Of a DNA stretch of 64,000 bases, positions 1-64,000 are shown piece by piece. Both the position numbers and the translations under genes were made by a program. How positions within the stretch are numbered: position 1 is the stretch's first letter; every line of letters begins with the position of its first letter. The DNA comes from a virus, in the IMG/VR virus record IMGVR_UViG_3300046804_004208, positions 39,862 through 103,861 of that record, one strand, 5' to 3'. The notes below the pieces were generated by a model. That model made no database searches and was not told the origin of the DNA. It worked only from the letters and a program-made list of their open reading frames with translations.

Positions 1-1
1 A

Positions 2-2086
2 GTAAGTCCTGCGTCAGATAAGATAGGTGCTATTGTGGCACCTTTTCCCAAAGGAATAGTAGGAGAACCAATTTTAATTCAAAATGAACAAGAATTAATT
101 GAAAATTTTGGAACACCATCCCTTGCCGATAAGCAATATGAAACTTGGTTAGTTGCCTCTTCATTTTTATCATATGGAGGTAGTCTTAGAGTAATTAGAT
201 CAGATGATGAAAATATTTCTAATGCTTTTGTTGGATCAGCAACTAGCATAAAGATTAAAAGTTATGAAGACTACATTAACTTGGGATATGACGAAAATGT
301 AATTTCTGGGGTAACAGTTTGTGCTAAAGATCCTGGATCTTGGGCAAATGGTGTTAAAGTTGCAATCATTGATGCGAAAGCAGATCAGATTTTAAGTGGT
401 CTTAGCACAGATATTCAAGTTGGTTGTGGAGTAACTCAAGCAATTACTTCGGTTCTTGCTGGTTCAGGATCTACATCTGTTTTGGGTGGATATTTAAAGG
501 GTGTAGTTACTGGAATAGGTGTAAGTTCAATCCAAGTAAAAGTTTTGAGTCATGTATCTGCAGATGGAACAGAGACTACAGTAGATTATCAACCACAAGG
601 AGTTTACTCTTTTGCGTCTGGAGGAACACTTGGTATTCATACCAGCGGTGTATTAACCGCATATACAACTAAAACATATGCCGCTCAACAAGATTGGTTT
701 GATCAACAAACAATCAGTCTTACAAATTCTAAAGTTTATTGGAATACTCTTGCAGATAGACCCTCAACCTCAAACTTTGCTGCAGCAAGAGGAGCAAGAT
801 TCGATGAAGTTCACGTAGTTGTATTTGATGATATTGGGTCTATTAGTGGAAATACTGGAACAATATTAGAAAAGCATCTTTCACTTTCTAAAGCGTCTGA
901 TGCGGAATTCTCTGTTGGAAGTACTTCGTACTGGAGAAAGTACATAGCAGAAAATTCTAGATATATTTTTGCTGGATCTGCACCGTCTGGAATTGTTACT
1001 ACCGCATATACTTCTGGATTTACTTTAGCAACAGATACAGGTTGGGATCAATCTGCGAGTGGAATTTATTTTGCTGGAACAGGATCAAATGTTCTAACAT
1101 TAGCAAATGGTAAAAATTATGATGGAAATACTGATTTAACTGTAGAAGGATCACTCAGTTCAACCCTCGCCAATTTGTCTAGTGGTTATGAAATTTTTTC
1201 AAATTCTAATGAGTATCTAGTAGATTTCTTACTCATGGGATCTGCAGGTTATGAGAAAGAAACTGCACAAGCTCTTGCTTCTAAATTGATATCTGTTGCC
1301 GAAGAAAGAAAAGATTGTATAGCATTTATATCTCCATATAGATCCGCACTTTTAACAGAATCTTCTGGTAATAAATATGTTCTTAAAGATTCTGCAACTA
1401 TAACTGATAATTTAATTAGTTTCTATTCTTCAATTCCATCTTCATCATTTGCAGTATTTGACAGTGGATACAAGTACATGTATGATCGTTTTAGTGATAC
1501 TTTTAGATATGTTCCTTTAAATGGAGATATTGCTGGTGTTTGTGCTAGAACTGATACAACTTCTTTCCCATGGTTTTCCCCAGCAGGAACTTCAAGAGGT
1601 GCAATTTTAAATGCCGTAAAATTAGCATATAATCCTTCAAAAATCCAAAGAGATAGACTTTATTCGAATAGAATCAATCCAATTATTTTTTCACCTGGTT
1701 CTGGAATAGTATTGTTTGGGGATAAAACTGGACTTGCAAAATCCTCTGCATTTGATAGAATTAATGTTCGTAGATTGTTTATCTATCTAGAAAAAGCAAT
1801 TTCTAGTGCTGCAAAAGATCAATTGTTTGAATTCAATGATGAAAATACAAGAAGAAACTTCGTATCCACAGTTGAACCATTCTTGAGAGATATTCAATCA
1901 AAGAGAGGTATTGAAGGTTATAGAGTAATTTGTGACACAACAAATAACACAGCTTCTGTTATTGATTCGAATGAATTTATTGCCGATATTTTTATAAAAC
2001 CAAATAGATCTATTAATTACATTGGATTAACATTTGTTGCTACTAGAACAGGTGTTTCTTTTGAAGAAATAGTTGGTACGGTTTAA
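2..2086 (+). CDS. 18: Tail sheath protein gp18 (5' end outside window)
   Basis: Contractile tail sheath subunit of a T4-like myovirus; it forms the helical sleeve around the tail tube. The frame is open from base 2, reading VSPASDKIGAIVAPFPKG before the GTG at 35, so that GTG is an internal codon and the true start lies to the left. About 695 residues are visible, close to T4 gp18 (659). The C-terminus reads IGLTFVATRTGVSFEEIVG, which I recognise from cyanophage gp18. The tail tube gene follows 38 bp downstream, as in T4. Confidence 0.93.
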   Translation, partial: VSPASDKIGAIVAPFPKGIVGEPILIQNEQELIENFGTPSLADKQYETWLVASSFLSYGGSLRVIRSDDENISNAFVGSATSIKIKSYEDYINLGYDENVISGVTVCAKDPGSWANGVKVAIIDAKADQILSGLSTDIQVGCGVTQAITSVLAGSGSTSVLGGYLKGVVTGIGVSSIQVKVLSHVSADGTETTVDYQPQGVYSFASGGTLGIHTSGVLTAYTTKTYAAQQDWFDQQTISLTNSKVYWNTLADRPSTSNFAAARGARFDEVHVVVFDDIGSISGNTGTILEKHLSLSKASDAEFSVGSTSYWRKYIAENSRYIFAGSAPSGIVTTAYTSGFTLATDTGWDQSASGIYFAGTGSNVLTLANGKNYDGNTDLTVEGSLSSTLANLSSGYEIFSNSNEYLVDFLLMGSAGYEKETAQALASKLISVAEERKDCIAFISPYRSALLTESSGNKYVLKDSATITDNLISFYSSIPSSSFAVFDSGYKYMYDRFSDTFRYVPLNGDIAGVCARTDTTSFPWFSPAGTSRGAILNAVKLAYNPSKIQRDRLYSNRINPIIFSPGSGIVLFGDKTGLAKSSAFDRINVRRLFIYLEKAISSAAKDQLFEFNDENTRRNFVSTVEPFLRDIQSKRGIEGYRVICDTTNNTASVIDSNEFIADIFIKPNRSINYIGLTFVATRTGVSFEEIVGTV

Positions 2087-2124
2087 TTTTTAAAAAATTC
2101 ACATAAAAAACAGAGGTAAAAACA

Positions 2125-2718
2125 ATGACATTAAGAAGTATTACAGATTTTAAGGGTCAACTTATTGGTGGAGGATCTAGACCCAATTTATTTTCAGTTG
2201 CTCTAACTTTTCCTACTACAATAGGATCTCAAGCAATAACAGATTCTGTTAATGCTGGAAGTAAACTTGAATTTTTAGCAAAATCAGCAGCACTACCAGC
2301 TTCAAATATTACTCCAATTGAAGTGCCATTTAGAGGAAGAGTTTTAAAAGTTGCTGGAGAAAGAACATTCGATACTTGGTCAATTACTGTAATTAATGAT
2401 GTAGATTTCAAAATTCGTACCGCATTTGAAGAATGGATGAATGGAATTAATGATCTTAATCAGGCAACTGGTGAGACAAGACCTGCCGAATATGATTGCG
2501 ATTTACAAGTATCACAATTAAATAGAGCAGGTGAAGCAATAAGAACATATGATTTTATTGGTTGTTTCCCAACAAATATTTCTCAAATTGATTTGTCCAT
2601 GGACACAACTGATACAATTGAAGAGTATAGTGTTGAATTTCAAATTCTTTATTGGAGAGCTTCTGCAACAACTGCATCTAGTCCAGTTCCTATTACTTCA
2701 CCTGCAATTTCTACCTGA
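2125..2718 (+). CDS. 19: Tail tube protein gp19
   Basis: Inner tail tube subunit, 197 aa (T4 gp19 is 163). The N-terminus TLRSITDFKGQLIGGGSRPN and the phrase VPFRGRVLKVAGERTFDTW match the cyanophage gp19 pattern. A purine-rich RBS (cagaggt) lies about 8 nt before the ATG. It sits between gp18 and gp20 as in T4. The stop codon overlaps a late-promoter octamer. Confidence 0.93.
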   Translation: MTLRSITDFKGQLIGGGSRPNLFSVALTFPTTIGSQAITDSVNAGSKLEFLAKSAALPASNITPIEVPFRGRVLKVAGERTFDTWSITVINDVDFKIRTAFEEWMNGINDLNQATGETRPAEYDCDLQVSQLNRAGEAIRTYDFIGCFPTNISQIDLSMDTTDTIEEYSVEFQILYWRASATTASSPVPITSPAIST

Positions 2719-2724
2719 TAAATA
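2717..2724 (+). promoter_or_regulatory. T4-type late promoter octamer (GATAAATA) for gp20
   Basis: GATAAATA, one base off the T4 late consensus TATAAATA, 33 bp upstream of the portal gene. It overlaps the gp19 stop codon. Confidence 0.5.
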
Positions 2725-2757
2725 GTTTTAAGATATTTAAAACTATAAAATTATAAA

Positions 2758-4437
2758 ATGGCAAAACTCTTTGGTTTCTCTATTGAAAATTCTGATCAAA
2801 AATCTAAATCAATTGTCTCCCCCGTTCCTCCAAATAATGAGGACGGGGTTGATAATTACATTGCTAGCGGTTTTTATGGTTCGTATGTAGATATTGAAGG
2901 GGTATATAGGACAGAATATGATTTAATTAAAAGATATAGAGAAATGGCATTACATCCTGAGTGTGATAATGCTATTGAAGATGTTGTAAATGAAGCCATT
3001 GTAAGTGATCTTTATGATTCACCTATAGAAATAGAACTTTCTAATTTAAATGCAAGTGATAGATTAAAGGAAGTTATAAGAGAAGAATTTAAATATATTA
3101 AGGAAATATTAGATTTTGATAAAAAATGCCATGAGATTTTTAGAAATTGGTATGTTGATGGAAGAATTTATTATCATAAAGTAATTGACTTAAAAAAACC
3201 AGAAGAAGGGATTAAAGAAGTAAGATATATAGATCCCATGAAAATGAGATTTATAAGACAACATAAAAAAGATAAAAATTCTATACCTGGTTCAAATCTT
3301 AATAGATTAGATGAAACAGAAAAATCTATTCATCCAGAAATAGAAGAATATTTTTTATATACACCAAAACCAAATTTTCCAGTTGGTGCTATTGCTAGTG
3401 TAGGTACATCTACAAAAGGAATAAAAATAGCAAAAGATTCTATTACTTATGTAACTTCTGGACTAGTAGATAGAAATAAAGGAAGTATTCTTTCATATTT
3501 ACATAAAGCAATTAAAGCACTCAATCAACTTAGAATGATTGAAGACTCTTTGGTAATTTATAGACTATCGAGGGCACCGGAACGTAGAATTTTTTATATT
3601 GATGTTGGAAATTTGCCCAAAGTAAAGGCAGAACAATATCTCAGAGATGTTATGCATCGTTATAGGAATAAATTAGTCTATAACGCTTCAACTGGAGAAG
3701 TTCGTGATGATCGTAAATTTATGAGTATGATGGAAGATTTTTGGCTTCCAAGAAGAGAGGGTGGTAGAGGAACTGAGATTACTACTCTTCCAGGTGGACA
3801 AAATCTTGGAGAACTTTCAGATATTGAATATTTTCAAAAAAAACTTTATAGAGCACTTGGAGTTCCAGAATCTAGAATTGCCTCAGATGGTGGATTTAAT
3901 CTTGGAAGATCATCAGAAATTTTACGTGATGAATTAAAATTTTCAAAGTTTGTTGGACGTTTGAGAAAACGTTTTTCATATTTATTCAATGATATGTTAA
4001 AGACGCAATTAATTCTTAAAAATATTATTACTCCAGAAGATTGGGAAAAAATTTCAGACCATATTCAATATGATTTTCTATACGACAATCAATTTGCAGA
4101 ATTAAAAGAATCGGAATTGATGACTGAAAGAATAACACTATTGGCATCAGTGGAACCATATATTGGAAAATATTTTTCCCAGGATTATGTTCGGAGAAAA
4201 ATACTTCGCCAAACAGACGCGGAAATTGTTGAAATTGACAAAAGAATTAAAAAAGAAATTGAAGATGGGATAATTCCGGATCCAAATTCTATTGATCCTA
4301 TTACTGGTGAACCATTACCTCCACAAAATGGAGAAGTGGGTCCTCTTGGAGAAGTTCCTCAAGAACCAAATCTTGATGCACAAGGAGCAGCAACAGATGC
4401 TCAGTTGCAAAAAGATACCAAAAAAGCTGAAATATAA
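2758..4437 (+). CDS. 20: Portal vertex protein gp20
   Basis: Dodecameric portal through which DNA is packaged; it initiates capsid assembly. The protein is 559 aa (T4 gp20 is 524). Recognisable segments include EYDLIKRYREMALHPECDNA near residue 55 and the central PERRIFYIDVGNLPKVKAEQ followed by DDRKFMSMMEDFWLPRREGG. This is the cyanophage portal gene widely used as an ecological marker. The C-terminus is acidic and proline-rich, as in relatives. Confidence 0.96.
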   Translation: MAKLFGFSIENSDQKSKSIVSPVPPNNEDGVDNYIASGFYGSYVDIEGVYRTEYDLIKRYREMALHPECDNAIEDVVNEAIVSDLYDSPIEIELSNLNASDRLKEVIREEFKYIKEILDFDKKCHEIFRNWYVDGRIYYHKVIDLKKPEEGIKEVRYIDPMKMRFIRQHKKDKNSIPGSNLNRLDETEKSIHPEIEEYFLYTPKPNFPVGAIASVGTSTKGIKIAKDSITYVTSGLVDRNKGSILSYLHKAIKALNQLRMIEDSLVIYRLSRAPERRIFYIDVGNLPKVKAEQYLRDVMHRYRNKLVYNASTGEVRDDRKFMSMMEDFWLPRREGGRGTEITTLPGGQNLGELSDIEYFQKKLYRALGVPESRIASDGGFNLGRSSEILRDELKFSKFVGRLRKRFSYLFNDMLKTQLILKNIITPEDWEKISDHIQYDFLYDNQFAELKESELMTERITLLASVEPYIGKYFSQDYVRRKILRQTDAEIVEIDKRIKKEIEDGIIPDPNSIDPITGEPLPPQNGEVGPLGEVPQEPNLDAQGAATDAQLQKDTKKAEI

Positions 4438-4440
4438 ATA
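4433..4440 (+). promoter_or_regulatory. Late promoter (TATAAATA)
   Basis: Exact TATAAATA overlapping the gp20 stop codon, 25 bp before the next small gene of the prohead operon. Confidence 0.6.
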
Positions 4441-4465
4441 AAGTATACAGTTATATTAAATTTTT

Positions 4466-4633
4466 ATGGAAGAACTTATAGATTTGGTGGCAACTGATTG
4501 TCAACCTTCTGATATTAGTGACAAAATTAAAGAACTTTTATTTGCAAAGGCAATCGAAAGAATTGAATTTGCAAAACCAATAGTTGCTTCTTCATTATTT
4601 GATGGAGAAGTAGAAGGTACTGAGGAAGAATAA
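4466..4633 (+). CDS. Small acidic prohead core protein, gp67-like
   Basis: 55 aa: a helical N-terminus (MEELIDLVATD), then KELLFAKAIERIEFAKPIVA and an acidic tail ending EGTEEE. It lies between gp20 and gp21, the place of T4 gene 67, whose product is also a short helix (a FAxAMxxR-type segment) followed by an acidic tail. The stop overlaps the next ATG by one base (TAATG), so translation is probably coupled. The homology is inferred from position and pattern only. Confidence 0.55.
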   Translation: MEELIDLVATDCQPSDISDKIKELLFAKAIERIEFAKPIVASSLFDGEVEGTEEE

Positions 4634-4899
4634 TGACTACAAAAATTTTAGCAGATGAAATAAGTTTACCGATTTCAACAGGCGCTGCTACTAGTTTTAG
4701 TTCTGCAACTGTTGTTCGTCTTGTAAATACAGATACTTCAGCACATACCATATCAATTGTTGAAACTCAAGGAGGAACTGGTGTCGGTTCTATCACTATG
4801 CCAGCTGGATCTGTTGAACAGATTGTAAAAGTTGCAAGTTATTGTGTTTTTGCAGATAGTGCTTTAGTTAGAGGAACAAAAGTAGGATTTACAAACTAA
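4633..4899 (+). CDS. Conserved small protein between gp67-like and gp21
   Basis: 88 aa, rich in Thr, Ser, Val and Gly (VVRLVNTDTSAHTISIVETQ), predicted all-beta with no signal peptide. It begins on the last base of the preceding stop and ends 5 bp before gp21. Its place in the prohead operon and its beta-rich character suggest a minor virion protein, but I do not recognise a named family. Confidence 0.7.
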   Translation: MTTKILADEISLPISTGAATSFSSATVVRLVNTDTSAHTISIVETQGGTGVGSITMPAGSVEQIVKVASYCVFADSALVRGTKVGFTN

Positions 4900-4904
4900 A
4901 AAAA

Positions 4905-5555
4905 ATGAAACTCATCACAGAAGAAATTCAAAAAGTAGAATTTATTACCGAAGGTAAAGGTGCTGAAAAACAGTGTTACATTAAAGGTATTTTTCTACAA
5001 GCAGAACAAGTTAATAGAAATGGGAGAATGTATCCCATGTCTATTATGGAGAGAGAAGTAAATCGTTATAACGAAAACTTTGTTCTAAAGGGTCGTGCTC
5101 TCGGTGAATTGGGTCATCCAGATGGTCCAACTGTAAATCTTGATAGGGTTTCGCATAAAATTTGTGAACTTTATAGAGATGGTAATAATTTTATGGGTAA
5201 AGCAAAACTTCTCGAAACACCTATGGGTAAAATTGCAATGTCTTTAATTAAGGAGGGTGTTTGTCTTGGTGTTTCTTCTCGTGGTGTTGGATCTCTTCAA
5301 ATGACTCAGGAAGGTCATAAAGTTGTTGGTGAAGATTTCATGCTTGCTACTGCTGCAGATATTGTTGCAGATCCTTCTGCACCTGACGCTTTTGTTCAAG
5401 GAGTTATGGAAGGTAAAGAATGGATTTGGGAAGGAGGAATTCTTCGTGAACAATTTGTAGAGTCAACAAAACGCAGAATTAACACTTTAGTCGATGAAAG
5501 AAGACTTCAAGAACACAAAGTTAAATTATTCAAAGAATTTCTTTCAAATCTTTAA
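4905..5555 (+). CDS. 21: Prohead core protease gp21
   Basis: Serine-type protease that matures the T4-like prohead by cutting scaffold, capsid and internal proteins after (L/I)xE. It is 216 aa (T4 212). The likely catalytic segments are RALGELGHPDGPTVN (His) and CLGVSSRGVGSL (Ser). It sits directly before the scaffold and capsid genes it processes. Its presence makes the putative cleavage sites in other proteins of this window meaningful. Confidence 0.93.
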   Translation: MKLITEEIQKVEFITEGKGAEKQCYIKGIFLQAEQVNRNGRMYPMSIMEREVNRYNENFVLKGRALGELGHPDGPTVNLDRVSHKICELYRDGNNFMGKAKLLETPMGKIAMSLIKEGVCLGVSSRGVGSLQMTQEGHKVVGEDFMLATAADIVADPSAPDAFVQGVMEGKEWIWEGGILREQFVESTKRRINTLVDERRLQEHKVKLFKEFLSNL

Positions 5556-5557
5556 TT

Positions 5558-5565
5558 TATAAATA
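5558..5565 (+). promoter_or_regulatory. Late promoter (TATAAATA) for gp22
   Basis: Exact TATAAATA in the 41-bp gap between gp21 and gp22. Confidence 0.65.
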
Positions 5566-5596
5566 AATATAGATTATAAACAAATATCTAAAAACA

Positions 5597-6733
5597 ATGT
5601 CCGTTGGTAGTAATTTACAAGAAATGGAAAACGTAGTAACCAAAGGAGCTAAACCTGCAGAACCAATGCAAAAGTTAACCACAGGAATTCCTGATGGTCA
5701 AACTGGCAATTGGGAAGATCTGGGTGGACCAACTCCAGAAAATTATCGTTCAGACGATGATTCGGCAAAACTTAAAGATGCAACTTCTCTTGCTTCTGTA
5801 AGAAATGTTGTCAATCAGAAAGCACAACAAGCGATGCCTATGCAAAAACTTGCATCAGGTTCTGTTAAGGAAGAATCTGAAGATGAAGGTGAAGTTTTAG
5901 TTGATGATGAAGAAGAAGAAGAAGTTTTAGTTGATGAAGAGGATATTGAAGAAGTTGAAGAAACTGCTGCTGAAGAAGAAGTAGTAGAAGAAGAAATTGA
6001 TATTGAAGAAGATGTTCAAGCTCTTTTAGAAGGAGAAGATCTTTCAGAAGAGTTTCAAGAAAAAGCACGTACTATTTTTGAAGCATCTATTAGATCAAAA
6101 GTTTTAGAAATTAAAGAAGATTTGCAGACAAGATATGAAAATTCTTTAATTGAGGAAATATCCTTAATTAAAGAAGAACTTACAGATCGTGTTGATGCAT
6201 ATCTAGAATATGTTGCTGATGAGTGGATTCAGGAAAATGCACTCGCAGTTGAGCACGGTCTTAAGACTGAAATGACCGAATCATTCCTTCAAGGAATGAA
6301 GGGTCTTTTTGAAGATCATTATGTTTCAATCCCTGAAGATAGATATGATGTAATCGAGAGTATGGTAGATAAACTTGATGAAATGGAAGCAAAACTCAAC
6401 GAGCAAATCGAAAGAAATGTTGCTCTAAATAGAAGATTAGCAGAGTCAGTTGCTGATGTAATTTTTGCAGATGTCGCTGAGGGTCTTGCACTTTCTCAGA
6501 AAGACAAACTCGCTTCTCTTGCCGAAAATGTTGAGTTTGATAGTGAAGCAAACTATCGTGAGAAACTGGTAACTCTGAGGGAATCTTATTTCCCAACCAG
6601 ATCCGCTGGTACTCAAAAAGACTTTTCTGAGAATTTGTCCGAAGAATTTTCATATGAGGAAAATCTGAACGAATCAGTATCTCCAATTATGGAAGCATAC
6701 CTTCAAACTCTCAGTAGAGTATCTAAAAAGTGA
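5597..6733 (+). CDS. 22: Prohead scaffold (core) protein gp22
   Basis: Major scaffold of the prohead, degraded by gp21 during maturation. 378 aa (T4 269). An extended N-terminal segment contains a long Glu/Asp run (about residues 95-145). A helical region follows with VDKLDEMEAKLNEQIERNVA and DKLASLAENVEF, typical of gp22. The N-terminal repeat-like segments AKPAEPMQKL and QQAMPMQKL are a partial internal duplication. It lies directly upstream of gp23, as in T4. Confidence 0.9.
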   Translation: MSVGSNLQEMENVVTKGAKPAEPMQKLTTGIPDGQTGNWEDLGGPTPENYRSDDDSAKLKDATSLASVRNVVNQKAQQAMPMQKLASGSVKEESEDEGEVLVDDEEEEEVLVDEEDIEEVEETAAEEEVVEEEIDIEEDVQALLEGEDLSEEFQEKARTIFEASIRSKVLEIKEDLQTRYENSLIEEISLIKEELTDRVDAYLEYVADEWIQENALAVEHGLKTEMTESFLQGMKGLFEDHYVSIPEDRYDVIESMVDKLDEMEAKLNEQIERNVALNRRLAESVADVIFADVAEGLALSQKDKLASLAENVEFDSEANYREKLVTLRESYFPTRSAGTQKDFSENLSEEFSYEENLNESVSPIMEAYLQTLSRVSKK

Positions 6734-6782
6734 TTTTTAAATCATAACAATCAAACTAAATTTTTTAAAGAGGTAAACTAAA

Positions 6783-8192
6783 ATGCAAATGTTCAATGCC
6801 GAGCATCTGCAGGAGAAGTGGGCACCAATCCTTGACTACCAAGGAATGGATCCGATCAAAGATTCACATCGTAGAGCGGTAACTGCTATCCTGTTAGAAA
6901 ATCAAGAAAGAGAACTTCGTGAGGAAAGAGCATTCCTTGCCGAAGGTCCAACTGTAAATACTGGTTCATCTGGTGGAACTGCTGGTTTCAGTGCTAACGC
7001 ATCAGCACCTGTTGCAGGTTTTGATCCTGTTCTGATCTCATTAATCAGACGCTCAATGCCTAACTTAGTCGCATATGACCTTGCTGGCGTTCAACCAATG
7101 AATGGTCCTACTGGACTTATCTTCGCAATGCGTTCGAAGTATAGTTCTATGAGCGGCACAGAAGCTCTATTCAATGAAGCAGATACTGCATTCTCTGGAA
7201 CTGATTCCACTCCAGCAACTGGAGAAATTGGAACTGCATATGTATCTGGTTCCGATGGTGCTTCAGTTGGTTTTGGTACTACCGCTCATGGTGGTACAAA
7301 TCCAGGTCTTTTAAATCCAGAAAGTGGTCAAGCATACAACACCTATAGTGTAGGTCGTGGTATGGATACCGAGGATGCAGAATCACTCGGAACAAACAGC
7401 AACCACTTTAACGAAATGGCATTCTCAATCGAGAAAGTCACCGTTACTGCAAAGTCAAGAGCATTGAAAGCTGAGTATTCACTTGAGCTTGCTCAAGACC
7501 TCAAGGCAATTCATGGTTTGAATGCAGAAGCTGAGTTGGCAAACATTCTGTCAACTGAAATTCTTGCCGAAATTAACCGTGAGGTTATTCGTACAATTTA
7601 TAAGGCAGCTGAGTCTGGTGCTCAGAATAACGTTGCTTCTGCTGGTACGTTTGACCTTGATGTTGACTCCAACGGTCGTTGGTCGGTTGAGAAGTTCAAG
7701 GGTCTTATCTTCCAAATTGAGCGCGATGCCAACGCAATTGCACAAAGAACTCGTAGAGGAAAGGGCAACATGATCCTTTGCTCTGCAGACGTTGCCTCAG
7801 CTCTGACCATGGCTGGTGTACTTGATTACACTCCTGCCCTGAATGCTAATCTTAACGTTGATGACACCGGAAACACTTTTGCTGGTGTTCTGCAGGGTAA
7901 GTATCGTGTTTATATCGATCCTTATTCGGCAAACGTTTCAAATAGTCAGTACTACGTTGTTGGGTATAAGGGTTCTAGCCCATATGATGCTGGTATTTTC
8001 TATTGCCCATATGTTCCTCTCCAAATGGTTCGTGCCGTTGGTGAGAACACCTTCCAACCAAAGATTGGATTTAAGACCCGTTACGGTCTTGTCGCCAATC
8101 CATTTGCTGAAGGAACTGAAGCGGGTCTTGGACGTATCACTGCTAATAGCAATCGCTATTATAGAAGAGTTCGCGTTAACAACCTTATGTGA
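6783..8192 (+). CDS. 23: Major capsid protein gp23
   Basis: Hexamer-forming capsid subunit, 469 aa. The N-terminus reads MQMFNAEHLQEKWAPILDYQ. A probable gp21 cleavage site is at L52-A53-E54 followed by G55, which would remove a propeptide as in T4 (cut after E65). The central and C-terminal regions (RTRRGKGNMILCSADVASAL, GFKTRYGLVANPFAEG) are standard cyanophage gp23. An RBS (agaggt) precedes the ATG and a strong terminator follows the stop. Confidence 0.97.
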   Translation: MQMFNAEHLQEKWAPILDYQGMDPIKDSHRRAVTAILLENQERELREERAFLAEGPTVNTGSSGGTAGFSANASAPVAGFDPVLISLIRRSMPNLVAYDLAGVQPMNGPTGLIFAMRSKYSSMSGTEALFNEADTAFSGTDSTPATGEIGTAYVSGSDGASVGFGTTAHGGTNPGLLNPESGQAYNTYSVGRGMDTEDAESLGTNSNHFNEMAFSIEKVTVTAKSRALKAEYSLELAQDLKAIHGLNAEAELANILSTEILAEINREVIRTIYKAAESGAQNNVASAGTFDLDVDSNGRWSVEKFKGLIFQIERDANAIAQRTRRGKGNMILCSADVASALTMAGVLDYTPALNANLNVDDTGNTFAGVLQGKYRVYIDPYSANVSNSQYYVVGYKGSSPYDAGIFYCPYVPLQMVRAVGENTFQPKIGFKTRYGLVANPFAEGTEAGLGRITANSNRYYRRVRVNNLM

Positions 8193-8210
8193 TCCAATTT
8201 CACATATTCA

Positions 8211-8239
8211 AAAGACCCCCATTTTGGGGGTCTTTTTTT
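8211..8239 (+). terminator. Strong intrinsic terminator after gp23
   Basis: Stem GACCCCC/GGGGGTC with a short ATTTT loop, followed by a seven-T run. It ends the capsid operon. Confidence 0.95.
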
Positions 8240-8269
8240 ATCTAAATAAAAATAAAACTAATAATAAAA

Positions 8270-8428
8270 ATGAAACCAACACCTAAACAAATGCAAGAAA
8301 TATATAAAAACTACGAAAAAGTAGTTGAACATTTAATCAGAGAAGGTTATGCCGTTGATAAAGAATCTGCCCATACTATTATTAATGGTATGAGTGAATC
8401 GTGGTTTAATCTAATTATAGAAGAATGA
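8270..8428 (+). CDS. 52-aa protein with EGYA/MSESW module
   Basis: MKPTPKQMQEIYKNYEK followed by HLIREGYAVDKESAHTIING and MSESWFNLIIEE. The second half is the same short helical module found in the large late proteins at 15593, 16703 and 17794. Its N-terminus also resembles theirs (QMQSLFEAYQNIY) but lacks the Glu of the predicted cleavage site. The last bases overlap the next ATG. Probably a minimal member of the same internal-protein family. Confidence 0.65.
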   Translation: MKPTPKQMQEIYKNYEKVVEHLIREGYAVDKESAHTIINGMSESWFNLIIEE

Positions 8429-8643
8429 AAAGTTTTAAAAATTTTTGTGAGCAAGCATTTCATCCAGATTTGGTAATTAAAGTGAACGATCCTGAGGTTC
8501 AAAAAAACCTTAGAAGTACTGTTATACCTCCTGGACAAAGATATGCATCAGGTCCTCCAGAAATAAAAGTTCCTGAAAAAAAACCCATCATCAAATCTAA
8601 AAATTCATTTTTAGATAGAATAATTCGCAATGCACCTTATTAA
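8425..8643 (+). CDS. 72-aa protein with capsid-targeting-like N-terminus
   Basis: Begins MKSFKNFCEQAFHPD, resembling the T4 internal-protein targeting leader (MKTYQEFIAEA). The remainder is basic and proline-rich (PPEIKVPEKKPIIKSKNS) with no membrane segment. It overlaps the previous gene by 4 bp and is in the late region after gp23. Packaging into the head is inferred from the leader only. Confidence 0.6.
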   Translation: MKSFKNFCEQAFHPDLVIKVNDPEVQKNLRSTVIPPGQRYASGPPEIKVPEKKPIIKSKNSFLDRIIRNAPY

Positions 8644-8652
8644 TAAATCGTA

Positions 8653-9192
8653 ATGACATTTCCAAATCAAATTAGTAATAGAAATTTTTTATCTCCAATT
8701 GGATTTAAATTTAATATATCTAAAAACAGGAAAATTGATTTTTTTTCAAATAAAGCTAGAATACCAGGGTTAAATTTAGGAATATCAAAACAACCATCTC
8801 CATTTAAAATAATTGATGTTCCAGGTGATACCATTGAATATGAAGATTTTATTCTAAATTTTATAGTTGATGAAAATTTGGAGAATTATATGCTAATCCA
8901 TAATTGGATTACTGGTTTAGGATTTCCAGAAAATTTTGATCAATTTAAAAATTTAACTACAAACGATGATGGGATAGGAGATGAAAAATTACAGTTTAGT
9001 GATGGTTCTTTAGCTATACTCAATAGTAACTATAAAGAAATTGCACAAATTAGATTTAGAGATTTATATCCTTATATGATAACGCCAATTGAGTTTGATG
9101 CAACAGTAAATGATATTCAATACTTTACAGCAGAGGTAAGTTTCAAGTATACTATCTACAATATTGTTGATACAAATGGAAATCCTTTATGA
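8653..9192 (+). CDS. 3: Tail completion and sheath stabiliser gp3
   Basis: 179 aa (T4 gp3 is 176). It shares the T4 pattern of an N-terminal beta region, a PGxxLG-type phrase (RIPGLNLGISKQPS), then EYEDFILNFIVDENLENYML, comparable to T4 FEYDPLIVRFIVDEELKSW. gp3 caps the tail tube and stabilises the sheath. The gp3-uvsY-uvsW order is usual in cyanomyoviruses. Its end overlaps uvsY by 4 bp. Confidence 0.85.
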   Translation: MTFPNQISNRNFLSPIGFKFNISKNRKIDFFSNKARIPGLNLGISKQPSPFKIIDVPGDTIEYEDFILNFIVDENLENYMLIHNWITGLGFPENFDQFKNLTTNDDGIGDEKLQFSDGSLAILNSNYKEIAQIRFRDLYPYMITPIEFDATVNDIQYFTAEVSFKYTIYNIVDTNGNPL

Positions 9193-9620
9193 ATCTTGAT
9201 GAAATTCAGGAGATGTGGCAGAGAGATTCTGTCATTGATCCTGATAATTTACACGATGAATCTTTAAAAATTCCTCAACTTCACGCTAAGTATTATACAA
9301 TTTACAATACAATTACTCTGTTACGTGAAAAAGCAAGAGAATCATACAATAGAGTTAAACTTGAACGCTATAACTACTACACTGGAAAGGCACCTATAGA
9401 GGTCTACGAAGAAGAACCATTTCCCTATAAAGTTCGGGACAAAGAGGCATTACAGAGGCATATGGATGGGGATGAGAAACTAAGTAAGGTAGAACTCAAG
9501 ATAAGATACTACGATATTATGTTGAAGTTTTTAGAGGAGGTCATTCGTATGATTTCTAATAGGACTTATCAAATTAAGAATAGTATAGAGTTTTTAAAAT
9601 TTACTGCTGGTTACAATTAA
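9189..9620 (+). CDS. uvsY: Recombination mediator UvsY
   Basis: 143 aa (T4 137). UvsY loads UvsX recombinase onto gp32-coated ssDNA. Recognisable parts are the N-terminal LDEIQEMWQRDSVIDPDNLH and the basic helix EKARESYNRVKLERYNYYTG. It overlaps gp3 by 4 bp and is followed by uvsW. Confidence 0.93.
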   Translation: MNLDEIQEMWQRDSVIDPDNLHDESLKIPQLHAKYYTIYNTITLLREKARESYNRVKLERYNYYTGKAPIEVYEEEPFPYKVRDKEALQRHMDGDEKLSKVELKIRYYDIMLKFLEEVIRMISNRTYQIKNSIEFLKFTAGYN

Positions 9621-9623
9621 TCA

Positions 9624-9631
9624 AATAAATA
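9624..9631 (+). promoter_or_regulatory. Possible late promoter (AATAAATA)
   Basis: AATAAATA 22 bp before uvsW. It deviates at the first position from TATAAATA and is weakly supported. Confidence 0.3.
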
Positions 9632-9652
9632 ATCATAACTGATATGTTATGA

Positions 9653-11116
9653 ATGTCCCATTTGATTATTTCAAAAAAGAATGAGGTATTTCTTCAAGTT
9701 GAAGCAGAACCACACGTCTACTATGAACTAAGAGACGCATTTCAATTTGAAGTACCAAATGCTAAATTCGCTCCTGCTTACCGAAACAAGTGGTGGGACG
9801 GATTTATCTATCTTTTTAATGTAAATACACAAGAAATATACGTTGGTCTATTAGATAAACTCATAAGATTTTGTGAGCAACATAATTACACTTATGAGTT
9901 TCGTAACAATAAGTATTACGGCCTTCCTTTTGAAGTAAATGAACACATCTCAAAGGAAGGTGTAAAGGATTATATAAATTCTATCTGCAAGTACGCTCCC
10001 CGCGATTATCAAGTTGAGGGAGTATACGACGCTTTACGACATAATAGAAAGTTGCTGATATCTCCAACTGCTTCTGGAAAGTCTTTGATGATATATTCAA
10101 TTGTGAGATATTACGTTGAGAAAGGACAAAATATTCTCGTAGTTGTCCCAACGACATCCCTTGTAGAGCAGATGTATAAAGATTTTGCAGACTATGGGTG
10201 GGATGTTGGTTCATTTTGCCACAAGATATATGCTGGAAAAGAAAGAGAAACAGACTCTCAGGTAATTATCACAACCTGGCAGTCCATCTACAAACTTCCC
10301 CGACAATATTTTTCAAGATTTAATGTGGTAGTTGGAGATGAAGCACACCAGTTTAAATCAAAGTCATTAGTATCTATAATGACAAAACTTTCTGACTGCA
10401 AATATAGATTTGGATTTACTGGTACATTAGACGGATCACAGACTCATAAGTGGGTACTGGAAGGTTTATTTGGACCTTCCTATAAGATTATTAAAACTGA
10501 TGAATTAATGAAAAAAGGTCATGTCGCTACATTAGATATTAATATTCTTCTATTGAAACACCCACCGAATCGCTTCGAAACTTTTGAAGATGAGATTCAA
10601 TATATTATTAATCATGAAAAAAGAAATAAGTTTATTAAAAATCTTGCTCTTGATCTAAAAGGCAATACTCTGATTCTTTTTGCAAGAGTTGAAGGTCATG
10701 GTCAACCTTTATATGAATTAATAAATAAGAGTATCAATGATGATCGCCATGTATTCTTCGTACATGGTGGTGTTGATACTGAAGATAGAGAAAAAGTTCG
10801 TGAAATTACTGAAAAGGAAAATAATGCGATCATTGTGGCATCATATGGAACTTTTAGTACAGGAATTAACATTAAAAATTTACATAATGTTATTTTTGCA
10901 TCACCTTCAAAGTCTAGAATACGTAACTTACAATCAATCGGAAGAGTGCTTAGAAAAAGCAATAACAAAGTAAAAGCAACTCTATACGACATTGCTGATG
11001 ATATCAGTTATAAGTCAAGAAAGAATTACACACTTAATCACTTAATAGAAAGAATAAAAGTTTATAACGAAGAAAACTTTAATTATGATATTGTAAACAT
11101 ACCACTTAAAAACTAA
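9653..11116 (+). CDS. uvsW: UvsW RNA/DNA helicase
   Basis: Superfamily 2 helicase acting on branched DNA and R-loops; in T4 it switches off origin-dependent replication late. 487 aa. Residues 1-110 form the small N-terminal DNA-binding domain. Walker A is SPTASGKS at about 137-144, the DEAH box at 229-232, SAT-like GFTGTL follows, and motif VI is QSIGRVLRKS. The stop and the next ATG share one base. Confidence 0.96.
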   Translation: MSHLIISKKNEVFLQVEAEPHVYYELRDAFQFEVPNAKFAPAYRNKWWDGFIYLFNVNTQEIYVGLLDKLIRFCEQHNYTYEFRNNKYYGLPFEVNEHISKEGVKDYINSICKYAPRDYQVEGVYDALRHNRKLLISPTASGKSLMIYSIVRYYVEKGQNILVVVPTTSLVEQMYKDFADYGWDVGSFCHKIYAGKERETDSQVIITTWQSIYKLPRQYFSRFNVVVGDEAHQFKSKSLVSIMTKLSDCKYRFGFTGTLDGSQTHKWVLEGLFGPSYKIIKTDELMKKGHVATLDINILLLKHPPNRFETFEDEIQYIINHEKRNKFIKNLALDLKGNTLILFARVEGHGQPLYELINKSINDDRHVFFVHGGVDTEDREKVREITEKENNAIIVASYGTFSTGINIKNLHNVIFASPSKSRIRNLQSIGRVLRKSNNKVKATLYDIADDISYKSRKNYTLNHLIERIKVYNEENFNYDIVNIPLKN

Positions 11117-11523
11117 TGGGAGAAGAGTTCTACGCAATTATAAAATTAATCTCTGGAGAAGAAATATTTTCCATAGTTTGTATAGATGAAAATGATGGAG
11201 ACCCAGTAGTAATATTATCAAATCCAGTGATAATAAAATATATTCATACAGCAGAAACAATAATGGTTAAGATTAAACCATGGATAGATTTATCTGATGA
11301 TGATTTTTTTATTCTCAGACAAGATAAAATAATTACAATGACCGAAACTAAAAATAAAAATTTAATTGGAATGTATAATAATTACATTAGCAATGATTTG
11401 GGAGAATCTTCTTTTACAAACGATCTGGGTAATGGTAGAGTAAAAGTATCTAATAAAATGGGTTATATATCTTCAGTAGAAAATGCTAAGAAAATTCTTG
11501 AAAAGATATTTAATAACACTTAA
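11116..11523 (+). CDS. Sm-like phage protein, paralogue 1
   Basis: 135 aa. It begins EFYAIIKLISGEEIFSIVCI, then SNPVIIKYI, KIKPWIDLSDDDFFILRQDK and an ITMTE strand. This order (K-hydrophobic-x-SGEe-x-I, nP, pW.pls.d, I.xxdkIvT) recurs in the proteins at 24841, 28420 and 28748. The five-strand pattern resembles Sm/Lsm (Hfq-like) folds. RNA binding would be an inference. Confidence 0.65.
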   Translation: MGEEFYAIIKLISGEEIFSIVCIDENDGDPVVILSNPVIIKYIHTAETIMVKIKPWIDLSDDDFFILRQDKIITMTETKNKNLIGMYNNYISNDLGESSFTNDLGNGRVKVSNKMGYISSVENAKKILEKIFNNT

Positions 11524-11583
11524 ATAATTCTTATATTATTATCTTCAACCATGACAAAGGTAGTCTAGTCCTATTTGGCAATC

Positions 11584-11612
11584 TTGTCAAGATCTAGTAA
11601 TAATGTTATAAT
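11584..11612 (+). promoter_or_regulatory. Sigma70-type promoter for gp55-gp47-gp46
   Basis: TTGTCA (11584-11589), 17 bp spacer, TATAAT (11607-11612), 42 bp before the gp55 start in a 130-bp intergenic gap. I see nothing else in the gap. Confidence 0.75.
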
Positions 11613-11653
11613 AAATTTAACTTATAAAATTAGATTTATTAAAATTAAATAAT

Positions 11654-12169
11654 ATGACGAAAAAAAAATCAGAGCATTATGTAAATAATAAAGAATTGTT
11701 AGAAGCACTTATTGTTTATCGGAAAAAAGTAGAAAAAGATTTTTTTTCTAAAAATTCTAGAAATCCAACAAGAGAAGATAGGGCCAAATATTGGGAAGGT
11801 AAACCACAAATACCGAACTACTTGGGAGATTGCTTTCTCAAAATTGCAACTCATTTATCATATAAACCAAATTTTGTAAATTATATGTTCCGTGAAGATA
11901 TGATTTCTGATGGTATTGAAAATTGCGTTCAGTATATTCATAACTTTGATCCAGAGAAATCAAATAATCCTTTTGCATACTTTACTCAAATCATTCATTA
12001 TGCATTTTTAAGAAGAATTCAGAAAGAAAAGAAACAACTTGAGATAAAAACAAAAATTATTGAAAGAAGTGGATTTGATGAGGTCATGATGGTAGATGAG
12101 GGCTTGCTTACTGGGAGTAGTTCGGAGTATAATAGTATTAAGGACGCCATCCAATACCGCAATAAATGA
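11654..12169 (+). CDS. 55: Late-transcription sigma factor gp55
   Basis: 171 aa (T4 185). gp55 replaces the host sigma and directs RNA polymerase to TATAAATA late promoters through gp45 and gp33. The diagnostic segment is DMISDGIENCVQYIHNFDPE followed by NNPFAYFTQIIHYAFLRRIQ, a sigma region 2-like core. It overlaps gp47 by 4 bp. The many late octamers annotated here are its predicted targets. Confidence 0.95.
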   Translation: MTKKKSEHYVNNKELLEALIVYRKKVEKDFFSKNSRNPTREDRAKYWEGKPQIPNYLGDCFLKIATHLSYKPNFVNYMFREDMISDGIENCVQYIHNFDPEKSNNPFAYFTQIIHYAFLRRIQKEKKQLEIKTKIIERSGFDEVMMVDEGLLTGSSSEYNSIKDAIQYRNK

Positions 12170-13200
12170 AGGTAGCAATTATTACAGATACTCATTATGG
12201 GGCAAAAAAAGGTTCAAAGTATCTTCACGACCATTTTGAACTTTTTTATAAAAATGTATTTTTTCCTTCCCTAGGAGAATACAATGTAGAAACAGTTATT
12301 CATATGGGAGATGCTTTTGATAGTCGTAAATCAATTGATTATCAAAGTCTTGAGTGGTCAAAGCGTGTGGTATTTGACCCACTTAAAAAATATGATGTTC
12401 ATATGATTATTGGTAATCACGATACATATTACAAAAATACCAATACAGTAAATTCTCCAGAACTTCTTCTTCAAACTTATTCTAACATTAAGACTTATAG
12501 TAAACCGACAGAAGTTAATATTGGTGGATTGAATATTTTATTTTTACCCTGGATTAATCAAGAAAATGAAGAACTCACTTTTAAACTTATTAAAAACACA
12601 ACTTGCAAGTGTGCGATGGGGCACCTTGAGTGTCAAGGATTTAGAGTTAATCGACAACTCATCATGGAACATGGTTTGGAGAGCCAATTATTTGAGAAGT
12701 TCGAACGTGTCTTCTCGGGACATTATCACACTAGATCGTCTAATGGAACAATCTATTATCTAGGAAATCCATATGAGATGTATTGGACTGATGTGAATGA
12801 CACTCGTGGTTTTCATATCTTTGATACGGAAACATTGGAGCATACTCCAATCAACAATCCTTATAAATTATTCTATAACATTTACTATGAAGATACTCCA
12901 CATCAATTATTTGATGCGACAGAGTATAAAAATAAAATTGTCAAAGTGATTGTTCGTAAAAAATCTAAACCAAAAGATTTTGAAAAATTTATTGATAAAC
13001 TTTATAGTGTTGGAGTTCAAGAATTAAAAATTATTGAAAACTTTGAAATTCAAGAAAGTGAAGATTTTCAAGTAGATGAAGATGAAAACACTTTATCCGT
13101 ATTGAATCGTTATATAGATGATTCTGAATTTAATTGTGATAAAAATATCATAAAAACAATCATTCAAGATCTTTATCAACAAGCGTCACAAGTAGAGTAA
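12166..13200 (+). CDS. 47: Recombination nuclease subunit gp47 (Mre11/SbcD-like)
   Basis: 344 aa (T4 339). Metallophosphoesterase with motifs DTHYG at residues 8-12, HMGDAFDSR, IGNHDTYY and SGHYHTR. Together with gp46 it resects DNA ends for recombination-dependent replication and host DNA degradation. gp47 and gp46 are separated by one small gene. Confidence 0.96.
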   Translation: MKVAIITDTHYGAKKGSKYLHDHFELFYKNVFFPSLGEYNVETVIHMGDAFDSRKSIDYQSLEWSKRVVFDPLKKYDVHMIIGNHDTYYKNTNTVNSPELLLQTYSNIKTYSKPTEVNIGGLNILFLPWINQENEELTFKLIKNTTCKCAMGHLECQGFRVNRQLIMEHGLESQLFEKFERVFSGHYHTRSSNGTIYYLGNPYEMYWTDVNDTRGFHIFDTETLEHTPINNPYKLFYNIYYEDTPHQLFDATEYKNKIVKVIVRKKSKPKDFEKFIDKLYSVGVQELKIIENFEIQESEDFQVDEDENTLSVLNRYIDDSEFNCDKNIIKTIIQDLYQQASQVE

Positions 13201-13201
13201 A

Positions 13202-13471
13202 ATGTTTCTTCTAACTATTAAAGATAAAAAAGATGATGGAGCATATGCTGTCCAAGATCAATATGGACACAAAGTTTTATTTCTTTTTGAGGAAGAAGAT
13301 GATGCTACTCGGTATGCTCTAATGTTGGAAGATCAAGAAGACGCTGAAATGGATGTAGTTGAAGTTGATGATGAACTTGCAATAAAAACATGTAAAATGT
13401 ACAACTACAAATATGCAGTGATTACACCTGAAGATATCGTAATTCCCCCCAAAAATGATACTATTTCATAA
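13202..13471 (+). CDS. DUF3110-like protein between gp47 and gp46
   Basis: 89 aa. FLLTIKDKKDDGAYAVQDQ, HKVLFLFEEEDDATRYALML and a C-terminal YKYAVITPEDIVIPP match the pattern I recall for DUF3110, a small family of cyanobacteria and their phages (FEDEDDATRYALLLEAQ). Function unknown. Overlaps gp46 by 17 bp, so probably translationally coupled. Confidence 0.75.
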   Translation: MFLLTIKDKKDDGAYAVQDQYGHKVLFLFEEEDDATRYALMLEDQEDAEMDVVEVDDELAIKTCKMYNYKYAVITPEDIVIPPKNDTIS

Positions 13472-15182
13472 GATTAAATATAAAAATTTCCTTTCATCTG
13501 GAAATCATTTTACTGAAATTGACTTTCAAAAAAGTAATACAAATCTCATAATTGGGACAAATGGTGCAGGAAAGTCTACAATGTTAGATGCACTTACATT
13601 TGTTCTTTTTAATAAAAGTTTTAGAGGAATTACAAAACCGCAACTTGTCAATAGTGTAAATGAAAAAGATTGTGTAGTTGAAATTGAGTTTTCAATTAAT
13701 AGTAAAAAATATTTGGTTCGTCGTGGAATTAAACCAAATATTTTTGATATTGAAATAAATGGAATTCCTCTTCATAAAGAATCGGATGATCGTGCAAATC
13801 AAAAAATCTTAGAAGAAAATATTCTTAAAGTAAATTACAAATCCTTCACTCAAATTGTGATATTAGGTAGTAGTAATTTTGTACCATTCATGCAACTTAC
13901 TTCTTCGAATCGTCGTGAAGTAATTGAAGATCTTTTAGATATTAGGGTCTTTTCTGCTATGGGTGGTATTGTAAAGGAAAGGATTAAGGAACAAAAAGAA
14001 GAGATTAAATCTTTAAATTTAAAAAAGGATAATCTCAAGGATAAAATCAGTATGCAAGAAAGTTTCATTGAAGAACTTGAAAATCGCGGAAATGCCAATA
14101 TAAATGCCAATAAAGAAAAGATTGCTAATTTAGATAAAGAAGTTGGCATTTATATGACTGAGAACGCTAAGGTAGAAGAAGAAATTATTAAGTATACAAA
14201 AGAACAGGAAGAAGTAATTGGTGCTGATGATAAATTAGTAAAGCTCAACAATTTAAAGGGTAAAATATCTCAAAAAGTATTAACTATTACTAAGGAGCAC
14301 AAGTTTTTTAATGAAAATACGGTCTGCCCTACCTGTACACAAACTATAGAAGAAGAGTTTCGGTTAAATAGAATTACAGACGCTCAAAATAAGGCAAAGG
14401 AACTCCAGAAAGGTTTTCAAGAACTTGAGGAGACTATAAAGTTTGAACAAGAACGAGAGCGTCAATTTACCGTTCTTTCCAAGGAGATTACGAAACTCAA
14501 CCATGAGATTTCTCAAAACAATACTCGGATTTCCCTTAACCAGAGACAAATACGAGACCTTGAATCTGAAATTCAAACTATTGCCCAAAACCTTGCAAAC
14601 AGAAATACTGAGCATGAGAAGTTAGAAGAATTTCAAACCAATCTCCAAAAAACATTCGAAGACCTTTCAAAGAAAAAAGAAGAAATCGTTTATTACGATT
14701 TTGCCTACTCCTTACTCAAGGACGATGGTGTAAAAACGAAGATCATTAAGAAGTATCTTCCGTTCATAAATCAGCAGGTCAATCGTTATCTTCAGATGAT
14801 GGATTTTTATATTAATTTCCATCTTGATGAAGAGTTTAATGAGACAGTAAAATCTCCCATTCACGAAGACTTTTCTTATAGTTCTTTTAGTGAAGGTGAA
14901 AAGATGAGGATTGACCTTGCTCTACTCTTCACCTGGAGAGAAGTGGCAAGAGTTAAGAACTCTGTGAATACGAACCTGCTGATTATGGATGAGGTGTTTG
15001 ATTCCTCACTTGATGGTTTCGGCACTGATGAGTTCCTTAAGATTATCCGTTATGTGATTAAAGATGCTAATATTTTTGTGATTTCTCATAAGGCAGACCT
15101 TCATGACAAATTTGAAAGTGTCATAAGGTTTGAAAAGGTCAAAGGTTTTTCCCGTATGATACCTCCATCAACACAAGACTAA
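13455..15182 (+). CDS. 46: Recombination nuclease subunit gp46 (Rad50/SbcC-like)
   Basis: 575 aa (T4 560). SMC-type ATPase partner of gp47. Walker A IIGTNGAGKST is at 32-42. Two coiled-coil arms flank a zinc hook CPTC near residue 291. The signature FSEGEKMRIDLALL and Walker B LLIMDEVFDSSLDG are at the C-terminal lobe. The stop shares a base with the start of the next small ORF. Confidence 0.96.
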   Translation: MILFHKIKYKNFLSSGNHFTEIDFQKSNTNLIIGTNGAGKSTMLDALTFVLFNKSFRGITKPQLVNSVNEKDCVVEIEFSINSKKYLVRRGIKPNIFDIEINGIPLHKESDDRANQKILEENILKVNYKSFTQIVILGSSNFVPFMQLTSSNRREVIEDLLDIRVFSAMGGIVKERIKEQKEEIKSLNLKKDNLKDKISMQESFIEELENRGNANINANKEKIANLDKEVGIYMTENAKVEEEIIKYTKEQEEVIGADDKLVKLNNLKGKISQKVLTITKEHKFFNENTVCPTCTQTIEEEFRLNRITDAQNKAKELQKGFQELEETIKFEQERERQFTVLSKEITKLNHEISQNNTRISLNQRQIRDLESEIQTIAQNLANRNTEHEKLEEFQTNLQKTFEDLSKKKEEIVYYDFAYSLLKDDGVKTKIIKKYLPFINQQVNRYLQMMDFYINFHLDEEFNETVKSPIHEDFSYSSFSEGEKMRIDLALLFTWREVARVKNSVNTNLLIMDEVFDSSLDGFGTDEFLKIIRYVIKDANIFVISHKADLHDKFESVIRFEKVKGFSRMIPPSTQD

Positions 15183-15316
15183 TGAACACTCCAAACTGGC
15201 AACACCACTCTAAAAAGGAGCAGAAGCGGAAACTGAAACCGCAAGCACTCCGACAAGCAAAGGCACGTCGCCAAGCACTCAAGAAGCGCCTCTCTGGAGG
15301 CGCTTCTTTTTTATAA
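15182..15316 (+). CDS. 44-aa highly basic protein
   Basis: MNTPNWQHHSKKEQKRKLKP followed by QALRQAKARRQALKKRLSG. The ATG overlaps the gp46 stop by one base. Arg/Lys-rich and helical, probably nucleic-acid binding. Its last codons (KKRLSGGASFL) are read through a terminator hairpin, so the coding region and terminator overlap. Confidence 0.55.
   Translation: MNTPNWQHHSKKEQKRKLKPQALRQAKARRQALKKRLSGGASFL
15283..15312 (+). terminator. Intrinsic terminator after gp46 operon
   Basis: Perfect 10-bp stem GAAGCGCCTC/GAGGCGCTTC, 4-nt loop, then six T. It lies within the 3' end of the 44-codon ORF. Confidence 0.93.
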
Positions 15317-15319
15317 ATA
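15312..15319 (+). promoter_or_regulatory. Late promoter (TATAAATA)
   Basis: Exact TATAAATA directly after the terminator T-run, 15 bp before the next start codon. Confidence 0.75.
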
Positions 15320-15334
15320 TCTAAAAACCATAAT

Positions 15335-15553
15335 ATGAAAACTTTTCAAGAATTTCAAACTGAGAGTAAATCTCAAGAATTTAAAGATAGGTTGGAAAAA
15401 TTGAAAAAAAGAAGTGCTGCTACAGATGCTGAAGCACAAAAAACGGCGTCTCAAGCCAGATCAGATTTTGATAGATTATCTACATCGGTTGAAAAATATA
15501 AAAAAACAGTTAGTACGGATAGAAAGGCAAATCCTCATGCGGATGAGAACTGA
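15335..15553 (+). CDS. Internal-protein candidate with T4-like capsid-targeting leader
   Basis: 72 aa starting MKTFQEFQTESKSQEF, nearly the T4 IPII/IPIII leader MKTYQEFIAEA. A gp21-type cut would fall after F-Q-T-E10. The mature part would be a highly charged helix (DRLEKLKKRSAATDAEAQ). It is driven by its own late promoter. By analogy with T4, the protein would be packed in the head and injected with DNA. Confidence 0.7.
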   Translation: MKTFQEFQTESKSQEFKDRLEKLKKRSAATDAEAQKTASQARSDFDRLSTSVEKYKKTVSTDRKANPHADEN

Positions 15554-15560
15554 CTTTAAA

Positions 15561-15568
15561 TATAAATA
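15561..15568 (+). promoter_or_regulatory. Late promoter (TATAAATA)
   Basis: Exact TATAAATA, 24 bp before the gene at 15593. Confidence 0.75.
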
Positions 15569-15592
15569 ACTAAAAAGTTTTTTTATAAAAAA

Positions 15593-16621
15593 ATGAAAGC
15601 ACAACAGATGCAGTCTTTGTTTGAGGCATATCAAAACATATATGTCCGAGAAGAAGTACAAGAAGAATTTTCGGAAGAAGTAGAAATTGCTGCTCAATAT
15701 TTTTATGAAATGGGTTTAAATGAGGTTGGTGTAGATATTTTAATTGAAGAACTCGGTGACGAAGAATTTGCTGAGTTTGTTTATGATATTGCCGAAGAAT
15801 ATGTTTTAACGGAAGCACGTGCTGGTGGCGCAAAGATTGAACCTAAACTTGCTTCTGGAAAAGCAATTCAGGGAAAACCAAAAGCAGCATCATTAAAAAG
15901 ACTACGTGATCAAAAGGCAGAAAGAAAAGAAGCTGAATCAAAAGCATCTGAATCAAAACCATCTGGAATGAAGGCATCTCTTCAAAGACAATCTGCAGTT
16001 GCTGCTGCTGCAAAGAAGCAACCTAAAAAACCAGGTCTTTTAGATCGTGTTGCTGGTGCAGTGAACAGAGGTATTGAAGCTGCTCAAACAAGATCTGCTG
16101 CTGACGTACAAAGAAGAAAAGAATTTATGAGTGCTGCAAAAGAGACTGGAAAGGTAATTCGTAACGCAGCAGGAAAAGTTGGTGGTGTTGCAAAAGAAGT
16201 TGGCAGAGGAGCATCTGGTGCTACTAAACTTGCTGGGCATGTTGCAAGAAAAGGATTGAGTGATGAGTATATTATAGGATATCTGATTGATGAAGGGTAT
16301 GCTGAAACAACAGAAGCAGCAGAAGCAATTGTGGTGAATATGAGTGAAGAATGGAGAGAAGATATTGTTGAGGCAGCAAAGGATCAATCAAATAAGCAAA
16401 TTGAAAGAGGTGTAAAGACAACTTATAAGGCAGGAAATGTTCTTGATAATCAACATCAAGGTAGGAGTCGTGGTTTATCCCGACTTTCGGCAGGTGAAAG
16501 AGAAGAAAAAACTAAAAGAATGAGAGGTCGTCTAAAGAGTCGTAGAGATGATTTATTTGGAGAGCGTAACAGACGTGAAGATGAAGCAAGAGCAGAAATG
16601 AAGAAAAAATACGGTCTGTAA
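15593..16621 (+). CDS. Large Ala/Lys-rich late protein with cleavable leader
   Basis: 342 aa. Leader MKAQQMQSLFEAYQNIY with a predicted gp21 site L-F-E11/AY. An acidic helical segment follows (VQEEFSEEVEIAAQYFYEMG), then a long Ala/Lys/Arg-rich low-complexity region (about 75-215), the module DEYIIGYLIDEGYAET with MSEEWREDIVEA, and an Arg-rich tail ending EARAEMKKKYGL. Related in leader and module to the next two genes. Probably a DNA-binding internal head protein (inference). Confidence 0.75.
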   Translation: MKAQQMQSLFEAYQNIYVREEVQEEFSEEVEIAAQYFYEMGLNEVGVDILIEELGDEEFAEFVYDIAEEYVLTEARAGGAKIEPKLASGKAIQGKPKAASLKRLRDQKAERKEAESKASESKPSGMKASLQRQSAVAAAAKKQPKKPGLLDRVAGAVNRGIEAAQTRSAADVQRRKEFMSAAKETGKVIRNAAGKVGGVAKEVGRGASGATKLAGHVARKGLSDEYIIGYLIDEGYAETTEAAEAIVVNMSEEWREDIVEAAKDQSNKQIERGVKTTYKAGNVLDNQHQGRSRGLSRLSAGEREEKTKRMRGRLKSRRDDLFGERNRREDEARAEMKKKYGL

Positions 16622-16649
16622 TAGGACACTTCTCAAACTGATACACTAG

Positions 16650-16672
16650 AGGGTCTCACCACCCTTTTTTTT
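16650..16672 (+). terminator. Terminator between two leader-protein genes
   Basis: AGGGT/ACCCT stem with a 6-nt loop, then an eight-T run. The next late promoter begins on its last T. Confidence 0.8.
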
Positions 16673-16679
16673 ATAAATA
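16672..16679 (+). promoter_or_regulatory. Late promoter (TATAAATA)
   Basis: Exact TATAAATA overlapping the end of the terminator, 23 bp before the next ATG. Confidence 0.75.
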
Positions 16680-16702
16680 TTAAAAAAAGTTTTTATAAAA
16701 AA

Positions 16703-17770
16703 ATGAATTCAAAAGAATATAAAAATATATTGGAAGCATACCAAAGTATTTACGAGCAGATTGGAATTCCTATTCCTCCTGGAAAAACTGCCAAGGATGT
16801 TTTAACCCCTTTAATTAAATCTCATGGTGGTGGTAAAGTTGTTGAACCTAAAAAACCAACATTGCAAAATGCACATTATCAGTTTGAAGATGGTGAAGAG
16901 TTAACTGAAAATCCTTTATCAACATTAGATAGGATTGGAAGATCTGCAGCTCAAACTGTTGGTAGTGAGATTGGTAGGAGACAGGGACAGAAAACTGGAA
17001 TTCCTGGTGGGGGGGTAATAGGTGGTTTAGTTGGTAGTAATAAAGGTGGACAGATGTATGATAAAGCGACAGCACCATTGAGGAAAATTCCTGGATTCAA
17101 CAAAGGGGGAACAGTTAAATCTGAAGATGTTGAAAATGATATCTTTAACTGTCTTGTAGAATATTTGATTTCTGAAGGATATGCTGATAATGAAAACAGT
17201 GCCTCAGTAATTATCTGCAATATGGGTGAAACTTGGAGAACTAGTGTTCTTGAAGAATTGATTGTTGAAAATGCTTTGCAGGATGTTGGAAGAAATATTG
17301 GCAATGCTGCAAAGATGTTTAGAATGATGACTGGTATTGAAAAAATCCCTCAAAAAGCACCTAGTGGACCTGCTAATTTGACTAAAATTGCTATACAAGG
17401 ACCTTCAGAGCAAACTCCTCCTAAACAAACATTTAAAATTGGTACACCACCCAAACCAAATCAAACAGGTCAATATAATTTAATGAGAACTGTTCAATCT
17501 AATACTTCATTAAGACCCAAAAATCCAGGTATTTCAATTCCTGGAAGATTGGGTGTTGCAGCTGCTGGATTACAGGCATATAATACTGGAGATTCAACAC
17601 TTAAGGCTGCTTTGAAAAGAGGTGATTATAAACCAGAACAAGGTCCAAAAAATCCAGACCAGGGATTGACTAAAGCACAATCTTTTGATAAAGCTTTTAA
17701 ACAAGCTAGATCTTCAGGACAAAAAGAATTTACCTGGAACAATAAAAAATATAATACAAAAATTAAATAA
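16703..17770 (+). CDS. Late protein with cleavable leader and glycine-zipper-like region
   Basis: 355 aa. Leader MNSKEYKNILEAYQSIY with a predicted cut at I-L-E11/AY. It carries the phrase LQNAHYQFEDGEEL, a Gly-rich stretch GIPGGGVIGGLVGSNKGGQM (about 95-115) that could insert in or associate with membrane, the module FNCLVEYLISEGYADN with CNMGETWRTSVLEE, and a basic tail. Ejection into the cell with the DNA is plausible but inferred. Confidence 0.72.
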   Translation: MNSKEYKNILEAYQSIYEQIGIPIPPGKTAKDVLTPLIKSHGGGKVVEPKKPTLQNAHYQFEDGEELTENPLSTLDRIGRSAAQTVGSEIGRRQGQKTGIPGGGVIGGLVGSNKGGQMYDKATAPLRKIPGFNKGGTVKSEDVENDIFNCLVEYLISEGYADNENSASVIICNMGETWRTSVLEELIVENALQDVGRNIGNAAKMFRMMTGIEKIPQKAPSGPANLTKIAIQGPSEQTPPKQTFKIGTPPKPNQTGQYNLMRTVQSNTSLRPKNPGISIPGRLGVAAAGLQAYNTGDSTLKAALKRGDYKPEQGPKNPDQGLTKAQSFDKAFKQARSSGQKEFTWNNKKYNTKIK

Positions 17771-17773
17771 ATA
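17766..17773 (+). promoter_or_regulatory. Late promoter-like octamer (AATAAATA)
   Basis: AATAAATA across the preceding stop codon, 20 bp before the next start; one base off consensus. Confidence 0.45.
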
Positions 17774-17793
17774 ACTAAAAAAGTATTCGTAAA

Positions 17794-18438
17794 ATGGAAG
17801 CAAAACAAGTTAGAAGTTTAATGGAGGCTTATACTTCCATTTATACAGACATCTCCGAATCCCACTTTAAAGTTGGTGATGAGGTTGTATGTAAAGCGAG
17901 TGGGATGGAAGGTGAGATTGTAAAAGTTGACCCAGAAGGCAAGGGTAAGTATTATACTGTCAAGCGTGAAGATGGTAAAACAATGAAGTATGCTCCTGAC
18001 GAGTTAAAACTTGATAAGGAGGAAGAAAAAGGTGAAAAGGAGGAAGAAGGCGCAAGTAAAGAAAAAGAAGGTGAGTTTCACGACAAGTTAGATAAAATGG
18101 TTCATAAAACTTTTGGTAAAAGACCAGAAGAAAAGAAAATGAAGGAAGAAGTAGAAACCGATCTCTTTGATTATCTTCTAGAATACTTAGTTGCCGAAGG
18201 TTATGCAGACACCAATAAGGCAGCACTTGCTATTATGGCAAATATGAGTGAAGAGTGGAAGCAGAGTATTGTTGAGCAAACTGCAAGAATTGATTACACT
18301 CAAGACAAATTTAATCGTCAAAATGCTGAAAAATCTGGATCAGGTCTTACTTATATTCCAGGAAAACAAAATGCTGGACAAGCACTTCAAAAAGCAAAAG
18401 AGTCTGCAAGACAGATGGGGAAACTTGAAGGGGTTTGA
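17794..18438 (+). CDS. Late protein with cleavable leader, KOW-like segment and EGYA module
   Basis: 214 aa. Leader MEAKQVRSLMEAYTSIY with a predicted cut at L-M-E11/AY. Then a KOW/SH3-like strand pair (FKVGDEVVCKASGMEGEIVK, GKYYTVKREDGKTMKYAPDE), a Lys/Glu-rich linker and the module FDYLLEYLVAEGYADT with MSEEWKQSIVEQ. A terminator follows at once. Confidence 0.75.
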   Translation: MEAKQVRSLMEAYTSIYTDISESHFKVGDEVVCKASGMEGEIVKVDPEGKGKYYTVKREDGKTMKYAPDELKLDKEEEKGEKEEEGASKEKEGEFHDKLDKMVHKTFGKRPEEKKMKEEVETDLFDYLLEYLVAEGYADTNKAALAIMANMSEEWKQSIVEQTARIDYTQDKFNRQNAEKSGSGLTYIPGKQNAGQALQKAKESARQMGKLEGV

Positions 18439-18462
18439 TGCCACTTTCTAAACTGTCCACTG

Positions 18463-18487
18463 GGAGGTCTTCGGACCTCCTTTTTTT
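18463..18487 (+). terminator. Terminator with UUCG tetraloop
   Basis: GGAGGTC-TTCG-GACCTCC stem-loop followed by seven T. It closes the leader-protein operon and stands before the CobT-like gene. Confidence 0.95.
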
Positions 18488-18488
18488 G

Positions 18489-18494
18489 TATAAT
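18489..18494 (+). promoter_or_regulatory. TATAAT -10 box directly after terminator
   Basis: TATAAT starts one base after the terminator T-run and 22 bp before the CobT-like start. No good -35 is visible because it would fall inside the hairpin. Confidence 0.5.
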
Positions 18495-18515
18495 GACTCC
18501 ATACGCAACAAATCT

Positions 18516-20672
18516 ATGACCGTCCGCCACGAAATCAAGTCTCAACTCGCCAAACTGCTTGCCACCGAAGACCTTGTGGTTGAGCACAAGAAGGTGGAGA
18601 CTGCCTGCTTCAATGTTCACACTCGTGTGCTGACTCTGCCTATGTGGGAGAAGGCAAGCAACACCGTGTATGACCTTCTGGTGGGGCATGAGGTTGGTCA
18701 CGCTCTTTATACTCCCGATGAGGATTGGACCAAGAATTTAAAGGTTCCTCCTCAATTTGTGAACATCGTAGAGGATGCACGTATTGAGAAGATGATGAAG
18801 CGCCGTTATCCTGGTCTTTCCAAAACCTTTTATAACGGATATAAAGAGTTTTCTGATGATGACTTCTTCCAGATTGGTGATGATGATCTGGAAACCTATA
18901 ACCTTGCAGATCGTGTAAACCTTTGGTTCAAGATCGGTAACTATGTAGATATTCCTATTGAACGTGGCGAAGAGACTGAAATCATCAATATGGTTGCCGA
19001 AACCGAAACCTTTGCCGATGTTCTGATTGCTGCAGAAGCACTGTATAAGTACTGTAAGCGCAAGCAACAGGAGGAAACCAAGACTCCTATGGATAATCTG
19101 GAGGCGCAGGATAGTGGTGCAAGTCAACAACCTGCCTCTGATTTTACTGATCAGCAGGAAGGTGAGAATGATCAACAGGAGCAACCTGGCGAATCTGGAT
19201 CGTATGGTGGAACTGCCGAAAAGAATGACCAGCAGCAACCTAAAAACACTCAAGAGGGTGGAGAAAAGGATGAAGATCCAGAAGTTAAAACTATGGACTC
19301 TCTGGAAGAGGCACTGAAGGATCTTGTCAATCCTGACTCATATGAGAATGTTTATCTTGAACTGCCTCAACTTGATCTTAATAGGGTAATTGTCTCAAAT
19401 CAAGAAATTCATTCTAATTGCAAACAGTATTGGAATAATTATGTTGAGGATCAGGGATGGAAATATGAAGATATTTTTGGTGCGGTTGATAAGAAGTTTA
19501 ATGAGTTCAAGCGTTCTGCTCAAAAGGAAGTTAATTACCTTGTGAAAGAATTTGAATGTCGTAAAGCAGCAGACTCCTATGCCCGTGCTTCTACTGCACG
19601 TACTGGTGTTTTGGACTGCACTAAACTTCATACTTACAAATACAATGAAGATCTTTTTAAGAAAGTAACTACTCTTTCTGACGGTAAGAACCATGGATTG
19701 GTGTTTATTCTTGATTGGTCTGGATCTATGTCAAACGTGATGGAAGATACAGTCAAGCAACTTTTTAATCTTGTTTGGTTCTGTAAAAAAGTTTCTATTC
19801 CTTTTGAGGTTTATGCTTTTACTACCGACTATCCTCTGGTGAAGTATGATGACAACGGTAAAGCAACACTTCGCCAACTCTCTTATGAAAAGAAAGATGG
19901 ACTTATTCAAGTTGGCGAATGGTTCTCTTTGATGAACCTTCTTACCAGTAAAGTGAATGGCAAAACGCTTGAAGAGCAAATGCTGAACGTATTTCGTCTT
20001 GCTGCTTCCTTTGCTTATAAATCTCACTGTTATTACAGCACTCCTCCAGGTCTGACTCTTTCTGGAACTCCTTTGAATGAGTCGCTGATTGCCTTGCATC
20101 AAATTCTTCCTAAATTCCAAAAAGAAAACAAACTTCAAAAGGTTCAGTGTGTTGTTCTGACTGATGGAGAGGGTTGCTATCTTAAGTATCACCGTGAAGT
20201 TCAACGCCGATGGGAAGAAGAACCTTACCTGGGAACTTCTCATATTGGTCCTAATGCATATATTCGGGATCGTAAGACTGGAATGACTTATTCATGCGAT
20301 GGTGAACATTATGATTTCACTGATGTCCTTCTTCGTAATTTGAGGGATAAGTTTACTGATATCAACTTTATTGGTATTCGTGTTCTTGAGTCTCGTGATG
20401 CTGGACACTTCATTCGCCGTTACTATGGGTATTATGGTGATGAATATGATAAGGTAATGAACTCTTGGAAAAAGGAGAAAGCATTTACCATCAAGAAGTC
20501 TGGATACCATTCATATTTTGGTCTTTCTTCTAGTGCTCTTTCTCAAGAGGCAGAATTTTCTGTTGCTGAAGATGCCACAAAAGCACAAATTAAAAGTGCT
20601 TTTGTGAAGAGCTTAAAGACTAAAAAAATGAATAAGCGTATTCTTGGTGAGTTTGTAGAACTTGTTGCCTGA
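18516..20672 (+). CDS. CobT-like protein (HEVGH peptidase-like region plus VWA domain)
   Basis: 718 aa from the ATG at 18516. The frame is open to 18435, but that part would cross the terminator, so the later start is preferred. The N-terminal third contains LLVGHEVGHALYTP, an HExxH-type motif. The middle is acidic and Gln-rich (about 200-270). The C-terminal half is a von Willebrand A domain with the metal site DWSGSMS. Cyanophages carry cobS with such a gene; the pair resembles the CobS/CobT cobaltochelatase chaperone or a MoxR/VWA system. The true substrate in phage is unknown. Confidence 0.8.
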   Translation: MTVRHEIKSQLAKLLATEDLVVEHKKVETACFNVHTRVLTLPMWEKASNTVYDLLVGHEVGHALYTPDEDWTKNLKVPPQFVNIVEDARIEKMMKRRYPGLSKTFYNGYKEFSDDDFFQIGDDDLETYNLADRVNLWFKIGNYVDIPIERGEETEIINMVAETETFADVLIAAEALYKYCKRKQQEETKTPMDNLEAQDSGASQQPASDFTDQQEGENDQQEQPGESGSYGGTAEKNDQQQPKNTQEGGEKDEDPEVKTMDSLEEALKDLVNPDSYENVYLELPQLDLNRVIVSNQEIHSNCKQYWNNYVEDQGWKYEDIFGAVDKKFNEFKRSAQKEVNYLVKEFECRKAADSYARASTARTGVLDCTKLHTYKYNEDLFKKVTTLSDGKNHGLVFILDWSGSMSNVMEDTVKQLFNLVWFCKKVSIPFEVYAFTTDYPLVKYDDNGKATLRQLSYEKKDGLIQVGEWFSLMNLLTSKVNGKTLEEQMLNVFRLAASFAYKSHCYYSTPPGLTLSGTPLNESLIALHQILPKFQKENKLQKVQCVVLTDGEGCYLKYHREVQRRWEEEPYLGTSHIGPNAYIRDRKTGMTYSCDGEHYDFTDVLLRNLRDKFTDINFIGIRVLESRDAGHFIRRYYGYYGDEYDKVMNSWKKEKAFTIKKSGYHSYFGLSSSALSQEAEFSVAEDATKAQIKSAFVKSLKTKKMNKRILGEFVELVA

Positions 20673-20678
20673 TAAATA
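20671..20678 (+). promoter_or_regulatory. Late promoter-like octamer (GATAAATA)
   Basis: GATAAATA overlapping the stop of the CobT-like gene, 26 bp before a 50-codon late ORF. Confidence 0.55.
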
Positions 20679-20703
20679 ATTTTATAGAATTCTATTATGA
20701 TTA

Positions 20704-20856
20704 ATGAGTAGATTTACCGATTTATTCCAAGAGTCTGTACCAGAACCTGCAGTAGAACCAGCACCTACAGTAAAACAAGAAACTGCAGTAGAACCAGAAC
20801 CTGCAGTTAAAGAAACTAAAACCCCCCTGCCAAAAAAGAAGTTCACTATGGATTGA
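20704..20856 (+). CDS. 50-aa Pro/Glu repeat protein with leader-like N-terminus
   Basis: MSRFTDLFQESVPEPAVEPA then PTVKQETAVEPEPAVKETKT and a basic end PLPKKKFTMD. Residues 1-11 resemble a capsid-targeting leader with a possible cut at L-F-Q-E10/S. The body is imperfect repeats of AVEPxP. It has a late promoter upstream and a terminator downstream, so it is a self-contained transcription unit. Confidence 0.6.
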   Translation: MSRFTDLFQESVPEPAVEPAPTVKQETAVEPEPAVKETKTPLPKKKFTMD

Positions 20857-20878
20857 TAACCAGTTACTGAACTGGCAC

Positions 20879-20905
20879 AGGGGGCACTCACCTGCCCCCT
20901 TTTTT
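20879..20905 (+). terminator. Intrinsic terminator before cobS
   Basis: Perfect 8-bp stem AGGGGGCA/TGCCCCCT, 6-nt loop, six T. Confidence 0.95.
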
Positions 20906-20909
20906 CTTC

Positions 20910-20915
20910 TATAAT
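20910..20915 (+). promoter_or_regulatory. TATAAT -10 box for cobS
   Basis: TATAAT 4 bp after the terminator T-run and 32 bp before cobS. The -35 position falls in the hairpin loop and is not consensus. Confidence 0.5.
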
Positions 20916-20947
20916 TACTTTGTTGAAACGAACCACCTAACTAAATC

Positions 20948-22081
20948 ATGCCCCGCAAAATTTCTGTGACTGACGAACAACTCATTTCTGATCTGAAATC
21001 TCTGTTTGGTACAGAGTTTTCTTCTGGTGATGTACGTGGTTATTGTGCCTCTAAGGGTATTTCTTATCCCACTGTTACCAGTCGCCTTGAAAAATTCAAA
21101 ACTGATCGTGGTCGTTGGAACCTGGAAGTGACTCAAGAACGTGTTGAAGAGATTGAGCGTTCTTATCAAGCACCTTCTGTTCTCCCCGCAGCAGAACAAA
21201 ACCTCATTCCTGATAAAGATGATACCTTCGTCAAGTTTGGTAACTTTAACGATATTAAGAAAATTATTCAGTCCAATCTTTTTTATCCGACGTTTATTAC
21301 GGGTCTTTCGGGTAATGGTAAAACGTTCAGTGTTGAACAAGCGTGTGCTCAACTTAAGCGTGAACTAATCCGCGTAAACATTACAATTGAAACTGATGAA
21401 GATGATCTTATCGGTGGTTTTCGTCTTGTGGATGGTGCTACTGTTTGGCATAATGGTCCAGTCATCGAAGCACTCCAGCGTGGGGCGATCTTGCTCCTTG
21501 ACGAGATTGACCTTGCCTCCAACAAAATCCTTTGCTTACAATCCGTGCTAGAAGGCAAGGGTGTGTTCCTTAAGAAGATTGGTAAATTTGTAAAACCTGC
21601 TGAAGGTTTCAACGTATTTGCTACTGCAAACACCAAGGGCAAGGGTAGCGATGATGGACGTTTCATCGGCACCAACGTGCTCAACGAGGCGTTCTTGGAG
21701 CGTTTCCCTGTGACCTTTGAACAGTCCTATCCCGCTCCCAGCACCGAGCAGAAGATCCTTGAGGGGGTTGCTCTGGATTTGGGTGTGGAGGATCGTGACT
21801 TCTGTAAGCGACTGGTGGACTGGGCAGACATTATCCGCAAGACCTTCTACGATGGTGGTATTGAGGAAATTATCAGCACCCGCCGATTGGTTCATATCAT
21901 CCGTGCTTATGGCATCTTCCAAGACAAGGCAAAAGCAATTCAAGTATGTGTGAACCGTTTTGATGACGAAACCAAGCAAGCATTCATGGAACTCTATGAC
22001 AAAGTGGATGTTGACTTCCAGATGCCTTCTACTGGTCCCGAACTGACTGTAGAATATATTGACGACAAGCAAGCAAACTGA
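20948..22081 (+). CDS. cobS: CobS-like AAA+ ATPase
   Basis: 377 aa. Walker A GLSGNGKTF near residue 120, Walker B ILLLDEIDLAS, sensor segment NVFATANTKGKG. MoxR/CobS-type AAA+ proteins of this size are common in T4-like cyanophages and usually annotated CobS, the cobaltochelatase ATPase subunit. The short N-terminal domain (about residues 1-65) looks like a winged helix. A VWA/CobT-like gene stands just upstream. A role in cobalamin synthesis is unproven. Confidence 0.88.
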   Translation: MPRKISVTDEQLISDLKSLFGTEFSSGDVRGYCASKGISYPTVTSRLEKFKTDRGRWNLEVTQERVEEIERSYQAPSVLPAAEQNLIPDKDDTFVKFGNFNDIKKIIQSNLFYPTFITGLSGNGKTFSVEQACAQLKRELIRVNITIETDEDDLIGGFRLVDGATVWHNGPVIEALQRGAILLLDEIDLASNKILCLQSVLEGKGVFLKKIGKFVKPAEGFNVFATANTKGKGSDDGRFIGTNVLNEAFLERFPVTFEQSYPAPSTEQKILEGVALDLGVEDRDFCKRLVDWADIIRKTFYDGGIEEIISTRRLVHIIRAYGIFQDKAKAIQVCVNRFDDETKQAFMELYDKVDVDFQMPSTGPELTVEYIDDKQAN

Positions 22082-22089
22082 TAGAATAT

Positions 22090-22115
22090 GAGGAGGTAAA
22101 TGTGCCTCCTCTTTT
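22090..22115 (+). terminator. Terminator after cobS
   Basis: GAGGAGG/CCTCCTC stem with an 8-nt loop and a short T-run (TTTT). Confidence 0.75.
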
Positions 22116-22137
22116 GTTAACTTTACTATGAAAAATC

Positions 22138-22647
22138 ATGCCCTCTGAAAACCTAGAAACAAACTATTCGGATTACATTCCTGCACAAACCATCTTTGGT
22201 AGTGCTAGTTCAGATACTATTTCATTCACAAGTTCTCGTCTTCCTGGTGGAATGGCAGATCATTCTCAAGACTTCTGGAATTATGATGGAATTAGTTTGA
22301 CTGGAAATCCTTACACTTCTCCCGATACTATTACTTTTAATTTGAACATGCCTGAAGATACAAACAAAAACGGTTTCTGGAAATATAACGAGGATAAAAT
22401 CCTCAAGCAACTTGAAGAATATATTGCAAGCACTTATCGGCAACATTATGTTGATCGTACTGGTGGTGGTAAAGAGCAAACCCTAGATAAGATCAAGCAC
22501 AATCGTCGTGAAGGTTTCTGTGCTGGTAATGTAACCAAGTACATTGACCGTTATGATACAAAAGGTACTCCCCGTGCTGATTTGTTCAAAGTTTTGCACT
22601 ACACTATTCTTCTGATTAATCATCTCAACCTTATTGAAAACAAGTGA
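22138..22647 (+). CDS. DUF3310-like protein
   Basis: 169 aa. The C-terminal half reads GFCAGNVTKYIDRYDTKGTP then RADLFKVLHYTILLINHLN, the pattern I recall for DUF3310 (GNaiKYi.Ry..K....DL.Ka..Yl..li), a phage family related to T7 gp1.7 nucleotide kinase-like proteins. The N-terminal 80 residues are Ser/Thr-rich and unassigned. It lies directly before the sliding clamp gene. Confidence 0.7.
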   Translation: MPSENLETNYSDYIPAQTIFGSASSDTISFTSSRLPGGMADHSQDFWNYDGISLTGNPYTSPDTITFNLNMPEDTNKNGFWKYNEDKILKQLEEYIASTYRQHYVDRTGGGKEQTLDKIKHNRREGFCAGNVTKYIDRYDTKGTPRADLFKVLHYTILLINHLNLIENK

Positions 22648-22664
22648 AACTCCAAGACAAAACT

Positions 22665-23330
22665 ATGAAACTATCTGATAACACTCTGACTATTCTCAAA
22701 AATTTTGCTGGTATTAATAATTCTATTCTTGTGAAGCAAGGAAACAAACTTCGCACTATTTCTGTTGCTAAGAACATTCTGGCAGAAGCAGACATTACTG
22801 AAGATTTTCCTCGTGACTTTGCCATTTACGATCTCAATCAATTTCTGAATGGTTTGAGTCTTCATAATGATCCTGATTTGGATTTTAAAGAAGATTCTTA
22901 TCTGAGTATCAAAGAAGGTAAGCGTAGGGTTAAGTATTTCTTTGCAGATCCTAATGTGATTATTTCTCCTCCTGAGAAAGACATTCAACTTCCATCACAA
23001 GATGTTTGCTTCCAATTGGATAGCACTTCTCTGGAGAAATTGGTAAAAGCAGCAGCAGTTTATCAACTTCCCGATCTTTCTGCTATTGGTGAAGCGGGTG
23101 TAATCAAACTGGTTGTTCGTGATAAGAAGAATGATACTTCTAACGAATATGCTATCGTTGTTGGTGAAACCGATGATGAATTTACATTTAACTTCAAGGT
23201 TGAAAACATCAAGATCATTCCTGGTGCCTATGACGTTGTGGTCTCTTCTAAACTTTTGTCACAATTCACCAACACCAAGTACAATCTGACCTATTATATT
23301 GCTCTGGAACCCGATTCTACTTTTGGTTGA
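22665..23330 (+). CDS. 45: Sliding clamp gp45
   Basis: 221 aa (T4 228). Trimeric processivity clamp for gp43, also the mobile enhancer of late transcription. The start is placed at the ATG at 22665 (MKLSDNTLTILKNFAGINNS), which lines up with T4 MKLSKDTTALLKNFATIN; a GTG 21 bp upstream is in frame but less likely. Further match: DFAIYDLNQFLNGLSL. Confidence 0.95.
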   Translation: MKLSDNTLTILKNFAGINNSILVKQGNKLRTISVAKNILAEADITEDFPRDFAIYDLNQFLNGLSLHNDPDLDFKEDSYLSIKEGKRRVKYFFADPNVIISPPEKDIQLPSQDVCFQLDSTSLEKLVKAAAVYQLPDLSAIGEAGVIKLVVRDKKNDTSNEYAIVVGETDDEFTFNFKVENIKIIPGAYDVVVSSKLLSQFTNTKYNLTYYIALEPDSTFG

Positions 23331-23845
23331 TGAACATTTTTGTCACTTCCCCCTGGCCTGCTGAGAGTGCTATTTGCCTCCCAGACAAGCATGTTGTTAA
23401 AATGCCCTTAGAGTGCTGTCAGATGCTCTCTATCGTTGCCTCTGACAAGTGGGGACACGGGTATGGCACCCTCCCTAAGGCAGATGGAACCCCCTACAAG
23501 ACCGAGAAAGGAGCATTCCGCAATCATCCCTGTACCAAGTGGGCACTGGAGAGCATCCATAATGCCTACTGGTTAATCAAGTGGGGATTGAACTTGTCTG
23601 ATGAATACTGCCTGCGGTATAATAAAACTCACTCCTGCTATAAAACTCTTGTGGACGCATATTATTTGTTTCCCAAAGGTAAGATTACAGAAGTGACTCC
23701 ATTTGCTCGTGCTATGCCTGAGGAATGGAAGACTGACAAAACTATTGATACATTTGAGGCATATAAAAGATATATTGCATCCAAACCTTGGGTGTCTGAA
23801 AATTATCTTCGTATGCCTGAGCGTAAACCTTCTTGGATAAATTAA
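23330..23845 (+). CDS. Phage protein, pyrimidine-dimer glycosylase-like family
   Basis: 171 aa from the ATG overlapping the gp45 stop. Conserved phrases LPDKHVVKMPLECCQMLSIV, FRNHPCTKWALESIHNAYWL and EYCLRYNKTHSCYK belong to a widespread phage family that I recall being placed near pyrimidine-dimer DNA glycosylase-type proteins. A catalytic role is not shown. Location between gp45 and gp44 implies early expression. Confidence 0.6.
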   Translation: MNIFVTSPWPAESAICLPDKHVVKMPLECCQMLSIVASDKWGHGYGTLPKADGTPYKTEKGAFRNHPCTKWALESIHNAYWLIKWGLNLSDEYCLRYNKTHSCYKTLVDAYYLFPKGKITEVTPFARAMPEEWKTDKTIDTFEAYKRYIASKPWVSENYLRMPERKPSWIN

Positions 23846-23848
23846 ATT

Positions 23849-24793
23849 ATGGCGAGTGAATTTCTTCTGACCGAAAAATACAGGCCGCAAGTAATTGATG
23901 ACTGTATTCTTCCTGACGAAACTAAAAAAACATTTAAGGAGTTTGTAGAGAGGGGCGAGATTCCAAATCTCCTTCTTGCAGGACCTCCTGGTATTGGTAA
24001 AACCACAATTGCAAAGGCACTGTGTAACGAATTAGGAGCAGACTATTATGTCATCAACGGATCCGACGAAGGACGTTTCTTGGATACTGTACGGAACCAA
24101 GCAAAGAACTTCGCTTCGACCGTCTCACTTACGGAATCTTCTAAACACAAAGTCATCATCATCGACGAAGCTGATAACACAGGAAACGACGTACAACTCT
24201 TACTACGGGCGAATATTGAGGCATTTTATAACAACTGCCGCTTCATCTTCACCTGCAACTACAAGAACAAGATCATTGAACCTCTTCATTCCCGATGTGC
24301 CGTCATTGACTTCACAATCAAAGGGAAGCAACGGGTCCAACTTGCAGGAAGTTTCTTCCGAAGACTTCAACAAATCTTGGATGAGGAAAAAATTGAGTAC
24401 GATCAAAAAGTCGTTGTTGAACTGGTATCAAAACATTTCCCTGATTTCCGAAGAGTTCTAAACGAAATCCAGAGATATTCTACGGGTGGTAAAATTGACT
24501 CTGGTATTCTTGCAACTTTCTCTGATGTATCTGTAAATGAACTCATCAAATCTCTCAAAGACAAAAACTTCACAGAAGTTCGTAAGTGGGTGGTCTCCAA
24601 CCTTGACAACGATGCTCCTGTTTTACTTCGCAGGATTTATGACGCCGCTTATGATTGCCTTACTCCCGCAACTATCCCTGCTGCCGTTCTTGTTATTGCT
24701 AAGTACCAATACCAAAGTTCGTTCTGTGCTGACCAAGAAATAAACCTTATTGCTGCCCTTACTGAAATTATGGTTGAATGCGAATTTCGTTAG
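23849..24793 (+). CDS. 44: Clamp loader large subunit gp44
   Basis: 314 aa (T4 319). AAA+ ATPase that with gp62 loads the gp45 clamp. N-terminal LTEKYRPQVIDDCILPDETK, Walker A GPPGIGKTT near residue 46, Walker B VIIIDEADNTG, arginine finger context EPLHSRC. Confidence 0.96.
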   Translation: MASEFLLTEKYRPQVIDDCILPDETKKTFKEFVERGEIPNLLLAGPPGIGKTTIAKALCNELGADYYVINGSDEGRFLDTVRNQAKNFASTVSLTESSKHKVIIIDEADNTGNDVQLLLRANIEAFYNNCRFIFTCNYKNKIIEPLHSRCAVIDFTIKGKQRVQLAGSFFRRLQQILDEEKIEYDQKVVVELVSKHFPDFRRVLNEIQRYSTGGKIDSGILATFSDVSVNELIKSLKDKNFTEVRKWVVSNLDNDAPVLLRRIYDAAYDCLTPATIPAAVLVIAKYQYQSSFCADQEINLIAALTEIMVECEFR

Positions 24794-24840
24794 GGAAAGA
24801 ATGTGAGTTTGAGTGTGAATTTAAATAAAGGAGAAAAAAA

Positions 24841-25128
24841 ATGAATGTAAAACTTATTCGTATGTGGTCTGGTGAAGATGTTATCGCAGACCAAGTTGGT
24901 GATTTGACGGATACTATTGTTATTCGTAATCCTATTGTTGCTATTCCTACTGGAAATGGGCAGATGGGATTTGCTCCATGGTCTCCTCTTTTGAAAGGTA
25001 AAGATGTAGATCTGGAAGTTTCTAAGAAATATGTTGTTTATATCTCAGAAGCACAAGAGCAAATTGTAGATAATTATGAAGATATGTTTTCTGTTATCAA
25101 ATCTCCAAGTAAAAAATTGATTGTTTGA
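24841..25128 (+). CDS. Sm-like phage protein, paralogue 2
   Basis: 95 aa. NVKLIRMWSGEDVIADQVGD, IRNPIVAIP, APWSPLLKG and a VDLEVSKKYVVYISE strand. The same domain order as in the proteins at 11116, 28420 and 28748. A strong RBS (aaaggag) precedes the ATG. Position next to gp44 is typical of cyanomyoviruses. Confidence 0.7.
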   Translation: MNVKLIRMWSGEDVIADQVGDLTDTIVIRNPIVAIPTGNGQMGFAPWSPLLKGKDVDLEVSKKYVVYISEAQEQIVDNYEDMFSVIKSPSKKLIV

Positions 25129-25130
25129 TT

Positions 25131-25340
25131 ATGAAAAATTTCAGGCACCAGATCAAATCTCGTTGGTATTATATCTTCTGGAGTGCCATGGCAGTTGCCG
25201 TAGTTGGTGGACAAATCTATGTTGGAACTGGTTATCGGGAGATGGCAGAAGCAACTAAGTCTACTGAGATTTCTGTTTCGTGCCTGCCATTATATGAAAC
25301 ACCTTCCCCCAAAACAAATAAAGAGAGAGAGTTTGAATGA
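25131..25340 (+). CDS. Small single-span membrane protein
   Basis: 69 aa from ATG 25131. Basic N-terminus (MKNFRHQIKSR), one hydrophobic segment (WYYIFWSAMAVAVVGGQIYV) and a polar C-terminus; probably an inner-membrane protein with the N-terminus inside. Overlaps the next ORF by 4 bp. Function unknown. Confidence 0.65.
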   Translation: MKNFRHQIKSRWYYIFWSAMAVAVVGGQIYVGTGYREMAEATKSTEISVSCLPLYETPSPKTNKEREFE

Positions 25341-25543
25341 ACCTTTACAAGATTGATTACAAAACCTTATACGAGAAACCAGTTAAAACAAATCCTACAA
25401 ATGTAAAAGAGGCAAATGAGGCACTCTTTTATTCCAAGATGAATCTTCCACAGGCAGCAAAGCATTGTGGAATGACTCAAAAAGAAATGAAACTTACTTT
25501 TTTTGAATACCTTAAGTATAACAAACCTGATTATGAAAATTGA
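25337..25543 (+). CDS. 68-aa conserved small protein
   Basis: Contains a helix-turn-helix-like segment (NLPQAAKHCGMTQKEMKLTF) in a short basic protein. It overlaps both neighbours. It could be a small DNA-binding protein, but nothing specific is recognised. Confidence 0.6.
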   Translation: MNLYKIDYKTLYEKPVKTNPTNVKEANEALFYSKMNLPQAAKHCGMTQKEMKLTFFEYLKYNKPDYEN

Positions 25544-26075
25544 TTTTTCTCGTATCAATCTTGAAGAATTCTTTGGTTGTGTGAAGGCAACAAACACAAA
25601 GCAAATGAAATCTAATCCCTTTAAAACTTTTCGTACATATCTGCAAGAAAAATCCTTTGCAAAATGGAGTAGTGGGCAGTTGAATTATGTTGGTGATTAT
25701 GAAGATGGAAAAGATTTTGTAGATAATTCTGGAATCTTTTATGAGATGAAAGGATCTCTGGGTCTTTTTAATCAAAATGGCAGTTGTAAGCGTGTTGTTT
25801 TAATTAACAAACGCCCAGGAAAAAAGAAAATCAAAGAATTAAAAAAAGAAGATATTCAAAAAACCTTTGAGTATATGTTTCTTGTTGATACAAAAAATAT
25901 GACGATTGGATATACTGATTGGGATACTGTATATTCACGCACAGAATGTGATGGTGCTGGTGCCACTTTCAAACTTGAAAAGGGAGATTATAAAATCTTG
26001 GCATCTAACATTAATCCAATTGAGAAAGAAATTGATGCTAGTCAACTTTTGAATATGATTGAGGTTATTCTGTAA
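25533..26075 (+). CDS. Putative restriction endonuclease (PD-(D/E)xK-like)
   Basis: 180 aa from the ATG at 25533. The region YEDGKDFVDNSGIFYEMKGS (residues 56-75) reads as a PD-(D/E)xK nuclease core: acidic residues at 61/64, then a beta strand with E71-M-K73, followed by a Lys-rich strand (RVVLINKRPGKKKIKELKK). It ends on the start codon of an adenine methyltransferase (TAATG), the classical arrangement of a type II restriction-modification pair. It interrupts the gp44-gp62 operon. The assignment rests on motif and context. Confidence 0.6.
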   Translation: MKIDFSRINLEEFFGCVKATNTKQMKSNPFKTFRTYLQEKSFAKWSSGQLNYVGDYEDGKDFVDNSGIFYEMKGSLGLFNQNGSCKRVVLINKRPGKKKIKELKKEDIQKTFEYMFLVDTKNMTIGYTDWDTVYSRTECDGAGATFKLEKGDYKILASNINPIEKEIDASQLLNMIEVIL

Positions 26076-26944
26076 TGCCTTATACTGAAAAATCTCTTAA
26101 AACCTGTTTAAGGTATCCTGGCGGAAAGTCCCGTGCTTGTGAGAAGATGGGACCTTACTTCCCAGATCTTCGCAATTATGATGAGTTTCGTGAACCATTT
26201 CTTGGTGGTGGAAGTGTTGCGATTTATATCACTAAGAAGTATCCTGGGTTAAATATTTGGGTAAATGATTTATACGAACCTCTTGTAAACTTCTGGCAGC
26301 AACTCCAGATGTTTGGAACTGATCTCAAAGATAAACTGGTAGAATTAAAGACGGCAAATAATACTCCCGATTTGGCAAGAGAACTTTTTCTTCACTCAAA
26401 GGGACAGATCAATGACCAAAGTTTGCCAAGTATTTACCGTGCTGTGGCTTTCTATGTTGTTAATAAGTGCAGTTTCAGTGGTCTCACAGAGAGTTCATCA
26501 TTTTCAGAACAGGCGTCCAACTCCAACTTCAGTTTGCGAGGGATTGAAAAGTTGCCTTCGTATTCTAAATTAATTTCCAACTGGCGTATAACTAATTACT
26601 CCTACGATTATCTGATGGATGGGAACAAAGGTGCTTTTATGTATCTCGATCCTCCTTATGATATTAAGAATAATCTCTATGGGAACAAAGGATCAATGCA
26701 TAAAGGATTTGATCACGACAAGTTTGCTGCTGATTGTGACGCTAACAATATGGATCAATTGATTAGTTATAACTCTGATCAACTTGTCAAAGATAGATTT
26801 AAAAACTGGAACGCTGCTGAGTTTGATCTTACTTATACAATGCGTTCTGTTGGTGAATATATGAGAGAGCAAAAATCTAGAAAAGAACTATTACTATTTA
26901 ATTATGGAATTGAAGGACTGGTTAAACTCGATCAATCAAACTAA
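26075..26944 (+). CDS. dam: Dam-like N6-adenine DNA methyltransferase
   Basis: 289 aa, D12 class. N-terminal LRYPGGKS (12-19), SAM-binding EPFLGGGSVAIYI (40-52), catalytic DPPY at 192-195, and the C-terminal RKELLLFNY phrase of the Dam/MboI group. The predicted target is GATC by family resemblance; GATC is frequent in this window. Translationally coupled to the upstream nuclease; its 3' end overlaps gp62 by 41 bp. Confidence 0.92.
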   Translation: MPYTEKSLKTCLRYPGGKSRACEKMGPYFPDLRNYDEFREPFLGGGSVAIYITKKYPGLNIWVNDLYEPLVNFWQQLQMFGTDLKDKLVELKTANNTPDLARELFLHSKGQINDQSLPSIYRAVAFYVVNKCSFSGLTESSSFSEQASNSNFSLRGIEKLPSYSKLISNWRITNYSYDYLMDGNKGAFMYLDPPYDIKNNLYGNKGSMHKGFDHDKFAADCDANNMDQLISYNSDQLVKDRFKNWNAAEFDLTYTMRSVGEYMREQKSRKELLLFNYGIEGLVKLDQSN

Positions 26945-27284
26945 ACAGAATCTGATTGATGAAAATCCTTCCCTTGAGAAGGAATATACTCCATATGTTA
27001 TCAATCGGTGCTTTTCTGGACATATCGATTCAATTATGTTTGCTAATGAAATGAATCGATATCATTTTCTCTCCAAAAAAATGCAATATGATTTTTTGCT
27101 AAATAGTCTGAGGAAAAAGAAGAGATTTTCTCCCTGGCTCCGACAAGATAAAATCAAAGACCTTGATTATGTCAAACGTTATTATGGTTATAGTAATGAA
27201 AAGGCAAAACAAGCTTTGAGGATTCTTACTAAAGAACAACTTACTTTTATAAAATCAAAATTTGAAACTGGAGGAACAAAATGA
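26904..27284 (+). CDS. 62: Clamp loader small subunit gp62
   Basis: 126 aa; T4 gp62 is 187, and cyanophage versions are shorter. MELKDWLNSINQTKQNLI, YTPYVINRCFSGHIDSIMFA and RFSPWLRQDKIKDLDYVKRY are characteristic. Forms the loader with gp44. Its end overlaps regA by 4 bp. Confidence 0.92.
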   Translation: MELKDWLNSINQTKQNLIDENPSLEKEYTPYVINRCFSGHIDSIMFANEMNRYHFLSKKMQYDFLLNSLRKKKRFSPWLRQDKIKDLDYVKRYYGYSNEKAKQALRILTKEQLTFIKSKFETGGTK

Positions 27285-27721
27285 GTGTAGTTCAAGAACC
27301 TGAAGTGAAGTGGACGCCCGATCAAATGGTTGAAGTGGTTCTTAACGAACCTGATGACTTTTTGAAAGTGCGTGAAACTTTGACCCGTATTGGAGTCGCA
27401 TCACGAAAGGAAAAGAAAATCTATCAGTCTTGCCATATTCTTCATAAGCAAGGTAGATATTACTTGGTTCATTTTAAGGAACTCTTTGCCCTTGATGGCA
27501 AGCAAGCAAACCTGACCGTTAATGACGTTCAGCGTCGTAATCGTATTGCCCAACTTCTCGCTGATTGGGGTCTTATTACGATTGTTGATGTCGCTAAGAT
27601 TCAAGATATTGCCCCACTTAATCAAATTAAAGTTCTTGCTTATAAGGATAAAGGAGATTGGATTCTGGAAACCAAATATAATATTGGTTCTAAAAAGAAA
27701 AAAGTAGAAGAAACTGAATAA
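27281..27721 (+). CDS. regA: Translational repressor RegA
   Basis: 146 aa (T4 122). EPDDFLKVRETLTRIGVASR, YQSCHILHKQGRYYLVHFKE and LLADWGLITI align with T4 RegA, which binds early mRNAs near start codons and blocks their translation. About 15 extra N-terminal residues and a basic C-terminal tail. Confidence 0.95.
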   Translation: MSVVQEPEVKWTPDQMVEVVLNEPDDFLKVRETLTRIGVASRKEKKIYQSCHILHKQGRYYLVHFKELFALDGKQANLTVNDVQRRNRIAQLLADWGLITIVDVAKIQDIAPLNQIKVLAYKDKGDWILETKYNIGSKKKKVEETE

Positions 27722-27772
27722 ATATTAATGAGACCTTTCGTGCGGTCTCTACAAAAGTCGGAACACCCTAAA

Positions 27773-27805
27773 AAGAGGTTCGGTTTTACCGATACCTCTT
27801 TTTTT
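27773..27805 (+). terminator. Terminator after regA
   Basis: AAGAGGT/ACCTCTT plus inner TCGGT/ACCGA stem, triloop, then a seven-T run. The rest of the 159-bp gap holds a -10 box and the hsp20 RBS. Confidence 0.93.
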
Positions 27806-27814
27806 CGTTTCTTG

Positions 27815-27820
27815 TATAAT
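27815..27820 (+). promoter_or_regulatory. TATAAT -10 box for hsp20
   Basis: TATAAT 9 bp after the terminator T-run, 60 bp before hsp20. No convincing -35. Confidence 0.5.
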
Positions 27821-27880
27821 TAATAATGGATGCCGAAAGGGTCCACAAAACACAAACTCGCTTTTTAAGGAGCTACTATA

Positions 27881-28315
27881 ATGACTAACCTTACAAGGTA
27901 TACTGCTGCGGATCTTCCTGCTTTGATGGAAAGGATTAACAAATATAGTATTGGAATGGATGAATATTTTGATCGTATTTTCCATCTGCATGAAACCACT
28001 ACAAACTATCCACCATATAATCTTGTTCAAGTCAGTAATGTAGAATCAAGATTAGAACTTGCACTTGCTGGATTTAAAAAGAAAGAAGTTTATGTCTATA
28101 CACAAGATGGCAAACTTTTTGTGGAAGGTCAAAAGGAAGATAAAGAAACGGAGTCCAACTATATCCACAAGGGTTTGGCTCAACGGAGTTTTAAGAGAGC
28201 GTGGACACTCTCTGATGATACGGAAGTTAGATCAGTTGATTTTGAGGATGGGCTTTTGACTGTTACTCTTGGACGTATTGTTCCAGATCATCATAAGCGT
28301 AAAGATTATCTCTAA
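27881..28315 (+). CDS. hsp20: Small heat-shock protein Hsp20
   Basis: 144 aa. Alpha-crystallin domain from about residue 47: LELALAGFKKKEVYVYTQDG, KLFVEGQKED, RSFKRAWTLSDDTEVRSVDF, and the C-terminal GLLTVTLGRIVP. ATP-independent holdase chaperone, common in T4-like cyanophages. Strong RBS (aaggag). Located between regA and gp43 as its own transcription unit. Confidence 0.95.
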   Translation: MTNLTRYTAADLPALMERINKYSIGMDEYFDRIFHLHETTTNYPPYNLVQVSNVESRLELALAGFKKKEVYVYTQDGKLFVEGQKEDKETESNYIHKGLAQRSFKRAWTLSDDTEVRSVDFEDGLLTVTLGRIVPDHHKRKDYL

Positions 28316-28347
28316 ATATAATTGAATATCGTCGGCGCTGCGCCACG

Positions 28348-28387
28348 GGAGGTGACTGGCAAAATCCAGTTGACGCCTCCTTTTTTT
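28348..28387 (+). terminator. Terminator after hsp20 with embedded -35
   Basis: Outer stem GGAGG/CCTCC and inner CTGG/CCAG, then seven T. Its 3' arm contains the TTGACG -35 of the next promoter. Confidence 0.75.
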
Positions 28388-28398
28388 CTTGCTATAAT
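28370..28398 (+). promoter_or_regulatory. Sigma70-type promoter overlapping terminator
   Basis: TTGACG (28370-28375), 17 bp, TATAAT (28393-28398), 22 bp before the next gene. The -35 lies inside the terminator hairpin and the spacer contains the T-run. Confidence 0.8.
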
Positions 28399-28419
28399 CA
28401 ATGAAGAAATTAATTTAAA

Positions 28420-28764
28420 ATGTCAATTAAACTTGCGTTATTAAAATCTGGAGAAACAATAGTTTCTGATATAAGAGAACTTGTATCTGAAAATTCTGAA
28501 AATTCTGAAAATTCTGAAAATAATCAAAAAGTTTATGGTTATATTTTTTCAAATCCACAAAAAGTTTTTTTAAATTCTCCAATATTAATATCTGAATGCC
28601 AAAAAGACGAAGAGTTCTCTACTAAAGTATCTTTTTCTCCTTGGATTGTATTATCAAAAGATAAAGACGTTTTAGTTCCTACGAGTTGGATAGTGACATT
28701 TGTGGAACCAATAGAATCTGTAAAATCTATGTATGAGAGTATCTTAAATGAAAGCAACAATTAA
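28420..28764 (+). CDS. Sm-like phage protein, paralogue 3
   Basis: 114 aa. SIKLALLKSGETIVSDIREL, a Ser-Glu-Asn repeat insert, SNPQKVFL, FSPWIVLSKDKDVLVPTSWI and a VTFVEPIESVKSMYESI tail. Same architecture as the proteins at 11116 and 24841. The 3' end overlaps the next ORF by 17 bp. Early expression from the promoter just upstream. Confidence 0.68.
   Translation: MSIKLALLKSGETIVSDIRELVSENSENSENSENNQKVYGYIFSNPQKVFLNSPILISECQKDEEFSTKVSFSPWIVLSKDKDVLVPTSWIVTFVEPIESVKSMYESILNESNN
28486..28521 (+). repeat. Four exact 9-bp tandem repeats
   Basis: TCTGAAAAT four times in frame, encoding repeated Ser-Glu-Asn inside a loop of the Sm-like protein. A likely length-variable microsatellite that preserves frame. 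Confidence 0.95.
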
Positions 28765-29017
28765 GTGTATAATTTTTAAAAATAATGTTTCTATTATTTC
28801 ACAAATTCAAGAAATTGAATCTGAATTGGGGGAACCTAATTGTAAGCTAATTAATCCATTTGAAATAAAAAAACAAATTACAAATGAAATTTATTTAGAA
28901 AATTGGTTATGTGATTATACAAAGCAAGATGAATTTTTAATTAATTCTGATAGTATTTTAACCATTATTGATCCAAATCCTGAAATTATTAAAAAATATA
29001 TTGATATTATTTCCTGA
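28748..29017 (+). CDS. Sm-like phage protein, paralogue 4 (divergent)
   Basis: 89 aa. ATIKCIIFKNNVSIISQIQE, INPFEIKKQ, ENWLCDYTKQDEFLINSDSI and LTIIDPNPEIIKKYIDI keep the paralogue layout, but the SGE turn is lost and the sequence is AT-rich. Placed directly before gp43 with a shared base (stop/start), so it may influence gp43 translation. Confidence 0.6.
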   Translation: MKATIKCIIFKNNVSIISQIQEIESELGEPNCKLINPFEIKKQITNEIYLENWLCDYTKQDEFLINSDSILTIIDPNPEIIKKYIDIIS

Positions 29018-31518
29018 TGCGATTTTATACTAACGTTCAGATGGTCGGGGATCACTTTTTGGTCCGTGGTTATGAAAATGGAAACCATTTCATGACCCGC
29101 GAAAAGTTTTACCCGACTCTTTTTGTCCCTTCTAATAAAAAAACTAAATATCAAACTTTAAACGGTGAATATGTAGAGGCAGTACAACCTGGTTCTGTTC
29201 GTGATTGTAGGGAATTTGTTAAAAAATATGAGAACGTAGAAAACTTTAAAATCTTTGGGAATACACAGTACATCTACCAATACATTTCTGACATTTACCC
29301 TGAAGAAGAACTTAAATTTGATATCAACAAGATTAAGGTAACTACAATTGATATTGAGGTTGCCTCTGAGAATGGTTTCCCTGATGTAGAGTCTGCTGCA
29401 GAAGAAGTTCTCTTAATCACCGTTCAAGATTATTCTTCAAAACAAATTCATACTTGGGGAAAGGGTTCTTTTCAAAATAATCAAAAAAATGTTTCGTATC
29501 GTTCTTTCTCGTCCGAATATGATCTTCTGAATGATTTTATTCACTGGTGGATGATTGAAACTAATACCCCAGAAGTTGTAACGGGATGGAACAGTAAACT
29601 GTATGATATTCCTTATCTTGTCCGTAGGATTGATAGGGTTCTTGGTGAAAAATTAATGAAGCGTTTATCGCCTTGGGGACTTGTAACTGAAGATGAAACT
29701 TATATCTCTGGACGTAAGCATCTTTGTTATGATATTGGCGGCATCTCACAGTTAGATTATCTTGATCTTTATAAGAAGTTTACTTACAAGGCACAAGAGT
29801 CTTATCGCCTTGATTATATTGCCGAGGTTGAACTTAAGCAGAAAAAACTAGATCACTCTGAGTTTGATACCTTCAAGGATTTCTATACAAAGGGTTGGCA
29901 AAAGTTTGTAGAGTACAACATCAAAGACGTGGAACTTGTTGACCGTTTGGAAGACAAGATGAAACTGATTGAACTTGCTCTTACCATGGCATATGATGCC
30001 AAGGCAAACTATGAGGATGTATTCTCTCAAGTTCGCATGTGGGATACAATCATCTATAACTATCTGAAGAAAAGGAATATTGTTATTCCTCCTAAAGAGC
30101 GTTCTGATAAGGACTCTAAGTATGAGGGTGCCTATGTGAAGGAACCAATCCCTGGCATGTATGAATGGGTAGTGAGTTTTGACTTGAACTCGCTATATCC
30201 TCACTTGATTATGCAATACAACATTTCTCCAGAAACACTTGTTGAAGAAAAACATCCAACAGTTAATGTGGATAAAATTCTCAATCAAACTATTAACTTT
30301 GAAATGTATAAGGACTATGCGGTATGTGCAAACGGTGCCATGTATCGCAAGGACGTGCGAGGATTTCTTCCAGAACTGATGGAAAAGATCTATAATGAAC
30401 GGGTAATCTTTAAAAAGAAAATGCTTGAGGCAGAGCAAGCATATGAAAAGAAAAAAACCAAAGAGTTGGAAAAAGAAATTGCCCGATGCAATAACATTCA
30501 GATGGCAAGAAAAATCCAACTTAATTCTGCCTATGGTGCTATTGGCAACCAGTATTTTCGTTATTTTAAATTGGCAAACGCCGAGGCAATCACCTTATCG
30601 GGTCAAGTTTCAATTAACTGGATTATGAATAAGGTAAATGCCTATCTCAACAAAATTCTCAAGAGTGGAGATGTTGATTATGTTATTGCTTCAGATACTG
30701 ACTCTCTGTACGTTAATATGGGTCCTTTGGTTGAAAGTGTATACAAAGGGAGAGAGAAAACTACTCAAAGCATCGTTTCGTTCCTTGATAAGGTCTGTAG
30801 GATGGAATTTGAGAAATATATTGAAAATTCTTACCAAGAATTGGCAGAGTATGTGAATGCATATGAACAAAAGATGTTCATGAAACGAGAATGTATTGCT
30901 GAACGTGGTATTTGGACTGCAAAGAAGCGATATATTTTGAGTGTTTGGGATAGTGAAGGGGTTCGTTATGAAGAACCTAAACTCAAGATCAAAGGTATTG
31001 AAGCAATCAAATCTTCAACTCCAGCACCATGCCGTAAGATGCTCAAAGAGTCTTTCAACATCATGATGGGTGGATCAGAAGATGATATGATCAACTTTAT
31101 TGATAAATGCCGAAAAGAGTTTAGATCTCTTCCACCCGAACAGATTGCATTTCCAAGATCTGCATCTGATGTTCGTAAGTATCATTCCAATTCTGATATT
31201 TACTCAAAAGGAACTCCCATTCATGTTCGGGGAGCACTTCTGTTTAACCATTACATAAAGAATAAAAAATTAACAAACAAATATTCGCTCATTAATAACG
31301 GCGAAAAAATTAAATACATCTTTCTCAAAAAACCAAACATCATTCAAGAAAACGTAATTTCATTTATTCAAGAGTTTCCAAAAGAACTTGGTCTTGACAA
31401 ATACGTCGATTATGAACTACAATTTGAGAAGAGTTTCATAGATCCACTCAGATCTATTCTAGATGTGATTGGATGGAATGTAACTAAGATAAATACTTTA
31501 GAAAGTTTCTTTATGTAA
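29017..31518 (+). CDS. 43: DNA polymerase gp43
   Basis: 833 aa family B replicative polymerase with 3'-5' exonuclease (T4 898). Exo I is TIDIEVASENG near residue 108. Polymerase motif A is FDLNSLYPHL (about 387), motif B KIQLNSAYGAIGN, motif C ASDTDSLYVN. Uninterrupted by intron or intein. A GIY-YIG endonuclease gene follows 9 bp after its stop. Confidence 0.97.
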   Translation: MRFYTNVQMVGDHFLVRGYENGNHFMTREKFYPTLFVPSNKKTKYQTLNGEYVEAVQPGSVRDCREFVKKYENVENFKIFGNTQYIYQYISDIYPEEELKFDINKIKVTTIDIEVASENGFPDVESAAEEVLLITVQDYSSKQIHTWGKGSFQNNQKNVSYRSFSSEYDLLNDFIHWWMIETNTPEVVTGWNSKLYDIPYLVRRIDRVLGEKLMKRLSPWGLVTEDETYISGRKHLCYDIGGISQLDYLDLYKKFTYKAQESYRLDYIAEVELKQKKLDHSEFDTFKDFYTKGWQKFVEYNIKDVELVDRLEDKMKLIELALTMAYDAKANYEDVFSQVRMWDTIIYNYLKKRNIVIPPKERSDKDSKYEGAYVKEPIPGMYEWVVSFDLNSLYPHLIMQYNISPETLVEEKHPTVNVDKILNQTINFEMYKDYAVCANGAMYRKDVRGFLPELMEKIYNERVIFKKKMLEAEQAYEKKKTKELEKEIARCNNIQMARKIQLNSAYGAIGNQYFRYFKLANAEAITLSGQVSINWIMNKVNAYLNKILKSGDVDYVIASDTDSLYVNMGPLVESVYKGREKTTQSIVSFLDKVCRMEFEKYIENSYQELAEYVNAYEQKMFMKRECIAERGIWTAKKRYILSVWDSEGVRYEEPKLKIKGIEAIKSSTPAPCRKMLKESFNIMMGGSEDDMINFIDKCRKEFRSLPPEQIAFPRSASDVRKYHSNSDIYSKGTPIHVRGALLFNHYIKNKKLTNKYSLINNGEKIKYIFLKKPNIIQENVISFIQEFPKELGLDKYVDYELQFEKSFIDPLRSILDVIGWNVTKINTLESFFM
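31488..31495 (+). promoter_or_regulatory. Possible late promoter (GATAAATA) for GIY-YIG gene
   Basis: GATAAATA within the 3' end of gp43, 32 bp before the endonuclease ATG. It could be coincidental coding sequence. Confidence 0.35.
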
Positions 31519-31527
31519 AATATACAT

Positions 31528-32208
31528 ATGAACAAATATTATACTTATGCTTATTTGCGTGAAGATAGAACTCCTTATTATATTGGTAAAGGATTAAAAA
31601 ACAGGAAATATAAAAAGCATTTTAGGAGAAATGGAAAAGTATTTTCTCCACCATCAGAAGACAAAATACTTATTCTCAAACAGAATCTAACTGAAGAAGA
31701 AGCATTTAAGCATGAAAAATATATGATTGCTGTCTTCGGTAGAAAAGATTTGGGATCTGGTATTTTGAGAAATTTGACTGAAGGTGGGGAAGGGTGTAGT
31801 GGATATAAACACTCGGATAAATTTAAATCTAAAATTAAAAAAGTTCAGAGTGGTAGAGTTATTTCCAATACAACTAAAGAAAAAATGAGAAATGCAAATC
31901 TTGGAAAAGTTTTATCTGATGAACATAAAAAAAAGATCGGAGAATCGCAAAGGGGAAAGGTTGTAAGTGAGGAGGTTAGAAAAAAAATAAGTAACACACT
32001 AAAGGGTAAAAAACATAGTTCAGAAAGAATCAAGAATATAAGAAAAGGAATGGGGTGTGAAACTTATAAATTTATTTCCCCAGAAGGCAAAATATTTGAA
32101 GTTGATAATATGACGAAATTCTGCTACGATAGAAATCTACAGCAAAGTTGCATGTCAAACATTTGGAACAACAAACGAAATTCTCATAAAGGATGGAAAA
32201 AAGCTTGA
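31528..32208 (+). CDS. GIY-YIG free-standing homing endonuclease
   Basis: 226 aa. GIY-YIG core: YYTYAYLREDRTPYYIGKG at residues 4-22. The middle has repeated NUMOD3-like segments (SDEHKKKIGESQRGK, SEEVRKKISNTLKGKKHS). The C-terminal DNA-binding domain YKFISPEGKIFEVDNMTKFC ends SHKGWKKA. Cuts DNA at its intron-less or gene-less allele and spreads by repair. Located just after gp43, a classic conserved target. Confidence 0.92.
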   Translation: MNKYYTYAYLREDRTPYYIGKGLKNRKYKKHFRRNGKVFSPPSEDKILILKQNLTEEEAFKHEKYMIAVFGRKDLGSGILRNLTEGGEGCSGYKHSDKFKSKIKKVQSGRVISNTTKEKMRNANLGKVLSDEHKKKIGESQRGKVVSEEVRKKISNTLKGKKHSSERIKNIRKGMGCETYKFISPEGKIFEVDNMTKFCYDRNLQQSCMSNIWNNKRNSHKGWKKA

Positions 32209-32372
32209 TGGATCTGCCTATTAACGATGAAGAATTGAATACGATTGTAAAGTCTCTTACTTTGGGTGGAAATGTAGCACTTTATCAAAAACTTAAACTT
32301 GTAAAAGAACTTAGAGAACAAGGTTTACCTTATAAAAAAATACTTCGTGAAGAGTATGGGATGGCTGCATGA
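32208..32372 (+). CDS. 54-aa small protein
   Basis: MDLPINDEELNTIVKSLTLG then GNVALYQKLKLVKELREQGL and PYKKILREEYGMAA; helical and charged. The start overlaps the endonuclease stop and the end overlaps the next ORF (ATGA), indicating coupled translation in the gp43-uvsX operon. No family recognised. Confidence 0.65.
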   Translation: MDLPINDEELNTIVKSLTLGGNVALYQKLKLVKELREQGLPYKKILREEYGMAA

Positions 32373-32509
32373 TAACATTGCCAATAACAGATAGAGATTT
32401 AATTGTTATTATGGAATTGTTGGAGAAGAATAAAGATAAGCATAAAGATTTGTACGCAAAACTATGGTCGTTTAAATTTCAAAGGAATACTAAAAATGGA
32501 CTTTCTTAA
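32369..32509 (+). CDS. 46-aa small protein before uvsX
   Basis: MITLPITDRDLIVIMELLEK then NKDKHKDLYAKLWSFKFQRN. Overlaps the previous gene by 4 bp and uvsX by 14 bp. Function unknown; retained because of tight overlaps and matching gene direction. Confidence 0.55.
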   Translation: MITLPITDRDLIVIMELLEKNKDKHKDLYAKLWSFKFQRNTKNGLS

Positions 32510-33503
32510 AGATATAATTAAAGAGGTGGGAGGAGAATATGCTTCTCTTGCTTCAGATATTGACGAAACAGAAACTTATGTTGATACGGGTTCATACATT
32601 TTTAATGCACTGGTTTCAGGTAGTATATTTGGTGGTGTATCTGGGAATAAGATTACTGCTATTGCTGGAGAGTCTAGTACTGGAAAGACTTTTTTCTCTC
32701 TCGCAGTGGTTAAGAATTTTCTTGATACTCATCCCGATGGTTACTGTCTCTACTTTGACACTGAGGCTGCTATCACTAAATCGCTTGTAGAATCCCGTGG
32801 AATTGATACTTCTCGTCTTGTGGTTGTCAATGTTGTTACTGTTGAAGAGTTTCGTGGAAAGGCACTCAAGGCAGTAGATCTATACTTAAAAAAACCTGAA
32901 GGGGAGCGCAAACCCTGCATGTTTGTGCTAGATTCTTTGGGAATGCTTTCTACGGAGAAAGAAATTACTGATGCCCTAAATGATAAACAAGTTCGTGACA
33001 TGACTAAATCACAACTTGTGAAGGGTGCATTCCGAATGCTCACTTTAAAACTTGGTCAAGCAAAAATTCCAATGATTGTAACTAATCATACCTATGATGT
33101 CATCGGTGCTTATGTACCTACAAAAGAAATGGGTGGTGGTAGTGGACTTAAATATGCTGCTTCTAGTATAGTCTATCTTTCAAAGAAAAAAGAAAAAGAT
33201 GGAACCGAAATTGTTGGGAACATTATTAAAGCAAAAACTGCTAAATCGCGTTTAAGCAAAGAAAATCAAGAAGTTGAAGTTCGTTTATATTATGATGAAC
33301 GAGGACTTGACAGATATTATGGTTTACTTGAGTTGGGTGAGGAAGCAGGAATGTGGAAAAATGTAGCAGGGCGATATGAAATTAATGGTAAGAAAATTTA
33401 TGGGAAGGAAATTCTAAAAAACCCAGATCAATATTTTACAGAAGAAGTAATGCAGCAACTTGATGCTGCCGCGAAACAACAATTCTCTTATGGAACGAAT
33501 TGA
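32496..33503 (+). CDS. uvsX: RecA-like recombinase UvsX
   Basis: 335 aa from ATG 32496 (T4 391). The frame is open to 32403, but MDFLKDIIKEVGGEYASLAS is the normal beginning. Walker A GESSTGKT, Walker B CMFVLDSLG, and loop 2 region KEMGGGSGLKYAAS. Strand-exchange protein acting with UvsY. The 3' end overlaps gp41 by 14 bp. Confidence 0.95.
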   Translation: MDFLKDIIKEVGGEYASLASDIDETETYVDTGSYIFNALVSGSIFGGVSGNKITAIAGESSTGKTFFSLAVVKNFLDTHPDGYCLYFDTEAAITKSLVESRGIDTSRLVVVNVVTVEEFRGKALKAVDLYLKKPEGERKPCMFVLDSLGMLSTEKEITDALNDKQVRDMTKSQLVKGAFRMLTLKLGQAKIPMIVTNHTYDVIGAYVPTKEMGGGSGLKYAASSIVYLSKKKEKDGTEIVGNIIKAKTAKSRLSKENQEVEVRLYYDERGLDRYYGLLELGEEAGMWKNVAGRYEINGKKIYGKEILKNPDQYFTEEVMQQLDAAAKQQFSYGTN

Positions 33504-34869
33504 GACCACGATTCTCAGAAACTTAATATACAATGAAGATTATTCGCGTAAAGTCATTCCTTTCATACAACCAGATTATTTTGAAAGCACATCCGAAAAG
33601 GTCATTTTTCAAGAGATTGTTCAGTTCATTGTCCAATATGGTTCAGCAATCACACTTGAAGCACTTAATATTGAAGTAGAAAATCGCACAGATTTAACAG
33701 AGGATCAAATAAAAGAAATTAGAGAAATCAATAAGTCTCTAAATGATTCTCCCGTAGAAAATAAGTGGTTACTTGATACAACTGAAAAGTGGTGCCGTGA
33801 CCGTGCCATCTATTTGGCACTTATGGAGTCAATTCATATTGCTGATGGTAATGATGAAAAGAAGAATCGTGATGCGATTCCCAGCATTCTTTCTAATGCT
33901 CTAGCAATTTCATTTGATAATCATATTGGACATGATTACTTACAAGATTATGAAGAACGATATGAGTCGTATCACAGGAAAGAAAATCGTATTCCCTTTG
34001 ATTTGGAATATTTTAATAAAATTACGAAAGGTGGTCTTCCTAATAAGACTCTTAACATCGCTCTTGCTGGGACAGGTGTTGGTAAGTCTCTTTTCATGTG
34101 TCATATGGCTAGCTCCTGTGTCCTTGACGGACGTAATGTACTTTACATTACATTGGAGATGGCAGAGGAGAAAATTGCTGAACGTATTGATGCAAATCTT
34201 TTAAATGTTCCTATTCAACAGTTGGTAGAACTTCCTCGCCAAATGTTTGAAACTAAAATTACAAACATTTCAAAGAAAACTCAGGGAACCTTAATCATTA
34301 AAGAGTATCCAACTGCTTCTGCACACAGTGGTCACTTTAAAGCACTTTTGAATGAGTTATCTTTGAAGAAATCATTTAAACCAGATATTATCTTCATTGA
34401 TTATCTGAATATTTGTGCTTCTAGTAGGTATAAGGGTAATCTTTCTGTCAATTCTTACTCTTACATTAAGGCAATTGCAGAAGAACTTCGTGGATTGGCA
34501 GTGGAATTCAATGTTCCAATTGTTTCTGCTACACAAACTACTCGTAGTGGATATGGTAACTCCGATGTTGAACTCACTGATACTTCTGAAAGTTTTGGTC
34601 TCCCTGCTACTGCTGACCTTATGTTTGCTCTTATTAGCACGGAAGAGTTAGAGCAACTTGGTCAAATTATGGTGAAGCAATTGAAGAATCGCTATAATGA
34701 TCCAACTATCTACAAGCGTTTTATTGTAGGTATTGACCGTGCCAAAATGCGTCTTTATGATTGTGAGCAGACTGCCCAAAAGGACATACTTGACAGTGGG
34801 CAGGATGATGAGTATAATGATAATGAAGACAAAAAACCTAAAAAGTCGTTTGAAGGATTTAAATTTTAA
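33490..34869 (+). CDS. 41: Replicative DNA helicase gp41
   Basis: 459 aa, DnaB-like. The start is the ATG at 33490 (MERIETTILRNLIYNEDY). Walker A AGTGVGKSLF, Walker B PDIIFIDYLN, and the DnaB-type phrase VPIVSATQTTRSG. Works with primase gp61 on the lagging strand. The acidic/basic tail (DEYNDNEDKKPKKSFEGFKF) is likely a gp59/gp61 contact. Confidence 0.96.
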   Translation: MERIETTILRNLIYNEDYSRKVIPFIQPDYFESTSEKVIFQEIVQFIVQYGSAITLEALNIEVENRTDLTEDQIKEIREINKSLNDSPVENKWLLDTTEKWCRDRAIYLALMESIHIADGNDEKKNRDAIPSILSNALAISFDNHIGHDYLQDYEERYESYHRKENRIPFDLEYFNKITKGGLPNKTLNIALAGTGVGKSLFMCHMASSCVLDGRNVLYITLEMAEEKIAERIDANLLNVPIQQLVELPRQMFETKITNISKKTQGTLIIKEYPTASAHSGHFKALLNELSLKKSFKPDIIFIDYLNICASSRYKGNLSVNSYSYIKAIAEELRGLAVEFNVPIVSATQTTRSGYGNSDVELTDTSESFGLPATADLMFALISTEELEQLGQIMVKQLKNRYNDPTIYKRFIVGIDRAKMRLYDCEQTAQKDILDSGQDDEYNDNEDKKPKKSFEGFKF

Positions 34870-35285
34870 TGGAAACTGCTAAACACGTTGATTTTGATAA
34901 GTACGCTGAGTTTGTAGATGCTGTGACCTCTGACGCATCGAAGGACTTTCTTGCTCTCTCTGATCGTCTAGTTGCTTTAGATGAAAAAGGTGCAAATATT
35001 GAACGTCTCTTGACTGCTGCTGTTGGTATCAATGCTGAAGGCGGTGAATTTATGGAGATTGTTAAAAAAATGATCTTCCAAGGTAAACCCTATAATGAAG
35101 ACAATCGTGAGCATCTGATTATTGAATTGGGTGATATTATGTGGTATGTTGCTCAGGCGTGTATGGCACTTGATGTGACTATTGATGATGTAGTTGCACG
35201 TAATGTTCAAAAACTTCTGAAGCGTTATCCTGAAGGTGCTTTTGATGTTTACTTCTCCGAAAACCGTGCTGCTGACGATCGATGA
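34869..35285 (+). CDS. MazG-like nucleotide pyrophosphohydrolase
   Basis: 138 aa. The metal-binding helix pair is INAEGGEFMEIVKKMIFQGK and IIELGDIMWYVAQACMALDV, with a C-terminal VARNVQKLLKRYPEG. MazG-type enzymes hydrolyse (d)NTPs; cyanophage MazG was once linked to ppGpp but prefers dGTP/dCTP. It starts on the last base of gp41 and overlaps the next gene by 4 bp. Confidence 0.85.
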   Translation: METAKHVDFDKYAEFVDAVTSDASKDFLALSDRLVALDEKGANIERLLTAAVGINAEGGEFMEIVKKMIFQGKPYNEDNREHLIIELGDIMWYVAQACMALDVTIDDVVARNVQKLLKRYPEGAFDVYFSENRAADDR

Positions 35286-35464
35286 CTAAAGAAAAACAAG
35301 TAACAATTAAAATGGATGTTCGTTCTGCTGCTGCAGTTCGTCAAATTCTGTTTGATGCACAAAAAGGATACACTTACGATGAAGTAAGCGTTCCTCCTCG
35401 TATTATGGATATTCGTTCAGTAATTAGAATCGTTGATGAACAAATTGAATCTGCATTGAACTAA
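35282..35464 (+). CDS. 60-aa conserved small protein
   Basis: KQVTIKMDVRSAAAVRQILF then DAQKGYTYDEVSVPPRIMDI and RSVIRIVDEQIESALN. A compact alpha/beta pattern that I recognise as recurring beside mazG in cyanophages, function unknown. Last gene before a terminator. Confidence 0.7.
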   Translation: MTKEKQVTIKMDVRSAAAVRQILFDAQKGYTYDEVSVPPRIMDIRSVIRIVDEQIESALN

Positions 35465-35470
35465 ATAAAT

Positions 35471-35489
35471 GACCCTTATGGGGTCTTTT
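35471..35489 (+). terminator. Short terminator before tRNA pair
   Basis: GACCC/GGGTC stem, 5-nt loop, four T. The tRNAs begin 3 bp later, so read-through or an unseen promoter must supply them. Confidence 0.6.
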
Positions 35490-35491
35490 CT

Positions 35492-35562
35492 GGGGAATTA
35501 ATTAAACGGTATAACGGATGCTTTGCAAGCACTTATTAGGAGTTCAATTCTCCTATTCTCCA
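35492..35562 (+). tRNA. tRNA-Ala(UGC)
   Basis: Acceptor GGGGAAT/ATTCTCC with one G-U, anticodon loop TTTGCAA giving UGC, T-arm AGGAG-TTCAATT-CTCCT, discriminator A. The anticodon stem has one A-C mismatch. No encoded CCA. Confidence 0.8.
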
Positions 35563-35566
35563 TTTT

Positions 35567-35639
35567 GCCCGTGTACTCCAACGGTAGAGAGAGTGGACTT
35601 AGAATCCATACAGTGGAAGTTCAAATCTTCTCGCGGGCA
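35567..35639 (+). tRNA. tRNA-Leu(UAG) with short variable loop
   Basis: Acceptor GCCCGTG/CGCGGGC, anticodon loop CTTAGAA (UAG), T-arm GGAAG-TTCAAAT-CTTCT, discriminator A. The variable loop is only five bases, whereas bacterial tRNA-Leu normally has a long variable arm. Confidence 0.75.
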
Positions 35640-35655
35640 CTAAATAAAAATAAAA

Positions 35656-36906
35656 ATGTCAACCAAAGGTGTCGATAATTGGAATAAAAATTGGAAAGGT
35701 AGTGATAAGCAAAGTAAAGTAAAAAAATCTTCTTCTAGTTATTATAAAAAAAGTAATACTGGTTCTTTTATTAAAGTTGGTAGTTTGAGTGAGGGAACAT
35801 TAGTAACTTATATTGATTCTCAAACTAAAGATCATAAAAGATCTGCAATTAAACTTCAAAATAATAATGATGATACTTATTACATTAATATTGATAATTT
35901 AGTAAAACCAATAACAAATTCTAGAGCTGGTATTAATTTAACTCCAAGTAGTTTGGGTTTAGATGGACAAAACTTTTTTTCTGTTCTTTCTTACTATAAT
36001 TCTATTATTGAATCTTTAAATTCTAGAAATGACATAGATGGAGAATTATTTGATTATTTGTTTGAACTTTTGGATTATTCAAAAAATGGAACTTCCGATT
36101 TTACGGACATTAAAATGGAAGGATTTCCTTGGGGTAAACTAATTAGTCAATATGGTGAGGTTTTGGGTCCAATAATATGTGCAAAGAATAGAGGAGGAAT
36201 TATGAATGGATTGATTCCAACAATGGGACTTTCTGCCGCGAAAATTTATATACCCTCATTTTCAGAACCACTATATGATTATAAACTTATTTGTGGTAAG
36301 AACGAATATTTAATATCTGCTAAATCAGCGAGAGCAGTATCTAATCAAGTTAAACCACAATATGTAGTTCCTGTAGTTCGGGAAAATTTATCACAATCAT
36401 TATTGGGATCCGATGCTTTTAAATTACTTAATATATTGGCAGATAAAAATGTTAAGCAAGGTCCATTCTATGCTTGGAAATTATTGCAAAATAGCATGGA
36501 ATTGACTAATGGTGCAATTGGTGATATGGAAACAAACTATGCACCAAGAAATAAAAAATCTACTGACATAATAGTTGATTATGAATCTTGGAAACCATTT
36601 TTAAAAAAATATTTTTCTGGAAGGAAAAAAGTTACTTATGGGGAACTCAGATATAAATGTGAACAATTGATTGAAAGTAATAGTAAAGTTGGTAACTTAA
36701 ATATTAATCTTAAAGAGATATTTAAAGTATTTTTAAATGAGTCTAGGGTTATCTACGTTAAAACGAATATAAATTCAAAAACTGGAAAACCTTCATTTAC
36801 TGCATCTGCTGGTGGTGGATCTAAATTAGTTAGAAGACTTTATTTGAGATCATCAAATAGTTCTCCTAAAAGACTTGGTGATAAAATGGGATTTCAAGTA
36901 AGTTGA
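35656..36906 (+). CDS. Uncharacterised 416-aa protein
   Basis: Very AT-rich and Lys/Ser/Asn-rich at the N-terminus. The central part SEPLYDYKLICGKNEYLISA with KSARAVSNQV has the look of a nuclease-type strand pair (D then SxK), and GEVLGPIICAKNRGGI precedes it. The C-terminus is basic (SKLVRRLYLRSSNSSPKRLG). No clear catalytic glutamate, so a nuclease assignment is speculative. No signal peptide or leader motif. It lies between the tRNA pair and late genes. Confidence 0.75.
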   Translation: MSTKGVDNWNKNWKGSDKQSKVKKSSSSYYKKSNTGSFIKVGSLSEGTLVTYIDSQTKDHKRSAIKLQNNNDDTYYINIDNLVKPITNSRAGINLTPSSLGLDGQNFFSVLSYYNSIIESLNSRNDIDGELFDYLFELLDYSKNGTSDFTDIKMEGFPWGKLISQYGEVLGPIICAKNRGGIMNGLIPTMGLSAAKIYIPSFSEPLYDYKLICGKNEYLISAKSARAVSNQVKPQYVVPVVRENLSQSLLGSDAFKLLNILADKNVKQGPFYAWKLLQNSMELTNGAIGDMETNYAPRNKKSTDIIVDYESWKPFLKKYFSGRKKVTYGELRYKCEQLIESNSKVGNLNINLKEIFKVFLNESRVIYVKTNINSKTGKPSFTASAGGGSKLVRRLYLRSSNSSPKRLGDKMGFQVS

Positions 36907-36908
36907 AT

Positions 36909-37139
36909 ATGGATAGTATTATTTCTAATATTATAAGTTCCTTTGAAACGGATAAGAAAAAAAAACATTTAATATATGCAGATTTTATTTCTTATGTTTA
37001 TATAACTTTTGATATTAAAATTGATAGGTGTAGGTCTGAAAAATTAAAGAATAAATATAGAAAGATGAGAACTAGTATTTTAAAATACATACTAGAAAAT
37101 AAAAAAGAAATAAGTTATAAAATTTACAAACACAAATAA
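36909..37139 (+). CDS. 76-aa basic, AT-rich protein
   Basis: MDSIISNIISSFETDKKKKH followed by a Lys/Tyr/Ile-rich helix. The ATG at 36909 is preferred over the upstream TTG. Its stop shares a base with the next gene (TAATG). No family recognised. Confidence 0.55.
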   Translation: MDSIISNIISSFETDKKKKHLIYADFISYVYITFDIKIDRCRSEKLKNKYRKMRTSILKYILENKKEISYKIYKHK

Positions 37140-38431
37140 TGAAAAGTTTTTCTAATTTTTTACTGGAAGCAAAGGAATCTATCGCTATTCAGCAAAGTAA
37201 GCGTATGGGTTTAGATACTGATGGGCATGGTGGTTGGTATAAAAATGGAGAATTTGTAGCTAAAACAGTAAACGGAGAATTGAAATTTTATAATAAACGT
37301 GAAAAAATTGGAAAACAAGATCCCAAACAGACTGAAAAAGAAAAAAATATTTCAAATTCAAATTTTATAGATCCTACAATAGAACAGCAAATAGGATCTG
37401 TTAATTCTGCAGATAATCAACAAATACAAGTACCAACTAATTTTATACCAATTGAAAAAACAAAAGGAATTTTAACTGTTGCTTTTGGTCGTTTTAATCC
37501 ACCTCACTTAGGACATCTTGATTTAATGGATACTGCACTTTCAACGGCAGAACAAGATGGTAGTGATTATATAATAGTTCCTTCTCGTACTCATGATAGT
37601 AAAAAAAATCCTTTAGATGCTGATTCTAAAATATCAATAATGAGGAAAATGTTCCCTCGGCATAGTGAAAGAATTTTAAATGATCCAAATATCAGTACTA
37701 TTTTTGATGTTCTTAAAAGGGCACATAATGATGGTTATTCCGGTGTAAGATTTATCAGTGGTTCAAAAAGAGTAAAAGAAATAGAAAAGTTGTCTAATAA
37801 TTATAATGGGAATCTTTATCAATTTGATAATATTGAGGTAATTCCAGTGGGTGAAAAAGATCCAGATTCTGATAAACCAGAAGATTTTTCTGCATCTAGA
37901 ATGAGACTTGCTGCAGCAGAAAATGACTATAAGACATTTCGTTCTGGAATGCCACCAGAAATGAAACCAAAAGACATTCGGGTAATTTTTAACACTATCC
38001 GACAATCAATGGGAATTCAAACTGAAGTGAATGAAGTGTGGAAAATTGCCCCAAAACTTGACTGGGAAAATCTTCGTGAAAATTATATTCAAGGTAATAT
38101 ATATCAAGTTGGGCAACTTGTAGAAAATCTGAATACTGGATTAGTTGGAAGAATAATACGCAGAGGAACAAATTATTTAATTTGCGTAACCGAAGATAAT
38201 ATTATGTTTAAGTCTTGGATTAAAGACGTAAGTGAAACATATACTGAAAAGCATATGGATAGATTGTACAGGGAACCTGGAAAACCTAATACTTTAGTTG
38301 GAACAACTGGATTTTTAAAATATGTTTGGCAGCAAACTCCAGGATCTGAACTTGGAAAAGAAAATCTTGCGTATGGTCAAAAAAATTTTGGATTGAATTT
38401 CATAAATAAGTATAAGAAAAAAAGTAATTAA
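37139..38431 (+). CDS. Adenylyltransferase-domain protein with capsid-targeting leader
   Basis: 430 aa. Leader MKSFSNFLLEAKES with a predicted gp21 cut at L-L-E10/A. After a polar linker, a nucleotidyltransferase (HxGH) domain starts near residue 110: TVAFGRFNPPHLGHLDLMD, VPSRTHDSKKNPLDADSKIS, FISGSKRVKEIEKL, and the SASRMR motif standing for ISSTxIR. The family includes NMN/nicotinate, pantetheine-phosphate and cytidylyl transferases. C-terminal region YQVGQLVENLNTGLVGRIIR is a beta-barrel-like tail seen in virion proteins. Probably a packaged enzyme; substrate unknown. Confidence 0.8.
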   Translation: MKSFSNFLLEAKESIAIQQSKRMGLDTDGHGGWYKNGEFVAKTVNGELKFYNKREKIGKQDPKQTEKEKNISNSNFIDPTIEQQIGSVNSADNQQIQVPTNFIPIEKTKGILTVAFGRFNPPHLGHLDLMDTALSTAEQDGSDYIIVPSRTHDSKKNPLDADSKISIMRKMFPRHSERILNDPNISTIFDVLKRAHNDGYSGVRFISGSKRVKEIEKLSNNYNGNLYQFDNIEVIPVGEKDPDSDKPEDFSASRMRLAAAENDYKTFRSGMPPEMKPKDIRVIFNTIRQSMGIQTEVNEVWKIAPKLDWENLRENYIQGNIYQVGQLVENLNTGLVGRIIRRGTNYLICVTEDNIMFKSWIKDVSETYTEKHMDRLYREPGKPNTLVGTTGFLKYVWQQTPGSELGKENLAYGQKNFGLNFINKYKKKSN

Positions 38432-38441
38432 AAAATTTCCA

Positions 38442-39839
38442 ATGAGTAAAAAAATTTTTGAAGAAAATGCAAGTGTTGCTCCTCACCAAGGACATGCTGC
38501 CGGTAATACTGATATTGAGAAAGCAGCATCACAACTTGTTTCCGATATTAAGTATAAAGTAAAAAAGCAACAATTAAGTTCAAAAACTAAACTAAATCCA
38601 GCTCAGGTTGCACAACTTTACTTAAAGTATTTGGATAGTTCAGATTCTCCAACTCAGGTTAGAGCAATTGCAAGAAAAAAATTACAACCAGAAAGACCAG
38701 TTACTCCTACTCCTATAAGAAAGGAAGAATTTATTGTAAGTGATATTGTTAAAGAATCTTTATTAGTTGCTCTCAATAAAGTTTTTGTAAATAGTGATGA
38801 AAATGAAGAAGAAGTTGGAAATGAATACTTAGAAGAACTTTATACAAAGACAAATAAAGAAGGCAAAAGATTATATCATATAAGAGTAACTGATAAAAAA
38901 ACTGGTAATACTTATACTCGTGATGCAACTCGTGAAAAAATGTCAGAACTGAGAGCAAATCCTAACATTTCTTCCGTTGAAATGACTGATTTAAATAGAG
39001 ATTCTGATGAAGAAAAGACAGGTGGTAAAAGAACTGCAAAGGTAAAGGCAGGTAAAGGATTAGATCCGGTAGGAAAAGAAGATCCTCAAGGAGATGTAGA
39101 TAATGATCGTATTCCTGCAAGTAGAGATAAAAATGACCGATATCTTTTAAAGCGTCGTGCGGCAGTTAGTAATGCTATTGCTTCTCGAAAAGATACTCAA
39201 ACCCAAAAAGAACAATTTGAGTATCTTTTTGAAATTAATAAAAAAAAGCAGAAAAAAAATGAAGTAATTGATGTTCTTAGTGGAAAGAATACTTGCGTAA
39301 AAGTTGGACCAGAAGTAAGTGAAGAAACTGTTATTGAAATGTCAGTAAGCGTTAATCAACAGCAAGCAGCTGGTGCAGCTCTTTCTGCAAAAAGAGGTAA
39401 AACAGACCCTTCAAAATTAAAAGGCGCTGCCCGTGAAATGTATGATTCCATGACAGAAAAACAACTTCGTGATTTTGCATCAACATCACATGAAGGTCTT
39501 CCAGAAAAGGTTCAAAAAGAATCCGCAGAATGTGGATGTGATGATCAGAAAAAAGAAGATACAAGACCTTTGAAAACAAAAATTAATCTTGTAAAAAATG
39601 CTTTAAGGGCAAGAGGTCTTAACATGTCTTATGAACCGGAAGGTGAATTAGTTTATGAAGGTGATGAGGACACTAATAATAATAGAGAAAGAGAAGCAGG
39701 TGATTGGAGATCAAGAAGTCAAAGGCCAGTAAGACGTAGACCTTCAGTGTCAGATGATCCAAGATATGGATCTATGTCTGATTCGGAGTGGAAAAGATCA
39801 TCCCATAATCCAGAAAACAGAAGACGTAGATACAGATAA
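38442..39839 (+). CDS. Virion-type protein with DUF3008-like domain
   Basis: 465 aa. Residues about 303-355 (VNQQQAAGAALSAKRGKTDP then LKGAAREMYDSMTEKQLRDF and ASTSHEGLPEKV) match the DUF3008 pattern. The N-terminus MSKKIFEENASVAP contains a possible gp21 site (I-F-E). A KDPQGDVDNDRIPASRDKND-like acidic segment and NMSYEPEGELVYEGDED follow; the latter phrase recurs at 47866. Arg-rich C-terminus. Likely an internal or minor head protein. Confidence 0.72.
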   Translation: MSKKIFEENASVAPHQGHAAGNTDIEKAASQLVSDIKYKVKKQQLSSKTKLNPAQVAQLYLKYLDSSDSPTQVRAIARKKLQPERPVTPTPIRKEEFIVSDIVKESLLVALNKVFVNSDENEEEVGNEYLEELYTKTNKEGKRLYHIRVTDKKTGNTYTRDATREKMSELRANPNISSVEMTDLNRDSDEEKTGGKRTAKVKAGKGLDPVGKEDPQGDVDNDRIPASRDKNDRYLLKRRAAVSNAIASRKDTQTQKEQFEYLFEINKKKQKKNEVIDVLSGKNTCVKVGPEVSEETVIEMSVSVNQQQAAGAALSAKRGKTDPSKLKGAAREMYDSMTEKQLRDFASTSHEGLPEKVQKESAECGCDDQKKEDTRPLKTKINLVKNALRARGLNMSYEPEGELVYEGDEDTNNNREREAGDWRSRSQRPVRRRPSVSDDPRYGSMSDSEWKRSSHNPENRRRRYR

Positions 39840-39842
39840 ATA
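39835..39842 (+). promoter_or_regulatory. Late promoter-like octamer (GATAAATA)
   Basis: GATAAATA across the preceding stop codon, 29 bp before the gene at 39872. Confidence 0.5.
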
Positions 39843-39871
39843 ATCCAGGATACTCTTACACGGAGGATATT

Positions 39872-40054
39872 ATGGACGTAGTTGTAACAGTGGTAAAACC
39901 ACTTCTTCTAAAAATTGCAACCCATCCGGCAGTTAAAAATCTTGTTATTTCTCTTCTTGAGAAATATGTAAAAACAACTGATAATAGTATTGATGATGAA
40001 ATCTTGAAAACTATTAAGGTTCTTATTTTTAAACCAGAAGAACCTAAAGCATGA
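39872..40054 (+). CDS. 60-aa small late protein
   Basis: MDVVVTVVKPLLLKIATHPA then VKNLVISLLEKYVKTTDNSI; amphipathic-hydrophobic helices followed by an acidic and basic tail. Good RBS (ggagg). Overlaps the next ORF by 4 bp. The pair with 40051 may be membrane-associated; no family recognised. Confidence 0.65.
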   Translation: MDVVVTVVKPLLLKIATHPAVKNLVISLLEKYVKTTDNSIDDEILKTIKVLIFKPEEPKA

Positions 40055-40215
40055 TTACTTGCTTCTTAACTAACTGGGGAGTAACTATTGTTCTTGGTCT
40101 ATTACTAACTACTTCTGAGTGGTTAGCAAAAACAAAAAGATTTGAAGAGAATGGGTTATTAGATTTAGTAAATAGTTTTTTAAAAAATATTTTAAAGAAG
40201 GGAGACCGAAAGTAA
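40051..40215 (+). CDS. 54-aa single-span membrane protein
   Basis: MITCFLTNWGVTIVLGLLLT then TSEWLAKTKRFEENGLLDLV; one membrane helix (about 9-22) then a cytoplasmic basic tail. ATG overlaps the previous stop. Its stop lies in the terminator loop. Confidence 0.6.
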   Translation: MITCFLTNWGVTIVLGLLLTTSEWLAKTKRFEENGLLDLVNSFLKNILKKGDRK

Positions 40216-40230
40216 AGGTCTCTTTTTTTT
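40202..40230 (+). terminator. Intrinsic terminator
   Basis: GAGACC/GGTCTC stem with a 9-nt loop and an eight-T run. Confidence 0.9.
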
Positions 40231-40237
40231 ATAAATA
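40230..40237 (+). promoter_or_regulatory. Late promoter (TATAAATA)
   Basis: Exact TATAAATA on the end of the terminator, 32 bp before a structural gene. Confidence 0.75.
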
Positions 40238-40268
40238 TGAATAGAAAAAGAATTTATAGGTAAGACAC

Positions 40269-41015
40269 ATGGCTCTTTGGGGCATTTCTACAACTACTGA
40301 AACTGCGGCAAATAATTACGCACTTCCAAAACATCTTTTGGAAACGGATCGTAACACCACACCTTGGAATTGTTTTGCCGATCAAAGAGGTTGGGTTTAT
40401 AGAAGATACGGAACAACGGAACATTCTGGTTTATCAACTACTTATTATGATGAAGTTTTAGTTCCTGTTGCAGGATTGAATACTGGTGGTAATGGAGAAA
40501 ATACAACTGGTTTAGCATCTGCAACTCCTGTTGCTGTTTTCTTTGAAGATCCTAATAAATCTTCTCCAATTTCTATTGGGGCTGGTGGAACTACTGGAAT
40601 TTCTACAGGTACGACTGGATATGTTCATGTTGTTTGGAATGAACCGGTATTTTGTTCTGCTGGAGCGTCTATGCTCATTACTAGATCTACAGGTGCAGAT
40701 ATTGTTGCCACTGCTGGATCTTTTGCTAATGGATCAACAGTTAATGTATTTGTAAATGATGGTAATTATACCCAATACACAAGTTATAATGGGCAAATTT
40801 CAAATAGAATTGCTTTTGCTTTTACTGTTCCTTCTACAGGAATTGGAACGGTACTTTCTATCAAAACAACAACAAATATAGTTGGAACAATTACTGATTT
40901 TTCCAACGTTGCTGCTATTAAATCATTATCAACAGATTTAATTAGAAATATTGGTGGATCTGGAGCATATAATTCTGGTGTTGGTATTGGAACAACTACA
41001 TTAACAATAAAATAA
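40269..41015 (+). CDS. Virion structural protein (MALWG family)
   Basis: 248 aa, Thr/Gly/Ser-rich and beta-rich. The opening MALWGISTTTETAANNYALP belongs to a cyanophage virion protein group that starts MALWG. Internal repeats of short GT-rich strands suggest an Ig- or fibre-like fold. First gene after a late promoter in a cluster with 41026-42019. Confidence 0.75.
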   Translation: MALWGISTTTETAANNYALPKHLLETDRNTTPWNCFADQRGWVYRRYGTTEHSGLSTTYYDEVLVPVAGLNTGGNGENTTGLASATPVAVFFEDPNKSSPISIGAGGTTGISTGTTGYVHVVWNEPVFCSAGASMLITRSTGADIVATAGSFANGSTVNVFVNDGNYTQYTSYNGQISNRIAFAFTVPSTGIGTVLSIKTTTNIVGTITDFSNVAAIKSLSTDLIRNIGGSGAYNSGVGIGTTTLTIK

Positions 41016-41025
41016 TAATTAGTTT

Positions 41026-41400
41026 ATGAGATTTGATGAATTGAATGAGAGTAATTACATGCTCTTTGCAATAAAATTTTATAATAATCCTCAAGCAGTT
41101 ACAAAAGATGATTTTGAGGATGATTTGAAACGCATAAAATATGTAAAAAGGTTATTGAAAAAGTATAAAAACACTGGCGAATTAAAAATTCATCTTATTC
41201 TAAATCATTTAATAGTTTTATTTAATGTTTTTGATGATGCTGCGGTTCCTTTATTATTTTATAATTTGGAAAGTAATCTATGGCCAGCAACAAAAAGTTT
41301 TTTATTATTTTTAAATAGAATACCAAACTATCCAATTAGTCAAGATATTACTGATATAGAAATTGATAATTATTGTTTAAAAAAATTGCAAGAAATCTAA
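41026..41400 (+). CDS. 124-aa conserved protein of the virion cluster
   Basis: Helical: MLFAIKFYNNPQAVTKDDFE, RIKYVKRLLKKYKNTGELKI then HLILNHLIVLFNVFDDAAVP. Regularly found beside the MALWG and DINKII proteins in cyanomyoviruses as far as I recall; function unknown. Its stop overlaps the next ATG. Confidence 0.75.
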   Translation: MRFDELNESNYMLFAIKFYNNPQAVTKDDFEDDLKRIKYVKRLLKKYKNTGELKIHLILNHLIVLFNVFDDAAVPLLFYNLESNLWPATKSFLLFLNRIPNYPISQDITDIEIDNYCLKKLQEI

Positions 41401-41597
41401 TGGATATCAATAAAATTATTTTTATCGTTCGTTCTCTAAAAGAAGAAGCAGTGACTCTTGGTTCTGCTTTAATTGCAGGTACTAAAGAAGCAGGTGATGA
41501 TCCTCCAGTTGATTTGAGAAAAGATAAAAGAAGAAATTGGAATCCATTTTTTAAAGATCTTGCAAGAATACAAAGAAGAAAACCTCCAAAAATTTAA
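41400..41597 (+). CDS. 65-aa conserved late protein
   Basis: MDINKIIFIVRSLKEEAVTL then GSALIAGTKEAGDDPPVDLR and a basic tail RKDKRRNWNPFFKDLARIQR. Start at the ATG overlapping the previous stop. Probably a small virion protein. Confidence 0.72.
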   Translation: MDINKIIFIVRSLKEEAVTLGSALIAGTKEAGDDPPVDLRKDKRRNWNPFFKDLARIQRRKPPKI

Positions 41598-41602
41598 GTA
41601 AA

Positions 41603-42019
41603 ATGTTTTCCCAAGAATCAAAATTAGCGGTTCTTGAATCTAAACTGGGAATTTATGAAGATCTTTCCCGCGAGATGTTATCAAAATTAGAAGCAGCGGT
41701 CGATAAGATCTCTGAAGGTAATTCACGTATTGCTACAATTCTTGCAAAACATGATGAGAGAATAGAGCAAAGTATGAAAAATGATGCACTTCTTGTTAAA
41801 ATGATAGACGAAATGAAAGAGGATAATGATAAAGAACATAAAGGAATAGAAGAAAGATTTGATAAAATTAATGAAAAAATAGAGGATCTTAAAAAATTTA
41901 GATGGCAAGCAGGTGGTATACTTGCTTTTGTAATAGTGCTTATTGGGGTCATTAATGCATTTGTCCCCAAGTTCTTGACAGCACAACCCCAGCAGGTTAT
42001 AATAGAGCGCACGAACTAA
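41603..42019 (+). CDS. Coiled-coil protein with C-terminal membrane anchor
   Basis: 138 aa: a long coiled coil (residues 1-100; ESKLAVLESKLGIYEDLSRE), then a membrane helix (WQAGGILAFVIVLIGVINAF) and a short tail. The layout resembles XhlA-type haemolysin/holin-accessory proteins. A consensus promoter for the next gene lies in its last codons. Confidence 0.75.
   Translation: MFSQESKLAVLESKLGIYEDLSREMLSKLEAAVDKISEGNSRIATILAKHDERIEQSMKNDALLVKMIDEMKEDNDKEHKGIEERFDKINEKIEDLKKFRWQAGGILAFVIVLIGVINAFVPKFLTAQPQQVIIERTN
41975..42003 (+). promoter_or_regulatory. Consensus sigma70 promoter for gp61-nrdA-nrdB
   Basis: TTGACA (41975-41980), 17 bp, TATAAT (41998-42003): a perfect match, 27 bp before gp61 and inside the end of the upstream ORF. 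Confidence 0.9.
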
Positions 42020-42030
42020 TACCCTTTATA

Positions 42031-43002
42031 ATGGATTTGATTGACTCTAAGTACATTGTACTCGTTTCGTCACGCTTACAAAAGTTTAAGAGAGTCAAAG
42101 CAGATCTCTACAACTTCCGTTGCCCACTATGTGGCGACTCTCAAAAGAACAAGAATAAAACAAGAGGATATATCTATCCCATAAAGAATAACACAAACTT
42201 TAAGTGCCATAATTGTGGGGCAAGTTTATCCTTCAATAATTTTCTTAAAGAGTTAGATCCTACTCTCCATAAACAATATACGCTAGAAAAATTTAAGGAA
42301 GGACACACTGGTAAAAATTTTGTAGTTGAGGAACCAAAGTTTGAATTTGCCAAACCAATTTTTAAAAAGAAATTAGACTTACCAAAAGCATCAGAAGTTC
42401 CCATTGCTAGAAAATATCTGGAAAAAAGAAAATTAAATCCTGAAAAGTTTTATTTTTCTGACAAATTTAAGCAATGGGTAAATATTCAAAAACACACTTT
42501 TGATACTATTGGTAGGGATGAGGGTCGTATTATCATACCTATGTATGATACTAACAGCAATCTGATTGGATTTCAGGGAAGAGCACTAGATTCAAACTCT
42601 GTTAAATATATTACTGTGATGCTTTCCGATGACTCGCCTAAAATTTATGGGTTGGATCAAATCGATACTTCAAAATCCATTTACATTGTTGAAGGACCCT
42701 TCGACTCCACGTTTGTACAAAATTCTGTTGCTATGTGTGGGTCCGACGTTGATATTAGGTCGTTTAATTGGAGCGATTATATTTACGTTTTTGATAACGA
42801 ACCTCGCAATCGAGAAATCGTCAACCGAATATCAAAAACCATCGGCAGAGGTGACAAGGTGATTATTTGGCCAACATTAATCCAGCAAAAAGATATTAAT
42901 GATATGGTTTTAGCTGGACTTAATGTTATGGATGTGTTAAAATCAAATACATACTCAGGTTTAGAAGCAAAAATTAAGTTTAACAATTGGAAGAAAGTAT
43001 GA
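42031..43002 (+). CDS. 61: DNA primase gp61
   Basis: 323 aa (T4 342). Zinc ribbon: CPLCGDSQ and CHNCGASL around residues 31-62. TOPRIM: SIYIVEGPFDSTFV near 210 and YVFDNEP. Makes lagging-strand primers with gp41. The stop overlaps the nrdA start. Confidence 0.94.
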   Translation: MDLIDSKYIVLVSSRLQKFKRVKADLYNFRCPLCGDSQKNKNKTRGYIYPIKNNTNFKCHNCGASLSFNNFLKELDPTLHKQYTLEKFKEGHTGKNFVVEEPKFEFAKPIFKKKLDLPKASEVPIARKYLEKRKLNPEKFYFSDKFKQWVNIQKHTFDTIGRDEGRIIIPMYDTNSNLIGFQGRALDSNSVKYITVMLSDDSPKIYGLDQIDTSKSIYIVEGPFDSTFVQNSVAMCGSDVDIRSFNWSDYIYVFDNEPRNREIVNRISKTIGRGDKVIIWPTLIQQKDINDMVLAGLNVMDVLKSNTYSGLEAKIKFNNWKKV

Positions 43003-45296
43003 GCAACGGAACGAAAGTCGTTAAAAGAAATGGTAAAACAGAACTACTAGATTTAAATAAACTCCACGTTATGGTGGAAGAATCCTGCAAAGACCTAGCA
43101 GGTGTATCAGCATCTCAGGTAGAGATGCAATCAGGCATTCAATTCTATGATGGTATTACTACCGCAGAAATTCAGGAGATTCTGATTCGTTCTGCTTCTG
43201 ACCTGATTGATCTGGATCACCCTAATTATCAATTCGTCGCTGCTCGCCTGCTTTTGTTTGCCCTTCGTAAGCAATTGTTTGGTCGTATGCACGAATGCCC
43301 CACAGTTAAACAGCACGTACTTCGTGCCGTTGGTAGAGGTGTCTATGATGCAGAAATCTTGGATCTGTATACTGATGAAGAGTTTGATAAACTTGAGTCG
43401 TTCATTGATCATAGTCGTGACTATCTGTTCACTTATGCAGGTCTACGTCAAGTTGTTGATAAGTATCTCGTGCAGGATAGAAGTTCTAATGAACTTTATG
43501 AAACGCCACAGTTTATGTACCTTTTGATTGCGGCAACTATCTTTTCCAAGTATCCTAAAGAAACACGTTTAGATTACGTTAGGAAGTACTACGATGCAAT
43601 CTCAAAGCACAAAATCAACATCCCAACACCAATCATGGCGGGAGTGCGAACACCACTTAGACAATATGCTAGTTGTGTTCTTGTTGATGTTGATGACACC
43701 CTCGATTCTATCTTTAGCAGTGATATGGCTATTGGCAGATACGTTGCACAAAGGGCGGGTATCGGTATCAACGCAGGTCGAATCCGTGGTATCAACAGTA
43801 AAATTAGAGGCGGTGAAGTCCAGCACACTGGCGTTGTACCATTTCTCAAAAAGTTTGAAGCAACTGTCCGTTGCTGTACGCAAAATGGTATACGAGGAGG
43901 AAGTGCGACGGTCCACTTCCCAATCTGGCACCAAGAAATAGAAGACATTCTTGTTCTTAAAAATAACAAAGGAACCGAAGATAATCGCGTTCGTAAGTTA
44001 GACTACAGTATCCAAATTTCCAAACTGTTCTATGAGCGATTCATCAAGAATGAAGAGATCTCACTCTTCTCTCCCCACTCCGTTCCTGGTTTGTATGATG
44101 CTTTTGGGACTGATAGATTTGACGATCTATATGTACGTTATGAACGAGATCAGTCTATTCCAAGAAAAACTATTGGTGCTCAAGAACTCTTTTTGGACCT
44201 CCTAAAAGAACGTGCTGAAACTGGTCGTGTTTATATCATGAACATTGACCACTGTAACTCTCACTCATCTTTTATTGATAAGGTTGAGATGAGTAATCTA
44301 TGTCAGGAAATTACCTTACCTACCAAACCTATTCAACATATTGATGATCCAAATGGGGAAATTGCTCTCTGTATTCTTAGTGCTATTAACGTTGGAAAAA
44401 TTAGGGATCACGAAGATCTTGAAGTTCTTTGCGATCTTGCTGTTAGGAGTCTTGATGAACTCATTGATTTTCAAGGATATCCCGTCAAAGCAGCAGAAAT
44501 CGCCACAAGGGCACGTCGTTCACTTGGAGTAGGTTTTATTGGTCTTGCACACTATCTTGCCAAGCATGGCGAGCATTACGATGATCCTGGTGCTTGGAAA
44601 CTTGTCCATGATCTTACTGAAGCATTCCAATATTATCTTATTCAATCAACCGTCAATCTTGCTAAAGAAAAAGGTGCATGTGAATATTCACATCGCACCA
44701 AATATGGACAAGGAATTCTTCCGATTGATACATACAAAAAGGACGTTGATGAAATTGTACCTAACGAACTTAAGTATGATTGGGAATCGCTTCGTGAGCG
44801 GGTCAAGCAGTACGGAGTACGGAACAGCACGTTGTCCGCACAGATGCCTTCGGAGAGCAGTTCCGTTGTGTCAAATGCAACCAATGGAATCGAACCACCT
44901 CGCGGATACTTGTCCGTTAAGAAGTCGAAGAAAGGACCGCTCAAGCAGATTGTTCCCCAGTATCAAACACTTAAAAACAATTATACGCTTCTGTGGGATA
45001 TGCCTAGCAATCGTGGTTATATCAATATTGTTGCTGTTATGCAAAAATTCTTTGATCAGGCGATTAGTGGAAACTGGTCCTATAACCCGCAAAATTATCC
45101 AGATAATGAAGTCCCGACTTCAATAATGGCACAAGATCTTTTAACTACATATAAGTACGGCTGGAAAACCAGCTATTATCAAAATACATATGATCATAAG
45201 ACTGATGAAGTTGAAGAAACCAAGCAGTCTCTTGATAGTTTAATTTCCGATATTCTAGAATCAGAGGAGGAAGATTGTGAGTCTTGTAAGATTTAA
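42999..45296 (+). CDS. nrdA: Ribonucleotide reductase large subunit NrdA
   Basis: 765 aa from ATG 42999 (a TTG 12 bp upstream is in frame). Class Ia alpha subunit converting NDPs to dNDPs. ASCVLVDVDDTLDSI, GIGINAGRIRG, NLCQEITLPT, the PSESSSVVSNATNG-type loop, and the C-terminal redox pair EEDCESCKI. ATP-cone-like N-terminus (VVKRNGKTELLDLNKLHVMV). Confidence 0.96.
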   Translation: MSNGTKVVKRNGKTELLDLNKLHVMVEESCKDLAGVSASQVEMQSGIQFYDGITTAEIQEILIRSASDLIDLDHPNYQFVAARLLLFALRKQLFGRMHECPTVKQHVLRAVGRGVYDAEILDLYTDEEFDKLESFIDHSRDYLFTYAGLRQVVDKYLVQDRSSNELYETPQFMYLLIAATIFSKYPKETRLDYVRKYYDAISKHKINIPTPIMAGVRTPLRQYASCVLVDVDDTLDSIFSSDMAIGRYVAQRAGIGINAGRIRGINSKIRGGEVQHTGVVPFLKKFEATVRCCTQNGIRGGSATVHFPIWHQEIEDILVLKNNKGTEDNRVRKLDYSIQISKLFYERFIKNEEISLFSPHSVPGLYDAFGTDRFDDLYVRYERDQSIPRKTIGAQELFLDLLKERAETGRVYIMNIDHCNSHSSFIDKVEMSNLCQEITLPTKPIQHIDDPNGEIALCILSAINVGKIRDHEDLEVLCDLAVRSLDELIDFQGYPVKAAEIATRARRSLGVGFIGLAHYLAKHGEHYDDPGAWKLVHDLTEAFQYYLIQSTVNLAKEKGACEYSHRTKYGQGILPIDTYKKDVDEIVPNELKYDWESLRERVKQYGVRNSTLSAQMPSESSSVVSNATNGIEPPRGYLSVKKSKKGPLKQIVPQYQTLKNNYTLLWDMPSNRGYINIVAVMQKFFDQAISGNWSYNPQNYPDNEVPTSIMAQDLLTTYKYGWKTSYYQNTYDHKTDEVEETKQSLDSLISDILESEEEDCESCKI

Positions 45297-45318
45297 AACA
45301 GGTTTGGAGGAAAAGCCA

Positions 45319-46461
45319 ATGGTCGAATCAATGACCGTTTTCAATCCTCAGGAAGTAGATACCAAAAAGCAACCTATGTTTTTTGGACAACCACTAGGAA
45401 TACAAAGATATGATTCTTACAAATACCCAATCTTCGACAAATTAACAACTCAACAACTAGGTTACTTTTGGAGACCCGAAGAGGTCTCCCTCCAAAAGGA
45501 CAGGGGAGATTATCAATCTCTTCGTCCAGAACAAAAACACATTTTCACCAGCAACCTGAAGTATCAGGTGATGTTGGACTCGGTTCAGGGTCGTGGACCT
45601 GGTATGGCGTTCGCGCCTTACTGCTCTCTCCCTGAACTGGAAGCGTGTATGAAGGTATGGGAGTTTATGGAGATGATCCACTCCCGTTCATACACTTATA
45701 TCATCAAGAATGTTTATTCGGACCCATCTGAAGTTTTTGATACGATTCTGAAAGAGGATCGTATTATGGAACGTGCTGTGAGTGTAACTCAGGCATATAA
45801 CGACTTTATCAACAGTGCTCATCAATATGATAATTCAAGTGAATGGATTCATGCGTTAGAACAAGTCCCATACGCACAAGAGGCAAGGTATGAACTCAAG
45901 CGCAAACTTTTCAGAGCAGTTGCAAACGTTAATATTCTTGAAGGCATTCGCTTTTACGTGTCATTTGCTTGCAGTTTTGCTTTTGGCGAACTCAAACTTA
46001 TGGAGGGAAGCGCAAAAATTATCTCATTGATTGCTCGTGATGAGAATCAGCACCTAGTTATCACTCAGAACATTCTGAATAAGTGGAAAGAAGGTGATGA
46101 CCCTGAGATGGTACGTATTGCTAAAGAAGAAGAGCAATGGTTCTATAAGACCTTTGAGAATGCTGTGAATCAGGAAAAACTCTGGGCAGAGTATCTGTTC
46201 AAGGATGGATCTATGATTGGACTGAATGACAAACTCTTACAGCAGTATGTTGAGTGGATTGCGAATCGTAGAATGAAAGCAATTGGTCTTCGCCCACTTT
46301 ATGATATTCCAGCAAAGAACAATCCCCTTCCTTGGACGGAACATTGGATTTCTTCTAAGGGTCTTCAAGTCAGCCCACAGCAAACGCAAGTGCAGTCATA
46401 TATTGTTGGTGGTATTAAGCACGATGTCACTGCCAATACATTTAGCAATTTTCAACTTTGA
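45319..46461 (+). CDS. nrdB: Ribonucleotide reductase small subunit NrdB
   Basis: 380 aa from ATG 45319, chosen because a GGAGG lies 8 nt upstream; an in-frame GTG at 45277 overlaps nrdA. Di-iron ligands EMIHSRSY and ARDENQHLVI. Radical-generating partner of NrdA. The stop codon lies inside the -35 of the next promoter. Confidence 0.95.
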   Translation: MVESMTVFNPQEVDTKKQPMFFGQPLGIQRYDSYKYPIFDKLTTQQLGYFWRPEEVSLQKDRGDYQSLRPEQKHIFTSNLKYQVMLDSVQGRGPGMAFAPYCSLPELEACMKVWEFMEMIHSRSYTYIIKNVYSDPSEVFDTILKEDRIMERAVSVTQAYNDFINSAHQYDNSSEWIHALEQVPYAQEARYELKRKLFRAVANVNILEGIRFYVSFACSFAFGELKLMEGSAKIISLIARDENQHLVITQNILNKWKEGDDPEMVRIAKEEEQWFYKTFENAVNQEKLWAEYLFKDGSMIGLNDKLLQQYVEWIANRRMKAIGLRPLYDIPAKNNPLPWTEHWISSKGLQVSPQQTQVQSYIVGGIKHDVTANTFSNFQL

Positions 46462-46486
46462 CAAATACAAGAAACTGAAATATAAT
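46458..46486 (+). promoter_or_regulatory. Consensus sigma70 promoter for GIY-YIG gene
   Basis: TTGACA (46458-46463) over the nrdB stop, 17 bp, TATAAT (46481-46486). Predicted start near 46493. Confidence 0.88.
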
Positions 46487-46518
46487 ATTATATAAATAGT
46501 ATTAGAGTTCAGTTTCTT
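46469..46518 (+). promoter_or_regulatory. Inverted repeat enclosing a late promoter
   Basis: AAGAAACTGAA (46469-46479) pairs perfectly with TTCAGTTTCTT (46508-46518), ending 4 nt before the GIY-YIG start codon. The loop holds TATAAATA at 46491-46498. Only transcripts begun upstream, e.g. from nrdB, contain both arms. Confidence 0.8.
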
Positions 46519-46522
46519 ATTT

Positions 46523-47254
46523 ATGTATTATGTTTATGAATTAATAGACCCGAGAGTTAATATTCCTTTTTATGTTGGAAAGGGAAAAAATGATAGGGTC
46601 TATTTTCATTTGTCTGAAAAATCAAGAGCAAAGAGTGATAATGAAAGAAAATTTAATAAAATACAAAAAATAAGAGAATGTGGATATGAACCTGAGATTA
46701 AAATAGTAAAATATTTTGATAATGAAGATGATGCTTATTTTTATGAGGAATTATTGATACAAAAATATGGAAGAATACGATATGATGAAAATGGTATATT
46801 AACAAATATATGTGAAAGTTCTAGACCTCCCAAATTAAAAGGAAGAACTTATAAAGAAATATATGGTGATAACTGGGAAGAGCAAATAGAAAAAAGAAGA
46901 AAGGTGCAAATAGAAGCAGGTGGGTATGGACCTAAAAAACATAGTGAAGAAACTAAAAAGAAAATAAGCGAAAAAGTTTCTGGTAAAAATAATCCAAGTT
47001 ATGGTATTCCTTGTAGTGAAGAAAGAAAGAGAAAAATAAGTGAAAGGGCAAAGGAAAGATTTGCCGAAGGTTTTAAATCTTCATCATCAGTAACTTATCT
47101 TTTGATAAGTCCTTTCGGAGAAAAATTTGAGGTATTTGGAGAACTTAAAAAATTTTGTAAGTCTCAAAATATTTCTTATGCTACTATGCACGCAGCAATA
47201 CTTTATGAAAGAAAAGGACCAAGAAGAAATGGATGGTCAATTGAGAAAATTTAG
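46523..47254 (+). CDS. GIY-YIG homing endonuclease after nrdB
   Basis: 243 aa. GIY-YIG core MYYVYELIDPRVNIPFYVGKG (residues 2-21), catalytic Glu region DDAYFYEELLIQKYG, NUMOD3-like repeats (KKHSEETKKKISEKVSGKN, CSEERKRKISERAKE) and a C-terminal DNA-binding domain LLISPFGEKFEVFGELKKFC. Same build as the gene at 31528. Probably targets nrdB or its neighbour. Possesses both an early and a late promoter. Confidence 0.92.
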   Translation: MYYVYELIDPRVNIPFYVGKGKNDRVYFHLSEKSRAKSDNERKFNKIQKIRECGYEPEIKIVKYFDNEDDAYFYEELLIQKYGRIRYDENGILTNICESSRPPKLKGRTYKEIYGDNWEEQIEKRRKVQIEAGGYGPKKHSEETKKKISEKVSGKNNPSYGIPCSEERKRKISERAKERFAEGFKSSSSVTYLLISPFGEKFEVFGELKKFCKSQNISYATMHAAILYERKGPRRNGWSIEKI

Positions 47255-47642
47255 AATATCACTACCTGAAGATGAGTGTGTGATAAAACTTCAGGAGTAT
47301 TGTAAGTTCTCCTCTACTTTGCTAAAAGTTCCAATTATTAAAAAACCATTATGTATTGATGCAAATTGCCACAATAATGTAAATCATTATGTGAATACTT
47401 ATGGCGGAGAAAAGATAAGTGGATACTATTTGATTACAGATACTGAAGATGAAACTTATGGATGTGCAATATACCATAGTATCTGGAAAAATACTTATGG
47501 AGATCTAGTTGATATAACTCCATTTGAGGATGGTAGAGAATATAATATGTTCTCTGTTATGAATACTACAGAATATTACTCTGGAGTTGCATATGATGGA
47601 AAAAGATATAAATTATTAGAACCAGGACTTAACATAATCTAA
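47229..47642 (+). CDS. Conserved cyanophage protein following nrdB
   Basis: 137 aa with the start at 47229, which overlaps the endonuclease end by 26 bp. RISLPEDECVIKLQEYCKFS, EPLCIDMNC-like KPLCIDANCHNNVNHYVNTY, GYYLITDTEDETYGCAIYHS. Mixed alpha/beta enzyme-like pattern; unnamed. The endonuclease seems to have been inserted in front of it, supplying a new upstream region. Confidence 0.7.
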   Translation: MDGQLRKFRISLPEDECVIKLQEYCKFSSTLLKVPIIKKPLCIDANCHNNVNHYVNTYGGEKISGYYLITDTEDETYGCAIYHSIWKNTYGDLVDITPFEDGREYNMFSVMNTTEYYSGVAYDGKRYKLLEPGLNII

Positions 47643-47803
47643 TGTTACCAAAGATACTTTTTCAGGATTCCAATTATGATGAATGGTGCGAACAGGAGAT
47701 CCTGAACGCATACAAAGAAGCAGCAGAGTGTGATGAATTTCTGTTTGGTGATTATGATTATGAAACGGAGTGGTTAGGTAAAAAAACTAATGATGTAAAC
47801 TGA
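47642..47803 (+). CDS. 53-aa acidic small protein
   Basis: MLPKILFQDSNYDEWCEQEI then LNAYKEAAECDEFLFGDYDY. Start overlaps the preceding stop by one base; the terminator begins at its stop codon. Function unknown. Confidence 0.65.
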   Translation: MLPKILFQDSNYDEWCEQEILNAYKEAAECDEFLFGDYDYETEWLGKKTNDVN

Positions 47804-47828
47804 GGGTCAGAAGACCCTCTTTTTTTTT
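47802..47828 (+). terminator. Intrinsic terminator
   Basis: GAGGGTC-AGAA-GACCCTC then a nine-T run. Confidence 0.95.
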
Positions 47829-47835
47829 ATAAATA
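47828..47835 (+). promoter_or_regulatory. Late promoter (TATAAATA)
   Basis: Exact TATAAATA fused to the terminator T-run, 31 bp before the next start. Confidence 0.78.
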
Positions 47836-47865
47836 TTCGTAGGAATTTCTATAAGTATAAAGAAA

Positions 47866-49350
47866 ATGCTGCCATCTGACATCAAAAATTTGTATAAATC
47901 ATATCAATCAATATATCAACAAGAAGAAGATGATATTTCTTCTGAAATGATTGAAGAGATTGTAGAAGAACTAGTAGAAGAATGCTTAGAGTTTGGATAT
48001 ACTCTTGATCAAGCAACTAATGCAGTATTGGAAGCATCGGAACTTTATTTTGATATTGAAGAACTTGAAGAAGCAAAAGTAACTTATGGTAGCGATACTG
48101 AGAGTCCAGAAGAAAGAACTGCAAGAGCAAAAGAAAGACTTGGTGGAAGAAAAGCAGCAGCACGTAAGGCAGCAGTACAAGGCGCTGTAGAGCGTGTTAA
48201 AACAAAGGCAAAGGGCATTAAGGCAGTTGCTGGAATTGCAGGTTCAATCGCCAAGGACGAAGCAAGGAGAGCAGGACGTGGCGCTCTTCATGCAGTTGGC
48301 AAAGCTGCTAGTGCTGTTGCAAGTGCTCCCGGTAAGGCAGTTAGAGCGGTCACAGACGCTGCTAGAGCGAAGAAGGAAGAAGTTAAGCAGGGCGTTAGGA
48401 GTCTGCTTGGAAGGGGTCTACGCAAGGCAGCAGGCGCTGCTGGTGCTGTTGCCCAGAAGGCACGTAAGGCAGGTGCTGCTGCTGGTAGAGCTGCTGAAAG
48501 ACTTGGTGAATCTTCAATTAATGAAGAACCATCTCTTGGTAATATAAAAGCAATGATGGCGGCACAGAGATCTGCACAAAATGCCGCAGGGATGAGAGGA
48601 CCTGAATTAACTCATGGTGCAAAACCAGCATCTACTGGATCTCCAAAAGCAGCAGGATCTGCAACATCAGGTTCTGCTGTAACTCAACCAAGAAGTAGAG
48701 AGTTTTCTCATGGCACTAAACCATTAAAATCAGTTGTAAGGGGTGGGCTTACAATGTCTTATGAACCAGAGGGTGAAATTGTTGATGAAAATGTTGGTGG
48801 GTCAGTAAAAATGAAACCAGGTTCTGGATTGGGTGGTGGAACTCCAGTTTATCGAAAAGGACAAGAACCAAAAGCAACTGGTGCGAAATTGCCAAGTCTT
48901 CAAAATGCACATTATGAATATAATGAAAATGATATTTATGATTTAGTTATGGAATACTTGCTTGATACTGAGCAGGCTGAAACAATTTCCGAAGCTCAAT
49001 ATATTATGTCAAAAATGGATGTTGAAATGATTATTAATATCGTTGAAGAAACAACGACTGAAAAACTTGCAAGAAGAGCAAGCGAAAAAGCAAACGAACC
49101 AGGTGCAAAGACAGAATATAAGCCTCAAGGTCCTGGATTCAAAAATCCAAGATCAAAAGCATCAATCATGAATCAAATTGCAGGAAGAGCAGAAACAAGA
49201 TCACAGCATGGTGTAGATTCTCAATATGGTGAGGGAACTCCTCAACATAGTGAGCAACCAAGACGTGGTGGAAGGTCTGGTAGAGGGTCTAAAACTGATA
49301 GACCAGGAACTGCAAATATGTCAAATCCAAATAGAAAACCAAAAAATTGA
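47866..49350 (+). CDS. Large Ala/Arg/Lys-rich late protein of the leader family
   Basis: 494 aa. N-terminus MLPSDIKNLYKSYQSIY is homologous to the leaders at 15593-17794 but has Lys where they have the cleavage Glu. An acidic helix follows, then an Ala/Arg/Lys-rich histone-like stretch (about 90-215), the phrases MSYEPEGEIVDE and LQNAHYEYNENDIYD, a degenerate EGYA module (VMEYLLDTEQAET, MSKMDVEMIINIVEE) and a Gly/Arg-rich tail. Likely a DNA-binding internal protein. Confidence 0.75.
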   Translation: MLPSDIKNLYKSYQSIYQQEEDDISSEMIEEIVEELVEECLEFGYTLDQATNAVLEASELYFDIEELEEAKVTYGSDTESPEERTARAKERLGGRKAAARKAAVQGAVERVKTKAKGIKAVAGIAGSIAKDEARRAGRGALHAVGKAASAVASAPGKAVRAVTDAARAKKEEVKQGVRSLLGRGLRKAAGAAGAVAQKARKAGAAAGRAAERLGESSINEEPSLGNIKAMMAAQRSAQNAAGMRGPELTHGAKPASTGSPKAAGSATSGSAVTQPRSREFSHGTKPLKSVVRGGLTMSYEPEGEIVDENVGGSVKMKPGSGLGGGTPVYRKGQEPKATGAKLPSLQNAHYEYNENDIYDLVMEYLLDTEQAETISEAQYIMSKMDVEMIINIVEETTTEKLARRASEKANEPGAKTEYKPQGPGFKNPRSKASIMNQIAGRAETRSQHGVDSQYGEGTPQHSEQPRRGGRSGRGSKTDRPGTANMSNPNRKPKN

Positions 49351-49366
49351 TTTTAATTTGCATATT

Positions 49367-49391
49367 AGGGAGGGTAATTCCTCCCTTTTTT
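49367..49391 (+). terminator. Intrinsic terminator
   Basis: AGGGAGG/CCTCCCT stem, 6-nt loop, T-run. It separates the + late unit from the convergent minus genes. Confidence 0.9.
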
Positions 49392-49392
49392 A

Positions 49393-49725
49393 TTATCTAG
49401 TTACTGCTTTTTTAACAAATACTTCCCCTTCAATTACTCTTGTTTTAATACCTGATTTTATCAATACCAAGTCATATTGATAAACTCCAGGTTTTATTTG
49501 TGATGTTTGTGTTGCTGCCAATGCTACTTTAACTTCTCCAGTCTCTTGATTCGGAAAAGAAACAGTAAATGATACAGAAGAATCAGAATCACTATTCTTC
49601 TTTATTTTCGATGAAACAGTATATCCAACAAGATTAAGAGGGGAATTGTCAACATTTGCTAGTTCAAATGTTTGTTCAAAATCTACATCAGTATATATTA
49701 CAAGATTTGATATGTAAATTGCCAT
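49393..49725 (-). CDS. Beta-rich structural protein (fibre/baseplate-like)
   Basis: 110 aa. AIYISNLVIYTDVDFEQTFE, LNLVGYTVSSKIKKNSDSDS, GEVKVALAATQTSQIKPGVY then QYDLVLIKSGIKTRVIEGEV. This strand pattern, ending in a (V)Y-D-hydrophobic phrase, resembles BppU-type N-terminal domains of phage baseplate proteins. Paralogue of its upstream neighbour. Possible virion attachment role. Confidence 0.68.
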   Translation of the reverse strand: MAIYISNLVIYTDVDFEQTFELANVDNSPLNLVGYTVSSKIKKNSDSDSSVSFTVSFPNQETGEVKVALAATQTSQIKPGVYQYDLVLIKSGIKTRVIEGEVFVKKAVTR

Positions 49726-49732
49726 TTTTTTT

Positions 49733-50074
49733 TTATGCGGTGATTCCAGATCTTACAAAAATCATACCTTCCATAATTATAGATTTTTTTCCAGTTACAT
49801 TATTTTTGAAGACGACATCATAAACATATCTTCCTTCTTTAATATTTGTTGTGATAGTAGATCCCAAAGATAATGTTAACTTTCCAGCAGAGGGGTTGCT
49901 AAAACTTATTCCAAATCCAGCGACAATATTTTTAGATTCTGAATGTTTTCTAATATATGATGAAATTCCATACCCACTTAAACTTATAGGAATATCTTCT
50001 GTAGTTTCAATATTTAAACTTTGAGAGAAATCAGATCCTTGATTAATAATAAAATTTCTGACGTATACTGTCAT
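49733..50074 (-). CDS. Beta-rich structural protein, paralogue
   Basis: 113 aa. TVYVRNFIINQGSDFSQSLN, ISLSGYGISSYIRKHSESKN, KLTLSLGSTITTNIKEGRYV and YDVVFKNNVTGKKSIIMEGM align throughout with the protein at 49393. The two form a minus-strand late operon with a 7-bp gap; a tandem duplication is evident. Confidence 0.68.
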   Translation of the reverse strand: MTVYVRNFIINQGSDFSQSLNIETTEDIPISLSGYGISSYIRKHSESKNIVAGFGISFSNPSAGKLTLSLGSTITTNIKEGRYVYDVVFKNNVTGKKSIIMEGMIFVRSGITA

Positions 50075-50094
50075 TATTATAAGACTTTATTGAA

Positions 50095-50102
50095 TATTTA
50101 TC
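50095..50102 (-). promoter_or_regulatory. Late promoter (GATAAATA) for minus-strand pair
   Basis: GATAAATA on the minus strand, 20 bp before the start at 50074. Confidence 0.6.
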
Positions 50103-50108
50103 AACCCC

Positions 50109-50137
50109 TTGACAAATACTTAAATCATAAGTAGAAT
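50109..50137 (+). promoter_or_regulatory. Sigma70 promoter for GIY-YIG-like gene
   Basis: TTGACA (50109-50114), 17 bp, TAGAAT (50132-50137). It diverges from the minus-strand late promoter a few bases away. Confidence 0.8.
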
Positions 50138-50156
50138 CGCTTTGCTAGGGTTGAAG

Positions 50157-50197
50157 GATAAATAATAACTCATAAAGATTCTATAATATGAGTTATG
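50157..50197 (+). promoter_or_regulatory. Late promoter plus start-codon hairpin
   Basis: GATAAATA at 50157-50164. ATAACTCATA (50165-50174) pairs perfectly with TATGAGTTAT (50187-50196), whose bases 50188-50190 are the ATG of the downstream gene. Late transcripts starting near 50170 would lack half of the left arm. Confidence 0.75.
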
Positions 50198-50649
50198 AAA
50201 ACCCTTGGAGATTCAATGGGGAAATTTTTGAGTCTTCTGATATTCAAGATAATTTTGGTTTTGTATACCTTATATCTTGTAGTAAGAATAATCGTAAATA
50301 TTGGGGTAGGAAATATTTCTGGTCTTACCGCACACCAAAGGGCAAATCTAGAAGAGTTAAACAAGAGTCTGATTGGAAGCAGTACTACGGATCTTGTCCA
50401 GAACTCAAAGAAGATATAAAAAAATATGGAAAAGAATGTTTTCAAAGGCAAATAATAAGTCTTCATAAGTCAAAAGGTGACTGTAATTACGAAGAAACAA
50501 AGCAGCTTTTCCTAAATAATGTATTGAAAGAGTCTCTTGACGATGGAACGCCAGCGTACTACAATAGCAATATTCTAGGACGCTACATGCGAAAAGATTA
50601 TGGTAACTTTGGAACAAACTCTTCGCCAAACACACGATTGGGCAATTGA
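50188..50649 (+). CDS. GIY-YIG superfamily nuclease
   Basis: 153 aa. FGFVYLISCSKNNRKYWGRK (residues 23-42) is a GIY-YIG core with the second motif degenerated to YWG. SDWKQYYGSCPELKEDIKKY and NYEETKQLFLNNVL carry the Arg/Glu region. Lacks the NUMOD tail of the other two. Could be a Seg-like homing endonuclease or a host-DNA nicking enzyme. Confidence 0.78.
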   Translation: MSYENPWRFNGEIFESSDIQDNFGFVYLISCSKNNRKYWGRKYFWSYRTPKGKSRRVKQESDWKQYYGSCPELKEDIKKYGKECFQRQIISLHKSKGDCNYEETKQLFLNNVLKESLDDGTPAYYNSNILGRYMRKDYGNFGTNSSPNTRLGN

Positions 50650-50797
50650 TCGTATTCATACTCTATGTGAAAAAAATATTGATAATGCCCATGCGATTCA
50701 ATCTGAATTTAGTGAGTGGTTGAATCCGGATATTTTAAATCATGATATTTTTTCATTAGAGTACATAGGAGAAGAAGATGACATTAGATCTTCATAA
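50600..50797 (+). CDS. 65-aa small protein overlapping the GIY-YIG gene end
   Basis: MVTLEQTLRQTHDWAIDRIH then TLCEKNIDNAHAIQSEFSEW; acidic, helical. It overlaps the previous gene by 50 bp and the next by 20 bp. Kept because of consistent amphipathic helices and its place in the chain of overlapping genes. Confidence 0.5.
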   Translation: MVTLEQTLRQTHDWAIDRIHTLCEKNIDNAHAIQSEFSEWLNPDILNHDIFSLEYIGEEDDIRSS

Positions 50798-51449
50798 CTT
50801 TTTTAAGTATTATGATGATAAGAACCCTAACCATGTTGCTGCGGTTCAATGGTTAGAGGATAATCTTCCAGAAAAATTTTTAGATGATGCACAATCAGAT
50901 TGGGTAAGTATTTTTAGAACTGCTCCGCCAACTCCTGCAGTTCTGGATGTTCCATACTTCAATCAGGTAGACAACTATAGAGATGCACATAGAACTTGCA
51001 ACTCTTCATCGTGTGCTATGTGCCTTGCTTTCCTCAAGCCAGGAAGCATTAAAGGTGATGATGAATACGTTAAGAAAGTATTTGCAATTGGTGACACAAC
51101 TGACCATGCCGTACAGACAAAAGTTCTTGCAGGTTATGGAGTTAAGTCACACTTTAGTTACAATCTTTCTTTTGCTGATATTGATAAGAGCCTTGATAGA
51201 GGCAAACCTGTTGTTATTGGTATTCTGCACAGGGGTTCTTTATCTGCACCTACTGGTGGGCATATGTGTGTTGTAATTGGTAAAACTCCTGATGGTAAGG
51301 GGTATTATGTAAATGATCCTTATGGTTCTTTAAACGATAATTATTCAGGTCCTGTGACTAACGGTAAGAAGACCATCTACACAAAAGCAGTTCTTAAGCA
51401 CCGTTGGTGTCCAGGAGGCAATGATGGGTGGGGAAGGATCTTCGACTAA
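50778..51449 (+). CDS. C39-like cysteine peptidase with DLHNFFK module
   Basis: 223 aa. Residues 4-42 form the module LDLHNFFKYYDDKNPNHVAA-VQWLEDNLP, duplicated in the next protein. After a Pro-rich linker a papain-like C39_2 domain: DVPYFNQVDN (oxyanion Gln 63), RTCNSSSCAM (catalytic Cys 74 or 79), GGHMCVVIGK (His 162) and YVNDPYG (Asp 180). Beside the lysozyme, it may cleave peptidoglycan peptides or other envelope substrates. No signal peptide. Confidence 0.82.
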   Translation: MTLDLHNFFKYYDDKNPNHVAAVQWLEDNLPEKFLDDAQSDWVSIFRTAPPTPAVLDVPYFNQVDNYRDAHRTCNSSSCAMCLAFLKPGSIKGDDEYVKKVFAIGDTTDHAVQTKVLAGYGVKSHFSYNLSFADIDKSLDRGKPVVIGILHRGSLSAPTGGHMCVVIGKTPDGKGYYVNDPYGSLNDNYSGPVTNGKKTIYTKAVLKHRWCPGGNDGWGRIFD

Positions 51450-51561
51450 TTTTAAAGCTAAGATGCTTAAGGTAATTAAGGATCTTACAAACAACGGAAA
51501 ACATAAGGAAGCAAACGAACTCTATCAAAAGTATTTCGGAGGAAACGATGGCAAGAGTTGA
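51421..51561 (+). CDS. 46-aa helical mini-protein
   Basis: MMGGEGSSTNFKAKMLKVIK then DLTNNGKHKEANELYQKYFG. It overlaps the peptidase end and the next gene's start. Its 3' end carries the GGAGG RBS of the following ORF, so it could be a translational relay or simply chance. Confidence 0.4.
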   Translation: MMGGEGSSTNFKAKMLKVIKDLTNNGKHKEANELYQKYFGGNDGKS

Positions 51562-51769
51562 TCTACATAACTTTTTTAAATTTTATGATGATAGAAACCC
51601 AAGTCATATCAAGGCAGTTCAATGGTTAGAAGACAATCTTCCTAATGATTATCTTGAAGATAATGCTGATTGGGCAGAAATTTATAGAGGTAAGGGTGGT
51701 GGATCATCTGCTGCTTCTGCTCCTGCTGGAGATGTATGTCCACATTGTGGTAAATCTCTGGGAAAGTAA
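51548..51769 (+). CDS. DLHNFFK module protein, 0-frame part of a frameshifted lysozyme
   Basis: 73 aa. VDLHNFFKFYDDRNPSHIKA, VQWLEDNLPNDYLEDNADW, a GGGSSAASAPAG linker and a zinc-ribbon-like end VCPHCGKSLGK. The module equals that of the upstream peptidase. The strong RBS ggagg is 7 nt before the ATG. It stops at TAA immediately after GGGAAAG. The -1 frame then continues the same Ser/Ala/Pro linker into a lysozyme domain, so this ORF is probably the N-terminus of a 244-aa fusion. Confidence 0.75.
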   Translation: MARVDLHNFFKFYDDRNPSHIKAVQWLEDNLPNDYLEDNADWAEIYRGKGGGSSAASAPAGDVCPHCGKSLGK

Positions 51770-51803
51770 GTAGCGGCAGTGGTGCTTCTGCTCCTGCTGT
51801 CGC
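51760..51803 (+). promoter_or_regulatory. Candidate programmed -1 frameshift signal
   Basis: Slippery heptamer G-GGA-AAG at 51760-51766 in the 0 frame, followed by TAA. After a 6-nt spacer, GCGGCAG (51773-51779) pairs with CTGTCGC (51797-51803), 7 bp with one G-U, extendable by two wobbles and one G-C. The same heptamer drives the lambda gpG-T frameshift. Confidence 0.7.
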
Positions 51804-51825
51804 AAGTGGTGCTGACGATGTTCCA

Positions 51826-52281
51826 ATGATGGGCATTAAGTTAATCAAGGAATTTGAAGGATGTCATTTATCGGCATATCCTGATCCTTTAACTGGTGGT
51901 CTTCCAATCACGATTGGTTGGGGTTCTACTAGAAATAAGAATGGGCAACCATTCCAAATGGGTGATAAGATTACCCAGCAAGAAGCAGATGAACTGCTAA
52001 TCAGTCAGTGCAAGAATCAATTCCTTCCTGCACTACGTAAAATCCCACATTGGAACGAGATGTCAGATGGAAAAAGAGGAGCTTTGCTCAGCTTTGCTTA
52101 TAATCTTGGTGCCGGTTTTTACGGTGGTGATAACTTTAATACTATTACTAAACGCTTGAAGAATAAAGAATGGGACTTAGTTCCCGATGCTTTATACCTA
52201 TACAGAAATCCTGGTTCAAATGTAGAAGCAGGACTTGCACGTAGGAGAAAAGCAGAAGGTGAAGCTTGGAAAAAAGGTTAA
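51826..52281 (+). CDS. GH24 (T4-type) lysozyme domain
   Basis: 151 aa from ATG 51826, but the frame is open from 51754 and probably entered by -1 frameshifting. The catalytic triad of T4 lysozyme is present with the same spacing: E11 in FEGCHLSAYPD, D20, and Thr in PITIGWGST. C-terminal RRRKAEGEAWKKG. No RBS in front of the ATG. Muramidase for lysis or entry. Confidence 0.88.
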   Translation: MMGIKLIKEFEGCHLSAYPDPLTGGLPITIGWGSTRNKNGQPFQMGDKITQQEADELLISQCKNQFLPALRKIPHWNEMSDGKRGALLSFAYNLGAGFYGGDNFNTITKRLKNKEWDLVPDALYLYRNPGSNVEAGLARRRKAEGEAWKKG

Positions 52282-52299
52282 CTTCACTTACTACCTAAA

Positions 52300-52716
52300 A
52301 TGGACAACAAAACTAAAAAAAGGGAAACTTGTATGAACACAGTGATCCGTGTTGCTATTCTTGGTTGGGCTGCTGCTCTTTTGACTGCAAGTTATGCAGG
52401 TGCTTTATCTAAGATGGACCCAACATTTATTGCGACTGTCTTTACAGCATCAGCTGCTACCTTTGGTATTAATACTATGAAGAAAGGTGATGACGATGAT
52501 GATAAAAAAGAAGAACCAAAAAGGGAAGAGTTTGTAGAAACTCCTCCTACACCACCAGAACCAGTTTGGGAAGAACCAGTTCAAAGAAGAACTGAAGAAC
52601 TACCTTTAGTTGATACTGGTTACTCTGAAGCATCAGATTCTTCACTTGAAGAACGAGTTGAAGCACTTGAAGCAAAAGTTGATGAAGAAAAACCATTTCA
52701 AAGAGGAGACCTCTGA
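52300..52716 (+). CDS. Holin-like membrane protein
   Basis: 138 aa, or 127 if it starts at the ATG at 52333. Two hydrophobic segments (VIRVAILGWAAALLTASYAG; FIATVFTASAATFGINTM) separated by a short loop, then an Asp/Lys cluster and a long acidic tail with a heptad end (LEERVEALEAKVDE). Topology fits a two-span holin. It follows the lysozyme by 18 bp. Confidence 0.65.
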   Translation: MDNKTKKRETCMNTVIRVAILGWAAALLTASYAGALSKMDPTFIATVFTASAATFGINTMKKGDDDDDKKEEPKREEFVETPPTPPEPVWEEPVQRRTEELPLVDTGYSEASDSSLEERVEALEAKVDEEKPFQRGDL

Positions 52717-52823
52717 TGTCTAAGTCACCTAATAAAGGTAAGAAAGGTTCTGCTAATAATAAGAAGCAGAATTCGGGTAATGCAACTGCCAAAAAGGCAA
52801 AAAATGGAGGTAAGAAAAAGTAA
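52716..52823 (+). CDS. 35-aa lysine-rich mini-protein
   Basis: MSKSPNKGKKGSANNKKQNS then GNATAKKAKNGGKKK. Start overlaps the preceding stop; its stop overlaps the next ATG (TAATG). The GGAGGTAAG at its 3' end can serve as the next RBS. Shares the GGKKK ending with the mini-ORF at 53973. Confidence 0.5.
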   Translation: MSKSPNKGKKGSANNKKQNSGNATAKKAKNGGKKK

Positions 52824-52987
52824 TGTTACTAGAAATTTTAATTGCTGGTAATGTTATGATTGGACCAAATTTATGTCAAGTTGACTATATTCATAATGGA
52901 CAACTTTATACTGCTGAATACAAATGCCACGAGAATGGAACACTCCTAAAAGAGAGTGTTGGAACGGACCAATCCACAACATTCTGA
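52823..52987 (+). CDS. 54-aa small protein
   Basis: MLLEILIAGNVMIGPNLCQV then DYIHNGQLYTAEYKCHENGT. A short hydrophobic start and two Cys; possibly exported or membrane-linked. Overlaps neighbours on both sides. Confidence 0.5.
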   Translation: MLLEILIAGNVMIGPNLCQVDYIHNGQLYTAEYKCHENGTLLKESVGTDQSTTF

Positions 52988-53124
52988 AAGCAATAGATAA
53001 TCACACCCGCCTTCATATGGAGACGGGTGATTTTTGGCATGAAGAACAGGCCCAGATGTTGAGAAAGTATGTAAAAGACTTGAAAGTCTGGATACACAAA
53101 CAAGAAGGATGGTGGGATGAATGA
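52924..53124 (+). CDS. 66-aa Trp/His-rich protein
   Basis: MPREWNTPKRECWNGPIHNI then LKAIDNHTRLHMETGDFWHE; charged helices rich in Trp. Overlaps the previous ORF by 64 bp and the metalloprotease by 4 bp. Unnamed. Confidence 0.55.
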   Translation: MPREWNTPKRECWNGPIHNILKAIDNHTRLHMETGDFWHEEQAQMLRKYVKDLKVWIHKQEGWWDE

Positions 53125-53867
53125 AAAAATTCCTCACAGCAATCGGTTTATCTTTAACTTTAAGTCTTCCAGCAATCGCAAATTCACTTCAACCAAAACA
53201 ACCTACAGTAAGACCTTATAGTTTAGAGGCAATGGGTTGTATGATACTTTTAGAATGCACTGAAGGTATAGAAAAATTATCAGCAGAAACAGAATTTTTA
53301 AAAGACCCAGACTTTGATCCTTTCAGAGAAGAAATAGTTAGGATTATAACTGCTCTTAATAAACTTGAAGTCCCTGTTTATGTTGCTCCAGAAAGATATT
53401 TTACGCCAAGAACTGTAGGACTTTATAAACCAAACTACAATCGTTTCTTCATCAATGAAACTCTATTAAAGGATGAAAGAGAGTTTCTTGGAACTCTAAG
53501 ACATGAAGGTTGGCATGTTGTTCAAGATGCTATGGGTGGTGGATTAAATACTGCATTTATGGCACAAGTTCATCAGGATAGTGAAATACCTGCTTGGGTG
53601 ATGAAAAATACAAGATTAACTTATGAGTCAATGATGCAGAGTCGTGCAGTTCCTTGGGAGGCAGATGCAAACTGGGCAGAGGAGCAACTCAATCAAACTG
53701 CTAGATATCTTGAAATGGCAGCAGAAAGACCATTATGGGAACAAGTTGCACCAACTCCACTTACAAAAGATTGGTTGATTGGATGTGGGTGGATGAAACC
53801 ACAAGATGGTTTGTATCCTTATTATCCAAACAAAAAAGTTCAGTATTGCACAGAGGGTAAGTATTAA
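53121..53867 (+). CDS. Secreted HExxH metalloprotease-like protein
   Basis: 248 aa with a clear signal peptide MKKFLTAIGLSLTLSLPAIA (cleavage after about residue 21). Zinc-site-like LRHEGWHVVQDAMGGG near residue 134 (H-E-G-W-H). C-terminal paired Cys and WxxPQDGLYPYYP. Sec export to the periplasm is expected. Located after the lysis genes; target unknown. Confidence 0.75.
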   Translation: MKKFLTAIGLSLTLSLPAIANSLQPKQPTVRPYSLEAMGCMILLECTEGIEKLSAETEFLKDPDFDPFREEIVRIITALNKLEVPVYVAPERYFTPRTVGLYKPNYNRFFINETLLKDEREFLGTLRHEGWHVVQDAMGGGLNTAFMAQVHQDSEIPAWVMKNTRLTYESMMQSRAVPWEADANWAEEQLNQTARYLEMAAERPLWEQVAPTPLTKDWLIGCGWMKPQDGLYPYYPNKKVQYCTEGKY

Positions 53868-53992
53868 TGGATCAGTTCCCTTGGGGAGTAGTTATAATAT
53901 TGTCTTGTGGACTTATTTTTACTGCTTACATAATTTACTACATATTAAAGTTAGCACACGAGGAGATGAAAAATGGTAAAGTGGATACATAA
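53867..53992 (+). CDS. 41-aa membrane mini-protein
   Basis: MDQFPWGVVIILSCGLIFTA then YIIYYILKLAHEEMKNGKVD; one membrane helix. Start overlaps the preceding stop by one base and its end overlaps the next ORF. Confidence 0.55.
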   Translation: MDQFPWGVVIILSCGLIFTAYIIYYILKLAHEEMKNGKVDT

Positions 53993-54050
53993 AGATGGTA
54001 AATCTAGACCAGACAAAAGAACACTTAAAAAAGGTGGTAAGAAAAAATGA
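53973..54050 (+). CDS. 25-aa lysine-rich mini-ORF
   Basis: MVKWIHKDGKSRPDKRTLKK then GGKKK. Shares the lysine-rich GGKKK end with the 52716 ORF. The stop overlaps the next ATG (ATGA). Small enough that coding status is uncertain. Confidence 0.4.
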   Translation: MVKWIHKDGKSRPDKRTLKKGGKKK

Positions 54051-54268
54051 AACATCTAAGTCTGATACTATCAATCACGAGTCTAAGCATTAGTGCTGCG
54101 ATTGGTGTGGGAGCATATATCACATATCAAAAAGCACAGAAGATTTTAGATAATCCAGAAGAGTTTGTTGGTGCTGTTGTAGAGAAACAAGTCTCTAAAG
54201 CATTTGAAAAATTACCGATTCCAGGCATCTCAAAACTAAATAAGAAAGAGTTTAGATTACCATTCTAA
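54047..54268 (+). CDS. 73-aa membrane-anchored protein
   Basis: N-terminal hydrophobic helix (LSLILSITSLSISAAIGVGA) and a helical tail QKAQKILDNPEEFVGAVVEK. Likely inner-membrane anchored. Overlaps both neighbours by 1-4 bp. Confidence 0.62.
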   Translation: MKHLSLILSITSLSISAAIGVGAYITYQKAQKILDNPEEFVGAVVEKQVSKAFEKLPIPGISKLNKKEFRLPF

Positions 54269-54699
54269 TGTCGGAAAAGGATCCATACGTTTATAGAATT
54301 AAATCAGTTGGTAGAGTTGTAGATGGCGATACCATTGATGCTGACATTGATTTGGGGTTTGATATCAGTCTCACTAAGCGAATTCGTCTTGCTGGAGTTG
54401 ATACGCCAGAAAGCAGAACAACAGATAAAGCAGAAAAAGCACTTGGATTAGATGCTAAACATTGGTTGAAGCATCGTTTAGAAGAAGCAAAAGACATTAT
54501 TATTCGCACACAACTTCCAGACTCTACTGAGAAGTATGGAAGAATTATTGGACAACTTTATATCAATGGTGAAGATGCTTCTCTCAATAATCAAATGATT
54601 AGTGAAGGATATGCTCTTGCTTATGATGGTGGAACAAAGGATAAGAACTGGGAACCACTTAAAGAAATCAGAAGGAAAAACGGAACTCTTGTAGAATGA
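54268..54699 (+). CDS. Thermonuclease (SNase-like)
   Basis: 143 aa. VGRVVDGDTIDADIDLGFDI, RIRLAGVDTPESRTTDKAEK and TEKYGRIIGQLYINGEDASL give the Asp, Arg and Glu of the staphylococcal-nuclease site. No signal peptide. Degrades DNA/RNA; frequent in cyanophages beside small membrane proteins. Confidence 0.92.
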   Translation: MSEKDPYVYRIKSVGRVVDGDTIDADIDLGFDISLTKRIRLAGVDTPESRTTDKAEKALGLDAKHWLKHRLEEAKDIIIRTQLPDSTEKYGRIIGQLYINGEDASLNNQMISEGYALAYDGGTKDKNWEPLKEIRRKNGTLVE

Positions 54700-54896
54700 T
54701 TTATTTCAATATTGTTAGACTATTCATTATTATCTGGGCAGCATTTATGATTTCTGCTGTTGAATCTGTTGCCATTAGAACAGAAGGGCAGGTAGAACTG
54801 GAAAGTACAAGTCGTGATGCTTATGCTAAAGTGCTTGTTCTTGCAGTCGGTTCTTTTCTTGGTGATGCTGCTTTTAAGTTAAAGAATAAAAAATGA
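54696..54896 (+). CDS. 66-aa two-segment membrane protein
   Basis: VRLFIIIWAAFMISAVESVA and AKVLVLAVGSFLGDAAFKLK; polar loop between. Overlaps neighbours by 4 bp on each side. Holin-like size, function unknown. Confidence 0.62.
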   Translation: MIYFNIVRLFIIIWAAFMISAVESVAIRTEGQVELESTSRDAYAKVLVLAVGSFLGDAAFKLKNKK

Positions 54897-55126
54897 AACT
54901 TCTTATCTTAGATGCATTGATAGTTCTAAGATTATTAACGAATGATGGTATGATGCTTGAGAATAGAAGACCTATTCCTAAAAGACAACCACCAGAGGTG
55001 ATCCGTTTTGTTAGGAGACCAGCACAAAGAGGACGTAAAAAATCATTACAATTTGATATAACTTTATTAAATAGTAAAGATTTGTTTAAGGTGTTACAAA
55101 ATGACCACGGCACCAGCAAAAGATAA
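54893..55126 (+). CDS. 77-aa basic protein
   Basis: Hydrophobic start (KLLILDALIVLRLLTNDG) then Arg/Lys/Pro-rich middle (RRPIPKRQPPEVIRFVRRPA). Overlaps the next ORF by 26 bp. Unnamed. Confidence 0.5.
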   Translation: MKLLILDALIVLRLLTNDGMMLENRRPIPKRQPPEVIRFVRRPAQRGRKKSLQFDITLLNSKDLFKVLQNDHGTSKR

Positions 55127-55235
55127 ACGTAAAGAAGAGAAGGATAATATCTTTCTTGAAATTCTTTCCAACGTTTTGATTCAATTACCAGTTATGATTA
55201 TTATGTGGATTATCTCTAAGTTTAATTGGGATTAA
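55101..55235 (+). CDS. 44-aa tail-anchored membrane protein
   Basis: Charged N-terminus MTTAPAKDKRKEEKDNIFLE and a C-terminal membrane helix (VLIQLPVMIIMWIISKF). Last gene of the + block; its stop overlaps the convergent minus-strand gene by 4 bp. Confidence 0.55.
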   Translation: MTTAPAKDKRKEEKDNIFLEILSNVLIQLPVMIIMWIISKFNWD

Positions 55236-56107
55236 ATTGATAATCTAGCAGATAATTTTTTAGCAACTTTTTTAGCAGGGGCAAAGAGAGACTTAAATCT
55301 TTCTTTTCCTTCTTTTGTGAACTTATCTTTGATTACATCATCAATAATAATTTTGTTATCAATTTCATAGAGAGTATTGATTTCAACTTGGTCACGAATG
55401 TATTGTTCTACATTGGATACTTGTTCTACTAAACGTGTTCCATCGGCAGAATATTCAAATATATCAATATGTCCACCTTCTGCTAGGACATAATGTAGCA
55501 CTGGCTTGACTTGTTTGATTTTAATCTTAAACTTATTCTTTGTTGCTTCTTTGATGATTGGTTCTGCTGCATTCTTCAGAGCATTTAGAACAGTTGTTGA
55601 TGCTATCGTAGCAGCAGTTGTAACTACTGCGACAGCACCAGACGTAGCAACAAGAGAAGGATCAGGTAAATTAATATCGACTCCATATACAGAAAATGTG
55701 GGGGTTGTTGGTTTTTCTGCAGGTATTTCTGCAATAGGTGTTTGAGATGGAGGGGTTTGAGCAACCTGAGGAAGTTGAGGGGGAGGGGTAGTATCTGGTA
55801 ACCCTCTTTCTTTTGGTTTTTCTTCCTGTTGTTGCTTTTCTCTTTCTGCTTTTACTGCAGCATCAAACTCTGCTTGAGTTGGAACATTAATGACTGGATA
55901 TGGTATCCCTGTATTTGGTACATCAACAATAGGAACTTCTAACCCACGAACAACCGGTGCTTCAACACTACGAAGTGCTGGTTTTTCTATAGTAGAAATT
56001 ACAGAAGGACCAGCAATTCTATTGATATTTGAATTTGGAACATTAATCGGATTATTTCCGATTATAGGTCTTAAACTAGAAGCATCAATTGGTTTTATTG
56101 GTTCCAT
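55232..56107 (-). CDS. Pro-rich protein with central hydrophobic segment
   Basis: 291 aa. The N-terminal half has IPxVDVP/IPYPVINVP-type repeats and a Pro/Gln-rich linker. A central helix (VATSGAVAVVTTAATIASTT) is followed by a basic, then folded C-terminal domain (VLAEGGHIDIFEYSADGTRL). Last gene of the minus operon. Resembles a virion or envelope-spanning protein; not named. Confidence 0.68.
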   Translation of the reverse strand: MEPIKPIDASSLRPIIGNNPINVPNSNINRIAGPSVISTIEKPALRSVEAPVVRGLEVPIVDVPNTGIPYPVINVPTQAEFDAAVKAEREKQQQEEKPKERGLPDTTPPPQLPQVAQTPPSQTPIAEIPAEKPTTPTFSVYGVDINLPDPSLVATSGAVAVVTTAATIASTTVLNALKNAAEPIIKEATKNKFKIKIKQVKPVLHYVLAEGGHIDIFEYSADGTRLVEQVSNVEQYIRDQVEINTLYEIDNKIIIDDVIKDKFTKEGKERFKSLFAPAKKVAKKLSARLSI

Positions 56108-56672
56108 TTACCACGTCCTCAACCTTTGGATATTTCACAACAACATCTGCACAGATCTTGTAGTAAGGACTTTCTGGATGAAACATAATTCCAGATTTAT
56201 ATGCTTCACCGCACTTTAATAATCTAACTAATTCAAAGTCTAGTCTTGCTTTGTCAGTTTCTGCTTGCTGTCTAGCAATTTCAGTTGCTGCTCTTTTCTT
56301 ACATAATTCCATTAGGTTCCCATCTAAAGGAATGTTAAGACCAGCGGAAATCCCCCAGTTACCATTGCGTGTTGCAAAGGTTTCTGGATCATCACTATTA
56401 TTACCACTATTCATTAAGAATGGAGACACTGAGAACGTTGCTCCTTGACAACTAACCCCCGACCCGTAGGTATTAACTGCATATGGACCCTGCAATACCT
56501 GAACCGCCTGGTTAGTGACGTTTCCAGTAGCACTAGCAGAAGGACCAGCAATATTGGTGTTACTAGGAGCGGGAGTACTTTGTGCATTTGCAACTCCTGC
56601 AAATGAGATTATTGTGTAAAGACAGAGATTGATGTAGTGGTTGATTGAGTTTCTGTAGTGCGATCTATCCAT
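56085..56672 (-). CDS. Secreted Asn/Gly-rich protein
   Basis: 195 aa. A hydrophobic segment ending in FAGVANAQS fits a signal peptide (about residues 12-30). The mature part has TNIAGPSASATGNVTNQAVQ and SGVSCQGATFSVSPFL, then a helical region KKRAATEIARQQAETDKARL and a paired Cys (CGEAYKSG, YKICADVVV). Overlaps the upstream gene by 64 bp. Confidence 0.65.
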   Translation of the reverse strand: MDRSHYRNSINHYINLCLYTIISFAGVANAQSTPAPSNTNIAGPSASATGNVTNQAVQVLQGPYAVNTYGSGVSCQGATFSVSPFLMNSGNNSDDPETFATRNGNWGISAGLNIPLDGNLMELCKKRAATEIARQQAETDKARLDFELVRLLKCGEAYKSGIMFHPESPYYKICADVVVKYPKVEDVVNGTNKTN

Positions 56673-56968
56673 GTTTCTTTAGCCAATCCAGGTCCGAGGT
56701 ATGTTTCACTGAACTGGAAAGGAGCACCAGGAGTTATGATGCTATAGTTTGCCCCAGGAGCAGGAGTCCCAGGGATGTTGATATTTGTTCCAGTTACAGT
56801 ATAAGATTCACCAGTTGTATATTCAACTTGACGAATTGTTTCTATTACTTTTGTTGTTGATTCTGTAGTTGCATTGATTGTACCCCTAGTAAAATTAGGC
56901 ACAACATTTTCTGCTAGGGTAGGTGAAGAAAACCCTAGCAGGAATAAACCTGCTAGGATATGTCTCAT
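56609..56968 (-). CDS. Secreted beta-rich protein, paralogue A
   Basis: 119 aa, signal peptide MRHILAGLFLLGFSSPTLAE. Mature part: ESYTVTGTNINIPGTPAPGA and GAPFQFSETYLGPGLAKETW. The same YxVxGxNI...G..FxFSET framework occurs in the next upstream gene. Starts 4 bp inside that gene's end. Confidence 0.68.
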   Translation of the reverse strand: MRHILAGLFLLGFSSPTLAENVVPNFTRGTINATTESTTKVIETIRQVEYTTGESYTVTGTNINIPGTPAPGANYSIITPGAPFQFSETYLGPGLAKETWIDRTTETQSTTTSISVFTQ

Positions 56969-57456
56969 TTGAATACGCTCAGTTCAATACTACGTTGTGC
57001 AGTTGCTGTGGTTCCTGCACCACCAGCAGTAACTGTAGGAACACCAGTTCCACTTAGAGTACCAGCAAGAGTTCCTTTTTCTCCACCAGGTTGAGTAATA
57101 GTATCTCCATAAAGATTTGGAGATCCAACAACACCATTAGTGACAGTTTGGGAAGTTAAAGGAACATCACCAACAATACCAGTTTCTGAAAATGTAAACG
57201 CTTGTCCATTGGTATTGATACCATAGGTTCCATCAGTGATAGAAGCAGGAGCAGTTGTAGAACCAGTTGATAAACCACCAAGAGTAGTTACATCAATATT
57301 TGATCCTGAGACGGAATATGAACTACCAATTCTGGTTGATTGAATCGCAGCACCATCAACTTTTAATTGAACAGAATCAGTAATTCTTGATGTGATTTCA
57401 GCAGCATTAACTGGAATAGTGAAGAATAACGAAAAGGCTAGAATGAGTCTTTTCAT
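56965..57456 (-). CDS. Secreted beta-rich protein, paralogue B
   Basis: 163 aa, signal peptide MKRLILAFSLFFTIPVNAAE. SSYSVSGSNIDVTTLGGLST, then GINTNGQAFTFSETGIVGDV. Gly/Thr-rich C-terminus. Probably surface or periplasmic. Duplicated with the protein at 56609. Confidence 0.68.
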   Translation of the reverse strand: MKRLILAFSLFFTIPVNAAEITSRITDSVQLKVDGAAIQSTRIGSSYSVSGSNIDVTTLGGLSTGSTTAPASITDGTYGINTNGQAFTFSETGIVGDVPLTSQTVTNGVVGSPNLYGDTITQPGGEKGTLAGTLSGTGVPTVTAGGAGTTATAQRSIELSVFK

Positions 57457-57485
57457 TTTTCTTATTTTGTGATAAACACTACTGC

Positions 57486-57493
57486 TATTTATT
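57486..57493 (-). promoter_or_regulatory. Late promoter-like octamer (AATAAATA), minus strand
   Basis: AATAAATA on the minus strand, 29 bp before the secreted-protein operon. Confidence 0.45.
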
Positions 57494-57499
57494 GTAAAA

Positions 57500-59446
57500 T
57501 TATCTTGGTATGATTGGCAAATAAAATATTGGCGTTGATGTTTCCCGATCTGTGGGTGCAGAATAAGTTGTTATTCTGTCTATTTCTGTCCAAGTTGAAT
57601 TATCGTTTGATCCATATACAATCCAAGATTTTGGGTCTTGAGTGCTAGCATTATCTGCAGTTGTCCATTTATAACCTGTTATATCTAGTGAGGATAATAG
57701 ATCAATTGTTAATGATACTGGAAGTGATGAACTTGTAAATTTAGTAGATGTTGAAGAATCTATTAAATTACTTGGATTTAAACCTCCACTACTAGAAATT
57801 ATAGTTCCGTATGGATATAAAATATTTGATTGATTATATGTCAATATAAATTCTGCCACTTGAGTTGATGAAGAAGATCTTGCTTGTGTTATTTCCCATT
57901 TAATGTATCTATATGAAACTTTTAAATCTTGAGTATTTTTCGAAGGAAATTTTCTTGTAAGTCTTGGACCCCAAATTAATCTAACCGCACCATTTCCACC
58001 ATCTTCATAATCTAGATCAGTGTTGTCTGATCCTGCTCCACCACCACCAAAATCTCCTGGTTTTGATGGTTGATAGTCTAAACCACCCCTAAATCCTTGA
58101 GCACCAGATGGATATGTTGCGCTTTCTCCATTAGATCCTCCTGTACCTCCACCACCATCATTATTTGATCCTTGTCCTCCAGATCCGCTAGAACCCTCTC
58201 CATAAATTCCTACACCTCCACCAGATCCAGAAGTATCTGATGATCCACTTCCTCCTCCACCACCACCTGCTCCACCAGATCCTGCTGAACCACCTTGACC
58301 TACGTTACTAACAACATTTCCACCATTTCCACCATTTCCACTATAACCTCCTGCACCACCACCACCTCCAGAATCATTTGAAGATCCACCTCGTGTACCA
58401 CCACTTCCACCATTTCCCCCACCATCTCCAACATATGTTCCACCAGTTCCTCCAATATCATTAAGATAAATTGCACCTTGTCCGCCTTTACCTGCAACTG
58501 TTGTATTGCTTATAAAATAACTTTCTCCACCATTAGATGCTCTATTGGTGGAACTAACGATTTGTCTTACTCCTCCTTTACCAACAGTGATGTCATATGT
58601 GCTTCCTGGAGATACTGGTATTGTATTTTTCCATCCTAATCCTCCACCACCAGCTCCAGAAGATCCTGATGCTCCACCTGCTCCTCCTCCACCACCACCA
58701 ACGCATACTGCAGAAACCTCATAAACTCCTTGTGGACAAGTCCAAGTACGTGTTTGTGAGAATGTATTTACTCTATACCCGCTATTTGATAGTATATTAA
58801 ATGATTTAAAACCAGATGATCTATCATAAAATCCAGAAACACCAGCTCTTGTGGTGTTTATATGTATGTCCATTGTGCTTATTCCAGTTGAGAAACCATT
58901 TTCATAAAAGGTAATTGACCAAACTAAAGGTTGTGTATCATAATTATTAAAACCTGCATATATTATTTGTGTTTGTTTATTTGGAGTTGTTCCTGAAGTT
59001 ATTTTTACTGGACCATTGTATCCATACTTGTTAATATCATTATAAAAGCTTCCTCCATAAAATTCAGTTCCAGTTGAAGCACATATAAAAATTTTATCGT
59101 ATGGTATTGTATTTGGTGATGTGAAAGTTGGATTGGTATTGTGAGAATAGTTATTATCATTAAAAACAATATAACTATCTGCCCCAAGAAAAATAGAATT
59201 GTATGTGTTTCCATTAAACCATACATAAAAACCTAAATCTATGTAAGGTATAGATAAATCTTTTGCATATCCATTTCTTGTGTCTGTTACGGATAAGTTG
59301 GTATTGATTAGTGTTGGAATGGTTACTTTTGGTATTTTTACAATTTCTGTATCATCTATTTTAAAAAGTTGTTGTCCAGTTTCTGTTGTATTTGAAACTG
59401 TAGGTGTTATTGTTGGGACATTAAGTAAGTTTTGAATGATTGTCAT
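57500..59446 (-). CDS. Gly-rich tail-fibre adhesin with discoidin-like C-terminus
   Basis: 648 aa. The N-terminal domain (1-245) is a beta-rich nidogen-like region (FYVWFNGNTYNSIFLGADSY). From about 250 to 490 there are many Gly-rich runs like those of S16/T2 gp38 receptor-binding loops. The C-terminal about 130 residues (SYRYIKWEITQARSSSSTQV ... WIVYGSNDNSTWTEIDRITT) fit an F5/8-type (discoidin-like) carbohydrate-binding fold. Probable host-receptor adhesin. Confidence 0.8.
   Translation of the reverse strand: MTIIQNLLNVPTITPTVSNTTETGQQLFKIDDTEIVKIPKVTIPTLINTNLSVTDTRNGYAKDLSIPYIDLGFYVWFNGNTYNSIFLGADSYIVFNDNNYSHNTNPTFTSPNTIPYDKIFICASTGTEFYGGSFYNDINKYGYNGPVKITSGTTPNKQTQIIYAGFNNYDTQPLVWSITFYENGFSTGISTMDIHINTTRAGVSGFYDRSSGFKSFNILSNSGYRVNTFSQTRTWTCPQGVYEVSAVCVGGGGGGAGGASGSSGAGGGGLGWKNTIPVSPGSTYDITVGKGGVRQIVSSTNRASNGGESYFISNTTVAGKGGQGAIYLNDIGGTGGTYVGDGGGNGGSGGTRGGSSNDSGGGGGAGGYSGNGGNGGNVVSNVGQGGSAGSGGAGGGGGGSGSSDTSGSGGGVGIYGEGSSGSGGQGSNNDGGGGTGGSNGESATYPSGAQGFRGGLDYQPSKPGDFGGGGAGSDNTDLDYEDGGNGAVRLIWGPRLTRKFPSKNTQDLKVSYRYIKWEITQARSSSSTQVAEFILTYNQSNILYPYGTIISSSGGLNPSNLIDSSTSTKFTSSSLPVSLTIDLLSSLDITGYKWTTADNASTQDPKSWIVYGSNDNSTWTEIDRITTYSAPTDRETSTPIFYLPIIPR
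57985..58700 (-). repeat. Gly-rich repeat region in adhesin
   Basis: Irregular GGxGG and SGGxG codon repeats (on the + strand ccaccacc/cctcc) covering about 240 codons. A likely site of slippage and recombination that varies receptor specificity. Confidence 0.8.
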
Positions 59447-59449
59447 GAG

Positions 59450-60025
59450 TTAAGTTAAACCAGTTCCTGCGATTACAAAAGTTGGAGTTGAACCACCGGT
59501 TATACAAAGTAAAGTACACAATCCTCTTTGTGCTAGTGTTCTTGTTGTTGTATTTACCGCAGTTCCAGATAGGTATAGTGTTATATTTGCTTCTTGACCT
59601 GATTGTTTTGATATGCTTATATCTGATGAGGAGTTATTATAAATGGTAATTGTATCACCCGAAGAAAATACCGAAACTGGTATTAATACGTTTGAATTTG
59701 TTGCAATGTGTTTTCCAGTGTCTGATCCACTTAATGTGTATTGAGTTGTCTTTAAGTTTTGTGGAACTCCAGATATGATTGAACCTTGAACACCTTGAGA
59801 ACCTTGACTGCTTAAACCTTGTAATCCTTGAGTACCTTGTAAACCTTGTAAACCTTGAGTACCTTGAAGTCCTTGGAGTCCTTGGAATCCTTGGGTACCC
59901 TGAAGACCTTGAAGTCCTTGAGTGCCTTGACTACTTAAACCTTGAAGTCCTTGAGTACCTTGTAATCCTTGAGTACCTTGAAGACCTATAAAACTACTTC
60001 CCAATAATCCAGATAGTGTTGGCAT
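59450..60025 (-). CDS. Collagen-like fibre protein
   Basis: 191 aa. About 22 Gly-x-Gln or Gly-x-y triplets (GLQGTQ, GLQGLQ) span residues 14-84, broken twice by GLSSQ. A C-terminal beta domain (SGSDTGKHIATNSNVLIPVS) ends the chain as a trimerisation or receptor-binding head. The gene ends 3 bp before the Gly-rich adhesin and probably acts with it. Confidence 0.85.
   Translation of the reverse strand: MPTLSGLLGSSFIGLQGTQGLQGTQGLQGLSSQGTQGLQGLQGTQGFQGLQGLQGTQGLQGLQGTQGLQGLSSQGSQGVQGSIISGVPQNLKTTQYTLSGSDTGKHIATNSNVLIPVSVFSSGDTITIYNNSSSDISISKQSGQEANITLYLSGTAVNTTTRTLAQRGLCTLLCITGGSTPTFVIAGTGLT
59778..59988 (-). repeat. Collagen-type GXY coding repeat
   Basis: Short repeats of the ccttgaagtcc/ccttgagtacc kind on the + strand. 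They explain the periodicity; there are no spacers, so this is not a CRISPR array. Confidence 0.9.
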
Positions 60026-60049
60026 TATAATTTTGAATACTATTGAAAT

Positions 60050-60057
60050 TATTTATT
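60050..60057 (-). promoter_or_regulatory. Late promoter-like octamer (AATAAATA) for fibre operon
   Basis: AATAAATA on the minus strand, 24 bp before the collagen-like gene; divergent to the sigma70 promoter at 60068. Confidence 0.45.
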
Positions 60058-60067
60058 TTTAAAATAC

Positions 60068-60097
60068 TTGACAAAACCTAAATATACCCTGTATTAT
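60068..60097 (+). promoter_or_regulatory. Sigma70 promoter with long leader
   Basis: TTGACA (60068-60073), 18 bp, TATTAT (60092-60097). The leader to the GTG at 60221 is about 115 nt and contains a 10-codon ORF (MENPIAGITS) but no obvious terminator. Confidence 0.75.
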
Positions 60098-60220
60098 GGA
60101 AAATCCCATAGCAGGGATTACATCATGAGATTTTGATGTGACATTAGAGCCGTGGAGATTGCCTTTTGAGAAAAAGGTGTACCCCTTTCTCTATACGGAT
60201 GTAGAGTTCAATTAAATTTA

Positions 60221-60844
60221 GTGCAAAACTTCTTTACTGTAGCCCTGCCCCTTTTGGCAACGGTTACAACCAGTACGGCAACACTGCCATCATCTGCTAG
60301 TGCTCCTTCATATTCCATTATTAAGGAGTTTGAACCAGAGAAGACAGCGATCCTAGAGGTTGCTCCCGAAAAGCCAAAAGAGAAAAGGCTAATTTGTAAA
60401 GGGTGTTCAGAATATGAAAACCTTGCTGTTGAATATTTTCAAGAACAAGGAATTAGAGACAGAAACGCCCTTGCTACCATCCTTGGCAATATTAAGCAAG
60501 AATCTATGTTTGCGCCTAATATTTGTGAAGGTGGTAGCAGGACCAGTTACCGTGGCTGCTGGCGTGGTTACGGTTTGATCCAATGGACATCTGCCGATCG
60601 TTATTATGGATTGGGTGATTTTGCTAAAAAGTATGGTGGAGATCCATCATCACTTCAAACGCAACTTCGTTATCTAACAAATGAGGTTCAGTGGCAACGA
60701 ATCGTAGACCGCATGAAAACTCCTGGTAAGTCTATTGATCGTTACATGGACTATGCGTATAGTTGGATTGGTTGGGGCATTCATGGTGCCCGCACTTCGT
60801 ATGCTCATGAGTATGCTAACCGACTGATCACGGTAGAAGTTTGA
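60221..60844 (+). CDS. Secreted tail-lysozyme-like muramidase
   Basis: 207 aa from a GTG. An N-terminal hydrophobic stretch (FFTVALPLLATVTTSTATLP) could be a signal peptide. Then NALATILGNIKQESMFAPNI (catalytic Glu), GYGLIQWTSADRYYGLGDFA and LQTQLRYLTNEVQW, the pattern of the Phage_tail_lysozyme family. Under its own early-type promoter, unlike other lysis genes. Confidence 0.78.
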   Translation: MQNFFTVALPLLATVTTSTATLPSSASAPSYSIIKEFEPEKTAILEVAPEKPKEKRLICKGCSEYENLAVEYFQEQGIRDRNALATILGNIKQESMFAPNICEGGSRTSYRGCWRGYGLIQWTSADRYYGLGDFAKKYGGDPSSLQTQLRYLTNEVQWQRIVDRMKTPGKSIDRYMDYAYSWIGWGIHGARTSYAHEYANRLITVEV

Positions 60845-60859
60845 TACAATAGAATAATA

Positions 60860-60883
60860 AGGGAGAATTATGTTTCTCCCTTT
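60860..60883 (+). terminator. Probable terminator
   Basis: GGGAGAA/TTCTCCC stem with a short T-run (TTT) interrupted by C; weak. Confidence 0.55.
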
Positions 60884-60922
60884 CTCGTATACATATAAAA
60901 GTAAAATTTACTGAAAAACATT

Positions 60923-61114
60923 ATGTCTAATACAGTACAACAAATCACCGATGCAGTAACTGCTTGGCAAACTGAAGACGAAAAGTTTGTTGGTGGAAAC
61001 AGTGCCGCAGGTACAAGAGCACGTAAGGCACTTCAGGAACTTTCAAAACTCGTCAAAGCACGTAGGTTGGAGATTTCTGAGGAGAAGAACGCTCGTAAGG
61101 CAGAAAAGGCTTGA
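60923..61114 (+). CDS. Histone H1-like (Hc1-type) small basic protein
   Basis: 63 aa. GGNSAAGTRARKALQELSKL then VKARRLEISEEKNARKAEKA follows the Hc1 pattern (AAGxRaRkaLqELsKLxKxxRkeI). Probably binds and bends or compacts DNA. The -35 of the tRNA promoter overlaps its stop codon. Confidence 0.72.
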   Translation: MSNTVQQITDAVTAWQTEDEKFVGGNSAAGTRARKALQELSKLVKARRLEISEEKNARKAEKA

Positions 61115-61139
61115 CGGGTAGGGTCTAGTACCTTATAAT
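61111..61139 (+). promoter_or_regulatory. Sigma70 promoter for tRNA cluster
   Basis: TTGACG (61111-61116), 17 bp, TATAAT (61134-61139). About 80 nt of leader precede the first tRNA. Confidence 0.85.
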
Positions 61140-61225
61140 ACTCTCATGGGCAGGCGAGGTTCCAACCCTTCCATAAGACCCACCCCCTTCATGCCTCTCA
61201 TAGAAGCACAAACAGAAGGGGTTAT

Positions 61226-61297
61226 GGGACTGTCGCCTATTGGATAAGGCCCACTGCTTATAACGGTGTGAAGAGGGTTCAATTCCCTCCAGTCCTA
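61226..61297 (+). tRNA. tRNA-Ile(UAU)
   Basis: Acceptor GGGACTG/CAGTCCT, anticodon loop CTTATAA (UAU, reads AUA), T-arm GAGGG-TTCAATT-CCCTC, discriminator A. Useful for AUA codons, which an AT-rich phage uses more than its host. Confidence 0.88.
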
Positions 61298-61320
61298 CTG
61301 GCAATCTTTTATTGTCTTAT

Positions 61321-61394
61321 GGGTTAGTAGCTCAGATGGATAGAGCAATTCACTTCTAATGAATTGGTCGGGGGTTCGAGTCCCTCCTAACCCG
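61321..61394 (+). tRNA. tRNA-Arg(UCU)
   Basis: Acceptor GGGTTAG/CTAACCC, D-arm GCTC/GAGC, anticodon loop CTTCTAA (UCU), T-arm GGGGG-TTCGAGT-CCCTC, discriminator G. Reads AGA/AGG; AGA is abundant in these genes. Confidence 0.95.
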
Positions 61395-61429
61395 CTTGGA
61401 GTTTATCTCCATATATAAACTGATAGAGG

Positions 61430-61470
61430 GTAAGTCCCTGTTATATCCTTATGAGATATAACACACTTAC
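61430..61470 (+). ncRNA. Structured RNA hairpin in tRNA cluster
   Basis: Outer stem GTAAGT/ACTTAC, internal loop, inner perfect 9-bp stem TGTTATATC/GATATAACA and a 7-nt loop CTTATGA. Not a cloverleaf. No T-run follows, so it is not a terminator. Confidence 0.55.
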
Positions 61471-61480
61471 TCCATCAAAT

Positions 61481-61561
61481 GTAGGAAGTGCAACACCTCT
61501 CGCTGGTTTAGACTGGATGATGTGAAAGGTGATTCTGTCCGCACATAGAAATCCCTCCTAC
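61481..61561 (+). ncRNA. Second nested-stem RNA in tRNA cluster
   Basis: Nested pairings GTAGGA/TCCTAC (61481-61486 with 61556-61561), GTGC/GCAC (61488-61491 with 61541-61544) and CACCT/AGGTG (61494-61498 with 61527-61531). No tRNA motifs or ORF seen. Confidence 0.4.
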
Positions 61562-61567
61562 CACCAT

Positions 61568-61640
61568 TCCCATCGACCGAGCAAGCGAACGGGCCCGACT
61601 GTTAATCGGAGATTGGTAGGGGCAGTACCTACGATGGGAG
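61568..61640 (+). tRNA. tRNA-Asn(GUU)-like gene with aberrant T-loop
   Basis: Acceptor TCCCATC/GATGGGA, anticodon loop CTGTTAA (GUU), T-stem GTAGG/CCTAC, but the T-loop reads GGCAGTA instead of TTCRANY and the D-arm is weak. May be degenerate or unusual. Confidence 0.5.
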
Positions 61641-61690
61641 TTCTAACCTTTAAAATATTATAAATAACAATAAAATTAGAGGTTAGAATG
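61641..61690 (+). promoter_or_regulatory. Start-codon hairpin enclosing late promoter (HNH gene)
   Basis: TTCTAACCTTTAA (61641-61653) pairs with TTAGAGGTTAGAA (61676-61688), 13 bp with one G-U. The right arm covers the RBS (agagg) and the first base of the ATG. The loop contains TATAAATA at 61659-61666, predicted to start mRNA near 61672, without the left arm. Confidence 0.82.
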
Positions 61691-62227
61691 TCTGGAAAAA
61701 GAGTTGTTGAATTTCGTCAAAGAAGAAAAAGATGGGCAGTTGAAGCATTTGGTGGAAAATGCGGTATTTGTGGTTATGATAAATGTGTTGAAGCATTAGA
61801 GTTTCATCATATAGACCCTAATCAAAAAGATTTTACACCATCAGCATCTGTAGCAAACCGACAAGTATTTGTTGAAGAACTTAGAAAGTGTGTTTGTTTG
61901 TGTTCTAACTGTCACCGTGAAGTTCATTCTGGTATTACCCAAATTCCAGATAATGTGTTAAAATTTGATGAAAATTTCTCTAATAAACCTGTTCCAGAAA
62001 AACCAAAGCACCCTTGTAAAGAGTGTGGAAAACTAACAATTATCAACCAACTATTTTGTTCAGTAAAGTGTTCTCGTAAAAATAGAGAAGTTACTGATTG
62101 GCCAAGTAATCAAGAACTACAAAAATTAGTTAATCAACACGGTTATCGTGGAACTGGTAGAATATTTGGTGTTAGTGATAATGCTGTTAGAAAAAGACTA
62201 AAACGCCCCCATAGTTTTAGCAGTTAA
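61688..62227 (+). CDS. HNH homing endonuclease between tRNA genes
   Basis: 179 aa. CGICGYDKCVEALEFHHIDP and LCSNCHREVHSG form the zinc-bound HNH (beta-beta-alpha) core. A second zinc motif CKECGKLTIINQLFCSVKCS and a C-terminal HTH (LQKLVNQHGYRGTGRIFGVS) provide DNA binding. Its last 23 bp are the 5' end of a tRNA-Thr gene, and its upstream edge abuts a tRNA-Asn-like gene, so it is inserted inside the tRNA cluster. Confidence 0.92.
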   Translation: MSGKRVVEFRQRRKRWAVEAFGGKCGICGYDKCVEALEFHHIDPNQKDFTPSASVANRQVFVEELRKCVCLCSNCHREVHSGITQIPDNVLKFDENFSNKPVPEKPKHPCKECGKLTIINQLFCSVKCSRKNREVTDWPSNQELQKLVNQHGYRGTGRIFGVSDNAVRKRLKRPHSFSS

Positions 62228-62277
62228 AATAATCGCCTTGTAAGCGATAGTCGCGGGTGCAAATCCTCGCTGGGGGC
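62205..62277 (+). tRNA. tRNA-Thr(UGU) overlapping HNH gene end
   Basis: Acceptor GCCCCCA/TGGGGGC, D-stem GTTTT/AAAAT, anticodon stem ATCGC/GCGAT, loop CTTGTAA (UGU). The T-arm GCGGG-TGCAAAT-CCTCGC has one extra T (bulge) in the 3' strand. The HNH stop codon lies in its D-arm. Confidence 0.75.
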
Positions 62278-62306
62278 TTGACATAATACTCATTATGTCT
62301 TATACT
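62278..62306 (+). promoter_or_regulatory. Sigma70 promoter before tRNA-Gly
   Basis: TTGACA (62278-62283) starting on the base after tRNA-Thr, 17 bp, TATACT (62301-62306). Confidence 0.75.
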
Positions 62307-62334
62307 TTTCCTATCCGTGTGAAGGAAATGTGCT

Positions 62335-62350
62335 GGGAGAGAAATCTCCC
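62335..62350 (+). other. GNRA-capped hairpin 5' of tRNA-Gly
   Basis: GGGAGA-GAAA-TCTCCC ends 6 nt before the tRNA; perhaps a processing signal. The following ACTTTT is too weak for a good terminator. Confidence 0.5.
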
Positions 62351-62356
62351 ACTTTT

Positions 62357-62427
62357 GCGAATGTGGTGTAGCGGTAACATCCCATCCTTCCAAGTTGGTG
62401 TCACGGGTTCGATCCCCGTCATTCGCT
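62357..62427 (+). tRNA. tRNA-Gly(UCC)
   Basis: Acceptor GCGAATG/CATTCGC, anticodon loop CTTCCAA (UCC), T-arm ACGGG-TTCGATC-CCCGT, discriminator T. One T-T mismatch in the anticodon stem. Confidence 0.9.
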
Positions 62428-62452
62428 TATAAAACGTAAAAACCGAAAAGGC

Positions 62453-62486
62453 TTGACTGATCCCAAAGGAAATGTTAAGATAAATA
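62453..62486 (+). promoter_or_regulatory. Overlapping early and late promoters for the porin
   Basis: TTGACT (62453-62458), 17 bp, TAAGAT (62476-62481) with an extended TG, overlapped by the late octamer GATAAATA (62479-62486). Both would transcribe the porin. Confidence 0.65.
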
Positions 62487-62556
62487 CCGTGAAGTGATGT
62501 TGCCTCAACTACTCGCATAGTCACACATTATGTCCTATAGAACAAAAACAAATTTT

Positions 62557-64000
62557 ATGAAACTCAAACAACTGATGCTTGCACCTGTTGCTCTGGGAAT
62601 GGTTGCTCCTGTTGCTGCGAATGCTGCAGATCTCAATATGGCAGCAGTCAACCAATATGCTTCCTCCGAGCAGGTTACAAGTATTAATCAACTTTCTGAT
62701 GTTCAACCTACCGATTGGGCTTATCAAGCACTTTCTAATCTTGTTGAGCGTTATGGATGTGTTGCTGGTTATCCTAATGGCACTTATGGTGGTGGTAAGG
62801 CAATGACCCGTTATGAGGCAGCAGCACTTCTTAATGCGTGCCTTGATCGTGTAACCGAACAAACTGATGAACTGAAGCGTCTTGCTAACGAATTCCGTGA
62901 TGAACTGACTGTAATTCAGGGTAAAGTTGCTTCTCTTGAAACTCAAGTTGGTGAACTTGAAGCAACCCAGTTCTCCACCACTACTAAACTCCGTGGTGAA
63001 GCATCCTTCGTTCTCGGTAACGTTGATGATTATCAAACTAAAGGTGGTGATGTAACTCACGCTGCATTTAACTACGATCTTCGTCTAAACCTGGATACCT
63101 CATTCACTGGTAAGGATCTACTCAAGACCCGTTTGCGTTCTGCTAACTTTAGTAGTGATCCTTTTGGTTCTAGTTCTTCTCTGTTCAAACTGGACAAAGC
63201 AGACAACACTTCCAGTGAAGTTGGTAACAATGTAGTCATCGACCGTCTGTATTATTCATTCCCCGTGTTCAATGGAAGCACCACTCTGACTGCTGGTGCT
63301 GCTGTTCGTAACACTGAGATCTCCTGGGTTCCTTCTGCATACAAGTCTGGTATTCTTGACTTCTTTGCTGTTGCTGGTACTCCTGGTGTTTATAACAAGG
63401 CAACTGGTGCTGGTTTCGGTGTTCAGTATGGTAAGAAGGGTCTTGTTGCTGGTGTAAACTATGTTGCCCAAGCAGGTCAAAATAGTTCCAAGGGTGAGTT
63501 TGATGAGACTGGTGCTCTGAACACTCTGGCACAAATCGGTTATCGTGGAACTAACTGGGGTGCTGCTTTCGGTTATCGTTATGGTACTGAAGGCACCCGT
63601 GTTCGTACCTACAACGGTCTTGATGGTGCTTCTGGTACTCTGGTTCCTGGTCAAACCTCTAACGGTTATGCTCTGAACGCATACTGGCAACCTAAGAAGT
63701 CTGGTATTGTTCCTTCTGTCTCCGCAGGTTATGGTTGGAACACTGTAAGTGGTACTCAAAGTGCTGCTACCAACAGTCAGTCCTGGATGGCAGGTCTGAC
63801 TTGGGATGATGTGTTTGTTGATGGAAACTCTGCTGGTGTTGCTATCGGTCAAGCACCTACTGGTGAAGATCTGGAGAAGGCAACGATGCTTGAAGTTTTC
63901 TACAAGTATCAAGTGTCTGATAACATCAGCGTCACTCCTGCTATCATCTACGGTAGTGACAACCAACGTCTTGCTGGTAACTCCTCTAACTGGGGTGGTG
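62557..64000 (+). CDS. Cyanobacterial SLH-domain outer-membrane porin (3' end outside window)
   Basis: 481 residues to the window edge. The start at 62557 gives the signal peptide MKLKQLMLAPVALGMVAPVA with an ANA-type cleavage; an in-frame ATG at 62530 is possible. SLH domain: INQLSDVQPTDWAYQALSNL, then VERYGCVAGYPNGTYGGGKA and MTRYEAAALLNACLD. A short coiled coil and a 16-strand-type barrel (alternating GYRWGTEG-like strands) follow. This is the Som/iron-uptake porin type of Synechococcus. The region is richer in G+C than the surrounding phage DNA, pointing to acquisition from the host. Confidence 0.9.
   Translation, partial: MKLKQLMLAPVALGMVAPVAANAADLNMAAVNQYASSEQVTSINQLSDVQPTDWAYQALSNLVERYGCVAGYPNGTYGGGKAMTRYEAAALLNACLDRVTEQTDELKRLANEFRDELTVIQGKVASLETQVGELEATQFSTTTKLRGEASFVLGNVDDYQTKGGDVTHAAFNYDLRLNLDTSFTGKDLLKTRLRSANFSSDPFGSSSSLFKLDKADNTSSEVGNNVVIDRLYYSFPVFNGSTTLTAGAAVRNTEISWVPSAYKSGILDFFAVAGTPGVYNKATGAGFGVQYGKKGLVAGVNYVAQAGQNSSKGEFDETGALNTLAQIGYRGTNWGAAFGYRYGTEGTRVRTYNGLDGASGTLVPGQTSNGYALNAYWQPKKSGIVPSVSAGYGWNTVSGTQSAATNSQSWMAGLTWDDVFVDGNSAGVAIGQAPTGEDLEKATMLEVFYKYQVSDNISVTPAIIYGSDNQRLAGNSSNWGG

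Follow-up and report, generated by a model that had tools for sequence, protein, structure and literature searches.

A probable programmed −1 ribosomal frameshift conserved in an endolysin gene of freshwater cyanophages

Endolysins made as two polypeptides have been described mainly in phages of Gram-positive hosts, where they rely on internal starts. In Lys170, LysIME-EF1, CTP1L and LysP7951, one endolysin gene yields a full-length enzyme and a shorter non-catalytic domain, and several of these internal-start endolysins heteromultimerise (1:3, 1:5), with both forms being needed for lysis (PMC9430671, PMC7098653, PMC4777826). In the LysIME-EF1/CTP1L type, free binding domains form the mixed multimers with the enzyme, again at 1:3 or 1:5 (PMC7098653, PMC9430671). 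As for frameshift signals, the heptamer G_GGA_AAG is strongly shift-prone in E. coli and is used by the g-t genes of tailed viruses (PMC5009743). A lysin from 1994 that extends over two overlapping genes is cited as one of the phage genes with a known frameshift (PMC10885494); going by that citation, frameshifted lysins may already have a precedent, which would limit the novelty of the present case. Our literature search found no report of a GH24 or cyanophage endolysin built through a programmed −1 frameshift. Both this type of signal and the lysozyme family are already known, and the use of −1 frameshifting to join an N-terminal module to a catalytic domain in an endolysin may be new for cyanophages and for GH24, with the older lysin as a possible precedent.

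Here we describe a locus at which the sequences point, with high confidence, to a conserved programmed −1 ribosomal frameshift in the endolysin gene of a freshwater cyanophage family. The window, meaning the whole stretch of 64,000 nucleotides that was analysed, comes from a virus record of 103,861 bases; its content is that of a T4-like cyanophage, its best matches are Kyanoviridae phages of Synechococcus, and nrdB lies near the endolysin gene. Like Lys170, LysIME-EF1, CTP1L and LysP7951, this single gene is predicted to encode both an enzyme form and a domain-only form, in this case by frameshifting. The short form of the internal-start endolysins is C-terminal, whereas the short form here is N-terminal and would arise by 0-frame termination at the −1 site. 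An in-frame internal start with a ribosome-binding site is absent, and the short form shares both its N-terminus and its start with the long one. The hosts also differ, as the internal-start enzymes belong to phages of Gram-positive hosts and the present gene to cyanophages; phages of Gram-negative cyanobacteria have apparently arrived at a two-product endolysin output through recoding. The lambda gpG-gpGT type offers another comparison, since it too combines a −1 shift on a heptamer with short and long forms that have a common N-terminus. However, the product here is an endolysin and not a tail-assembly chaperone, and the family keeps both a hairpin in phase and a stop codon immediately behind the heptamer. 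In its X_XXY_YYZ slip site, its 5-9 nt spacer with a downstream stem-loop, and the stop right after the slip site that gives a short product, the locus resembles retroviral and dnaX-type cassettes; unlike dnaX, the product is a wall hydrolase.

The 0-frame ORF (51548-51769; the features of the gene described below all lie on the + strand) encodes 73 residues, divided by sequence and an alignment of 26 homologues into an N-terminal module, a linker of Ser, Ala, Pro and Gly, and a CPHCGKSLGK tail followed by TAA. A GGAGG ribosome-binding site (51538-51542) stands 5 nt before its ATG at 51548, and a GGAG-type Shine-Dalgarno sequence precedes the module ATG in the homologues listed too. The module (DLHNFFKFYDD...DWAEIYRG; 51548-51691) was delimited by alignment, by phrog_10051 and phrog_3617 matches and by a low-confidence AF2 model, and is predicted to be helical, with helices at residues 6-16, 18-30 and 40-47 (pLDDT 56 for the 73-aa product). 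This model and that of an in-frame homologue (pLDDT 40) are both too weak for use; Foldseek comparison of such low-confidence models with the PDB gave no match with E below 5, and a profile search of the PDB with the module gave no convincing match. The tail (51737-51766), recognised by homologue alignment and codon comparison, carries a conserved Cys-Pro-His-Cys, and across the alignment the amino acids of CPHCGK[S/P]LGK are invariant except for S/P while the codons drift. A similar tail, DVCPHCGK-stop, ends a probably unrelated phage ORF (L197, about 12900-13140) that resembles the N-terminal domain of EF-Ts.

The gene upstream (50778-51449) joins the same N-terminal module to a C39-like peptidase (PF13529, E=1.4e-14; phrog_10051 endolysin, 1.6e-76) and is the second wall hydrolase of the pair; its copy of the module is a repeat with 64% identity. 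The phrog_3617, phrog_7 and phrog_10051 matches of the gene under study are endolysin-type proteins, and nothing in its PHROG matches corresponds to a tail-assembly chaperone of the gpG-T type. As the C39 peptidase has the module too, and as a single profile, PHROG 3617, combines module, peptidase and lysozyme within one protein, we take the module to be a lysis module by association. The last stretch of the C39 peptidase gene also holds the start of a 46-aa ORF (window 51421-51561), which runs on into the beginning of the module; in several homologues a part of this ORF (..ELYQKYFGG..) is found again ahead of the module.

A sequence-only reading of this DNA had singled out the 73-codon ORF for its ending, CTG-GGA-AAG-TAA, which places GGGAAAG directly before the stop. 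Both observations are exact: the heptamer G_GGA_AAG (51760-51766) lies in the 0-frame register X_XXY_YYZ, from which GGA AAG could re-pair to GGG AAA, and TAA (51767-51769; TAA or TAG in homologues) follows at once. The same reading had the −1 frame continuing through a linker into a GH24 lysozyme, and we see that this frame is open from 51754 to 52281, reading ...GK-VSSGSGASAPAVASGADDVPMMGIKLIKEFEG.... Its coding segment from GTA 51766 (51766-52281) comprises the linker VSSGSGASAPAVASGADDVP and the lysozyme (PF00959, Phage_lysozyme; E=2.9e-22), which scores 79.7 bits against a cut-off of 22.3 and covers positions 1-125 of the 125-position profile, i.e. a full-length domain. The catalytic domain itself (51826-52281) was placed by PF00959 and by solved GH24 relatives; KLIKEFEG is conserved and the catalytic Glu is present. 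Joined to residues 1-73, the −1 segment gives a predicted fusion of 244 aa, and the predicted translations of 73 and 244 aa agree with the lengths proposed earlier. Annotation pipelines are likely to render this gene as a small hypothetical protein and a start-truncated lysozyme. Upstream of the heptamer, the −1 frame is closed by TAA at 51751-51753, which together with the 0-frame stop confines the shift to 51754-51766. In 15/27 listed homologues, the window included, a stop in the −1 frame ends 6 nt short of the heptamer, so that an upstream −1-frame start makes no contribution there and the shift must occur within the roughly 13 nt that hold the heptamer.

Viral contigs were searched for CPHCGKxxGK followed by a TRR stop, with no requirement for GGGAAAG. 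This returned at least 37 contigs with at least 27 distinct sequences, window included, and all 37 contigs listed have the module, GGGAAAG directly before TAA or TAG, and a lysozyme in the −1 frame. A second ORF that overlaps the first at the site in the −1 phase is therefore conserved in the homologues, as the sequence-only reading would predict. In the reverse search, which asked for GGGAAAGTAR and a lysozyme start 28-58 nt on without requiring CPHC, 31 of the 32 contigs listed belong to the same family; the remaining one, L203, is unrelated. Judging from these sequences, heptamer, stop and CPHC tail belong together as one cassette. The shift homologues listed are all metagenomic contigs, drawn from many metagenomes. 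Nucleotide identity of the lysozyme among the 27 distinct sequences listed goes down to 74%, with third-position identity at a median of 62% and a minimum of 46%; these distinct homologues are related to each other, and counts over them are not independent.

GGGAAAG occurs four times on the + strand and twice on the − strand of the 64-kb window, and hence the heptamer alone is little proof. What does lie beyond chance is its retention in 27/27 listed distinct homologues, together with the exact −1 phase and a hairpin in fixed register. Among the distinct sequences listed, the slip codons do not vary (GGA 27/27, AAG 27/27), and the preceding Leu is CTG in 22 and TTG in 5, each providing the needed G, while Leu codons ending in G make up only 19% in this gene set. 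For each of the invariant residues nearby (C, P, H, C and G), 2-4 synonymous codons are in use. If L-G-K is drawn randomly by local codon usage, the heptamer arises in about 2% of draws, a figure that should not be multiplied across homologues because the sequences are related. These codon data argue that purifying selection acts on the slip codons themselves, over and above the residues they encode. An out-of-family control is given by a Phycisphaerae MAG gene, unrelated and the sole match in the genome contigs listed, which ends CPHCGKELGK* using the non-slippery CTG GGC AAG TAG. An AAAAAAG variant of the cassette was not found in viral contigs, an Rfam search gave no matching element, and no SD-like stimulator of the dnaX type is conserved 8-15 nt upstream in the aligned homologues. 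Such an upstream stimulator is optional, and many known frameshift sites do without one. A phage-encoded tRNA-Gly(UCC) gene is present at window 62357-62427; by standard wobble, this tRNA can read both GGA and GGG, and it could in principle serve the slip codon GGA and then shift its pairing to GGG.

Downstream of the heptamer, the expected 7-bp stem (51773-51779 with 51797-51803) is present after a spacer of exactly 6 nt and extends to 10 bp, with arms at 51773-51782 and 51794-51803 that are supported by pairing across homologues. The stem-loop thus lies within the canonical 5-9 nt 3' of a −1 slip site. A stem in the 6-nt register is possible in 27/27 listed homologues, with 7 pairs complete in every one and a total length of 7-13 bp; some stems extend 1-3 pairs nearer to the heptamer. 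All 9/9 arm haplotypes are fully paired, for example GCGGCAG/CTGTCGC, GGGCAGT/ACTGCCC, GGACAGC/GCTGTCC and GGGGTAG/CTGCCCC, and when 3' arms were shuffled among haplotypes full pairing was reached in only 2/5000 trials. Within the GGGCAGC subgroup, two pairs show double compensatory changes (GC to AU, CG to UA); 10/500 shuffles gave covariation as high, and sliding the partner abolishes pairing. Compared with codon-shuffled sequences that encode the same −1 peptide, the hairpin is also more stable (mean z −2.9), with L009, L020, L107 and L114 not individually significant (p 0.10-0.20). Slippage of the polymerase during transcription would be another route to the fused frame, and no specific point speaks for it. 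The homopolymer runs of GGGAAAG do not exceed 3, a length that by common experience is too short for polymerase slippage, and the hairpin 6 nt downstream fits slippage of the ribosome, which makes a transcriptional origin hardly credible.

We also weighed the possibility that the lysozyme is a separate protein, started independently or by coupled re-initiation at the ATG ATG at 51826. The intercistronic distance is short (56 nt), and 25/27 listed shift homologues retain an in-frame ATG ahead of the lysozyme, so that some internal initiation may occur in these. However, the same methionines are common in in-frame fusions, where initiation does not need them, and the absence of a ribosome-binding site noticed at the outset holds: no Shine-Dalgarno-like sequence exists in the 16 nt upstream of 51826, nor is there one in most homologues. 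In L102, the −1 frame offers no ATG, GTG or TTG from the 0-frame stop as far as the catalytic Glu, and re-initiation could therefore not make its lysozyme; L086 has only TTGs, which lie inside the lysozyme domain. Production from the internal ATG only, which the sequence-only reading had named as fatal to its proposal, is consequently untenable for the family as a whole. A separate start would also leave the fixed GGA-AAG, the phased and covarying hairpin and the open −1 linker unexplained, and we regard it as very unlikely.

The other two findings that could have undone the proposal were a single-base error at the junction and homologues with one continuous frame. The latter do exist, with at least 78 distinct complete relatives encoding module, linker and lysozyme in a single frame, but the 78 listed have no heptamer, no CPHCGKxLGK-stop cassette and no CPHC in the linker. 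Their existence, along with the apparently broken lysozyme of L111, could be read as a sign that module and lysozyme truly share one uninterrupted frame in this gene, which an assembly or sequencing indel makes look broken. Against this, the −1 arrangement recurs in the 37 contigs listed, which come from many datasets; the heptamer at which it occurs never differs, and the CPHCGK[S/P]LGK-stop cassette always accompanies it. This recurrence excludes a single-base error as the source and leaves an indel with next to no plausibility; the in-frame relatives, being without heptamer and cassette, are an alternative architecture and not the sign of a broken gene. In L111 (9163-9700), which has the shift form, the −1 lysozyme ends early, 302 nt past the heptamer, and the remaining lysozyme lies in another frame, as would result from a broken copy or an assembly indel.

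The nearest cultured relatives, the Synechococcus phages DSL-LC02 and DSL-LC03, have the in-frame form. They and PHROG 3617 (a module-C39-lysozyme fusion) share with the window the same module, the same lysozyme and the same adjacency of module and C39 peptidase, but use a single continuous frame, with neither CPHCGKxLGK-stop nor GGGAAAG. Seven one-frame relatives (L149, L150, L151, L152, L153, L165 and L184) have a knuckle in the in-frame linker (CPKCGKG, CSKCGKG or CSKCGRG) and no slip site. In a tree of the lysozyme domain, shift and in-frame forms are interleaved; the label needs 10 changes, at least 7 of which are forced by well-supported branches. The interleaving indicates repeated reshuffling of cassette and catalytic domain, whether through recombination or through recurrent gain and loss; the module alone, at 144 nt, is too short for its tree to tell these two apart. 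Closely similar lysozymes in one-frame and two-frame forms, switched several times, provide a built-in evolutionary control, and make the question of why a phage rations its lysozyme through a frameshift directly testable. A split lysozyme of another kind is seen in Synechococcus phage S-CRM01 (L201, NC_015569.1, about 1830-1900), annotated as endolysin g113 and hypothetical g112, which overlap at TAATG inside the catalytic domain, the second part being in another frame. No canonical heptamer is seen in this split gene, and an error, decay or other recoding are all possible.

Under the preferred reading, a programmed ribosomal frameshift, most ribosomes would stay in the 0 frame, terminate just past GGA-AAG and set free the 73-aa module with its CPHCGK tail. 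In some ribosomes, the tandem Gly and Lys tRNAs would slip on the heptamer from GGA-AAG to GGG-AAA, stimulated by the hairpin 6 nt downstream, and continue in the −1 frame to give the 244-aa module-lysozyme. We infer that slippage takes place in the host, where the 73-aa product is probably made by the majority of ribosomes and the fusion by a minority.

By analogy with the two-polypeptide endolysins, our best guess at the purpose is a supply of free module in excess, either as partner subunits for the enzyme-bearing form or as its competitor. An internal start cannot yield a free module that is N-terminal, and termination at the frameshift site would do the same job. Tentatively, and with rather less than even confidence, we suggest that the −1 frameshift mirrors the internal-start trick, such that free and enzyme-bearing modules might assemble into a multi-subunit lysis enzyme, perhaps together with the module of the C39 peptidase and possibly with their CPHC tails bridged by zinc. 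The chief competing view of the purpose accepts the frameshift as real and holds that it only lowers or times lysozyme output, the 73-aa product being a by-product. Lysozyme dose is plausibly critical for the timing of lysis, and sister phages do without a free module; on the other hand, a weaker ribosome-binding site would be a simpler means, and the tail is kept as protein while its codons drift. This last pattern suggests that the peptide matters, although the fused product has the tail too. Dose control of this kind is in our judgement less likely than not, and is the most serious alternative for the purpose.

Elsewhere in the window, two ORFs carry GIY-YIG-like motifs (46523-47254, YVYELID...YVGKG; 50188-50649, FVYLISC...YWGRK). 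They adjoin nrdB and the lysis genes, and may be homing endonucleases.
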